Shown here piece after piece: positions 1 to 35,560 of a stretch of DNA of 35,560 nt. The notes below the pieces were generated by a model. That model saw only the letters and a list, made by a program, of their open reading frames with translations. It searched no databases and was not told where the DNA came from. The number at the start of each line of letters is the position of its first letter. Positions within the stretch are counted from its first letter, which is position 1. The stretch is taken from assembly GCA_027622595.1 (NCBI GenBank), contig JAQBZZ010000016.1:1-35560 (forward strand), given 5' to 3'. The translations under genes and the position numbers were made by a program. Origin of the DNA: Chloroflexota bacterium (GTDB lineage Bacteria; Chloroflexota; Dehalococcoidia; Lucifugimonadales; UBA2985).

Positions 1-2
1 CT

Positions 3-500
3 ATCTCTGTCATTCTAGGAGCAGGACACGACCTTAACCACCTGTCCAGTTTTTGGGGTCCACCTCAATCCACCACAGTGGACAACTCTCTCGGCCACAT
101 AAAGGGAAACCAGGAAGATGTAGTTTTATTGGTTGCCTTCGAGGACGGCCCACTAACCCACCTAGTTCTTCTTGAGGCCAAAGGGGCCACCGATTGGACA
201 AACAAACAGATGTGTTCCAAGGCTAAGCGGCTCCAGAAAATCTTTGGGGAAACCGGAACCGAATTTCCTGGCGTTAATCCCCACTTTGTACTAATCTCTC
301 CAAAGCCTCCAACCAAGAGATTAGAGACGGAGAAATGGCCACAATGGATGCGCGGCAAAGAGGGCCCAACCTGGATTCGGCTGAATTGGCGGGGGAATCT
401 CGTGAAGGTCACAAGATGTGAGGCAGGGCCAGATAGTAAACCGAGTCAGTCAGGTGAATACTGGAAAGTTGAAGAGTTACCTAGCCGCGCCAACCAATAA
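3..500 (+). CDS. Putative PD-(D/E)XK-type nuclease, 5' end cut by window edge
   Basis: The reading frame is open from the left edge to a TAA at 498-500, so the true start is outside. The first in-frame start-like codon inside the window is GTG at 78, but the open frame upstream makes it unlikely to be the true start. The product has a hydrophobic strand followed by an acidic pair (AFEDG), then a second strand ending LVLLEAKG, then a helix with many Lys/Gln. This acidic residue, strand, E-x-K layout is that of restriction-endonuclease-fold nucleases, though the family cannot be named. A second strand (FVLISP) follows about 30 residues later. It converges on hisB with only 2 bases between stops and is not part of that operon. 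Function is an inference from a short motif. It could also be an uncharacterised protein with a chance match. Confidence 0.55.
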   Translation: MSVILGAGHDLNHLSSFWGPPQSTTVDNSLGHIKGNQEDVVLLVAFEDGPLTHLVLLEAKGATDWTNKQMCSKAKRLQKIFGETGTEFPGVNPHFVLISPKPPTKRLETEKWPQWMRGKEGPTWIRLNWRGNLVKVTRCEAGPDSKPSQSGEYWKVEELPSRANQ

Positions 501-502
501 CT

Positions 503-1102
503 TCAGTTGCTGATGGTGCCCTTGGTGCTTGGCACATCGTCTGCGACGCGGGGGTCTACGACAAGGGCCTGTCGAAGTGCCCTGGCAAGGGCCTTGAAAA
601 GGGCCTCGGCCTTGTGGTGGTCGTTGCCACCGGCGAGTATCTGGGCGTGCAGGTTGATCCGACCCTCCAGGGAGAACACCTCCAGAAAGTGGCGGACCAG
701 GTCCGAGGGAAGGTCGCCTATGAGCGGGTCGTCGAAGGCCACTTTTACAACGGCGTACGGCCTCCCGCCAAGGTCGAGTGCCACCAGGGCCAGGGTCTCG
801 TCGAGGGGAACGGTGATGTTGCCCATGCGGACGATCCCTCTCCCCTCCCCCACCGCCTGGTGAAGGGCCTGTCCAAGGACAATGCCGACGTCCTCGACGA
901 GGTGATGCCAGCCGGGAGAGATGTCGCCGCGGGCTGATACCGTGATATCCATAAGGCCGTGTCGAGCTAGCTGCTCCAACAGGTGGTTCAGCATTCCGTT
1001 TGGGGTGTCTATGGAGGCCTTACCTGTACCATCGAGGTCAAGGGTCACTTCTACCTGGGTCTCTTTGGTATCCCGTTTGATGCTGGCCTTACGATCGCTC
1101 AC
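503..1102 (-). CDS. hisB: Imidazoleglycerol-phosphate dehydratase
   Basis: Cytoplasmic enzyme that dehydrates imidazole glycerol phosphate to imidazole acetol phosphate, the substrate of HisC. The 199-residue length is normal for monofunctional HisB. The N-terminal RxTKET motif (R10-T15), H40 with LARHG (45-49), the metal-binding pair H66-H67 in a HHLVED block, and the second pair H162-H163 in GGNDHHKAE are all present and match the two half-repeats of the family. It is the last his gene of the operon, 36 bases after hisC. That gap holds a perfect 16-base palindrome (1116-1131). The start ATG agrees with the conserved N-terminus. The variant MLNH in place of the usual FFDH/FYDH keeps the histidine. 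Identification is secure. Confidence 0.96.
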   Translation of the reverse strand: MSDRKASIKRDTKETQVEVTLDLDGTGKASIDTPNGMLNHLLEQLARHGLMDITVSARGDISPGWHHLVEDVGIVLGQALHQAVGEGRGIVRMGNITVPLDETLALVALDLGGRPYAVVKVAFDDPLIGDLPSDLVRHFLEVFSLEGRINLHAQILAGGNDHHKAEALFKALARALRQALVVDPRVADDVPSTKGTISN

Positions 1103-1115
1103 TGTCTATCTCCGG

Positions 1116-1131
1116 GCAGGGCGTGCCCTGC
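1116..1131. repeat. 16-base palindrome, repeat family 1 (partial copy)
   Basis: GCAGGGCGTGCCCTGC is a perfect palindrome followed by ACCCA, as in other copies of this family in the window. It lies in the hisC-hisB gap and could fold in the transcript. No U-run follows, so it is not a typical terminator. Confidence 0.7.
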
Positions 1132-1138
1132 ACCCATT

Positions 1139-2230
1139 TTATAGCTCTTTGAATATCTGCTCCAGGGCTTCCACCAGAGCGTCGGTGTGCTCCGGCTTTC
1201 CAATGGATATACGCAGCGAGTTCTTCAGTCGAGGCACGTTGAAGTATCGCACAAAGATGCCTTTTTGCGCCAGTCCCCGGAACACCGGGAGGGCTTTGCC
1301 GTTGGCTATGTCGCAGAGGAGGAAGTTGCCCAGAGAGGGCCTTGGAGCGATACCCCGCATGAGGCTCAGCCTGGTGAAGAGGCGCTCACGCTCCTGGACG
1401 ATAGCTTCTACGTTGTGCATCAGGTAGTCCAGGTCGTTCAGGGAGGTGAGAAGTGCAACCTCCGCCGCGGCATTGATGTTGTAGGGCTGCTTGATGTCCA
1501 TGAGGAGCTGTAAAAGGCGGGGCGCCATGATGCCATATCCGACGCGAAGGCCGGCCAGTCCGGCCCACTTGCTCAGGGTGCGCAGCACCACAAGATTGGA
1601 GTATTCGGGGACAAGGTGTGCAAAGGTCTGTCCACTGAACTCGAAGTAGGTCTCGTCGATGACGACAAGGATGTCTTCCTCCAGAAGCTCCAAGACCACA
1701 TCTTCCGTGATGGAGTTTCCGGTGGGATTGTTGGGCGACGTCAGGAATATGACCTTTGTCATGGTTCCCATAGCCTTCTTGACCTTGGGGAGGTCCACCT
1801 GGAACTCCTTATCCCTGGGTATGGAGATCAGCATGCCTCCGATTACCTGGGTGCTGAAGGAATACATGCCGAAGGTAGGCGGACAACTGATGACCTTGTC
1901 CCTTGGTTCCAGAGTAGCCCTCAACACCAGGTCGATGAGTTCGTCGGCGCCCGCGCCAACCAGGATGTGCTCCGCGGGTATGCCGGTGTACTCCTCCAGG
2001 GCCCTCCTAGGGGCGGTCTGGTTAGCGTCCGGATAGATGTGATAGCTGCCGTAATTCCCAAGGGCCTGCTTTACCCGCGGCGACGGCCCGTAGGGGTTCT
2101 CGTTGGCGTTGAGCTTGATGATGTCCTCAGCAGGTATTCCGGCGATCTCGGCCAAAGCCTCAGGTGAGTCAACGGCCTCGTAGGGTCGCAAGTCCCTCAG
2201 GTCCCGGCGGAAGAGTTTCGTTATGTCCAA
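1139..2230 (-). CDS. hisC: Histidinol-phosphate aminotransferase (TTG start)
   Basis: PLP-dependent aminotransferase that converts imidazole acetol phosphate and glutamate to histidinol phosphate. From the proposed start the protein has 363 residues, normal for HisC. NENP is at 43-46, SPNNPTGN at 165-172 and DETYFEF near 192. The PLP-binding lysine is K221 in LSKWAGLAGLRVGYG. An upstream ATG at 2341 gives 37 extra, non-conserved residues read through the hisD end and a repeat. The TTG at 2230 is preceded by AGGAAGG at a 7-base distance and gives the usual LDITKLFRRDLRDLRPYE N-terminus, so it is preferred. The 88-base gap to hisD is largely a family 1 repeat. Confidence 0.94.
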   Translation of the reverse strand: MDITKLFRRDLRDLRPYEAVDSPEALAEIAGIPAEDIIKLNANENPYGPSPRVKQALGNYGSYHIYPDANQTAPRRALEEYTGIPAEHILVGAGADELIDLVLRATLEPRDKVISCPPTFGMYSFSTQVIGGMLISIPRDKEFQVDLPKVKKAMGTMTKVIFLTSPNNPTGNSITEDVVLELLEEDILVVIDETYFEFSGQTFAHLVPEYSNLVVLRTLSKWAGLAGLRVGYGIMAPRLLQLLMDIKQPYNINAAAEVALLTSLNDLDYLMHNVEAIVQERERLFTRLSLMRGIAPRPSLGNFLLCDIANGKALPVFRGLAQKGIFVRYFNVPRLKNSLRISIGKPEHTDALVEALEQIFKEL

Positions 2231-2252
2231 AGCATATTCCTTCCTAGTGGGG

Positions 2253-2336
2253 GGGCACGCCCCTTTGGAATCCCTACATTTCGACTCGCTCAAGTTGCAC
2301 TGTCCCCGTGATATTCTACTATCCCGAAGATTGAGA
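2253..2336 (+). repeat. Repeat family 1 copy across the hisD stop codon
   Basis: It begins with a GGGGCACGCCCC palindrome and contains TTGCACTG followed by GATATTCTACTATCC and GATTGAG, shared with copies at 6807-6900 and 17024-17106. The block TTGCAC (2295-2300), 16 bases, TACTAT (2317-2322) looks like a plus-strand promoter. The hisD stop codon (2319-2321, minus strand) lies inside it. Confidence 0.7.
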
Positions 2337-3689
2337 GTCACCCTTAGAAAGACTGTCCTGAAGCTCGACTCTCAGCTCTACTGAACGGGCATGGGCATCG
2401 AAGCCCTCGGCGCGGGCCAACGTGGCCGCTGTCTTTGTGAAATTGCGGGCGGTATCCGAGTCGAGGGCCACTATGGGTGTCCTCTTGAGAAACTGGGTTA
2501 CTCCCAGGTATGAGCTGAAGCGCGCTGTGCCCCCTGTCGGCATGACGTGGCTGGGGCCGGCAATATAATCGCCCATGCTCTCCGGAGAGTGGTCTCCCAG
2601 GAAAATGCCGCCTGCATGGCGCACCTTGCCAACGGAGTCCCAGGCATCCTTGACCATGAGGCAGAGATGCTCCGGAGCGTAGTCGTTGGACAGTTCAATG
2701 GCCTCATCCAGGGTATCCACGACAACAATCACTCCACGACGCTCGATGGAGGATGAGGCAGTATCCTTGCGTGTCAGGCTATTCAACTGCCTCTGTATCT
2801 CTTCCTGGACTGGAGCTATCAGGTTTTCGGAGGTCGTTATGAGGACGGGTGTGGCCAGGAGGTCGTGCTCCGCCTGACCCAGCAGGTCGGCAGCACAGAG
2901 AATTGGGTTCGCGGTCTCGTCCGCAACAATCAGGGTTTCCGTCGGCCCTTCCATGCCGTCTATGCCGACCTGTCCGTAGACCATTTTCTTTGCCAGGGTC
3001 ACGAAGATGTTTCCAGGGCCGCAGATCATGTCCACCTTTGGTACGGTCTCGGTGCCATAGGCCATAGCTGCAATGGCCTGTGCACCACCAATCTGGAATA
3101 CTCTGCTAACCCCGGCGACCTGCGCCGCGGCCAGTACGGTTGCCAGTGCGTTGGAAGGAGTCCCCTGATCGCCACGGGGTGGCGTGACAAGGACTATCTC
3201 CTTTACGCCTGCCACTCTGGCCGGTATGGCGGTCATGAGCACGGTGGATGGATATGCGGCGCGCCCGCCCGGGATGTATATCCCCACCCGCTCTATTGGT
3301 GTGATGATTTCGCCGAAGCCGTTTTCCATATCCATCCAGGGACGGGGGAGTGTGGCCGAGTGGAACTGACGTATACGGCTGGATGCACGGCGAAGGGCTT
3401 CCGTAACCTCGGGGGACACTTCAGACGCGGCCCTGGTCATGTCTTCGCGGCCAAGCTCAAAGGCAGCGATGTCTACACCGTCTATGAGCCTGGTGTACTC
3501 CCTAACGGCCTCGTCGCCACGCTTGGAGACCTGTGAGATTATCTGAGCGACGGCCTCTTCGGGCGTGAGGGGCTGGCCGAAGATGCGGTTTATGCCCTCC
3601 ATTATCTCCGGCGAAGCGTTCTGCTCCTCAAGAAAGGAGTCCCTGTTGAGGGCCTTCCGGCCTTCCTCTACGCCACGGACGATCTTCAT
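2319..3689 (-). CDS. hisD: Histidinol dehydrogenase
   Basis: Zinc enzyme that carries out the last two NAD-linked oxidations, histidinol to histidine. The 456-residue product shows the family's signatures: GVYIPGG-like VGIYIPGGRAAYPS, the GPGN loop (ICGPGNIFVTLAKK), EGPTETLIVAD, the QAEHD metal site, NDYAPEHL with the catalytic Glu-His, and DYIAGPSHVMPTGG. Its ATG overlaps the stop of the preceding gene by 4 bases (ATGA), implying translational coupling. The tail after DAHARSVELR is longer than usual, and its last residues and stop are encoded by a dispersed repeat. Identity is secure; the tail is probably dispensable. Confidence 0.96.
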   Translation of the reverse strand: MKIVRGVEEGRKALNRDSFLEEQNASPEIMEGINRIFGQPLTPEEAVAQIISQVSKRGDEAVREYTRLIDGVDIAAFELGREDMTRAASEVSPEVTEALRRASSRIRQFHSATLPRPWMDMENGFGEIITPIERVGIYIPGGRAAYPSTVLMTAIPARVAGVKEIVLVTPPRGDQGTPSNALATVLAAAQVAGVSRVFQIGGAQAIAAMAYGTETVPKVDMICGPGNIFVTLAKKMVYGQVGIDGMEGPTETLIVADETANPILCAADLLGQAEHDLLATPVLITTSENLIAPVQEEIQRQLNSLTRKDTASSSIERRGVIVVVDTLDEAIELSNDYAPEHLCLMVKDAWDSVGKVRHAGGIFLGDHSPESMGDYIAGPSHVMPTGGTARFSSYLGVTQFLKRTPIVALDSDTARNFTKTAATLARAEGFDAHARSVELRVELQDSLSKGDSQSSG

Positions 3690-4450
3690 TTCAAGTACTC
3701 CCGTGCAAATTCCAGCAAGTCCTCTATGCTCCTCTCCCTAAAGGCCTCAAACCGCTCGATTGGAATAGCCTGGTAGATGCGGTCCAAACCACGCGGAACC
3801 GACTCCAGGAAATCCTCGACCATCTCTTTTATCTGCTCCTTTGACAGGTCGTTACTTCTGGAGACGACCCTGCGGGCCATGAACCGCAACCTGTCCCAGT
3901 TGAAGTTCCAGTCCAGTGTGCTTTCAATCCATTCACGCCACTCGCACATGGTGCTGGATGGAATAAAGCCTACTTCCACATCTTCCTCTGCGTTCGCCAT
4001 AAGAGGGCGAAGGGTCTCCAGCCCGCCAAGGGCCAGTTGCTCCCTGCGGTCAAGCTCCAACTGAAGGGCACGGTCCATCAGGTCTCCCATGGCGGGGTCT
4101 TGAAAGACGTCCCGGTTGCCGAAGTATGGCCGGTACAGTTCCAGTATCCAAAGCTCGTCGGCGAAGAGGTGGGAGGCGTAGCCCACGACGAACGCCCGGG
4201 TGGCCTCCGTGAGGTCGGATGCCTGCGCCAGGTGGGGATGGAGTTGGAACAGGCCAGCCAGGCCCTCCCCTTCCCTCTGGAAGTCCAGTTCGACGAAGTG
4301 GGTGTCGTCCCGCTTCCCCTTGGTTATGATGCGGATGTCCGGGGATACCGATCCAAGGAGAAAGGCTCCCAGATACCGGTCTACTGTGGGGTGCCTGAGC
4401 CGCGAGGCAGCGTCCTTTGCCATTCCGAAATGGGCGCTCAGATTAGGCAT
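3686..4450 (-). CDS. Zinc-dependent phospholipase C-like protein inside the his operon
   Basis: 254 residues. It resembles the zinc-dependent phospholipase C/S1-P1 nuclease-fold proteins (Zn_dep_PLPC type). The N-terminus MPNLSAHFGMAKDAA carries H7, followed by LGAFLLGSVSPDI, DTHF with H51, and GYASHLFADELW with H94 and D98. These spaced His/Asp residues are the expected metal ligands. There is no signal peptide, so a cytoplasmic location is inferred. The substrate is unknown; the family includes many predicted hydrolases of undefined role. It sits 20 bases after hisG and overlaps hisD by 4 bases, so it is made with the histidine enzymes. No step of histidine synthesis is known to need it. 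A phosphatase role for histidinol phosphate would be only a guess. Confidence 0.8.
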   Translation of the reverse strand: MPNLSAHFGMAKDAASRLRHPTVDRYLGAFLLGSVSPDIRIITKGKRDDTHFVELDFQREGEGLAGLFQLHPHLAQASDLTEATRAFVVGYASHLFADELWILELYRPYFGNRDVFQDPAMGDLMDRALQLELDRREQLALGGLETLRPLMANAEEDVEVGFIPSSTMCEWREWIESTLDWNFNWDRLRFMARRVVSRSNDLSKEQIKEMVEDFLESVPRGLDRIYQAIPIERFEAFRERSIEDLLEFAREYLK

Positions 4451-4470
4451 CTCTTGCTCTACAGGTCAAT

Positions 4471-5466
4471 CTACTTGCCAAGCGCCCTGACCAGGTCCTG
4501 GTATGAACTGCACTGGTCTTGAAAGACGTAGTGGGCTTGAAACACGGTGACGCTGCCTCCGCCAACCTGACGGAGGTGGTCAACGGCCACCAGGAGCTTA
4601 TCACGGGGTACGACCACGGTCACGGCATACCAGGCATCGGCATCGTCGCTGTACACCCTGGATATGGTTGGGCCCTTGAGGCCGGATAGGTCTGGCCACT
4701 GGGTCACGTGGGCGGCCACTTCCTCCGGGGAGTTTCCCCGTATGTTGGCGGTTATGCTGAAGAAGTCCCTGGCCCGAAGGTAAGCCTCCACGTGCTCCAG
4801 AAGGCTCTTGGTCTCTTGAGAAGCGGACTGTTCTTTAGCCAACAGTCGTTTGTTTCCGATGATGCAGGCCTGAGACGCCAGAATGGTCCCGTCCTTCAGG
4901 GTCTTCAGCCGATTTTCCCTCATCGTGATGCCGCTTGAGGTTATGTCGGCGATGACATCGGCGAAGCCCATGGCGGGAGCGGCCTCCAGTGTCCCGCTGG
5001 ACTGCACCAGCGAGAAGTAATTGACTCCGTGACGCAGGAGGTGGCGTTGCACCATTCGAGGATACTTGGTGGCTATCCTCAGGTCCTTGCCCCGTTCTCT
5101 CAGGTCAAGGGAGAGGTCGGCCAGGTCACTCATGGAATCTACGTCCAGCCAGGAGTCCGGGACGCCCATGACCAACTCACAGTTCCCGAATCCAAGGTCA
5201 TCCATTATGAGAATTGAGTCACTTCCCTCAGCGCTCAACTCCAGGAAGCGGTCAAGCCCCGTTATGCCGAGGTCGGCGCTGCCCTCTTCCACTTTCAGGG
5301 GTATGTCCCCCGCCCTCTGAAACAGGACCGTGGTATTAGGTATGGCGCGAATCGCGGCGGTATAGCGGCGTGGGCTGGAGCGCTCCACCGGCAGACCACT
5401 GTTCCTCAGGAAAGCCAGGGACGACTCGTAGAGTTCACCGTCGCTGGGGATTGCTAGACGTAAGAT
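4471..5466 (-). CDS. hisG: ATP phosphoribosyltransferase, long form, apparent AUC start
   Basis: Catalyses the first committed step of histidine synthesis (ATP + PRPP to phosphoribosyl-ATP). The frame encodes LRLAIPSDGELYE at the N-terminus, ADLGITGLDRF, and the PRPP loop region SSGTLEAAPAMGFADVIADI. It then has a C-terminal regulatory domain (GPTISRVYSDD... to the end), as in long-form HisG; 331 residues in all. The conserved first 26 residues lie upstream of the first canonical start (GTG at 5388). Between the upstream in-frame stop and that GTG there is no ATG, GTG or TTG. ATC at 5464-5466 sits where Met is expected, with GGAGG 6 bases upstream, so AUC initiation is proposed. A base error in place of ATG is the main alternative. 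It is 38 bases after hisZ. Confidence 0.9.
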   Translation of the reverse strand: MLRLAIPSDGELYESSLAFLRNSGLPVERSSPRRYTAAIRAIPNTTVLFQRAGDIPLKVEEGSADLGITGLDRFLELSAEGSDSILIMDDLGFGNCELVMGVPDSWLDVDSMSDLADLSLDLRERGKDLRIATKYPRMVQRHLLRHGVNYFSLVQSSGTLEAAPAMGFADVIADITSSGITMRENRLKTLKDGTILASQACIIGNKRLLAKEQSASQETKSLLEHVEAYLRARDFFSITANIRGNSPEEVAAHVTQWPDLSGLKGPTISRVYSDDADAWYAVTVVVPRDKLLVAVDHLRQVGGGSVTVFQAHYVFQDQCSSYQDLVRALGK

Positions 5467-5504
5467 GTCTGTCCTCCAAGTCTTTTGTGAATTCTTTTGG
5501 CGAA

Positions 5505-6737
5505 TTATTTCGAAGTTTTTTGCAAATTATTTCGTGCATTTTCGGGTGCTTTTTCAGGCAGGAGTCCCAGAAGGGATTCCAGGGTATAGGCGAAACCAAG
5601 CGCAGGCACGTCCTCTTCTCCTCCAAGGGCCTTGACCAGCCCATCGTAGCGGCCACCGCCGCACAGGGTGATGGGGCCATTGGAGCCGGGAGCCAGTATC
5701 TCGAAGACCATGCCTGTATAGTAGGCTATTCCACGCACGAGGCCTATGTCCACCATGAGGGCCGTGGACGGATAGCGCTTGTGGAAGCTGGACAGCACGT
5801 CCTCCAAGGGCGTGAGGACCTTCGGGTTAATATTGTACGCTTGAAGCACGGAGCGTATCTGAGGCAGGGCCTGTTCTTCCTCGCCTTTTACCGAGGAGAG
5901 GCGCGAGAAAAGGGAGATACCCTGCTCTATCTTCTTGGGGTCATCGCCACGCTTCAGCTTCTGGACGAAGCGGGTGAGGATATCCTCCATGGAGCGGCTA
6001 CCCTGAATATTACTAAGGGAGTCGTGAAAGAGGTCATGGAGAAGGTCAAGAGCCTCTCCCTCCTCCATATGATCCACCAGCGAGCTAGAGGCGCGGGCGT
6101 CTTCGGCGGATTTCATGAGTCCAAGGGAGTAAGCCTGTTCCTGTATCCTCTGTCCCTCCTCCAAGCTCTTCTTGAGGCGCGGCAGGCTGGCTATCAGGAA
6201 GGCTTGTGCCCTATGAGAGAGGCCGATCTCCTCCAGCATGAGGTGCAAGACGCCAACATGACCGACTACACACGTTGAGGCCGGCGAACCCATGAGGGAG
6301 AGGCCATGCTGCGCCAGGGCAAGGACCTCGCCGTCGGACTCAGGCGAGGCAGCGCCTATGATCTCGGCCCCCGTCTGGTGCAACTGCTTGAACCCGCTGG
6401 CCTCGTCGTAACGGAAGATGGGGCCGCTGTACTGTATCCGCAGTGGGAGTGACTCCCCGCCAGCCTTTTCCAGGTAGTAGCGTATCACGGATGATGTGAA
6501 CTCCGGACGGAGGCTGACCCTGTTGCCTCCGGGATCGGTGAAGGTGTACATGCGGGTTGCAAGCTCTCCCCCGGACTTGCGTAGGAATAGCTCGGTCGGC
6601 TCAAGCAGCGGCGTATCTATGGCCTGGTAGCCATGAGAGGAAAGATGCTCCTGGAGAGTTCCCTGTAGGGATGTCCTACGTTCGAGGTCTTTGGGAGGCT
6701 CGTCTCTCATCCCAGGCAGTGGCCGGATTGCTGGCAT
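5505..6737 (-). CDS. hisZ: HisZ, HisRS-like regulatory subunit of ATP phosphoribosyltransferase
   Basis: 410 residues with the class II aminoacyl-tRNA synthetase catalytic fold: GMRDEPP at the N-terminus, motif 2 FRYD (108-111) followed by LHQTGAEIIG, LVRGIAYYTGMVFEI, and motif 3 GGGRYDGLV...ALGFAYTLESLL. The chain stops there, lacking the anticodon-binding domain of true HisRS. This and its place directly before hisG support HisZ. It is the first gene of the operon, about 30 bases from the predicted transcription start. No good Shine-Dalgarno is visible before the ATG. Its coding end contains two imperfect 22-23-base direct repeats (GAAATAATT...). A HisRS role is less likely. HisZ normally partners the short HisG, so pairing with a long form is odd. 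Confidence 0.85.
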   Translation of the reverse strand: MPAIRPLPGMRDEPPKDLERRTSLQGTLQEHLSSHGYQAIDTPLLEPTELFLRKSGGELATRMYTFTDPGGNRVSLRPEFTSSVIRYYLEKAGGESLPLRIQYSGPIFRYDEASGFKQLHQTGAEIIGAASPESDGEVLALAQHGLSLMGSPASTCVVGHVGVLHLMLEEIGLSHRAQAFLIASLPRLKKSLEEGQRIQEQAYSLGLMKSAEDARASSSLVDHMEEGEALDLLHDLFHDSLSNIQGSRSMEDILTRFVQKLKRGDDPKKIEQGISLFSRLSSVKGEEEQALPQIRSVLQAYNINPKVLTPLEDVLSSFHKRYPSTALMVDIGLVRGIAYYTGMVFEILAPGSNGPITLCGGGRYDGLVKALGGEEDVPALGFAYTLESLLGLLPEKAPENARNNLQKTSK

Positions 6738-6773
6738 AGTGTGTGTAAAAACCCCTGTTCTCAGCTAGGGGGT

Positions 6774-6802
6774 ATTGTACAATAAGCCCAAGGGTACTTC
6801 AA
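6774..6802 (-). promoter_or_regulatory. Predicted promoter of the his operon
   Basis: On the minus strand TTGAAG (6797-6802), a 17-base spacer and TACAAT (6774-6779) form a good housekeeping-type promoter. Transcription would begin near 6767, about 30 bases before hisZ. The family 1 palindrome at 6807-6822 abuts the -35 side. Confidence 0.65.
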
Positions 6803-6806
6803 TGCG

Positions 6807-6900
6807 CCAGGGCACGCCCTGGACCCACAATAAGCGTTCGTTGTAATCGTCTAGCGATGTTCTATTATCTGTAAGAGTAGTGGACTAGGCCAAGTCTGGG
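6807..6900 (+). repeat. Repeat family 1, near-full copy
   Basis: The copy has CCAGGGCACGCCCTGG (perfect palindrome, 6807-6822), then ACCCACAATAAGC, TTGTAATCGTCTAGCGATG, TTCTATTATCTGTAAG, and a tail resembling the one at 17024-17106 (GGACTAGGCCAAGTCTGG versus GAGCTGGGCCGAGTCCAG). It fills most of the 187-base divergent gap between hisZ and the DUF167 gene. Confidence 0.75.
6841..6868 (+). promoter_or_regulatory. Promoter-like block within repeat, upstream of DUF167 gene
   Basis: TTGTAA (6841-6846), 16 bases and TATTAT (6863-6868) on the plus strand are well placed for the gene starting at 6925. The same positions in two other copies read TTGCAC-N16-TACTAT, so the promoter-like block belongs to the repeat. 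Confidence 0.5.
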
Positions 6901-6924
6901 ACACGTTTTGAAAGAGGAAAGAGA

Positions 6925-7197
6925 ATGGCGGAGGCCCGTATTTCCGTGCGTGTGCAACCCAAAGCCCGTCGTGCAGGTGTGACGGTTTCGGAGGCGGGCG
7001 GCATTACGGTCAGGGTGAGCGCACCTCCGGAGAGGGGCAAGGCCAACGCCGCGGTAATCGAGGCCATCGCCAATGCCCTTGCAGTGGCTCCTTCAGTCCT
7101 GAAAATAGCGCGGGGAAATACCAGCCGCGACAAGGTTCTGGTGGTGGAGGGCCTGACTAAGGACGAGGTGATGAGCCGCCTTCTGAATGGCAGTTAG
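6925..7197 (+). CDS. DUF167 / UPF0235 (YggU-type) protein
   Basis: A 90-residue cytoplasmic protein of the small DUF167 family, function unknown. The family pattern is clear: ISVRVQPKARRAGV at the start, ITVRVSAPPERGKANAAVIEAIANAL in the middle and VLKIARGNTSRDKVLVVEGL at the end. GAGGAAAGAG before the ATG gives a Shine-Dalgarno. It converges on the yggT-like gene with a 4-base overlap of the two 3' ends. In many bacteria DUF167 genes lie beside yggT, so the adjacency is typical although the strands here are opposed. Confidence 0.9.
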   Translation: MAEARISVRVQPKARRAGVTVSEAGGITVRVSAPPERGKANAAVIEAIANALAVAPSVLKIARGNTSRDKVLVVEGLTKDEVMSRLLNGS

Positions 7198-7442
7198 CGT
7201 CCGACTATCTGTTTGATTACGGTCAGGATGATGATGGCAGCCATGGGGCTGAGGTCGATCATGCCTATACGGGCGTAGCGGCGTATAGGGGCCAGGATAG
7301 GCTCCGTTATCCGAATTACGGCATCACGTATGGGGTGGTTGTGACGCATTATTCCTCCGACTATGAGCCAGTCCAGGATGACGCGACCGAATATGGCAAA
7401 GATCAGGAGCGTTACAAGATAGCTTATGAAGTTTGCTATCAT
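7194..7442 (-). CDS. YggT family integral membrane protein
   Basis: 82 residues with two hydrophobic segments (about 3-28 and 63-80) separated by a polar stretch containing HNHPIRDAVIRITEPILAPIRR, the hallmark PxxxxxxxxxxPIR region of the YggT family. Members are inner-membrane proteins tied loosely to cell division, osmotic stress or chloroplast-type membrane organisation; the exact job here is unknown. Its ATG overlaps the proC stop by one base (TGATG), so it is coupled to proC. It is the last gene of the pdxA-proC-yggT unit. Confidence 0.9.
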   Translation of the reverse strand: MIANFISYLVTLLIFAIFGRVILDWLIVGGIMRHNHPIRDAVIRITEPILAPIRRYARIGMIDLSPMAAIIILTVIKQIVGR

Positions 7443-8260
7443 CAGTCCCTCTCACCCAGCGTGATGGCTTTCTCGTGGGCGGCAATTACGGCGTTGATGA
7501 TGATGCCCCTGAACCCTTCCTCTTCCAAGACCAACAGTGCCTCGGCGGTTGTGCCGCCGGGAGAGGTCACCATGTTGCGGAGCTCCGCAGGATGTTTCCC
7601 AGACTCCCTGGCCAGAGCCGCGCTCCCCTGGATGGTCTGAAGTGCCAGGGTCTGGGCCATGTCTCTGGACAGTCCCAGGTATACCCCCGCATCTATTAGA
7701 GCCTCAAGGAACAGGAAGACGTATGCTGGACCGCTGGCGCTCAAGGCTGTAGCCATATCCAGGTACTTCTCTTCTGAGACGTATATTTCTTGACCAAGCG
7801 TCTTCAGTATCTCCTGGGTCATTTCTTTGTACGCGTCGGAAACACCGGGTGCGGTGGTCCATACGCTCATCCCCTGCCCCACCTGGGCTGGCGTGTTGGG
7901 CATCACCCGTATGACGGCAGGGTGGTCAAGCCCGCTGGATATGGTCTCGACGGTGGCTCCCGCTACTATTGAGAGAACGGCCTGCGATGAAGCAAGGCGG
8001 CCTCTCAGCCCGGACAGGACATCTCCCAGTTGCTGGGGCTTTACGGCCAGTACCACCACCTGTGTTCCATCTATGGCCTTCAGGTTGTCCGCAGTGGTCT
8101 GCACCCCATAGCGACCGTTGAGGTACTCACGCCTCTGAGCCACGGGATCGCCAACGGCAATAGTGCTGGAGGTCGCCAGCTCTTTATCCAGGATGCTCGA
8201 TAGTATGGCTTCGGCCATGGTGCCGCCACCTATGAAGGCTATGGTCAGGTCTTTGGGCAT
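7442..8260 (-). CDS. proC: Pyrroline-5-carboxylate reductase
   Basis: NAD(P)H-dependent last step of proline synthesis, in the cytoplasm. 272 residues. The N-terminal Rossmann motif is IAFIGGGTMAEAI, followed by LAVKPQ, RVMPNTPAQVGQGM, the ALSASGPAYVFLFLEALIDAG block with family-defining Ser-Gly-Pro, and a C-terminal SPGGTTAEALLVLEEEGFRG. An ATG 13 codons upstream (8299) is possible, but the ATG at 8260 has GAGGAG five bases before it and gives the standard N-terminus. It is 54 bases after pdxA and overlaps yggT. Confidence 0.95.
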   Translation of the reverse strand: MPKDLTIAFIGGGTMAEAILSSILDKELATSSTIAVGDPVAQRREYLNGRYGVQTTADNLKAIDGTQVVVLAVKPQQLGDVLSGLRGRLASSQAVLSIVAGATVETISSGLDHPAVIRVMPNTPAQVGQGMSVWTTAPGVSDAYKEMTQEILKTLGQEIYVSEEKYLDMATALSASGPAYVFLFLEALIDAGVYLGLSRDMAQTLALQTIQGSAALARESGKHPAELRNMVTSPGGTTAEALLVLEEEGFRGIIINAVIAAHEKAITLGERD

Positions 8261-8314
8261 GTGCTCCTCTTTCCTCAATGAGGCCATTATAGCACCCACG
8301 AGGGCGGGAAAAAA

Positions 8315-9316
8315 CTACTCAGGCAGATGCCCTGTGCTTGCTATGAAGGCGGCGGCCAGGATGGCCTGCTTCATTCCGGTCTCGTCGGCTATGCCCTTGC
8401 CTGCGATGTCGAAGGCGGTGCCGTGGTCCACCGAGGTGCGCACAAAGGGGAACCCCAGGTTTATGCTGATGCTGCCTTCGAAGTCCTTGACCTTGATTGG
8501 AATGTGGCCCTGATCATGATAGAGGACGAGCACGGCGTCGTAACGGCCAGCGATGGCCTGCGGGAACACAGAGTCGGCTGGTATCGGGCCGGTTACCTCC
8601 ATACCCTGGCGACGCGCTTCCTCAACGGCCGGAGCTATCTCGTCGATCTCCTCCCGTCCCAGAAGGCCGCCGTCGCCGCCGTGTGGGTTCAGTGCTGCAA
8701 CGGCGATGCGTGGAGTCGGGAAGCCCCACCCCTTGAAAGATGTGTGGGTCAACTCCAGCTTCGCAAGGATATTGTCCTTCTTGACGTACTCGACGGCGCG
8801 GGCCAGTGACCTGTGGGTGGTCAGGTGCACGACTCTCAGGTTGCCGGCGGTGAGCATGGTTGCCACTTCTTTGGCCCCGGTGAGGCTCTGCAGTAGCTCC
8901 ATGTGGCCTATGTCCTTGTAGCCTGCGAGGCTGGCCGCTTCCTTGTGGATTGGGGCCGTTGCAATGGCCTGCACCTGTCCGGACAGGGCCATCTCTCCTG
9001 CCTGAAGTATCCACTCTACGCAGGCCTTGCCTGCCGCGGCGGAGATACGCCCCGGCACTATGTCTTCGGCATTCAGGTTGCCGGGGTCCAGGATGGATAC
9101 GGCATTTTGAGAAGCCTCGGCGGCAGAGGATACCGGGGTTATTTCGAAGGCCAGTCCCAGGTCCTTGATCGTCTTATTCAGCAACTGGGTGTTGCCTATT
9201 ATCAGAGGATGGCAGGAGGCAAGCACATCGGGATGGGCAAGGGCCTTGGCAACCACCTCAGGGCCAATGCCGGAGGGGTCTCCCAGGGTGAGGGCTATAA
9301 TCGGTCTGTCGCTCAT
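8315..9316 (-). CDS. pdxA: 4-hydroxythreonine-4-phosphate dehydrogenase
   Basis: NAD-dependent, metal-dependent enzyme of the DXP-dependent pyridoxal phosphate pathway. 333 residues from the ATG at 9316. Visible signatures are LGDPSGIGPEVVAKAL at the N-terminus, GYKDIGHMELLQSLTG with a metal-ligand His, LNPHGGDGGLLGREE, LVLYHDQGHIPIK with a further metal ligand, and RTSVDHGTAFDIAGKG. An upstream in-frame ATG at 9331 adds five residues. The 9316 start has AAAGGGG just upstream. First gene of the pdxA-proC-yggT unit, with its own promoter 23 bases or more upstream. PdxA-like proteins of other pathways exist, but no catabolic neighbours are seen. Confidence 0.93.
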   Translation of the reverse strand: MSDRPIIALTLGDPSGIGPEVVAKALAHPDVLASCHPLIIGNTQLLNKTIKDLGLAFEITPVSSAAEASQNAVSILDPGNLNAEDIVPGRISAAAGKACVEWILQAGEMALSGQVQAIATAPIHKEAASLAGYKDIGHMELLQSLTGAKEVATMLTAGNLRVVHLTTHRSLARAVEYVKKDNILAKLELTHTSFKGWGFPTPRIAVAALNPHGGDGGLLGREEIDEIAPAVEEARRQGMEVTGPIPADSVFPQAIAGRYDAVLVLYHDQGHIPIKVKDFEGSISINLGFPFVRTSVDHGTAFDIAGKGIADETGMKQAILAAAFIASTGHLPE

Positions 9317-9345
9317 GGGCGCCCCTTTCACTTGGTGTTTAAGGC

Positions 9346-9374
9346 ATTATATGGGGTGTTGGGCCGTGGTACAA
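9346..9374 (-). promoter_or_regulatory. Predicted promoter of pdxA-proC-yggT
   Basis: On the minus strand TTGTAC (9369-9374), 17 bases and a perfect TATAAT (9346-9351) lie about 30 bases before the pdxA start. Confidence 0.7.
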
Positions 9375-9379
9375 TATGA

Positions 9380-9405
9380 AACGGCCCCGGGGGTCCGGGG
9401 CCGTT
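9380..9405 (-). terminator. Strong GC hairpin, possible terminator
   Basis: Arms AACGGCCCCGG and CCGGGGCCGTT pair perfectly (11 bp) around GGGT. On the minus strand it is followed by TCATATTG after the arm's TT, a weak U-tract. It lies after the small gene at 9527-9799 and just before the pdxA promoter, where a terminator is expected. Confidence 0.5.
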
Positions 9406-9429
9406 AGTTTGCACGCTCTCTCGAAGAGG

Positions 9430-9513
9430 GCGCCGATTTGGGTGATCGATAGACGCCAAGCGTCTAAGCCCATCGCACACCGCTCCCATCCATGCTAATG
9501 CCGGGTCGGTGTG
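9430..9513. other. Structured intergenic region, possible small RNA
   Basis: Two further hairpins follow each other. One has AGACGC/GCGTCT around CAA (9451-9465), inside an outer helix GAT..GGG with CCCATC (9435-9474). The other has CACACCG/CGGTGTG (9476-9482 with 9507-9513). With the 9380-9405 hairpin at one end this resembles a structured RNA read on the minus strand. It matches no RNA family I recognise (no SRP, 6S, 5S or tRNA signature). Confidence 0.3.
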
Positions 9514-9526
9514 TATTAAAACAAGT

Positions 9527-9799
9527 TCAGTAGCCCATCAGGGGCTCCACATCCCGCAGGATGTTTATCAGGGTGTGCTCGAAGGACTCTGGCTGCCCTG
9601 CCAGGATGAATGCCACTCTTGATGCAGGTACCGGCCTGCGCCGCTTGTAGGGCTTCACGAAGTTAAAATCTCTGAAGTGGCCTTTGACGCGTATGACCCT
9701 GGGACGAGTGCGCCAGTGCCCCTTGACCATGTTCCCCTTCCGGTTGAGGTGCGGCTTGATCCATATGCCATCCGGTGCCGATTTTCTTTCAACCTGCAT
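9527..9799 (-). CDS. Small basic protein, hypothetical
   Basis: 90 residues, strongly basic in the first two thirds, with two spaced K-[PG]-H motifs (IKPHLNRKG and VKGHWRTRP, then VKGHFRDF) and KPYKRRRP. The last third is a mildly acidic helix-like segment (GQPESFEHTLINILRDVEPLMGY). The repeated V-K-G-H pattern and charge suggest nucleic acid binding, but no family is assigned. The Shine-Dalgarno before the ATG is weak. It stands alone between a repeat (9910-10035) and structured DNA. It could be a real short gene or a fortuitous frame; the regular motif spacing favours a real one. Confidence 0.5.
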   Translation of the reverse strand: MQVERKSAPDGIWIKPHLNRKGNMVKGHWRTRPRVIRVKGHFRDFNFVKPYKRRRPVPASRVAFILAGQPESFEHTLINILRDVEPLMGY

Positions 9800-9905
9800 C
9801 TTCTGTTAATCCCCCACAACTGAAGATATTCGGTGTAGCCGTAGTCTTCTGTACCTGGTAATTCGTTATGCAAATCAGGTCAGTTGTGCTCATCTCTTCC
9901 AATGG

Positions 9906-10035
9906 CATATACCTCACCCCCTAGCTCCCTCTCCAGCAGGAGAGGGGGAAGAGAGGATATCTGGGGGGACACCCCCAGACCCCCGGCGGGGGTTTCACCC
10001 CCCTGCGCCCCCCAAATATTGCTCTAATCACCTGA
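9906..10035. repeat. Repeat family 2 copy
   Basis: CATATACCTCACCCCCTAG is followed by CCCTCTCC/GGAGAGGG hairpin arms (9927-9946), GACACCCCCAGACCCCCGG, CCCCCCTGCGCCCCCCAAAT and ATCACCTGAC. The same modules in the same order recur at 13571-13660 and in parts of 16998-17180. It occupies most of the 250-base gap between nrdJ and the small basic gene. Confidence 0.7.
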
Positions 10036-10049
10036 CTCGACATCAGATT

Positions 10050-12626
10050 CTATCCGCACCTGTTGTAGCCGCAGGCGGGGCACATTTCGCACCCCTCCTG
10101 GTGAACCAGGAATCCTTCACAGTCGGGGCACTTGGCCTTGCCGACGACGCCGTTGCCGTTGGCCTCAGCCTTCAGGAACAGACCCTGCTGCACGGCAAAG
10201 GGCCTGCCTTGAGCCTCGCCGAAAGGCTCGTCGTGGCCCTTCGACAAGCTCAGGGTGAGCGGGTCCGAAGGGGCCTGAATGTGGCGGCTGAGAACGAGGG
10301 CAACGGCGTCGGGCGCCGAGCGCACCAATGTGCCGTCGTCCCATTGCGGACAGCAGGTGATGCCCCTGAGTTGCTCTGTCACCTGATCCGGGTTGATACC
10401 AGACCGCAGAGCCAGGGAGACCAGGCGGGATATGGCTTCCAGCTGGGCCGAGTCGCAGCCCCCGGCCTTGCCGAGGTTGGAGAACACCTCGAAGGGGTGT
10501 CCATCTCGGGAGTTTATGGTGATGTACATGTTGCCGTGGCCGGTGCGCACCCTATCGGTGACGCCCAGTACCTGGGACGGTCTTGCCATCGGCATGGGCA
10601 AAACGCTTTGAGCCTGGTCGTTGTTTATCGTGACCATATCCGTGAGGCCTTCTTCTGCCGTCTCCAAGGCTGCCTTGCCAGTGGCACCGGAGGTAAGGAC
10701 CTCTTCCTCACGACTGCCTGACCGGTAGACGGTGATGCCCTTGCAACCCAACTCCCAGGCCAGGAGATAGGCGGTGCGTACGTCGTCCCTGGTGGCGAAG
10801 TTTGGAAAGTTGATGGTCTTGGATATGGCGGCGTCAACGCTCTCCTGGAAGACGGCCTGCATCCGTACGTGGTCCCGGGGAGATATGTCCTCAGCTGTTA
10901 CGAAGACCTCTTTGACCCATTCAGGGACATCATCCCGATTCTGGATAGAGCCACCGTTGGCCAGGTACTCCATCAGTTCGTCGCTGTAGAAATCGCCCTC
11001 CCTGGCCACCTGCTCGAAGTTGTGGTCGACGTAGAGTAAGCTCTCGCCCTCCAGGATGTTGTGCTTGTGGTAGGAGAGGGAGAAGAGAGGCTCTATGCCG
11101 CTGGAGCAGCCGGCGATCATGGAGATGGTGCCCGTTGGCGCGACGGTGAGGCGACAGGCATTGCGCATAAGGCGGCCCTGTTTCTGATAGGTGCTTCCCT
11201 GGTAGGCAGGGAAGACTCCGCGCTCACCTGCAAGCTGCTCTGAGATGTCGTCCGCCTCCTGGCGTATGAAGCGCATTACCTCACGTCCCAAATCAAGGCC
11301 TTCCTGGGAGTTGTATGGAATGTCCATGCCCACCAGCATGTCGGCAAAGCCCATGACTCCCAGCCCGGTCTTGCGGGTCTGCTTGGTCATCCGCTCTATC
11401 TCCGCAACGGAGTAGCGGTTGGCATCGATGACGTTGTCAAGGAAGCGGGTGGCGATGCGCACCACATGACCAAGGCGGTCCCAGTCCAGCGTAAACTGGC
11501 CGTTTGCCTCCACAACAAACTTGGAGAGGTTGATTGAGCCGAGGTTGCAGGACTCGTACGGCAGCAGGGGCTGCTCGCCGCAGGGGTTGGTTGCCGTCAT
11601 GCGGCCCAGGTGGAGGGTTGGGTTGTCCTGGTTGACGCGGTCGAGGAATATGGTGCCGGGCTCTCCGTTGAGCCATGCTCCCTCTATCATATGGTCGAAT
11701 ACCTCCGCGGCGCTCAGACTGCCGACCACCTGGCCGGAGTGGGGGTCTCGCAGGTTGTAATCTTCGCCCTTTTCCACGGCCTGCATGAACTCCTCGCTGG
11801 CTCCCACAGATATGTTGAAGTTGTGGATCTCCCCCTCCTGGGTCTTGCAGGTGATGAAGTCCAGGATGTCGGGATGGTGGACATCCATGACGGCCATGTT
11901 GGCACCGTCACGCTTGCCCCCCTGAGTGACCAGGGTTGAAACCGAGGAGAGATGGCGTAATACCGCCACAGGGCCGCAAGCCCTGCCGTGAGTGGTTGAG
12001 ATGGGAGCGCCCTTGGGCCGGATGCCTGAGAGGGCGAAGCCTGTGCCTCCACCGAACTTCTGCACCAGCGCGGCCTCCTTGGCCGTCTCCATGATGCCCT
12101 CCATGCTGTCCTCCAACCCTATGACGAAGCAGGCAGAGAGGGTACCCGCGCCGGTGCCCGCGTTCATGAGGGTGGGAGAGTTTGGAACATACTCAAGGCT
12201 GACCATGACCCGGTAGTACTCCTCTTCCCAGTAGGCCACGTCAGCCTGCGGGTTGTAGAGGGTCTCGGTCTCGGCGATGGCCCGGGCGACGCGGCGGCAC
12301 ACATCCGACCAGGAGTGCTCGATGATGTTGCCCTTGGAGTCTTTTAGGAAATAACGCTTCTCCAGAACAACGCGGGCATTGTCGGAGATCTCAGGCTCCA
12401 GGTCAGAGGCAACGGCATCCGCAAACGGCTCTATGGCCTGTTTTGGCATTCTGGTCTGATTATTGGCATTGCCGTCGCGGTTGACCTTGGACAGTGAGTC
12501 AGCGACCTGCTGGGCCACGGTGGGGTCATCCACCCCGGCGGCCTCCAGGGCGGCCAGGACGTCTTTCATCAGAACTCTTTTGCCCCTGGCGGTCTTGTTT
12601 CCGTTTGTTCCTTCTGCGATGGTCAT
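10050..12626 (-). CDS. nrdJ: Adenosylcobalamin-dependent (class II) ribonucleotide reductase
   Basis: Reduces ribonucleotides to deoxyribonucleotides with adenosylcobalamin, independent of oxygen. 858 residues. The redox cysteine C166 is in LSACFV, the active-site NPCGEQ is at 347-352 (C349, E351) and the partner C360 is in YESCNLGSINLSKF. QKFGGGTGFALSGIRPKG and RLTVAPTGTISMI are also typical. The C-terminus carries a cysteine-rich zinc-ribbon-like tail (C833, C836, C846, C849, C852, C857). Residues 787-809 (10200-10268) are encoded by a dispersed repeat and read DPLTLSLSKG...FGEAQGRP. This insert lies between the DUF-like LRGITCCPQWDDG region and the Cys tail. It follows nrdR by 96 bases with no promoter seen between, so a single transcript is likely. 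No cobalamin riboswitch is visible. Confidence 0.95.
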   Translation of the reverse strand: MTIAEGTNGNKTARGKRVLMKDVLAALEAAGVDDPTVAQQVADSLSKVNRDGNANNQTRMPKQAIEPFADAVASDLEPEISDNARVVLEKRYFLKDSKGNIIEHSWSDVCRRVARAIAETETLYNPQADVAYWEEEYYRVMVSLEYVPNSPTLMNAGTGAGTLSACFVIGLEDSMEGIMETAKEAALVQKFGGGTGFALSGIRPKGAPISTTHGRACGPVAVLRHLSSVSTLVTQGGKRDGANMAVMDVHHPDILDFITCKTQEGEIHNFNISVGASEEFMQAVEKGEDYNLRDPHSGQVVGSLSAAEVFDHMIEGAWLNGEPGTIFLDRVNQDNPTLHLGRMTATNPCGEQPLLPYESCNLGSINLSKFVVEANGQFTLDWDRLGHVVRIATRFLDNVIDANRYSVAEIERMTKQTRKTGLGVMGFADMLVGMDIPYNSQEGLDLGREVMRFIRQEADDISEQLAGERGVFPAYQGSTYQKQGRLMRNACRLTVAPTGTISMIAGCSSGIEPLFSLSYHKHNILEGESLLYVDHNFEQVAREGDFYSDELMEYLANGGSIQNRDDVPEWVKEVFVTAEDISPRDHVRMQAVFQESVDAAISKTINFPNFATRDDVRTAYLLAWELGCKGITVYRSGSREEEVLTSGATGKAALETAEEGLTDMVTINNDQAQSVLPMPMARPSQVLGVTDRVRTGHGNMYITINSRDGHPFEVFSNLGKAGGCDSAQLEAISRLVSLALRSGINPDQVTEQLRGITCCPQWDDGTLVRSAPDAVALVLSRHIQAPSDPLTLSLSKGHDEPFGEAQGRPFAVQQGLFLKAEANGNGVVGKAKCPDCEGFLVHQEGCEMCPACGYNRCG
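10200..10268. repeat. Repeat family 3 inserted in frame in nrdJ
   Basis: CTTCGACAAGCTCAGGGTGA (near 10240) and the neighbouring CCTTGAGCCTCGCC match the intergenic copies at 33530 and 34968 (CTTCGACAGGCTCAG.ATGAGCGG). In nrdJ it is read as LTLSLSKG and FGEAQGRP without breaking the frame. Confidence 0.75.
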
Positions 12627-12722
12627 GGGTTCCTCCGTTTGGTTCCTCAGGTATATGGGTACGGGAAAAGCGTCCCTTCCGTTTATGCCGCTATTAAGTA
12701 GTATGAGTGAGTGGTGTAAGGC

Positions 12723-13310
12723 TTATACAGGACCTCCACCCATATCCATTGGTATGCCAGGCGCTGGGCGTGGCTTACGGCCGCGGCGACGGCGCGGGGA
12801 CGGATCGTCGCTAATCAGCGGCAGCTGGGGCGAGGGCGTGTTGTGGCGGTCCAGGAGGGCCTGTTGTGCCTTTTCCAGGGCTTCCACAGCCTCCTTGAAA
12901 CTCTCCACGTCGGCGAAGTCCCGATATACGCTGGCGAAGCGGATGTAGGCCACAGGGTCAATGCTTCGCAGTCGCTCCATGACCATCTCGCCGATGGCGA
13001 CGCTGGGAATCTCGGCACGGCCCAGGGTCTGAAGATGGGACTCGATGTCATCCACCAGTTTGTCGATGGTGCCTATGGGCAGTGGCCTTTTCACGCAGGC
13101 CTTCTGGATGCTGCCGGTCAGCTTGTCCCGGTTGTACTCCTCACGACGGCCATCCCGCTTGGCCACCATGAGTGCGGTGGTCTGAATGCGCTCATATGTG
13201 GTGAAGCGTAGGCCACACTGCAGGCACTCCCGGCGACGGCGAACACCATCGGCGGCTTCTCGGGAGTCGATAACTTTCGATTCCGGATGGTTGCAGTATG
13301 GGCAGCGCAT
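12723..13310 (-). CDS. nrdR: Transcriptional repressor NrdR
   Basis: ATP-cone zinc-ribbon repressor of ribonucleotide reductase genes. The N-terminal zinc ribbon MRCPYCNHPESKVIDSR...RRRRECLQCGLRFTTYER has four Cys (3, 6, 31, 34). The ATP-cone follows with VAKRDGRREEYNRDKLTGSIQKACVKRP and SVYRDFADVESFKEAVEAL. 195 residues, about 40 longer than usual. The extra C-terminal tail is low-complexity and basic (SPRRRRGRKPRPAPG) and may add DNA contact or be neutral. Directly upstream of nrdJ, which it probably controls together with itself through the tandem boxes at 13442-13488. Confidence 0.95.
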   Translation of the reverse strand: MRCPYCNHPESKVIDSREAADGVRRRRECLQCGLRFTTYERIQTTALMVAKRDGRREEYNRDKLTGSIQKACVKRPLPIGTIDKLVDDIESHLQTLGRAEIPSVAIGEMVMERLRSIDPVAYIRFASVYRDFADVESFKEAVEALEKAQQALLDRHNTPSPQLPLISDDPSPRRRRGRKPRPAPGIPMDMGGGPV

Positions 13311-13403
13311 GGCTCTTTTAGTCCTGGGTTAATGCTTAGGGATACTAGATGTGGTGCTAAAATGTTTCCAGTCCACCAATGGTTGTGTAATTGACGCATG
13401 TGA

Positions 13404-13432
13404 ATCCTACTATTACGCAGTGGTAGTGTCAA
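13404..13432 (-). promoter_or_regulatory. Predicted promoter of nrdR-nrdJ
   Basis: On the minus strand a perfect TTGACA (13427-13432), 17 bases and TAGGAT (13404-13409). It would give a leader of about 90 bases before nrdR. Confidence 0.6.
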
Positions 13433-13441
13433 GGGGTTTCG

Positions 13442-13488
13442 CCCCGCTATTTTGTGTGATTTTACGAGTGATACACAAGATGTGGGTG
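13442..13488 (-). promoter_or_regulatory. Tandem NrdR-box-like sites
   Basis: Two 16-base sites on the minus strand, CACCCACATCTTGTGT (13473-13488) and ACACAAAATAGCGGGG (13442-13457), each match the ACACWATATCTTGTGT-type box at about 10-11 positions. They start exactly 31 bases apart, the spacing usual for paired NrdR boxes. They lie just upstream of the nrdR -35. Confidence 0.45.
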
Positions 13489-13570
13489 GCAGGTCAGGGC
13501 AGGTAAATGGCTGCGCCATGATAATTCCTTCAATCAAACGAGGATACATTCAGGTCACCCTCTCCAAAGT

Positions 13571-13660
13571 CATATACCTCACCCCCTGACCCCCTCTCCT
13601 GCAGGAGAGGGGGAATAAAGATTACCTGGGGGACACCCCCAGACCCCCGGCCCTTCGGCT
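13571..13660. repeat. Repeat family 2 copy; content of the nrdR-agmatinase gap
   Basis: The 431-base gap 13311-13741 holds the nrdR promoter region and this repeat. CATATACCTCACCCCCTGA is followed by a perfect 24-base palindrome (13590-13613, centre CTGCAG), then GGGGGACACCCCCAGACCCC. Past 13645 it joins CCCTTCGGCTTCGCTCAGCG, a different repeat segment. No gene is visible in the gap. Confidence 0.7.
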
Positions 13661-13741
13661 TCGCTCAGCGCAGGCTCCACGGCTCCACTCACCACACCCT
13701 TGTATGGTGCTCCAATGGGGTGAGGCACCCACAGGCATACC

Positions 13742-14743
13742 TTAGGACTGTGGGTCTGACCTCAACGAGGCCATGCCGCTGATGGCCTCCAGCACGACAC
13801 GGTGGGCTGCTTCCGCGGCCAGCCCGGCAGGGCCATCGTAGGGAGGCGAGACCTCGACCACGTCCATGGCGACCAGCTTGCCGGTCAGGGCCACTCTCCG
13901 CACGGCCCTGAGCAGCTCCGCGGTGGTGAGGCCACCCGGCTTCGGCGTGCCGGTGCCAGGAGCGAAAGCCGGGTCCAGGACGTCTATGTCCACGGAGAGG
14001 TAGAGGTACTCGGGGCCTTCCTGGGCCTGGACAAGAGCCTCCTCAAGCACGACATCGAAGCCCTTGGACTCGATGTCCAACGCGGTGTGCCACCGCATTC
14101 CCTGGTCACGCATCCAGTCGAAGAGGCGGCGGTCGGGCGCGTAGCCCCGCAGTCCGACCTGGACGAAGTTCTTTCCAGGCACCACGCCGCTTTCGATGAG
14201 CCTTCGCATTGGGCTGCCGTGGGATATTCGGGAGCCGTACAGGGAGTCCCAGGTGTCGGCATGGGCATCGAAGTGGACTATGCCGACCTTGCCAACACCG
14301 TAGCGTTGCACAACGGCTGTGGCGCTCGGCAGCGTCACGGAATGATCGCCGCCAAGGACTACTGGAACTGCTCCTGCGTCAAGCGCCTCCGACACCTTGT
14401 CGTTGATAGCCTGGTGGCTCTGCTCCAGAGAAAAGGGGGTGCACATGGCATCGCCGAAATCAACGACCTTGAGGACTTGGGTTGGGTACACATCCAGCCC
14501 TATGTGGTAGAGGTAGTCGTTTGGACTGCCGACGTAGCCCGCCTGACGTATGGCCCTTGGCCAGAACCTGGCACCGGGCCTATTGACCACCATGTCCATC
14601 GGCGCGCCGATGATGGCCACGTCTGCGCCCAGCTCCCGAAGCTCCGAGGTCGTCCGCGCCAGGGGTGCGTGCAGGTACGTGGGTATTCCTACGTATGCGG
14701 GATGTCCCGGTTCACTCGCCGGTTCACTCGATGGAGTTTTTAT
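13742..14743 (-). CDS. Agmatinase-family ureohydrolase, apparent AUA start
   Basis: Binuclear-manganese ureohydrolase, probably agmatinase (agmatine to putrescine and urea). Metal ligands appear in VVLGGDHSV, HFDAHADTWD and SVDIDVLDPAFAPGTGTPKPGG. The first canonical start (GTG at 14620) would remove conserved sequence: upstream in the same frame is HPAYVGIPTYLHAPL...LRELGAD, followed by VAIIGAPMD and NRPGARFWPRAIR. The frame is closed by TAG at 14753-14755. No ATG, GTG or TTG lies between it and 14620. ATA at 14741-14743 has AGGAG six bases upstream, so AUA initiation (333 residues) is proposed. A perfect tandem 12-base duplication (CGAGTGAACCGG twice) codes for SEPASEPG near the N-terminus. 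Guanidinobutyrase or a related activity is possible. Confidence 0.88.
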   Translation of the reverse strand: MKTPSSEPASEPGHPAYVGIPTYLHAPLARTTSELRELGADVAIIGAPMDMVVNRPGARFWPRAIRQAGYVGSPNDYLYHIGLDVYPTQVLKVVDFGDAMCTPFSLEQSHQAINDKVSEALDAGAVPVVLGGDHSVTLPSATAVVQRYGVGKVGIVHFDAHADTWDSLYGSRISHGSPMRRLIESGVVPGKNFVQVGLRGYAPDRRLFDWMRDQGMRWHTALDIESKGFDVVLEEALVQAQEGPEYLYLSVDIDVLDPAFAPGTGTPKPGGLTTAELLRAVRRVALTGKLVAMDVVEVSPPYDGPAGLAAEAAHRVVLEAISGMASLRSDPQS

Positions 14744-14763
14744 GGTTTTCTCCTATACACACA

Positions 14764-14850
14764 GCAGGGTACACCCTGCACCCACAATTAACTGATGTTG
14801 TACTGGCCTGACGCGTTTTTCAATACGTAGGCGTGGGTTTGGGCTGAGCC
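14764..14850 (+). repeat. Repeat family 1 copy with compensatory palindrome change
   Basis: GCAGGGTACACCCTGC (14764-14779) keeps perfect pairing although both arms differ from the usual GCAGGGC/GCCCTGC. It continues ACCCACAATTAACTG, TTGTACTGGCCTGACGCG and a GGGCTGAGCCCAGTTTC tail, aligned with 17024-17106. It fills the gap between the CCA-enzyme gene and the agmatinase gene. Confidence 0.7.
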
Positions 14851-14881
14851 CAGTTTCTTGGCGAACTTTTGAGACACCACA

Positions 14882-16417
14882 TTAACCGGCGGCCACCAGG
14901 CGTCGGGCCAGATGGAGGGCTTCTTCCTGGGTGGTGATCTCGCCGGCACCGAGGGCTTCCTGGATAGCCTCCAAGAGGCGTCCGACCTGTGCCCCTGGCG
15001 GCAGGCCGAGGGCTTTCATGAGCATGTGGCCGTCCACCAGCCGCGGCATCTTCTGGGGCATGCCCTCCTGGTCGAGACCCCTGTGCAGGATGTGGTCTAT
15101 GAGCCGGCAGTGGCCCTGCCAGTCGTCAGTCTCGATGCTGGGGCCCTTGGCCGCCAGGTAGTCGGCCATGTTGAGGTAGAGGGTGTCTATGGCAGCCTCG
15201 CCAAGGTCTCTGAAGTAGCGGTAGGTGGCGCGAGGGGTCGGCATATCATCGCCATGACTCATCTGTGTGGGACGCAGGTGGTGCCGCACCATGGTGGTTA
15301 TGAGGTGGATACCACGGCTGCTGAGCCGCAGTCGGCGCAGAATCTCCTGGCAGACGTCCGCGCCCTGGACATCGTGGCCGATGAAGCGCATACGGCCGGT
15401 GTCCTCGATGGTCTTGGTGGCAGGTTTGGAGACATCGTGGAGGAGACCTGCCAGCTTGACGATGGTACGGCGGGTGTGACCATCGCTGACCTCCTCTTCG
15501 AAGTACGTCTCCAGGGAGGTATACCAGGGAGAATATGAGATGATGTCATCCCCTGCCCTATCCTCCTCCGTCATGAGCCGATCCACATGACTTGGGGTCT
15601 CCAGACAGTGGTAGAAGACATCCCAGTAGTGCTCCCTTGGCTGCTCAACGCCTCTGGCGACCTCAAGCTCAGGTATGAGACGGCAGAGAAGGCCCAAATC
15701 GTCCATGAGGCGCAGATGGGGAGATGGGTCAGGCTCAGCCAGGGTCTTCAGAAGCTCGTCGCGCAGACGTTCAGAAGCCACGTTGGTGAGCAGGTGGGAG
15801 TCCCGTTTGATGAGGTCGATGGTTCCCTGGTCAAGGGAGAAGCCAAGCTGGGCCACCAGACGCACGGCCCTCAGGAGGCGTACAGGGTCGTCCTGGAAGG
15901 CGTGGTCGGACACGGCCCTGACGGTGGCTGCCGACAGGTCGGAAAAGCCGTCAAATGGGTCGACTATTTTTGAAATCCCACCACCACTCCCTAGAGCCTC
16001 ATCCAGGGCGTCGTCCAGCGAGAGGGCCAGCGCGTCGATTGTGAAGTCACGGCGGGCCATGTCCTTGGTGATGTCCCCACCGAATGGCCCCATATCCACC
16101 TGTTTCCTTTTTAAGCTCCACACATCTCCCAATTCAGAAGATAACACAACCCTGGCGATGGAGCGGGTCTCATCCAAAAGGACGAATGTGCCCCCCGTAT
16201 GCTCTGCAAGCTCTTTTGCGAGTGACAAGACGTCGCCGTTGACGGCCAGGTCTATGTCCCTGGTGGGTCTTCCCAGAAATGCGTCCCGCAGGAAACCGCC
16301 AACCAGGTAGGCCGTTACTTCGCGGCTGCTGAAGAAGTCCCTGAGGACATGGAGCAGGGGAAGGGTCTCTCTAAGCGTCGAAGACCCTGTAAGGTCGGGG
16401 GGAGTTCGAGAGTTCAA
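14882..16417 (-). CDS. CCA tRNA nucleotidyltransferase / poly(A) polymerase family, with HD domain
   Basis: 511 residues. The N-terminal nucleotidyltransferase head has AYLVGGFLRDAFLGRPTRDIDLAV (GG motif and DxD), then DFTIDALALSLDD and the RNA/nucleotide-binding PVRLLRAVRLVAQLGFSLD with SERLRDELLK. A C-terminal HD-type domain follows with LAGLLHDVSKPATK, FIGHDVQGADV and MVRHHLRP. This layout fits CCA-adding or poly(A)-type enzymes that complete or extend RNA 3' ends. Which activity applies cannot be told from sequence alone. It starts at TTG preceded by GAGGAAAG and overlaps the def stop by 4 bases, so it is translated with def. It would act on tRNA in the cytoplasm. Confidence 0.88.
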   Translation of the reverse strand: MNSRTPPDLTGSSTLRETLPLLHVLRDFFSSREVTAYLVGGFLRDAFLGRPTRDIDLAVNGDVLSLAKELAEHTGGTFVLLDETRSIARVVLSSELGDVWSLKRKQVDMGPFGGDITKDMARRDFTIDALALSLDDALDEALGSGGGISKIVDPFDGFSDLSAATVRAVSDHAFQDDPVRLLRAVRLVAQLGFSLDQGTIDLIKRDSHLLTNVASERLRDELLKTLAEPDPSPHLRLMDDLGLLCRLIPELEVARGVEQPREHYWDVFYHCLETPSHVDRLMTEEDRAGDDIISYSPWYTSLETYFEEEVSDGHTRRTIVKLAGLLHDVSKPATKTIEDTGRMRFIGHDVQGADVCQEILRRLRLSSRGIHLITTMVRHHLRPTQMSHGDDMPTPRATYRYFRDLGEAAIDTLYLNMADYLAAKGPSIETDDWQGHCRLIDHILHRGLDQEGMPQKMPRLVDGHMLMKALGLPPGAQVGRLLEAIQEALGAGEITTQEEALHLARRLVAAG

Positions 16418-16917
16418 CTTTCCTCGGACTGTGCTCCGGCTTGCTCGGGTTCCAGCTTCCAGAGCTTGTCGGGGCTCTCCAGGTGGTCTATGTAGAGTGT
16501 CCCGTTGATGTGGTCGGTCTCGTGCTCCAGCGCCTGGGCCAGAAGGCCCTCCGCCTTGATGCGCACAGGCTTGCCGTCCCGGTCAAGGGCGCGGGCCCGC
16601 ACCTTGAGGGAGCGCGTGAGCTCGCCACGATAGCCGGGAATGCTGAGACAGCCCTCCTCGACCACCCGTTCCCCCTCTCGACGGACTATCTCGGGGTTGA
16701 TAAGAACCCTCACCTCGTCCTCCTCCGGAATCTCGATGACGACGATGCGCTGGAGGACGCCGACCTGGTTGGCCGCAAGGCCAACGCCGCTGGCATCTCT
16801 CATGGTGTCTATCATGTCGTCAATGAGCTTTTGGAGGGAGTCGTCTATCTTGCTGACCCGTCTCGCTTTCTGTCGCAGGACGGGGTCGGGCAGCGTACGC
16901 AGATTCAAAAGGGCCAA
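16414..16917 (-). CDS. def: Peptide deformylase
   Basis: Metal-dependent enzyme that removes the N-terminal formyl group from new proteins. 167 residues. Motif 1 GVGLAANQ is at 44-51, motif 2 EGCLSIPG (C90 metal ligand) at 88-95 and motif 3 HETDH (H132, H136, catalytic E133) at 132-136. The C-terminal tail after WKLEPEQ is short and acidic. GGAGG before the ATG is a strong ribosome site. It is first of a two-gene unit with the CCA-enzyme gene. The 482-base region upstream is repeat-rich. Confidence 0.96.
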   Translation of the reverse strand: MALLNLRTLPDPVLRQKARRVSKIDDSLQKLIDDMIDTMRDASGVGLAANQVGVLQRIVVIEIPEEDEVRVLINPEIVRREGERVVEEGCLSIPGYRGELTRSLKVRARALDRDGKPVRIKAEGLLAQALEHETDHINGTLYIDHLESPDKLWKLEPEQAGAQSEES

Positions 16918-16997
16918 TGGTTGCCTCCTGGCTTAGTGAGTGTTAATTTCTTGTGTCACGCTACCCAAATAAGGATATAGTAGGCTTATCCCCTGCA

Positions 16998-17180
16998 ATA
17001 GCATATAACCTCACCCCCTAGCCCCCTGCACCCACAATAAGCAACTGTTGCACTGGTCTAGCGATATTCTACTATCCGTAAGGTTGAGCTGGGCCGAGTC
17101 CAGTTCAGGGGACGCCCCCAAACTCTCGGTGGGGCTTCGCCCCCTGCGCCCCCATATTGAGCCTTGACAACCTGACACAA
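16998..17180. repeat. Composite repeat, families 2 and 1 joined; gap between def and priA
   Basis: The 482-base gap 16918-17399 has no gene. At 16998 family 2 begins (GCATATAACCTCACCCCCTA) and breaks off at CCCCCTGC. It passes directly into family 1 (CACCCACAATAAGC, TTGCAC at 17048-17053, TACTAT at 17070-17075, GGGCCGAGTCCAGTT at about 17092-17106). It then returns to family 2 (GGGGACGCCCCCAAAC, CCCCCTGCGCCCCCATATTG, GACAACCTGAC). Family 1 thus appears inserted inside family 2. Confidence 0.7.
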
Positions 17181-17277
17181 CTTTCGCCAATTATAGTCTG
17201 GGTCAGGTGACTATGTAAATCCGAGTTCGATCTCTTACGTAGCCTTGCTCAAGAATTGGAGACTTATCATGTCACTC

Positions 17278-17392
17278 TTCGCTCCGCGCTGGGTCTGGAG
17301 CAGTGGGGCCATCCTGCGATGTTAAATCCCCACCCCAGATTCTTCGGTCATCCCGATGCTATCGGGACTCCTCAGAATGACATTATAGGCAA
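17278..17392. repeat. Repeat family 4 (AATGACATT element)
   Basis: CACTCTTCGCTCCGCGCTGG at one end and CTCCTCAGAATGACATT at the other bracket a hairpin TCCCGATGCTATCGGGA near 17352. CTC.G[CG]AATGACATT also appears at 31239-31256 and 34867-34882. It lies next to the 3' end of priA. Confidence 0.55.
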
Positions 17393-17399
17393 AGCCCTC

Positions 17400-19829
17400 T
17401 CACGTAACGGAGAGGGGGTCTACGTCCACGGTCCAGCCCTGGGGAATGGGCGTCTTCTCCAAAAGGAAACGGGGGTCCTGGCCGCGCAGGATGATGTGCC
17501 ACCGATAGCGTCCTCTCACGCGAGGGGGGTAGGCCGGAGCCGGGCCGAGGATGTCCACGTTTGTGAGTCCCCAGATGTCCCTCTGCCGCTTCAGGGTCGC
17601 TCCATATCTCAGCGCTTCCTGTCGGCATCCGTCCTCGTTGGTGTGCATGTACACCAGGTGCACGAGACGACCAAAGGGTGGCAATTCTTGCTCCGCACGG
17701 TAGGCCATCTCCTGCCTGTAGAAGCTCCTGTAGTCCTGGGCCGATGCAGCGGCCACGGCGTAATGCTGGGGGGAGTAGGTCTGTACTATCACCTGCCCTC
17801 CCAGAGGCCCCCTGCCCGTGCGGCCCGCCACCTGACACAGGAGCTGGAAAACTCTCTCTCCGGCGCGAAAGTCGGGCAGGAAGAGTCCGATGTCGGCGCA
17901 GAGCACCCCAACCAGGGTGACGTTAGGGAAGTGCAGGCCCTTGGCGATCATCTGGGTGCCCACCATGACCTGGGCCTCGCCCCGTTCGAAGCTCCGCATT
18001 ATGCTCTCATGAGCGCCCCTGGCAGAGGCTGCGTCCCTGTCCCACCGGATGGCCTTCACCCCGGGAAAGGCCTGTTCCACCTCCTCCATGACTCTCTGAG
18101 TGCCCAAACCAAGGTACCGTATACGGGTGCCGCGGCACTGCGGGCAGGCCCTTGGGGAGACAAGGCGGTATTTGCACTGGTGGCACAGGAGCCGCTCATC
18201 CTGCGAGTGGTAGGTCAGCGGAAGGTTGCACCGGCGGCACCGCAGGGTGTGGCCGCAGTCACGGCACTGCACAAGGCTGCCGCTGCCCCTGCGGTTCAGA
18301 TACAAAATAACCTGCTCACCTGCCCGGAGGGCGTAGTCCATTGTCTGACTCAAGGCACGGCTGAAGATGCTCCTGTTCCCGTCCTTCAGTTCCTGGCGTA
18401 AGTCTACGATTCGTACGTGAGGCATGGGGAGAGTCGTGGAGGTATCCTGGCCGAGCTTTAGCCCGACGCGATCCGGCAGCTCAAGCAGCCGATATCGACC
18501 ATTGAGGGCGCGACTGTGTGATACCACGTCAGGGGTTGCGCTGCCCAGGATGACGACGGAGTTGGTAAGCTCCGCCAGCTTTATTGCCGCCTCCCTGGCA
18601 TGGTAATGGGGCGCACCGTCCTGCTGTTTGTATGTCCACTCGTGCTCTTCGTCGATGACGATTAGGCCTAGGTCGGGCTGGGGAGCGAAGATGGAGCCGC
18701 GGGAGCCGATGACGACGCCGTAGTCTCCTCCCTGTATGCGCCACCACTGGTCGAAGTGCTCTCCACGTGAGAGTCCGCTGTGAAGTACCGCCACCCGGCC
18801 TGGAAAGCGTCGCCCAAACCGCTCTATGGTCTGAGGGGTGAGTGAAAGCTCCGGGACCATTGCGATGCCCCGTTTTCCCTTGCCGAGGGCGTATGCCAGC
18901 GCCCGGAGGTAGACCTCTGTCTTGCCGCTGCCTGTGACTCCGTGGAGCAGGAAGACCTGCGGTGAGGACGAATCTATGGCCTGCTCTATCTGGTCGACAC
19001 ATATTCTCTGGGCTTCCGTAAGAGTGGGCGGGGTATCCGGCAGGAAGGTCTTGCCGCCAAGGGGGTCGCGTTCCGCCCTAAGCTGGATACGGCGCACGAG
19101 GCCCTTGGTCTCAAGCCCCTTTGCTGCCGAAGCACCGAAATTCTTGTGAGCTTCCGTCAGAGATATAGTGGTGCCGCGTTGGCTAATGTAATTCAGGAGG
19201 GCGGCCTGTTTGGGTGCATGTGTGCCAAGGGAGGCAGTCCCCTCTTCCGCGTTCATGGAAGCAGCGGCCAACTCAAGATAGGTGGCGTACTTTGGCCTCA
19301 CACCAGGCCTCTGCCACTCGGATGACGCGTCTATGACACCAAGGCGAACCAGGGAGTTCAGCACGGTCTCTACGCCAGCGCCAAGCGCTTTGACCAGAAC
19401 CTCCCGCTTCACTCTCTCCCTGCTATCGAGGTAGGACACGACCCTACCCTGAGCCGGGGTCAATTTGAGTTCCGGGGTTGGACGCTTCAGCGAGATGTAG
19501 GTGATGGCCCGCAGAGGATAGCCGGGAGGGATCATCAGCGCGGCGCAGTCGAACAGCGGGGCCATGTAGTAGGAACTGACCCACCGGGCAAGGGCAAGCC
19601 TGTGGGGAGAAAGAACCGGTTGGGGGTATGCTACGCGAGCAATATCCCTTGTCTCCGTTACCTGGGGTTCATCTGAGAGGTCGAAGACGACTCCCGACAG
19701 GACACGGGGGCCGAAGGGAACCTGGACCAGGTGGCCTGTGGAGACGGTCATTCCAGGTGGAATGGAGTAGGTGAAGGTACGGTCGTACCCCGCGGGGGCG
19801 TCGACGGCCACCTCGGCGTACATCGTCAT
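17400..19829 (-). CDS. priA: Primosomal replication-restart helicase PriA
   Basis: 809 residues, normal length. PriA binds stalled forks and reloads the replisome. An N-terminal DNA-binding part (YAEVAVDAPAGYDRTFTYSIPPG) is followed by the superfamily 2 helicase: Walker A GVTGSGKT at 297-304, DEEH box at 393-396, LGSATP, and motif VI-like GRTGRG. Cysteines in the 521-566 region (CRDCGHTLRCRRC..., CHQC, CPQC) form the two zinc sites. The start is ATG at 19829 or an ATG two codons later; there is only an A-rich tract upstream and no strong Shine-Dalgarno. It follows rplS by 50 bases and may share its transcript. Confidence 0.96.
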   Translation of the reverse strand: MTMYAEVAVDAPAGYDRTFTYSIPPGMTVSTGHLVQVPFGPRVLSGVVFDLSDEPQVTETRDIARVAYPQPVLSPHRLALARWVSSYYMAPLFDCAALMIPPGYPLRAITYISLKRPTPELKLTPAQGRVVSYLDSRERVKREVLVKALGAGVETVLNSLVRLGVIDASSEWQRPGVRPKYATYLELAAASMNAEEGTASLGTHAPKQAALLNYISQRGTTISLTEAHKNFGASAAKGLETKGLVRRIQLRAERDPLGGKTFLPDTPPTLTEAQRICVDQIEQAIDSSSPQVFLLHGVTGSGKTEVYLRALAYALGKGKRGIAMVPELSLTPQTIERFGRRFPGRVAVLHSGLSRGEHFDQWWRIQGGDYGVVIGSRGSIFAPQPDLGLIVIDEEHEWTYKQQDGAPHYHAREAAIKLAELTNSVVILGSATPDVVSHSRALNGRYRLLELPDRVGLKLGQDTSTTLPMPHVRIVDLRQELKDGNRSIFSRALSQTMDYALRAGEQVILYLNRRGSGSLVQCRDCGHTLRCRRCNLPLTYHSQDERLLCHQCKYRLVSPRACPQCRGTRIRYLGLGTQRVMEEVEQAFPGVKAIRWDRDAASARGAHESIMRSFERGEAQVMVGTQMIAKGLHFPNVTLVGVLCADIGLFLPDFRAGERVFQLLCQVAGRTGRGPLGGQVIVQTYSPQHYAVAAASAQDYRSFYRQEMAYRAEQELPPFGRLVHLVYMHTNEDGCRQEALRYGATLKRQRDIWGLTNVDILGPAPAYPPRVRGRYRWHIILRGQDPRFLLEKTPIPQGWTVDVDPLSVT

Positions 19830-19879
19830 TTTACAATTTTACTTTGCCCGTACGAAGCTGGCAGGGACTTCGCCCCCAC

Positions 19880-20230
19880 CTATCTGCCGCGGCTTCTGTC
19901 TTCCTTGATGCGTGCAGCCTTGCCATAGCGGCCTCGCAGGTAGTACAGCCGGGCCTGGCGGACAAGCCCGTGCCGCACGACTTCCACCGAATCAATCAAC
20001 GGGGACTGATAGGCGAAGGTACGCTCCACCCCTATTCCGTAGGAGACACGCCGTACGGAAAAGGTAGCTCCCGTGCCGCTGCCCCTGCTGCGAATCACTG
20101 TCCCCTGGAATGCCTGGAGCCGCTCGCGATCACCTTCCTTGATTTTAATGGTGACCTTGATTGTGTCCCCTGGCCTGAACTCCTGGATTTTGGCGTTGTG
20201 AGAAAGGGCTACGATGGTATTTAAGTCCAT
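19880..20230 (-). CDS. rplS: 50S ribosomal protein L19
   Basis: Ribosomal protein at the 30S-50S interface. 116 residues with the full L19 signature: [59 protein letters not shown] and the C-terminal [30 protein letters not shown] precedes the ATG. It has its own promoter 58 or more bases upstream. The usual neighbours trmD and rimM are absent, so the gene stands apart from the classic rpsP-rimM-trmD-rplS cluster. Confidence 0.97.
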
Positions 20231-20287
20231 GGAATCGTCCTTCTACGGTTTCTCAAGTATTCTTATTTGCGACGAATTACGTCTGCC

Positions 20288-20316
20288 ATTGTACATGGTG
20301 TGACCTCAGAGAACAA
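20288..20316 (-). promoter_or_regulatory. Predicted rplS promoter
   Basis: On the minus strand TTGTTC (20311-20316), 17 bases, TACAAT (20288-20293), upstream of rplS and after the MFS gene. Confidence 0.55.
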
Positions 20317-20351
20317 GATGCCCTGTCGATTCATGTGCAGGATCTTGTAGT

Positions 20352-21632
20352 CTAAGCCCTTTCCTGGGGGATGGCCGCCGCCTGCATTCCGAGGTTGCGC
20401 ACCTGGCTGTTTGTCACGGCCATGCCCATCGCAAAGAGGATTATCGCAGCACCTCCCAGTGCGACTGCGAAGGGGGCACTGGTGAATTCGGCAACAGCCC
20501 CCGCCTGCATGGCACCAAGCGGCAGGACGCTGAAGGTCATGCCGTAAATCCCAATCACACGGCCCCGCAGCTCGTTGGGAACCAGGGACTGAAGGGTGGT
20601 CAACACTGAAATCATGTAGATGGAGGTGCAGGCCCCGGCGAGGAAGATGAGGCCCATTGCAAGGGGCAAAGAGGCAAAGAGGCTGCTGGTAATGGCGAAA
20701 AGAATCAGGAAGACTCCAAAGAAGACCGCGCCGCCCAACAGGAGCCATCCCTTGCGTTGGAAGTTGCCAAGTGAGGCCGTTGTAAAGGTGCCAAGGAGTC
20801 CACCCATACCTGTGGCGGCGCTCAGAAAGCCCAAACCTGAGGTGCCGGCCTCAAAGATGTCCTTGGCAAATACTGGGAATAGGAAGATGTAGGACATCCC
20901 GAACATGCTGTTGAAGAAGCTCATCCCAATGAGGAATGTGAATATCCTATTGGTACGAACGAATTTGATGCCCTCAGCCATGTCCTGAGCTACAGAGGTA
21001 CCCTGAGCCCGTTTGATTGGAGGCAGACGCAGGGTAGATACCATAAGCGCCATGATGAGGAACCCGGCTAAGGGAGCATAGAAACCAGGGGCTATACCCA
21101 GCCGGGTGCCAATTATGATGCCTCCCAACGCCGGCCCAAGCACCCTCGTTCCCTGCCACACCATCGAGTTAAGGGCAACGGCGTTCATCATGTCTTCCCG
21201 TTCGATGAGATGCGGGAATATCGCCTGACGCGTTGGGCCGTCGAAGGCCTGGACGGAGCCGATGAGGAAGGCGGTGACCATGAGGTGCCATACCTGCACC
21301 ATGTCCAGCAGGACCAGGGTTGCTAGGGTTAGCATGACGAGGCCGGAGATACTCTGGGTCAGCATAAGGAGGCGGCGCTGGTCTACTTTATCGGCCACCA
21401 CACCGCCGATGAGGCTTAGCACGATGGCCGGCACACCAGCAGCCAGACCCAAGTATCCTAAGAACAGCTTGGAGTCCGTGAGGTCGTACACGAGCCAGCC
21501 CTGGGCCACCATCATTATCTGAAAGCCCATGACAGAGGCCACCATGCCCAGCCAGAAGCGGCGGAAGCCGGGGTGCTTGAGGGCGGTGAACACCTGGAGC
21601 CGTGTACGGCGCTGGGTTGTCGTAGTCTCCAT
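20352..21632 (-). CDS. MFS transporter (MFS_3/EntS-like)
   Basis: 426 residues with about twelve hydrophobic segments. Near the N-terminus LKHPGFRRFWLGMVASVMGFQIMMVAQGWLVYDLT is typical of the MFS_3 exporter group. The loop after TM2 carries GGVVADKVDQRRLLM, equivalent to the G-x-x-x-D-R motif. The repeat in the second half is ELRGRVIGIYGM. Members export small molecules by proton exchange; the substrate cannot be told from this sequence, and no biosynthetic neighbours hint at it. It has its own promoter and lies between actE and rplS. Confidence 0.85.
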   Translation of the reverse strand: METTTTQRRTRLQVFTALKHPGFRRFWLGMVASVMGFQIMMVAQGWLVYDLTDSKLFLGYLGLAAGVPAIVLSLIGGVVADKVDQRRLLMLTQSISGLVMLTLATLVLLDMVQVWHLMVTAFLIGSVQAFDGPTRQAIFPHLIEREDMMNAVALNSMVWQGTRVLGPALGGIIIGTRLGIAPGFYAPLAGFLIMALMVSTLRLPPIKRAQGTSVAQDMAEGIKFVRTNRIFTFLIGMSFFNSMFGMSYIFLFPVFAKDIFEAGTSGLGFLSAATGMGGLLGTFTTASLGNFQRKGWLLLGGAVFFGVFLILFAITSSLFASLPLAMGLIFLAGACTSIYMISVLTTLQSLVPNELRGRVIGIYGMTFSVLPLGAMQAGAVAEFTSAPFAVALGGAAIILFAMGMAVTNSQVRNLGMQAAAIPQERA

Positions 21633-21768
21633 TTAATTTGTTCTATTCAGCCTGGTGATACAAAACCCATTCGGCAAGCTCCGGGGCGTTGCCCCTCTGC
21701 CCTCCCGCTTTTCATCGACCTGCCATCGAGACACATTGAGCGGCACTGGCAAAGGAATAATACCCCAG

Positions 21769-21797
21769 ATTATCGCAGAAAAAGGTCTTTTTACCAA
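21769..21797 (-). promoter_or_regulatory. Predicted promoter of the MFS gene
   Basis: On the minus strand TTGGTA (21792-21797), 17 bases, GATAAT (21769-21774). It lies in the 273-base gap after actE, in which I see no gene or strong terminator. Confidence 0.55.
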
Positions 21798-21905
21798 CAG
21801 AACTCTCAAAGAGAGCCTGTTGCACGCACCCTGGAATTTAAGGGGTGGGAGTTGGAGAGCTGCGCACGCCAACCAACGGGTTGATGTGCGGCAGATACGT
21901 CCCTG

Positions 21906-22505
21906 CTATTGACCCTGAAGGTCGCGGAGGTAGTGCACCAGCTTCCACTGCTCTTCCTTTGTCAGCAGCTTGTTGAAGATGGGCATCGCGGATGGCGATG
22001 GCGCGCCGGCCCGCATGGAGAAGAAGCCGATGCGCCCGCCTCCGCCAATGAACGACAACAGGTCGGCGTCGGAGGCAGCACTGGTGGCAGGGCCGGTGAT
22101 ATCAGCTGGTGGGATGCTCTGGTACTTGATCAGGAACTCCCTCAATGGCCCATCGCCCTTGCCGGAGGCCCCGTGGCACACGGCGCAGTTGACTCCGTAG
22201 AGGTCACTCCCCTGACTAACGGTGGCCTGGGTCTTCGCCAGTACGAACTCTGTTACTTCCAGGGTGTCCTGGCCTACAAGCAGGAATGGCACCGACCCCT
22301 GCGCGGGATAAAGGCGAGGCGGCTCCTGCGAGCGATACGACTGGGAGTAGTGCATCTCGCTGAATATCTCCACCTGGCTGGTGCCTCTGCCCCATGGCAG
22401 ACAACCAGAGGCGATCACGCCCAATAGAAGTACCGCCATCAGAAGACCTGGCCTGAGTCTTTTGACAGAAAGTGGGGCCGGTTTTTCCCTGAGAGTCGCT
22501 ATCAT
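21906..22505 (-). CDS. actE: Alternative complex III monoheme cytochrome c subunit
   Basis: 199 residues. A signal segment (about 19-34) ends in a lipobox-like VIASGC with C35, suggesting a lipid-anchored periplasmic domain. After the ActE-like stretch FSEMHYSQSYRSQEPPRLYPAQGSVP comes one heme site CAVCH (107-111) and a distal methionine candidate in SAMPIF. In the family this subunit passes electrons on to the downstream acceptor or oxidase. It is last in the operon, 2 bases after actD. Confidence 0.9.
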   Translation of the reverse strand: MIATLREKPAPLSVKRLRPGLLMAVLLLGVIASGCLPWGRGTSQVEIFSEMHYSQSYRSQEPPRLYPAQGSVPFLLVGQDTLEVTEFVLAKTQATVSQGSDLYGVNCAVCHGASGKGDGPLREFLIKYQSIPPADITGPATSAASDADLLSFIGGGGRIGFFSMRAGAPSPSAMPIFNKLLTKEEQWKLVHYLRDLQGQ

Positions 22506-22507
22506 GC

Positions 22508-23029
22508 CTATAACGCGCGGCCTTTCTCGTGGATTACGTCCACTGCTTTTCCTCGTCGCAATGCCTGCTCCATTACGTCTACTTTTTCTTCAGTGCAGGT
22601 GACCAGCAGACCAATATAACCCTCGGTGATCCTGGGATCGTAGGGGTCCAACTTGGGCCTCGGCAGACGGGACTCGAAGATGATCCCGAGTATCGTGAAG
22701 ATGACCGCACCCAGAAGGGTCCCTTCATAGCCGATGATGGTCATTGCGGGGAATGCCAGAATTGGTTTGCCGCCCGTAACCATGGGATAGGCCAGCTGCG
22801 TGCCCGCCGTCAGAAGCAAGGCCACGCTGAGTCCCATTAGAGCGCCCACTAGTGGAAAGACGTAGATGTGGTGCTTTGGGTTCTTCTCGCCGAAAGCTCC
22901 TTCAGGGTACGGGCTGCCGGTGAGAACGTCGAAGTCCTCCTGGGCACATCCAGCCTCCAAGAGGACATCGGTGGCATCAGCCGCCGTGTCCGCGTTGTCG
23001 AATAGTCCTAATACGCTTTTGTTGGCCAT
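22508..23029 (-). CDS. actD: Alternative complex III subunit ActD (DUF3341)
   Basis: 173 residues from the ATG at 23029, which has GGAGG eight bases upstream. An ATG 19 codons earlier is less likely. The N-terminal soluble domain (VLGLFDNADTAADATDVLLEAG) is followed by two membrane helices (about 61-79 and 95-116). The pattern is that of the DUF3341 membrane subunit. It is thought to help hold the complex together; it carries no cofactor motif. It sits 16 bases after actC. Confidence 0.9.
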   Translation of the reverse strand: MANKSVLGLFDNADTAADATDVLLEAGCAQEDFDVLTGSPYPEGAFGEKNPKHHIYVFPLVGALMGLSVALLLTAGTQLAYPMVTGGKPILAFPAMTIIGYEGTLLGAVIFTILGIIFESRLPRPKLDPYDPRITEGYIGLLVTCTEEKVDVMEQALRRGKAVDVIHEKGRAL

Positions 23030-23045
23030 GGGGTAGACCTCCGGA

Positions 23046-24422
23046 TTATTCCTCCCGCATGACTGCGGGAACCATAACTTTTCCAATTTTGATTTCGTCG
23101 TACAGAATCATACCCTCTTTGGCGTCCCCAATGGGAATCAGAGGGAAGACCTTGGCAAAGAGGAGAACCAACATCGACACCAGAGCGAAGGTGGCAATGA
23201 CGATGACAATCTCCACCGCGCTAGGGGTGTATCCACCCCACGTAAAGGTGAAGACCTGCTTTCGCGCCAGGCCGGGTACGATGATTATGAACCGCTCCAG
23301 CCACATACCTATGTTCACCAGGATGGTGGTGAAGATCATCAGCGGGATGCTGCGGCGCACTTTGGGTATCAGCCACATGGGCACAGGGATGAAGTACGCA
23401 CAGAGCAGGAAGGTAATGAAGAGGGCCGTCCAGGGCATCTGGAAGACCTGCATCTCTCTCAAGGCCACCTCAGGGCCCTCCAGGCTGTAGAGGCCGAAGA
23501 TGAACTCAAGGATGAAGAAGTAGAACCAACCCGTGGCCACCACTATCAGCAATTTGGCCAGCGCATCCAGGTGCTCCATACGGATGTAGTTCTCCCACTT
23601 GAACACCCACCGCAGCGCTATCATTACGGTCACCACGGCGGATACCCCGGAGTGGACCGCACCGATAACGAAGTAGGGAGCAAATACGGTGCTGTGCCAG
23701 CCCTCGACTGACATTGCAGTGCCGAAGTCCCAGGACACGATGCTATGTACCGACACGAAGATGGGAAGAATTATGGCGGACAGCAGGATACCTGCAATTA
23801 GCTGCAACTTCCACTGCCTGACGCTGCCCCTCCATCCCAGAGAGAGGACGGAGTACATGACATGCCTCCACCCTGTGGTCCTGTCCCGCAGGACGGCTAT
23901 GTCGGGGACCAGCGCTATGAAGACGAAGAGTATGCTGCTGGTCAGGTAAGTGAACACCGCGGCAGGGTCCCACACAAGGGCGGAACGGACGTTGGGATAC
24001 ACGCCTCTGGCAAAGTCGTAGGGGAAGACCCAGTACATGACCCTCCAGGGACGACCGGCGTGTATGAGAGGCATCATCATCGCCGTCATCAGGGAGAAGA
24101 CGGTCAGGACCTCTGCGGCCCTGGTGGCAGGACGGCGCCATTCGGCCTGCACCAGCCTGAGAATGGCTGAAAGCATAACGCCAGCGTGGCTTATCCCGAT
24201 CCAGAAGACGAAGTTGGTGATGAAGAAGCCCCACATCACAGGGCGGTTCAGGCCAGTGACTCCCAGCCCTTGGTTGAACATGTACCCCGCGGCAGTGAAT
24301 CCTGCCAATACCACGAGACCTAGGAAAGCCACCAGAAACCAGTACCACTTTGGTGTCTCAAAGATGGAACGTAGAAGATCCCGGTTGATCTGGGCGTCGC
24401 TAAGCCTTACTCTTTCCTGCAT
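23046..24422 (-). CDS. actC: Alternative complex III membrane subunit ActC (NrfD/PsrC type)
   Basis: 458 residues with about ten membrane helices. It carries the conserved stretch NRPVMWGFFITNFVFWIGI SHAG split here as two blocks, LSAILRLVQAEWRRPATRAAEVLT and MPLIHAGRPWRVMYWVFPY, typical of ActC. Conserved His in SHAG and HAGRPW are likely near the quinol site. It anchors the Fe-S/MopB part to the membrane and oxidises quinol. It follows another NrfD-like gene by 67 bases and precedes actD, as in the standard order. Confidence 0.9.
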   Translation of the reverse strand: MQERVRLSDAQINRDLLRSIFETPKWYWFLVAFLGLVVLAGFTAAGYMFNQGLGVTGLNRPVMWGFFITNFVFWIGISHAGVMLSAILRLVQAEWRRPATRAAEVLTVFSLMTAMMMPLIHAGRPWRVMYWVFPYDFARGVYPNVRSALVWDPAAVFTYLTSSILFVFIALVPDIAVLRDRTTGWRHVMYSVLSLGWRGSVRQWKLQLIAGILLSAIILPIFVSVHSIVSWDFGTAMSVEGWHSTVFAPYFVIGAVHSGVSAVVTVMIALRWVFKWENYIRMEHLDALAKLLIVVATGWFYFFILEFIFGLYSLEGPEVALREMQVFQMPWTALFITFLLCAYFIPVPMWLIPKVRRSIPLMIFTTILVNIGMWLERFIIIVPGLARKQVFTFTWGGYTPSAVEIVIVIATFALVSMLVLLFAKVFPLIPIGDAKEGMILYDEIKIGKVMVPAVMREE

Positions 24423-24489
24423 CCCTTACAACTCCTGGCCTTTGCTTTTATTCATCGTATTCATCTCTTCAATTCTGGTTGTTCTGGGG

Positions 24490-25863
24490 TTATTCTGGCT
24501 TGGCCAGCACCTTAATCTGTATCTTCATCAGTTTGCGAACCCGTTGCAGGAGCAGTCCCTCTTTTAGCTCCCACGTGGAAACTATGGGGAAGACTCGGCT
24601 GGCCAGCATATACACTAGCACGGCTCCTGCGATTCCTCCTATTATGATGAGTATGTCCACCCCTCCTGGGGTATTGGCGGGGGGAAGAGTCTCAAGAAAG
24701 TGAAGGCTGCTGTCTTCGATGGAGTACGCCGGGACGTAAAAACGTATGGCGTTGAAAAATGTACCCACAAGGACGATTGAGGCCGCCAGAGTAGGCCCCC
24801 AGATGGTCTTGCGGACGAAGTTCCACATCAGGATGACGAATGGTGTGACGAAACACAACAGGAAGGCCAGTATGAAAGGGACCTTGTAGGTCTCGAACAT
24901 CAGGAACTTCAGGATGCTCTGCTCTGCCGGTTGGCGTCCATACCAGTAGGTGAAGAAGCCTGACCACCAGAAGTAGAACCAGAGCAGAGATAGCGCCAAG
25001 AGAAGCTTGCTCAATCCCCAGAACTGGTCGGCCTCGATGTATCTCCTCAAGCTGGTCTTCCAGCGCAGGATGGACATGGTTACTATGGTGAGAGCCACCG
25101 CAGACTGGAATCCGGTAATGGCGTGGAACGCGGGGAAGATGGCGTCCTTCCAGCCAGGCACAAGGCTCATTGCAAAGTCAACGCTAATCAGCATGTGCAC
25201 CACGATAAGGAGTATGAAGTAGAAGCCGCCAAGCAGGGATATCCCCACCTGGAGTTTTTTCCACTGGTGCAGCGATCCCTGCCAGCCCAGGGCCATACGG
25301 CGGTACCTGTTCTGCCTGGCGCCGGTGGCGTGGTCTCTTACTGCCGCCATGTCAGGGATGGAGGCAAAATAGAGAAGGGCCAGCCCGCACACTACCAGAA
25401 GCCCCAATGCAAGGGTGTCCCAGAGGTGTGGACTGTGCCCGGGCCACTCGAACCAGATGCTTCGACGCCCGGTGGTGACCGGTAGGACCCACAGCAATGG
25501 TATCAGCAGCAGGAAGGTGAACAGTCCAACGGCGGCAAAGAGTTCGGAAATCCTGGCGATTGGCCTGCGCCAGTGCGCCTTGACCATACGCAGGGCTACG
25601 GATATCAGGACCGCGGACTGAGCGGCGGTGAAGATGTACGCAAAGGTTGTGGCGTAGTATCCCCACGCGTTCCTGTCTTCAAACCCTTTCGACAGAAGGA
25701 TTATGAATCCAATGATTCCAAGACCAAGCAGACCAGCCAGAACAGATGTCACCATCCAGAATTGCCTTCCAGGAGACTCATGTCTCTGAATGACGTCCTG
25801 CGTGATCTCCTGAGCAGTCATCCTCAGATAGGATGCCTGTACAGGGTGGTGAGGCTCATGCAT
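24490..25863 (-). CDS. Second NrfD-type membrane subunit of alternative complex III (ActF-like)
   Basis: 457 residues with about ten hydrophobic helices and the NrfD-family layout (AYIFTAAQSAVLISVALRMVKAHWRRPIARISELF; RYRRMALGWQGSLHQWKKLQ; WNFVRKTIWGPTLAASIVLVGTFFNAIRF). It is less like ActC than the next gene. Complex III carries two NrfD-type subunits (ActC and ActF), so it most likely plays the ActF role, although it lies earlier in the operon than usual. Its ATG overlaps the Fe-S gene's stop by 8 bases, implying tight coupling. A further in-frame ATG 14 codons downstream is possible. Confidence 0.82.
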   Translation of the reverse strand: MHEPHHPVQASYLRMTAQEITQDVIQRHESPGRQFWMVTSVLAGLLGLGIIGFIILLSKGFEDRNAWGYYATTFAYIFTAAQSAVLISVALRMVKAHWRRPIARISELFAAVGLFTFLLLIPLLWVLPVTTGRRSIWFEWPGHSPHLWDTLALGLLVVCGLALLYFASIPDMAAVRDHATGARQNRYRRMALGWQGSLHQWKKLQVGISLLGGFYFILLIVVHMLISVDFAMSLVPGWKDAIFPAFHAITGFQSAVALTIVTMSILRWKTSLRRYIEADQFWGLSKLLLALSLLWFYFWWSGFFTYWYGRQPAEQSILKFLMFETYKVPFILAFLLCFVTPFVILMWNFVRKTIWGPTLAASIVLVGTFFNAIRFYVPAYSIEDSSLHFLETLPPANTPGGVDILIIIGGIAGAVLVYMLASRVFPIVSTWELKEGLLLQRVRKLMKIQIKVLAKPE

Positions 25864-26623
25864 GAGTTTCTACCCCAGTCTTGGCATGAATGTCGACCTT
25901 TTTCAGATAGATGACGTTGGGTTCCGTTCCCAGGTCCTCAAGGAGCTTGTATCCCCTGCCGCCCTCGACGAAGTGCTCTTCCTTCATTTGAGAAACCTGG
26001 CTTTCCGGGTCGTTGAAGTCTCCGAAGACCAGTGTGGTGGTCGGGCAGGCCTGAACGCAGGCCGGCAGGAAGTTGCCCTCTCTCAGATTCTCATCGGTTA
26101 TCCTCTCGCCCCGTTGCCCTTCTATAACATGCTCTGCCTTGCGCAGGCGTTGTATGTCGAAGCTGCACTTCTCCATGATACCGCGGCTACGTACGGTGAC
26201 ATCGGGGTTGAGCTGGTTCTTCAGGGTCTCGGGCCAGACCGGCTCCCAGTAGTTGAAGAACCGTACCTGGTAGCTACAGTTGTTGGCGCAGTAGCGAGTC
26301 CCAACGCAGCGGTTGTATACCTGGACGTTCATGCCCTGGTTGTTGTGATAGGTGGCATACACGGGGCAAACAGGCTCACAGGGAGCGTTTTCGCAGTGCT
26401 GGCAGAGGATGGGGATGAACCGGGCTTTGACGTCCGGGAACTCCCCCTCCCAATAACGCTCTACGTGAATCCACTCGATGGCGCGGCGTTGTCGGAATAT
26501 GGCCTCCGTGTTCAGTGGGATGTTGTTCTCGGCCTGGCAAGCCACCACACACGCCTGACAGCCGGTGCAGCGGTCTATGTCAACAACCATTCCCCACTTG
26601 TGATTTACGCGCTCATTGACCAT
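25856..26623 (-). CDS. Fe-S subunit of alternative complex III (C-terminal half of ActB, split)
   Basis: 255 residues. Four ferredoxin-type clusters are implied by Cys 19, 22, 25, 29 (CTGCQACVVAC), 74, 77, 82, 86, then 106, 112, 116, then 153, 189, 193. Such a cysteine set forms three 4Fe-4S clusters and one 3Fe-4S cluster in related proteins. In most complexes this domain is fused after the MopB-like part in one ActB chain. Here it is a separate gene 31 bases downstream. It has no signal peptide and would travel with the Tat-borne MopB partner. AGGAG precedes the ATG. Confidence 0.88.
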   Translation of the reverse strand: MVNERVNHKWGMVVDIDRCTGCQACVVACQAENNIPLNTEAIFRQRRAIEWIHVERYWEGEFPDVKARFIPILCQHCENAPCEPVCPVYATYHNNQGMNVQVYNRCVGTRYCANNCSYQVRFFNYWEPVWPETLKNQLNPDVTVRSRGIMEKCSFDIQRLRKAEHVIEGQRGERITDENLREGNFLPACVQACPTTTLVFGDFNDPESQVSQMKEEHFVEGGRGYKLLEDLGTEPNVIYLKKVDIHAKTGVETHA

Positions 26624-26654
26624 TGTAATCTCCTGTTTCCTATGCCGCTATCAT

Positions 26655-28916
26655 CTACCGCGGCGATGCAATCTTGATTATTCTTCCCTCTTCCGCCTCA
26701 AAGGCTGGTACGTTGCCCTCGAATCGCGGTATGTCTATATGCTCTCCGGTGTTTCTGATCCTGACCCTTGTGGCAGCCCATGCCAGGGCGTTGGTATCCA
26801 CGTCGGTTATCGGAGCAAGTATGGAGAGGGTGTTCACGCCAACGCCTTCGGCATAGCGGCCAAAGGTCGTGTGGCCCTGCCCGATCGGCATGGACACCGT
26901 CCACGGAGGCACAGCGGGATGAACGTAGGCGGGGGCCTTCACTGTGCCGTTGGGAGATGTGATCTCCATCATATCCCCCACCCTGATGCCCTTCTCCTCG
27001 GCGGTCTTGGTGTTTATCTCGACCCAGGTGTGCCAGACCATGCTGGTCACCGGGTCAGGCGCCGCCTGAAGCCAGGGGAGGTGTGCAAGGTTACCATCGG
27101 CGATGGAGTTGGACAGGAAGGGGATGAGGTTATAGGTATCATCTCCCGTTGGTCCCTGAAATGCAATGTTGGGCCATGCCATACTCAAAATGCTTGGAGC
27201 AGCAGGGCTGGTCTTGTCCGTGGATTCGGTGTCCCACCAGCCTCCCCTTTGAAGGATCCCGTTCCAGAACCCATCGAAGGTGGCGGCCTTGACCGAGCCT
27301 CGATTTTCCATCCAGAGCTTCTCAGCTCCCTTTTTCAGCAAGTCCTGGAATGTTGGACTGTCGTTCCCACTCAGGCCAAGGCTGTCATTGATGTTAAGTC
27401 CCAACTCTTTGCCCAGAGCGAGCATCTCATCCCCGAAGCTGCCGGTGCCGGGGTAGAAGGGCCTGACCACAGGCTGTTGAAGTCCCAGGGTCTGATAGCG
27501 CGGGCCCGGATCGGGGACGTCATCGCCCCAGTCCTCCAGGTAGGTGTGCTCAGGCATGATGAGGTTGGCCATTGCCGCAGTCTCATCCATGAAGCTGGAG
27601 AAGGAGACGACGAAGTCCGCGTTCTCAACGGCGGTGGTGAAGTTGGCGTCGGGCGGTAGGCCGTGGACGGGGTTGACGCCGCGTACCATGAGGACTTGGG
27701 GACGATCCATCTCTTTCCAGTCACGGAAGGAGGCAGGCACGCCCATGTCGAGGACTTCACGGCTGTCCAACTCTTCGAGCGGCGGCGCAGGGTTGAAGAA
27801 GATGCCTCCGGGCTGGCTTACGTTGTTCACCAGCAGGTTCAGGGAGTAGATGGCCCGCAGGTTGAACAGCCCGCTTGTGTGCGCTCCTGCCGACCCTCCA
27901 CCGATTGCAAGGCTGGGCTGGTTGGCAGGGTCGGCAAAGGCATGAGCCAACCCCTCTATTCGCGACGCGTCTACGCCGGTGGCGTCCCTCACCTCGGAAT
28001 TGTTGGGCCTGAAGGCGTCCAGCGCCATGTATCCATTGCCGCCGGTCAGGGCATTAGCGGCGACGCGGTCTCCCAGACCCTCCCTGATGATGACGTGCAT
28101 CATGCTCATGGCAAGGACACCCTCCCCGCCCGGCTTGACGGGGACCCACTCGTCGGCGTTGGCCGCCGTCATCGAGAAACGGGAGTCGACCTGGACATGA
28201 ACGCCCCGTTTGCCAGCCCCCTGGCGGAGTTCGCCGTAGCCCCTTGAGTATTTCACCGGGGAGAGCCAGGTGGATAGGAAGTCCGCCCCAAATGAGAGGA
28301 GGTACTTCGAGTGCTCTATATCGAAGTCAGGCAGCCTGTCCTGGCCGAAGACGTCTTTAATGGCCCTGCGAAGCGTCACCTGTTCCAGGGTCTCAAAGGC
28401 CATGTGCTTCCCGCCGTAGGACTTAACGAACTCGCTGGCCAGCAGGGCCATGTGCCCGCGCAAAGGCTGCGTAACCAGAAGGAATCTATTCTTATCCGGG
28501 AGGTTTCGGAGACTGTCTGCAATCTTACCGTGAGCTTCCGCCCAGGAGATTGGGGTGAATTCCCCGGAAGACCCTTCCCTGAAGAGAGGCTCTGTAATGC
28601 GGTCAGGGTGATACAGGGACTGAAGCCCCGCCTCACTCCTGGCGTTGTGCTTTCCCCGGTTGATGGGGTAATCGGGGTTGCCCTCCACCTTTTTGGCGCG
28701 GCCCTCAACGACCCTGACGATGATCCCGCAGCTTTCCTGGTCCTGGCGACAGATGGTGGCGTACCAGTTATCGATGCCTGTCACAAGGTCCTCAGGCAGG
28801 TCCACAGGGCTTTCTACCTGAAGCTCCTCTTCGGGGATACGACAGCCGTTGAAGACGACGGCCCCAACGGCCGAGGCTCCTGACCACCGCAAGAATTGTC
28901 TTCTAGTTATTCCCAT
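26655..28916 (-). CDS. MopB-like subunit of alternative complex III (N-terminal half of ActB, split)
   Basis: 753 residues from ATG 28916. The N-terminus MGITRRQFLRWSGASAVG is a Tat signal, and the following VVFNGC resembles a lipobox. The rest matches molybdopterin-oxidoreductase folds without the usual cofactor chain: only two Cys appear in TICRQDQESCG, and the fourth ligand position reads GKHNARSEAG. This fits ActB, which keeps the fold without molybdenum. A start 25 codons earlier is open but gives non-conserved residues before the Tat motif. The gene lies 16 bases after actA and 31 before the Fe-S gene. Confidence 0.88.
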   Translation of the reverse strand: MGITRRQFLRWSGASAVGAVVFNGCRIPEEELQVESPVDLPEDLVTGIDNWYATICRQDQESCGIIVRVVEGRAKKVEGNPDYPINRGKHNARSEAGLQSLYHPDRITEPLFREGSSGEFTPISWAEAHGKIADSLRNLPDKNRFLLVTQPLRGHMALLASEFVKSYGGKHMAFETLEQVTLRRAIKDVFGQDRLPDFDIEHSKYLLSFGADFLSTWLSPVKYSRGYGELRQGAGKRGVHVQVDSRFSMTAANADEWVPVKPGGEGVLAMSMMHVIIREGLGDRVAANALTGGNGYMALDAFRPNNSEVRDATGVDASRIEGLAHAFADPANQPSLAIGGGSAGAHTSGLFNLRAIYSLNLLVNNVSQPGGIFFNPAPPLEELDSREVLDMGVPASFRDWKEMDRPQVLMVRGVNPVHGLPPDANFTTAVENADFVVSFSSFMDETAAMANLIMPEHTYLEDWGDDVPDPGPRYQTLGLQQPVVRPFYPGTGSFGDEMLALGKELGLNINDSLGLSGNDSPTFQDLLKKGAEKLWMENRGSVKAATFDGFWNGILQRGGWWDTESTDKTSPAAPSILSMAWPNIAFQGPTGDDTYNLIPFLSNSIADGNLAHLPWLQAAPDPVTSMVWHTWVEINTKTAEEKGIRVGDMMEITSPNGTVKAPAYVHPAVPPWTVSMPIGQGHTTFGRYAEGVGVNTLSILAPITDVDTNALAWAATRVRIRNTGEHIDIPRFEGNVPAFEAEEGRIIKIASPR

Positions 28917-28932
28917 AACGCGTTGCTCATCC

Positions 28933-29598
28933 TTAATAGTGGCACGTGGTGCAGTCTGTTGGAGCGCTGTAGTTCCTGTGACAGTCCACACAGTCGCCCA
29001 TTTTCAAACTCCGAACCTGTTTTACCTCTTCCATCTGGGCCACGTCACCGTGGCAGGTGGAACATACGTTTGCGGCAAGGGTCGCCTGTTCACCCGACGG
29101 CATCAGGTTGCCGGGCTCGGTGAAGAACCGTATGTGTGGCTCATGGACAAAGCGCACGCTGTCCGGCAGCCTGTGCACACGTTCCCAGACCACGGCCTCC
29201 TTGTTGTCCCAGGCATTTATCAGCTTGGCCACTTCCGGCAGGTCCGTCCCGATGGATTTATGGCAGAAAATACACTGCTCCACCGGGGGGATACTCGCCG
29301 CTGCGCCCTTGTCCACATTCCTGTGACAGAAGGTGCAGCCAAGGCCGAGGCCGTTCATCTCTTGGTTGCTGGTATCCAGTTTGGGGTTGCCATCGGCATC
29401 CAGGATGATGTCGACACCGGCATGAACCGTGTGGGGGAAGGCTATGGGCTGCGTAGGAGCACCGCCAAAGCCAAGTACCTCAAAGGGTGTTGTCCACCAG
29501 GCCCGAGCTACGAATAGCACCAATAGCAATGTCACCAGACCGCCCAGGCCCATGCCCACCGCCATTACCATGAAAGCTGCTACGCGTTTTTTCTGCAC
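28933..29598 (-). CDS. actA: Alternative complex III pentaheme cytochrome c subunit
   Basis: 221 residues. An N-terminal membrane anchor (about 9-30) is followed by five CXXCH heme sites at 88-92, 109-113, 179-183, 203-207 and 216-220. Early HTVH and later HEPH histidines can serve as distal ligands. The family member sits on the periplasmic face and passes electrons between the Fe-S part and the monoheme subunit. GTG start; AAGGA lies about 12 bases upstream. It is the second gene of the operon. Confidence 0.92.
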   Translation of the reverse strand: MQKKRVAAFMVMAVGMGLGGLVTLLLVLFVARAWWTTPFEVLGFGGAPTQPIAFPHTVHAGVDIILDADGNPKLDTSNQEMNGLGLGCTFCHRNVDKGAAASIPPVEQCIFCHKSIGTDLPEVAKLINAWDNKEAVVWERVHRLPDSVRFVHEPHIRFFTEPGNLMPSGEQATLAANVCSTCHGDVAQMEEVKQVRSLKMGDCVDCHRNYSAPTDCTTCHY

Positions 29599-29669
29599 TT
29601 GGTGATAATTTCCTTAACTATATGGTGTTAGCTATACACGACGTACGTTTAGACTGGTCAGAGACATCC

Positions 29670-29960
29670 TTATATCCACCACCGCTCCCAAAACGACTTG
29701 ATGATGTGGGCCTCCCCGATGACCCTGGTTACATAGAACAACGCCAGCGCGAAAGCGCCAAAGGCCCCTGCATAGAAGATGCGGCGCGCCCTGTTTAGCC
29801 TTTGAGGGAGGTGCCCTGTACCGATGAGGGAAGGAATTATGGCATGGGCCATGAGGAAATTGAAACCGAAACCAATTGCGAAGAGGAGAATAAACCAAAA
29901 GAAGTGGAGCAGGTTACCAATTGCTCGCCAGTCTGCGCTGTTGATGTAATCTGGATCCAT
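29670..29960 (-). CDS. Small membrane protein heading the alternative complex III operon
   Basis: 96 residues with two or more hydrophobic segments (about 16-44 and 62-80) and an aromatic-rich ending ESFW-like SFWERWWI. It is not a known Act subunit that I can name. Extra small subunits occur in some complexes, so an accessory or assembly role is inferred only from position as first gene. The Shine-Dalgarno is weak (AAAGAG). Confidence 0.65.
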   Translation of the reverse strand: MDPDYINSADWRAIGNLLHFFWFILLFAIGFGFNFLMAHAIIPSLIGTGHLPQRLNRARRIFYAGAFGAFALALFYVTRVIGEAHIIKSFWERWWI

Positions 29961-30062
29961 CTTTTACTCTTTACTCAATGGAACCGCCGCCGCATCCACC
30001 CAGCGTCATCTATGTGATTCGCTTGCTCTGCAACCTTCCGGTACATGTTGTCCAGAAGCACT

Positions 30063-30090
30063 TTGCAACAAACTTCACGTAGTGTACAAT
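30063..30090 (+). promoter_or_regulatory. Predicted promoter of the small Tat-signal gene
   Basis: TTGCAA (30063-30068), 16 bases, TACAAT (30085-30090) on the plus strand. It overlaps the opposing complex III promoter, so the two may exclude each other or share control. Confidence 0.55.
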
Positions 30091-30109
30091 CGGGTCTGTG
30101 GTTAGTCAA
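30081..30109 (-). promoter_or_regulatory. Predicted promoter of the alternative complex III operon
   Basis: On the minus strand TTGACT (30104-30109), 17 bases, TACACT (30081-30086). It gives a leader of about 110 bases. Its -10 overlaps the plus-strand promoter's -10 (30085-30090). Confidence 0.65.
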
Positions 30110-30162
30110 TAGGAAATAAGCGAGTTTGCGCCAGAATTCACAACCATTTTCAGGAGGGAGCC

Positions 30163-30399
30163 ATGACAGATAGTTCAGAGAAGGCGGCACGTCTGCTCAA
30201 CAGGCGGGAGTTCATGACCAGGGCAGCTTTAGCAATGGGAGCAACTGCGACACTGGCAGCGATGACTCGAAACCTGCCGTTTTCGCCCTTCAAGAGAAGT
30301 GGCACCAGCCTGTCTTCAGCGGACTCCATCTTCACCCCAAGGCCCGGCTCAAGGCTGGCTTACTGGCGCAATAAGATGAACCAGTTCAGACTGAGATAG
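30163..30399 (+). CDS. Small protein with twin-arginine signal, function unknown
   Basis: 78 residues. NRREFMTRAALAMGATATLAAM is a Tat-type signal (split here as RREFMTRAALAMG and ATATLAAM), followed by a short basic and Ser-rich tail ending AYWRNKMNQFRLR. GGAGGG five bases before the ATG is a very strong ribosome site, so it is likely expressed. There is no catalytic or cofactor motif. Divergent from the complex III operon with overlapping promoters, it may aid export or assembly of that Tat-borne complex, but this is only a positional inference. A remnant of a larger Tat enzyme is possible. Confidence 0.65.
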   Translation: MTDSSEKAARLLNRREFMTRAALAMGATATLAAMTRNLPFSPFKRSGTSLSSADSIFTPRPGSRLAYWRNKMNQFRLR

Positions 30400-30513
30400 C
30401 CCGGACAATATGAGAATATCCGCTTCGATCCGCGCGCTTCTGGAGTCCAGTAGGTCTCCCCAGGCGGCTCAAAATGCTGGCGTAAGTGAAGCTTCAAACT
30501 GGAGGTATGCCCC

Positions 30514-31215
30514 GTGTTGAAAGGCTCTCTCAGGAGATGGTCGTTTGTAGGACTGCTGGTTGTCGCCCTGGGGGTCACCGGAGGCTGCGTTTCCGACGAG
30601 ACCGCTTCTAATGCTGACTTTATTCTACAGGAGTTGGACAATTCTTCGGCTCCTGCGGGAGCCATCGAGTTAGAGGGCGAGACACTGGTCTACTCGGCAG
30701 ACCTGCCGGACCTTGTCAGCAGAGTACGGTCGGTGAGTCTTGCATCGGACAAGAAGGACGTGGTGATAGACTACCTCGTGCTCCAGGAGAGGATCAATTG
30801 CATCCTGGACAAGGTGGAAGAGGCCGCCGCGGATGTCACGACTGTACAGTGCCATGGGAAAGTCCTGGTGGATAAAATAGGAGAGCACGGGTTACTTGGT
30901 ATTTCCGAGATACTGGAAGAGTTCAACGCCAGACAAAGTGAGCCGGCCAAGAGGGACTATCTGGTTGGATACCTGAGCTTTTGGGATGAGGTTGAGAGGG
31001 TGAACCGCGTTGAGGAGAGTCTGGGGCAGATGAAGCGGAGCAATGCAATACCTCTGTTTGGAATGCTTCTAAAAACCATACACCGCTTTCCCATCCTGTA
31101 CGAAGGCGATGAGCTTGTCCCCAAGAAAGATATCCCGAAACTGCTCGACCAGTATCGCCCGCTAGACACCGACGAGGCTAGAAGGGCCCTGGTGACGGAG
31201 TACCTGGGACGGTAG
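30514..31215 (+). CDS. Predicted lipoprotein, no known family
   Basis: 233 residues. GTG start with GGAGG eight bases upstream. The signal peptide ends in LGVTGGC with C25, a lipobox. The rest is a soluble, mostly helical, charged domain with three Cys-free stretches and two further Cys (ERINCILD, TVQCHG). No family is recognised. It lies 114 bases after the Tat gene and ends 65 bases before the convergent mutL stop. It would be membrane-anchored outside the cytoplasm. Confidence 0.75.
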   Translation: MLKGSLRRWSFVGLLVVALGVTGGCVSDETASNADFILQELDNSSAPAGAIELEGETLVYSADLPDLVSRVRSVSLASDKKDVVIDYLVLQERINCILDKVEEAAADVTTVQCHGKVLVDKIGEHGLLGISEILEEFNARQSEPAKRDYLVGYLSFWDEVERVNRVEESLGQMKRSNAIPLFGMLLKTIHRFPILYEGDELVPKKDIPKLLDQYRPLDTDEARRALVTEYLGR

Positions 31216-31230
31216 GCAGGGCACGCCCTC
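31215..31230 (+). repeat. Repeat family 1 palindrome (partial)
   Basis: GCAGGGCACGCCCTCC, imperfect at its last bases, followed by a family 4 fragment (CTTCGTCGGG, CGCAATGACATTTG). It fills the gap between the lipoprotein gene and mutL. Confidence 0.5.
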
Positions 31231-31280
31231 CTTCGTCGGGCCTCGCAATGACATTTGCGGCAAATTTCGCGGGCATCACG

Positions 31281-32996
31281 CTAGCGTCTGCCAAATTCCC
31301 GTTGCAGATGAGCGGCGCTGAGATGCACCATTGTGGGACGGCCATGAGGGCAGGTGTTGGGCTGGTCGCTGGCCTCCAGTTGTAGTAGAAGGCTCTCCAT
31401 CTCCTCCCGGCTCAGGGTCTTCCCTGCTCTTACCGCGGAGTGACAAGCGATGGAGCACACCATCTTCTCCTCCCAGTCTATTTTGCTCTCCCCCCGACCA
31501 ACCTCCTCTAGGATGGAGCGGAAGGCCTCTTCCGGGTCGGCGTCCTTGAGGGATGCCGGAAGCGCCCGCAGCAAATATGAGTGAGGGCCGAAGGTATCCA
31601 GGTCGAAGCCGTACATTGTCCACTCGTCCCGGTGGGCCTCCAGGGACTCCTCCAAGATGGCCGGCAACTCCACCACGACCGACTCCAGAAGCCCCTGGGA
31701 CTGAGGTGCACGGTCACTGATCTCTCTCCGTACCTTCTCGTAGAGTACCCGTTCATGGGCCGCGTGCTGGTCCACAAGGTACATCCCCTCCGGCCCTTCG
31801 GCTACGATGTAAAGGCTCTGCACCTGGCCGAGCACCCTCAACGACGGCACTATTCCCCTTGGCGTGTATGTGGTATCTGTGCCTTCGACAGGGGCGAAGA
31901 GGGACAGTGCCTGCTGCGACTGATGGCCTTCGAGCGGCCTTGCTGTGGTTGTCGAAGACGGCCTGGATGAAGCGAAGTTTGAGCGCACGTTTGGCACGGG
32001 AGCAAGGGCCACTAGAGCGCCCCTTACGGCGCGCTGCAAAGTCGCAAAAACGTCCCGTTCATGAAGAAACCGCACCTCCAGTTTTGCGGGATGGACGTTG
32101 ACATCAACCTCACTGGGCTGGACTGTGATGTTGATGACCGCCAGGGGGTGACGGTGCTCCATCAAAAAGCCCTGATAGGCCTCCTCCAAGGCGTAGGTCA
32201 AGGCACGGCTCTGAATCCAGCGCCGGTTCACAAGGAGGTTGATGTAGCTGCGGCTTGCGCGGCTGACGTCGGGAGGGCCTATCAGTCCGTGAACGCCTAT
32301 GAGGTTTATACCATCACTTTCAGAAATTACCTCAAGCAGGGCTTTGGCTGTTTTCGTTCCGTAGACGGCGGAGCAGGCGTCTCTCAGGTCGCCATTACCG
32401 GATGAGGTGAAAGAGGCGCGGCCATCCACATCCAGGTGGAACCTGACACCGGGAAAGGCAAGTGCAAACTGGTGGAGGACGGTCTGCACCCGTGTCGCCT
32501 CGGCAGGCGGAGACCTGAGGAATTTGAGACGTGCCGGCACGTTCTGGAAGAGGTCGCGGACGGCGATTGAGGTGCCTGGAGGACTTCCATGGGGAGCGGT
32601 GCGTATGAGATCACCTACCGCCACTTCTACGACGACCCCGCCGGGCTGGTCGGCAGGACGGGTGACGAGCAAGACGTTGGATACCGAGGCGATGCTTGGC
32701 AATGCCTCGCCGCGAAAGCCAAGCGTGGTGATGGAGTCCAGGTTTCCATCAAGGGGCAGTTTGCTGGTAGCAAAGCGGTGGAAGGCCAGTTCGGCTTCCC
32801 CGGTCGGGATACCGCTGCCATTATCGACGACCCGAATCAGCTCCAGACCGCCGCCCCTTATCTCGACTGAGACGGCGGTGGCCCCGGCGTCCAAGGAGTT
32901 CTCAACAAGCTCTTTGACCACTGAGGCCGGCCGTTCAACGACCTCGCCTGCGGCTATCCTGGCGGCCAGTTGGGAAGAGAGAACCCGAATCGGCAT
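31281..32996 (-). CDS. mutL: DNA mismatch repair protein MutL
   Basis: 571 residues. The GHKL ATPase motifs are AAGEVVERPASVVKELVENS (E32, N33), DNGSG (58-62) and GFRGEAL (93-99). The C-terminal part has the endonuclease motif DQHAAHERVLYE together with ACHSAVRAG and CPHGRPT, so it should nick DNA itself, as in MutH-less bacteria. It works with MutS, which is not in the window. It follows the HAD gene by 9 bases. The middle is a variable linker. Confidence 0.96.
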   Translation of the reverse strand: MPIRVLSSQLAARIAAGEVVERPASVVKELVENSLDAGATAVSVEIRGGGLELIRVVDNGSGIPTGEAELAFHRFATSKLPLDGNLDSITTLGFRGEALPSIASVSNVLLVTRPADQPGGVVVEVAVGDLIRTAPHGSPPGTSIAVRDLFQNVPARLKFLRSPPAEATRVQTVLHQFALAFPGVRFHLDVDGRASFTSSGNGDLRDACSAVYGTKTAKALLEVISESDGINLIGVHGLIGPPDVSRASRSYINLLVNRRWIQSRALTYALEEAYQGFLMEHRHPLAVINITVQPSEVDVNVHPAKLEVRFLHERDVFATLQRAVRGALVALAPVPNVRSNFASSRPSSTTTARPLEGHQSQQALSLFAPVEGTDTTYTPRGIVPSLRVLGQVQSLYIVAEGPEGMYLVDQHAAHERVLYEKVRREISDRAPQSQGLLESVVVELPAILEESLEAHRDEWTMYGFDLDTFGPHSYLLRALPASLKDADPEEAFRSILEEVGRGESKIDWEEKMVCSIACHSAVRAGKTLSREEMESLLLQLEASDQPNTCPHGRPTMVHLSAAHLQREFGRR

Positions 32997-33005
32997 GACT
33001 GTGGA

Positions 33006-33455
33006 CTACACGCGGTCCAGATTGGGGAGCGGCTGGGGGATTTCAAAAAAGGAGGTATCTGAAGAGTGGCCATTCCTGGCAACAAAGGCGGAGATTATGG
33101 GATATATCTTCTCCATCTCCGTGTCGGAGTCTTTTTCATAGAGGTATGCCTTGACGCGGACGCCTCCCAACGCGCTCACGATGTCCGGGTAGTCGTCGAT
33201 CACCATGTCGGGGACGACGGTGACGCCCATGCCCTTCATGCGGCGCTGATAGTCGAAGAGGGGCTTGTGGAAGCAGTCGGTGATGTAGGATTCGAGGCCG
33301 TGCTTCCGCACCTCGTGCCAGCTGATGCCCATGCCCGACCAGATGTAGAGGGTGTGGCCGTCATCCTTGAGGCGCTGAAAAAGCTCGCGGACGCCCGGAC
33401 GCAGCCCTCCGTTCATGGCGATGATGGTGTAGTCGCAGTCGAAGAAGATGTTCAT
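33006..33455 (-). CDS. HAD-like hydrolase, small
   Basis: 149 residues with the four HAD motifs in brief form: FFDCDYTI (nucleophile D), IWSGMG (motif II), a Lys in the HKPLF region and MVIDDYPDIV (motif IV acidic pair). There is no cap domain. Substrate unknown; small phosphatases or haloacid-dehalogenase-fold regulators are possible. Its predicted start of transcription is only about 8 bases before the ATG, with no Shine-Dalgarno, so it looks nearly leaderless. It is in one unit with mutL. Confidence 0.8.
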   Translation of the reverse strand: MNIFFDCDYTIIAMNGGLRPGVRELFQRLKDDGHTLYIWSGMGISWHEVRKHGLESYITDCFHKPLFDYQRRMKGMGVTVVPDMVIDDYPDIVSALGGVRVKAYLYEKDSDTEMEKIYPIISAFVARNGHSSDTSFFEIPQPLPNLDRV

Positions 33456-33469
33456 GGGTTGGTGCGGGC

Positions 33470-33498
33470 ATTATAAGGGGGTGTTGGTGAGCGAGCAA
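33470..33498 (-). promoter_or_regulatory. Predicted promoter of the HAD-mutL unit
   Basis: On the minus strand TTGCTC (33493-33498), 17 bases, a perfect TATAAT (33470-33475). Confidence 0.6.
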
Positions 33499-33523
33499 GG
33501 GTTGGGGGGAGATAGAGCCCCGC

Positions 33524-33612
33524 TCATGTCCTTCGACAGGCTCAGAATAAGCGGGCAGGGCACGCCCTGCACCCACAATAAGCTGCTGTCGCACTGGTCT
33601 GGCGAGCGGGGA
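33524..33612 (+). repeat. Repeat families 3 and 1 in tandem
   Basis: CGCTCATGTCCTTCGACAGG (family 3) is followed by CTCAGAATAAGCGG. Then comes a perfect GCAGGGCACGCCCTGC palindrome (33555-33570) with ACCCACAATAAGCTG, CGCACTGGTCTGGCGA (family 1). The promoter of the toxin-antitoxin pair begins 9 bases further on. Confidence 0.7.
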
Positions 33613-33620
33613 AATCTCAT

Positions 33621-33649
33621 TTGCTAAGAAAGTGGTTGGCTGATATAAT
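33621..33649 (+). promoter_or_regulatory. Predicted toxin-antitoxin promoter
   Basis: TTGCTA (33621-33626), 17 bases, perfect TATAAT (33644-33649), about 45 bases before the antitoxin start. Confidence 0.6.
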
Positions 33650-33699
33650 CGGTGCGCAAACGCATAGCCGTGTGAACGTTCAGACACCTAGGAGTAAGC

Positions 33700-33945
33700 A
33701 TGTCCAAGCGCATGACGGTCATATTCGAGGACGAGGCACTTTATACGGCCTTGAAGGTGGAGGCGGCACGAAAAGGCCGCCACGCCAGGGATATTGTAGC
33801 CGAGGCTCTTCGCGAGTGGTTGGAGGCCAGTGAGGACGAGGAGCTAGGTGCCGACCTGGAAGAGAGGCGCACCGAATGGAGAGAAAAGGGTGGCGTAGAG
33901 GCCAGTGAGTTCTTCCGCGGCTTGAAAGCAGAATCAGAGCGCTAG
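33700..33945 (+). CDS. Ribbon-helix-helix-type antitoxin
   Basis: 81 residues. The N-terminal MTVIFEDEALYTALKVEAARKGRHARDIVAEALREWLEA shows the short beta strand and two helices of RHH DNA-binding proteins. The C-terminus is acidic and charged, as in antitoxins that wrap their toxin. AGGAG six bases before the ATG. The RelE-like gene begins 3 bases after its stop, the usual layout. It likely represses its own promoter. Confidence 0.82.
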   Translation: MSKRMTVIFEDEALYTALKVEAARKGRHARDIVAEALREWLEASEDEELGADLEERRTEWREKGGVEASEFFRGLKAESER

Positions 33946-33948
33946 GGG

Positions 33949-34236
33949 ATGTCCACTCGACAGGCTCAGGGCAGGCCTTACAGGGTTGAATTGTCCTCAG
34001 CAGCACAAAGGGACTTGCGCCGTTTGCCCCAAGAAGTCCAGGGCAGGCTGGAAACACCTATCCTTGCTCTGGCCGAGAACCCCAGACCTTCAGGGGTGCT
34101 CAAGCTCAGGGGAGAGGTGCGCACATGGCGCATTCGAGTCGGACCGTACAGGGTAGTCTACGACATTCACGATGATCAAGCGCTGGTGGTTGTTCTGACG
34201 GTTGCCCGCAGGAGCGAGACTACTTACAGGCGGTAG
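33949..34236 (+). CDS. RelE/ParE-type toxin
   Basis: 95 residues of the RelE/ParE fold: YRVELSSAAQRDLRRLPQEVQ, ENPRPSGVLKLRGEV, WRIRVGPYRVVYDIHDD and VVLTVARRSETTYR. RelE-type members cut mRNA on the ribosome, ParE types hit gyrase; the sequence alone does not decide. The first ten codons (MSTRQAQGRP) come from a family 3 repeat (TCGACAGGCTCAGGGCAGG at 33958-33976), so an older start may have been replaced. Paired with the antitoxin. Confidence 0.88.
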   Translation: MSTRQAQGRPYRVELSSAAQRDLRRLPQEVQGRLETPILALAENPRPSGVLKLRGEVRTWRIRVGPYRVVYDIHDDQALVVVLTVARRSETTYRR

Positions 34237-34260
34237 TTTGCATTATTCTAAGTCAGTTAC

Positions 34261-34300
34261 ATATCCATAGATTTATCCATTAGGATAAATCTATGGATAT
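34261..34300. promoter_or_regulatory. Perfect 18-bp inverted repeat covering the start of the SieB-like gene
   Basis: ATATCCATAGATTTATCC (34261-34278) and its exact reverse complement (34283-34300) flank ATTA. The ATG (34293-34295) and most of the AGGA Shine-Dalgarno (34282-34285) are in the right arm. In RNA the stem would mask the ribosome site; in DNA it could be an operator. Confidence 0.8.
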
Positions 34301-34832
34301 CGGTAAGATCATTGAGTGGTTGAAGCTCTCAACTCAGCAACTGCTTTGGCTCCTGCTATTCTCTTCGATCGTGCTGGGTTTGCTAATCTTTGCTTCAGAT
34401 AGCGCCCTTGCTGCACTTGGCCTTAGTGGTCTCCGCGCAGATTACCGAACGTTGATAGGCCTCCTGGGAATCCTCTCATTCTCTGGACTTATCGTTACTG
34501 TGGGCAAATCTGCATCTCAGTTTGCCAAGAGTGAAATCGTCCAGCGACAGAACCTTAAACGTCGTCAAGAGAGACTTCGCAACCTTACGCCACCTGAACG
34601 CACTATCCTTCGTAAGTATATCGAAGAGAACACACGGACTCAGTATCTGAGCATTAACGACGGGGTTGTCCAAGGTTTGATTGCTGAGACGATTCTCTAC
34701 CAATCCTCAAGAGTATCAGTCTGGGAGTTGGCATTTGCCCACAATGTGCAACCCTGGGCATGGGACTATCTTAATCGTCATCCAGAACTGGTTAAAGAAA
34801 CTAAGGAATCTAGGGCCTACCATCCCTGTTAA
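34293..34832 (+). CDS. SieB-like superinfection-exclusion membrane protein
   Basis: 179 residues. Two N-terminal membrane helices (about 17-35 and 52-70) precede a cytoplasmic domain with LTPPERTILRKYIEENTRTQ, DGVVQGLIAE and PWAWDYLNRHPELV. This order fits the SieB superinfection-exclusion B family, which blocks growth of some infecting phages. The assignment rests on layout and these motifs; true anti-phage activity here is inferred. Its start lies in the inverted repeat. It is 56 bases after the toxin gene. Confidence 0.7.
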   Translation: MDIGKIIEWLKLSTQQLLWLLLFSSIVLGLLIFASDSALAALGLSGLRADYRTLIGLLGILSFSGLIVTVGKSASQFAKSEIVQRQNLKRRQERLRNLTPPERTILRKYIEENTRTQYLSINDGVVQGLIAETILYQSSRVSVWELAFAHNVQPWAWDYLNRHPELVKETKESRAYHPC

Positions 34833-34844
34833 GGGCATAAGTCT

Positions 34845-34995
34845 TAGATTCCTCGTCGCTCCGCTCCTCGGAATGACATTTGGCAATACTGGATGCCCAT
34901 TACTGAGGAAGGACTCCGCCCTCCGTCAAAGCCATTGTAACATCATCCTCATGGATACGCCGCTCATGTCCTTCGACAGGCTCAGGATGAGCGGA
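34845..34995. repeat. Repeats in the gap between the two membrane protein genes
   Basis: The 293-base gap 34833-35125 has no convincing gene. It holds a family 4 fragment (CGTCGCTCCGCTCCTCGGAA, TGACATTTGG) and a family 3 copy (CCGCTCATGTCCTTCGACAG to GATGAGCGG, 34957-34994) that can fold as an imperfect hairpin. Confidence 0.65.
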
Positions 34996-35125
34996 GACTG
35001 GTTTGTCTGGTTCTGGGATCCGCTGTGCTTCCGCCAACTGTGTCGGGATTGCCGAGCATAGTTGGGCTGCTCTAAACAATACTTAGTACAATGCTTCGCG
35101 AACAGCAAAGTAGGGAGGTACAGCA

Positions 35126-35533
35126 ATGAACTATGCAGTCTGGGTCCTATTAGGGGTGTTTGTTCTATTGACTGTATTCACATTCCGATTTCAAAGAATA
35201 ACCTTAAGTATTAGCCGCGCCCTTGACACTGGCGAAGACCTTACTGGCGAACTGGCGCCGCGATGGATGATGCTTTTGTATTCGATTGATTTCATACTTG
35301 GCCTTATACTTGCTGTGCTCATCTTTATACAGTTTAGCTGGATTTGGCTACTCGTGTTCCTTGCTCTCAGCATCACCGGCATTGCCCTGGCAGATGTTGT
35401 GTCGCCTCTCCCGTCACACGCTCAGTGTTTCAAGATTATCAAGCGACATCTATCCCATGTTTCTACTAACCGCGAGGACCTATTGCGAGGTGAGAGGTGG
35501 CCTCGTTTGTCTGAACAGTGCTGCCCGGTTTGA
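35126..35533 (+). CDS. Hypothetical membrane protein
   Basis: 135 residues. One hydrophobic segment at 4-20 and two in 47-88, separated by a polar loop (ISRALDTGEDLTGELAPRW). The tail is polar with two adjacent Cys near the end (EQCCPV). GGGAGG precedes the ATG, so it is likely real. No family recognised. It follows the SieB-like gene in the accessory patch. Confidence 0.65.
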   Translation: MNYAVWVLLGVFVLLTVFTFRFQRITLSISRALDTGEDLTGELAPRWMMLLYSIDFILGLILAVLIFIQFSWIWLLVFLALSITGIALADVVSPLPSHAQCFKIIKRHLSHVSTNREDLLRGERWPRLSEQCCPV

Positions 35534-35560
35534 TAAGTGGAATCATGCTGCTGTGTCTTA

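Follow-up and report, generated by a model that had tools for sequence, protein, structure and literature searches.

The window analysed here, that is, the whole stretch of 35,560 nucleotides, is contig 38 of a metagenome-assembled genome (G000; 1.67 Mb in 86 contigs), whose named relatives by sequence are Dehalococcoidia and Chloroflexota of the SAR202 type. Its minus strand carries, in this order, a hisZ-like gene, hisG, a reading frame with a weak Zn_dep_PLPC match, hisD, hisC and hisB, and the features that surround the beginning of hisG are collected in Table 1. The HisG encoded here is of the long form, with the TIGR00070 catalytic domain (171.9 bits; cut-off 75.75) and HisG_C, each above its cut-off. 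The product of the hisZ-like gene reaches 231.7 bits against TIGR00443, below the cut-off of 271.65, although this is the best of the candidate families, the score against the hisS model being lower (209.9 bits; cut-off 286.75). Short-form enzymes need HisZ, and long-form HisG has its own regulatory domain (PMC10795190). In the window, the long-form HisG, which carries a HisG_C domain itself, adjoins a HisZ-like gene (4471-6737), HisZ being described as a short-form partner, and the partner relation of the two products is therefore uncertain. The reading frame between hisG and hisD (3686-4450, minus strand) matches Zn-dependent phospholipase C weakly, with 27.2 bits against a cut-off of 26.8.

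Table 1. Features at and around the beginning of hisG in the window.
Feature	Position	Strand	Basis
ATC, inferred start codon of hisG	5464..5466	minus	Sequence and alignment with G002 (L032), G004 (L033) and G029 (L035)
Shine-Dalgarno GGAGG, 6 bases upstream of the ATC	5473..5477	minus	Motif and spacing equal in G002 and G004
hisG, 331 aa, long form with HisG_C	4471..5466	minus	ORF translation, profile matches
GTG, first canonical in-frame codon of hisG, residue 27	5386..5388	minus	Loss of conserved N-terminus if used
TAA closing the hisG frame upstream	5527..5529	minus	Reading-frame check
hisZ-like gene directly upstream of hisG, ending 38 bases before the ATC	5505..6737	minus	Profile search
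TGA in the third frame, end of hisZ in G002 and G004, relic in the window	5435..5437	minus	Comparison
22-base tandem duplication (CGAAATAATTTGCAAAAAACTT / CGAAATAATTCGCCAAAAGAAT) across the hisZ end	5491..5534	minus	Sequence comparison

Read along the minus strand from position 5480, CTT GGAGG and ACAGAC lead to the ATC of hisG, and the start region as a whole is ...AAAAGACTT GGAGG ACAGAC ATC TTA CGT CTA GCA ATC CCC AGC..., the native leader in the window being GGAGGACAGACATC. From this ATC, the frame (I-LRLAIPSDGELYESS...) stays free of stops over its 331 residues until 4471. Upstream, 20 in-frame codons separate it from the closing TAA (TTT GCA AAA AAC TTC GAA ATA ATT CGC CAA AAG AAT TCA CAA AAG ACT TGG AGG ACA GAC), and there is no ATG, GTG or TTG in the hisG frame anywhere from that TAA (5529-5527) to the GTG at 5388. 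A preliminary description of this DNA, which had reported a GGAGG six bases before an ATC and no canonical start between the TAA and 5388, proved accurate in every checked detail. Furthermore, position 1 of TIGR00070 falls on residue 2 of HisG, and a Met is therefore expected exactly where the ATC stands. The genome holds one copy of hisG, which leaves no other copy that could start in the ordinary way, and each of the other hisG-bearing genomes compared has a single hisG as well. As for the upstream motif, the 3' end of the 16S rRNA of a relative (G002) is GGATCACCTCCTTTCT, which carries CCTCC, complementary to GGAGG, and GGAGG is therefore a proper Shine-Dalgarno sequence (SD). The distance is also an ordinary one, spacings of 5 or 6 forming the peak of the distribution in these genomes (30/56 SD-led conserved genes).

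The comparison within the family comprised five genomes, four of which have hisG and stand for four genera (G000, G002, G003 and G004). In G002, whose HisG is 79% identical, the gene begins with CTGGAGGGGAGAC-ATC, that is, GGAGG, six bases and ATC, and in G004 (73% identical) with CTGGAGGAGTCGC-ATT, that is, GGAGG, six bases and ATT. A near-cognate codon thus lies at a proper distance from a strong SD in three genera (GGAGG-N6-ATC/ATC/ATT in G000/G002/G004). The fourth genus, G003 (62% identical), has AGGAGTAAGATAAA-TTG, with the start one codon later, and the AUH start is hence kept in three of the four hisG-bearing genera of the family and absent in G003. The nearest outgroup in the tree, G029 (60% identical), has AGGAGCAAAAG-ATG, an AGGAG-N6-ATG arrangement at the codon aligned with the ATC of the window, several other relatives have an ATG, GTG or TTG start at the same column, and others start a few codons earlier. 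An ATC (L024) and an ATT (L008) at that same column were set aside as internal codons, having an ATG two codons upstream.

Could the ATC simply be a base error or a strain artefact of the assembly, the true codon being ATG? The window does come from a metagenome-assembled genome in many contigs, but the same codon is ATC in G002, which belongs to a different genus and another assembly, and ATT in G004, so that the error would need repeating in three assemblies; it is not credible for this reason and may be regarded as extremely improbable. With the hisG starts of the related genomes aligned in this way, a misread ATG is unlikely, and the AUC start proposed for hisG in the preliminary description finds good support in the ATC and ATT behind GGAGG-N6 in related genera, as well as in the ATG of G029. 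The consequences proposed there, inefficient translation and a dependence on IF3 levels, would be in line with published cases (PMC5472188, PMC13009471). Judging from these alignments, the non-canonical start of hisG is a real conserved feature and not a base error.

Further traits of the region also bear on the start. Upstream of the SD, the sequences of G000, G002 and G004 have diverged, while the motif and its spacing persist. The three AUH genera agree on Ile at codon 1; where this codon is internal, as in relatives, it varies without restraint. Third-position conservation at the hisG start is raised in the G000-G002 pair (10/12 codons, a level attained in 7/320 windows) and is not raised in the comparison with G004. 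Canonical codons do exist further upstream in the hisG frame in two genomes, a TTG at -11 in G002 and another at -19 in G004; both lie inside hisZ, and neither is preceded by an SD match. The three AUH genomes cluster in the tree within the family, with a support of 86/83 that is below the usual star, and given their common ancestry they do not represent three independent origins. This distribution, drawn from three carriers that are all metagenome-assembled genomes, fits a single replacement of ATG or TTG by AUH, with later one-base variation between ATC and ATT.

An alternative is that initiation takes place at codon 2, a Leu codon (TTA in G000 and G002, CTG in G004, TTG in G003). G003 has its TTG exactly there, with AGGAG nine bases upstream, and CTG, as found in G004, is a known weak start codon. 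However, the TTA of the other two genomes is two bases away from AUG, too far for a near-cognate codon, and the SD distance of nine that codon 2 of hisG needs occurs in 3/56 SD-led genes, against 11 with a distance of six. Moreover, codon 1 stays Ile in three genera, although it is free to vary where it is internal. Initiation at codon 2 is, on balance, quite improbable.

The junction between hisZ and hisG varies much more than the start itself. In G002 and G004, hisZ extends past the beginning of hisG to a TGA located 29-31 bases beyond it, which gives an overlap of 32 bases, whereas in the window the hisZ-like gene stops at a TAA (5507-5505) and not at the corresponding TGA. The 22-base duplication across the hisZ end, whose length is not a multiple of three, appears to have shifted the hisZ frame, and may in this way have removed the overlap with hisG. 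SD-N6-AUH has thus stayed the same under a changing geometry of the two genes, and this speaks for the SD together with the start codon as the conserved element, rather than for a coupling to one particular stop codon. These same data bear on a HisZ-HisG fusion produced by ribosomal frameshifting or transcript slippage at the hisZ end. Such a fusion could be read from the overlap in G002 and G004 and from a run of A6 near the hisZ end in the window, but the frame of hisZ relative to hisG differs between G000 and the other two genomes, so that the shift would have to differ too, and there is no slippery site common to the genomes. Since, in addition, the conserved element is an SD with a fixed spacing to ATY, and in G003 a stop two codons before the TTG makes a fusion impossible, this explanation is very improbable.

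How special this start is within the genomes was approached in two ways. A sample of stretches from G000, G002 and G004 yielded 280 non-overlapping conserved ORFs (a set that still contains some shadow frames, as well as the infC loci fetched on purpose), in 63 of which the alignment begins at least 4 residues before the first canonical codon. Judged by eye, hisG and infC stood out among these 63 as the convincing non-canonical starts, and the remaining cases could be put down to low identity upstream, to shadow frames, or to what seemed to be internal fragments or frameshifts. Starting at AUH is therefore not something that these genomes do widely. In 393 genomes of the class, a strict SD-ATH-hisG pattern matched in G000 and G004 only (G002 was outside that draw). 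The matching canonical-start pattern was found in 4 genomes, which makes it too strict as a denominator, so that all the ATH search tells is that such an arrangement is uncommon.

The other gene of that survey, infC, is informative about the family. In G001, G002, G003 and G004 (L081, L082, L083 and L084, respectively), infC starts with ATA behind a G-rich SD, and therefore the machinery for non-canonical starts exists in the family. A separate observation is that the infC (IF3) gene of G000 (L080:671-673, minus strand, contig 86) has GTA at the codon that is ATA in the four relatives. This GTA is preceded by GGGAG, and its frame, followed back to the stop, lacks ATG, GTG and TTG. It is possibly a GUA start or else a single-genome base error; a GTA start was not found reported in the literature searched. 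One may speculate that hisG and infC form a small set of IF3-responsive start codons tuning histidine synthesis to the initiation machinery, within which the infC of G000 has passed from ATA to GTA, but this must be considered unlikely.

Taken together, the reading that we prefer, with a probability of roughly 0.78, is that hisG has a conserved AUC/AUU start which operates by means of a strong SD, was fixed ancestrally, most likely lowers HisG synthesis and is probably sensitive to IF3. The AUC (5466-5464) would be read as Met by fMet-tRNA with reduced efficiency, the strong GGAGG at a normal distance enabling initiation there, and the product would begin with (f)MLR or LRLAIPSDGELYESSLAFLR. 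The near-cognate codon would have been fixed in the ancestor of the three genera and kept as AUC or AUU; its weakness would bring the synthesis of HisG down in comparison with HisZ and the other products of the operon, besides making it IF3-sensitive, as for infC and sigR. Actual initiation at the AUC, the lowered yield and the sensitivity to IF3 are what we infer here, and by analogy with such systems the start most likely keeps HisG at a lower level than HisZ, or than the other operon products, in an IF3-sensitive manner. The gene for IF3 is present in the G000 genome. An altered initiator tRNA was rejected as the cause for G001, G002 and G004, which have a tRNA-Met with a normal GGGCTCATAACCC anticodon arm; in the G000 assembly, a tRNA-Met with this arm was not found. 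RNA folding, applied to the start regions of three genomes, gave no conserved structure beyond that of shuffled sequences (z of -0.55, 0.63 and 0.10), and a small AGAC/GUCU hairpin with the AUC in its loop was dropped, as it is present in G000, shortened in G002 and not clear in G004.

A different view of the same start is that it is real but neutral: the strong SD and the ribosomes delivered by hisZ would make the codon tolerable, and it would have drifted to fixation with no regulatory role. The TTG that G003 has kept or reverted to, the variable geometry of hisZ and the lack of any conserved RNA element found speak for drift. Nevertheless, one third-base change to G would restore ATG, and it has remained unfixed across a protein divergence of 21-27%; furthermore, AUU and AUA starts with a strong SD yield about 10% of AUG in S. 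aureus (PMC13009471), and so low a yield of a pathway enzyme is hardly likely to be neutral. Drift is thus a possible, if clearly less favoured, explanation than a start that limits HisG synthesis.

A non-canonical start for hisG was not found described in the literature searched and, to our knowledge, has not been described; likewise, we know of very few documented bacterial genes with AUC or AUU starts. Part of the relevance of the case is practical, as gene callers cannot place such starts and would here cut off 26 residues of a conserved enzyme. That an AUH start has survived in three genera, and in an enzyme of biosynthesis, suggests a use of weak starts for setting enzyme dosage in genes other than infC, and scanning for conserved N-termini upstream of the first canonical codon could be a way to more such genes.

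The systems with which the hisG start can be compared share some of its properties and differ in others. One of them is infC (from E. coli, Streptomyces and S. aureus, with AUU, AUC or AUA), which like hisG combines a near-cognate AUH codon and a strong SD conserved across genera; infC, however, is subject to feedback that involves its own product, a loop not known for hisG, which is metabolic. In Streptomyces, IF3 represses the GTC start of sigR, and this start determines the ratio of the product to its partner RsrA (PMC5472188). As in hisG, the non-canonical codon is conserved and the operon includes a partner gene, the stoichiometry depending on the start, as is proposed for hisG; but the codon is GTC, the gene encodes a regulator, and the IF3 effect is proven for sigR (PMC5472188) and drawn by analogy for hisG. 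The order is also the opposite, the weak gene being first in sigR-rsrA and second in hisZ-hisG. Lastly, in S. aureus cvfC1 (AUU), ccpN and citZ (both AUA), a strong SD compensates for the non-canonical start, as would be the case in hisG; the starts of cvfC1 and ccpN are conserved, citZ encodes a metabolic enzyme, as HisG is, and the yield from the ccpN start varied with the growth medium (PMC13009471). Those starts, from another phylum and other genes, were mapped by retapamulin profiling and reporters (PMC13009471), whereas that of hisG is proposed from sequence.

Follow-up and report, generated by a model that had tools for sequence, protein, structure and literature searches.

A probable AUA translation start in an agmatinase-like gene of a Chloroflexota bacterium

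An agmatinase-like gene on the minus strand of the window (the whole stretch of DNA analyzed here, 35,560 nucleotides) is probably translated from an AUA codon located at 14743-14741, a reading to which we assign a probability of roughly 0.66. The AUA start is a further case of an already known type of start. The features on which this reading depends are as follows.

13742..14743, minus strand: agmatinase/guanidino-hydrolase-like gene read from ATA, 333 amino acids plus stop (PF00491, TIGR01230, open frame)
14755-14753, minus strand: in-frame TAG closing the frame upstream (sequence, open frame)
14754-14750, minus strand: Shine-Dalgarno (SD) AGGAG, with the spacer AAAACC giving six bases to the ATA (sequence and SD scan)
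14743-14741, minus strand: ATA, proposed start codon, which coincides with the ATG of the relatives after discounting the 12-bp duplication
14707..14730, minus strand: perfect 12-bp tandem duplication, CGAGTGAACCGG twice, giving four extra in-frame codons in the leader (alignment with relatives)
14620-14618, minus strand: GTG, first canonical in-frame codon, an unlikely start (no SD; ordered residues 21-41 would be dropped)

The agmatinase-like gene and its start

The frame, which ends with a stop at 13744-13742 on the minus strand, matches PF00491 (E 1.2e-86, the domain match beginning at residue 40), and its TIGR01230 score exceeds the cut-off. The motifs typical of Mn binding, GGDHS, DAHAD and DIDVLDP, are all present. 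Judging by the domain and these metal-binding motifs, the predicted product is a member of the arginase/agmatinase (ureohydrolase) family; a guanidinobutyrase and the 7esr protein are equally close to it, and the substrate label "agmatinase" denotes the family only.

The closure of the frame by the TAG at 14755-14753 was borne out by the sequence, as were the coordinates and the description given in an earlier sequence-only reading of this DNA. The codons following this TAG are GAG AAA ACC ATA AAA ACT CCA TCG AGT GAA CCG GCG AGT GAA CCG GGA CAT CCC GCA TAC, and the first ATG, GTG or TTG found downstream is the GTG at 14620. The stretch of protein encoded upstream of this GTG includes HPAYVGIPTYLHAPLARTTSELRELGAD, and the proposal that conserved residues precede the GTG was confirmed: residues 13-41 show a median identity of 55% to 25 relatives from the order (66% in the remainder of the protein), and the phmmer alignments with the best solved relatives (3nio, 7esr, and 1gq6) begin at residues 12-14, those with the two best at residues 12-13. 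In the AlphaFold2 model, which was based on 28 sequences and has a mean pLDDT of 85, residues 1-16 are disordered, while the mean pLDDT amounts to 90 at residues 21-30, 97 at residues 31-40 and 91 at residues 41-50. A helix at 32-37 leads into a strand at 42-46, and a protein starting at the GTG would begin with the first residue of this strand.

The stop is separated from the conserved block by 16 codons, and of these only the ATA placed six bases after AGGAG differs from ATG by a single base. It occupies the ATG position of the relatives, and its choice as the best start in the sequence-only reading holds. In 26 of the 28 relatives from the order (25 with ATG and one with GTG), the start lies exactly nine codons before the position aligned with His14, and the same distance was observed in genomes found in GTDB. 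Thirteen codons separate the ATA from His14 in the present gene, or nine without the 12-bp duplication, which places the ATA exactly on the ATG of the relatives. Since the ATA stands at the ancestral ATG position once the duplication is removed, it is most simply explained by an AUG-to-AUA change at the old start rather than by a chance ATA. Taken alone, a suitably spaced ATH codon behind an SD is not an uncommon chance occurrence, and the weight of the argument comes from the exact match with the position of the relatives' ATG. The ATA was observed at this start in one genome only, the relatives carrying ATG (25/28) or GTG (1/28), and no relative above about 70% identity was found. Conservation of the near-cognate codon is usual in AUH starts but is not required, judging from the comparison with the citZ gene of Staphylococcus aureus, where it is lineage-specific.

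AUA now occupies the site of the ancestral AUG, the SD and the reading frame having been retained, and the conserved N-terminus has no canonical start upstream of it. In this reading, the AGGAG may pair with the 16S rRNA and thus set the initiator tRNA (anticodon CAU) on the AUA, the third position being mismatched; most of the resulting complexes would be rejected by IF3, and the output of the enzyme might be a tenth of the AUG rate, on the scale of the AUA genes of S. aureus. We infer the expression of the gene, its dose and its dependence on IF3 from this scheme. The same mechanism may operate elsewhere in the family, where the evolutionary evidence is firmer, in hisG (AUC/AUU) and infC (AUA in sister genera, GUA here).

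The S. aureus genes infC, ccpN, and citZ start at AUA and are expressed at about 10% of the AUG level in poor medium, the ccpN start reaching up to 30% in rich medium; these starts have extended SDs and were demonstrated by ribosome profiling and reporters (PMC13009471). The agmatinase-like gene resembles them in having an AUA after an SD, and it resembles citZ in particular, which also encodes a metabolic enzyme and carries AUA in one strain lineage, since its ATA occurs in one genome. It differs from them in that its SD is only AGGAG and that it is known from sequence. The AUU start of the Escherichia coli infC gene is autoregulated by IF3 (PMC5472188). The AUA of the agmatinase-like gene would likewise be an AUH start subject to IF3 discrimination, and the infC genes of the order also start at AUH; in E. 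coli, however, the feedback acts on IF3 itself, whereas no feedback is evident in the case of the agmatinase-like gene, and infC of the present genome has GUA.

In-frame CTG codons were discarded as candidate starts of the agmatinase-like gene, their positions falling inside the conserved block. An overlapping short frame, GTG TAT AGG AGA AAA CCA TAA, the stop of which overlaps the ATA, might serve as a reinitiation leader, but neither an SD nor conservation was seen for it. A promoter scan upstream of the gene yielded nothing.

Alternative readings of the start

As the main alternative, the ATA might reflect a recent loss of the start (AUG to AUA) in a gene which is barely or not expressed, i.e., either a pseudogene in its early stages or a variant within the population under relaxed selection. 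This is unlikely, although several features are in line with it. Of 116 columns without variation in the other lineages, the protein has changed 12, the largest number in any lineage (1-7 of about 112 in the others, at most 7/113); these changes include the loss of a single core residue, and next to the RPGARF motif G is replaced by W. The protein also forms the longest end branch in the tree (0.5), and the 12-bp duplication in the leader is perfect and hence probably young. The altered columns and the long branch hint at a relaxed constraint on the sequence, such as might follow the loss of a good start. Against decay, the 333 codons contain no stop or frameshift, the two length changes (+12 and -3 bases) are both in frame, the metal-binding motifs are intact, and the codon usage is ordinary. 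Besides, the isolated lineage G236 has a similar branch (0.45) with 5/110 invariant columns changed, so that branch length accounts for part of the excess and the difference is a weak one.

Initiation at the GTG at 14620, which would give a 292-residue protein, is very improbable: this GTG is the first canonical codon and the Pfam match begins nearly at the same place, but it is not preceded by an SD, the start of all the close relatives lies further upstream, and the conserved residues 13-41, modelled with confidence from residue 21 on, would be lost. Equally improbable is a consensus or assembly error, in which the cell would have ATG and the metagenome consensus gives ATA. The genome is admittedly a fragmented draft (86 contigs), and one otherwise good gene contains an in-frame TAG (L049 near 1394), which indicates that such substitutions occur, by error or by mutation. 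With one stray stop in 562 genes, however, we estimate that the sample should contain only about 0.06 damaged start codons, which makes an error at 14743-14741 unlikely; and the odd start of hisG, on the same contig, is kept in other genera, so that odd starts are not generally errors here. In the TAG-containing gene, which we take to be DUF3536-like, the stop is followed by LLQLPSGRTINLFFYDGPISR and the frame is otherwise good.

Noncanonical start codons of hisG and infC and initiation in the lineage

Two other genes of this genome have noncanonical codons at their start positions.

4471..5466, minus strand: hisG, read from ATC at 5466-5464 with GGAGG at 5477-5473 (TIGR00070, TIGR03455; AUC/AUU kept in genomes G002 and G004)
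L185 (contig C86 of this genome), 12069-12566, minus strand: infC, with GTA at the conserved start codon (comparison with 32 genomes of the order)

The hisG gene opens with ATC TTA CGT CTA GCA ATC CCC AGC GAC GGT, GGAGG lying six bases before the ATC, and its first canonical in-frame codon is the GTG at 5388, 26 codons in. The family sample comprised five genomes, each from a separate genus, and hisG was present in four of them. The same codon is ATC in G002 and ATT in G004, with GGAGG at the same spacing, whereas G003 carries TTG one codon downstream of the AUH position, and the hisG genes of other families mostly have canonical start codons at or upstream of this position. Further-upstream in-frame canonical codons exist in G002 and G004; they lie inside the overlapping hisZ-like gene and have no SD. 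As the SD-AUH arrangement is common to three genera, an assembly error in a single genome is ruled out, and the comparison argues strongly that the AUH start of hisG is real. The AUC of hisG had been put forward as a second AUH start within 10 kb, and this stands: it lies 9.3 kb from the ATA, and the three genera have AUC, AUC, and AUU. No paper on a near-cognate hisG start appeared among the matches listed. The persistence of this start across three genera suggests that selection may have favored making the first enzyme of histidine biosynthesis at a low level or under IF3 control. Gene finders restricted to ATG, GTG, and TTG would trim 41 residues from the agmatinase-like protein and 26 from HisG.

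The hisG gene, which encodes a C-terminal regulatory domain, follows a hisZ/hisS-like gene in the window (4471-6737, minus strand). Since hisZ normally accompanies a short hisG, this pairing is unusual.

In 31 of the 32 genomes of the order, infC starts with AUA, AUC, or AUU at one conserved codon, mostly with an SD; the sister genera have AUA. This AUH start is, by comparison with other bacteria, the known arrangement for the self-control of IF3 (PMC5472188, PMC13009471). The infC gene of the present genome has GGAG at a suitable distance from its GTA and no better start, and GTA was seen in this one draft only; initiation at this GUA would make it an uncommon version of the textbook feedback loop. 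In Streptomyces, the GTC start of sigR is repressed by IF3, as established by experiment (PMC5472188). The GUA of infC resembles this GTC in departing from AUG at two positions, and sigR is a case of a conserved noncanonical start setting the dose of a protein, as that of hisG might do; unlike hisG and infC, sigR encodes a sigma factor, and its repression by IF3 was shown experimentally. The fact that AUH starts have been kept in hisG (three genera) and infC (31/32 genomes) indicates that such starts work in these bacteria.

The sequence-only reading had gone further, suggesting for the lineage either an unusually tolerant initiation or a habit of control, and had proposed a genome scan and an inspection of IF3 and the initiator tRNA. 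Genes in which the coding signal begins before the first canonical start were sought in 774 kb (46% of the genome; 562 genes with a 5' end), the rows counted as convincing being a matter of our own judgement. A codon-usage scan blind to both cases ranked the agmatinase-like gene and hisG among the top five of 416 genes, and both were again near the top in the enlarged scan (562 genes); they are the only two convincing near-cognate-only starts in this part of the genome (2/562). G002 yielded 4/181 (infC with AUA, thiS with CUG, a Doc-like gene with AUU, and a site-2-protease-like gene with CUG or AUU) and G004 yielded 0/278; the hisG genes of G002 (AUC) and G004 (AUU) were not flagged because canonical codons occur upstream. 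The candidate starts of G002 other than that of infC are at L220 near 9214 (+) and 307 (-), and at L221 near 1766; the names Doc-like and site-2-protease-like are those we presume for these genes. The totals of 6/1,021 in the family and 0/255 among control genes from three other families do not differ significantly (Fisher p = 0.6), no enrichment of AUH over other codons was visible at SD-spaced positions, and thiS has ATG in the present genome, which means that the CTG of G002 is not conserved. These are therefore gene-specific cases rather than a demonstrated habit. The IF3 gene is present, and the initiator tRNA, which was not found in this draft genome, has one and the same ordinary sequence in three sister genera; together with the scan, this does not bear out unusually tolerant initiation. 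Control is possible for the conserved starts of hisG and infC, but nothing favors it over recent mutation in the agmatinase-like gene. It is quite improbable that initiation is set loosely by IF3 throughout the family, in which case the GUA of infC (AUA in the sisters) would lower IF3, and hisG, the agmatinase-like gene, thiS of the sister genus and others would have their expression tuned through IF3-sensitive AUH or CUG starts.

Other sequence features

14765..14781, minus strand: palindrome GTGCAGGGTGTACCCTG, just upstream of the agmatinase-like gene, a copy of a dispersed intergenic repeat (repeat scan)
1117-1133, 6808-6824, and 33556-33572: other copies of the palindrome in the window

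The dispersed palindrome, GTGCAGGG-N4-CCCTG(C), has seven matches in the window versus 0.17 expected, and copies also occur in other contigs of the genome. A related form was found 23 times in 774 kb, versus 0.4 expected from base composition. Several of the copies are located just upstream of genes.

Thioredoxin-like genes with an in-frame TGA at the position of the first cysteine were observed in the present genome (L050:1940-1942, WASW*ACR) and in G002 (L209 near 3382-3384, minus strand, ATW*PTC). This TGA probably encodes selenocysteine; selB was detected above its cut-off in the present genome, G002, and G004.
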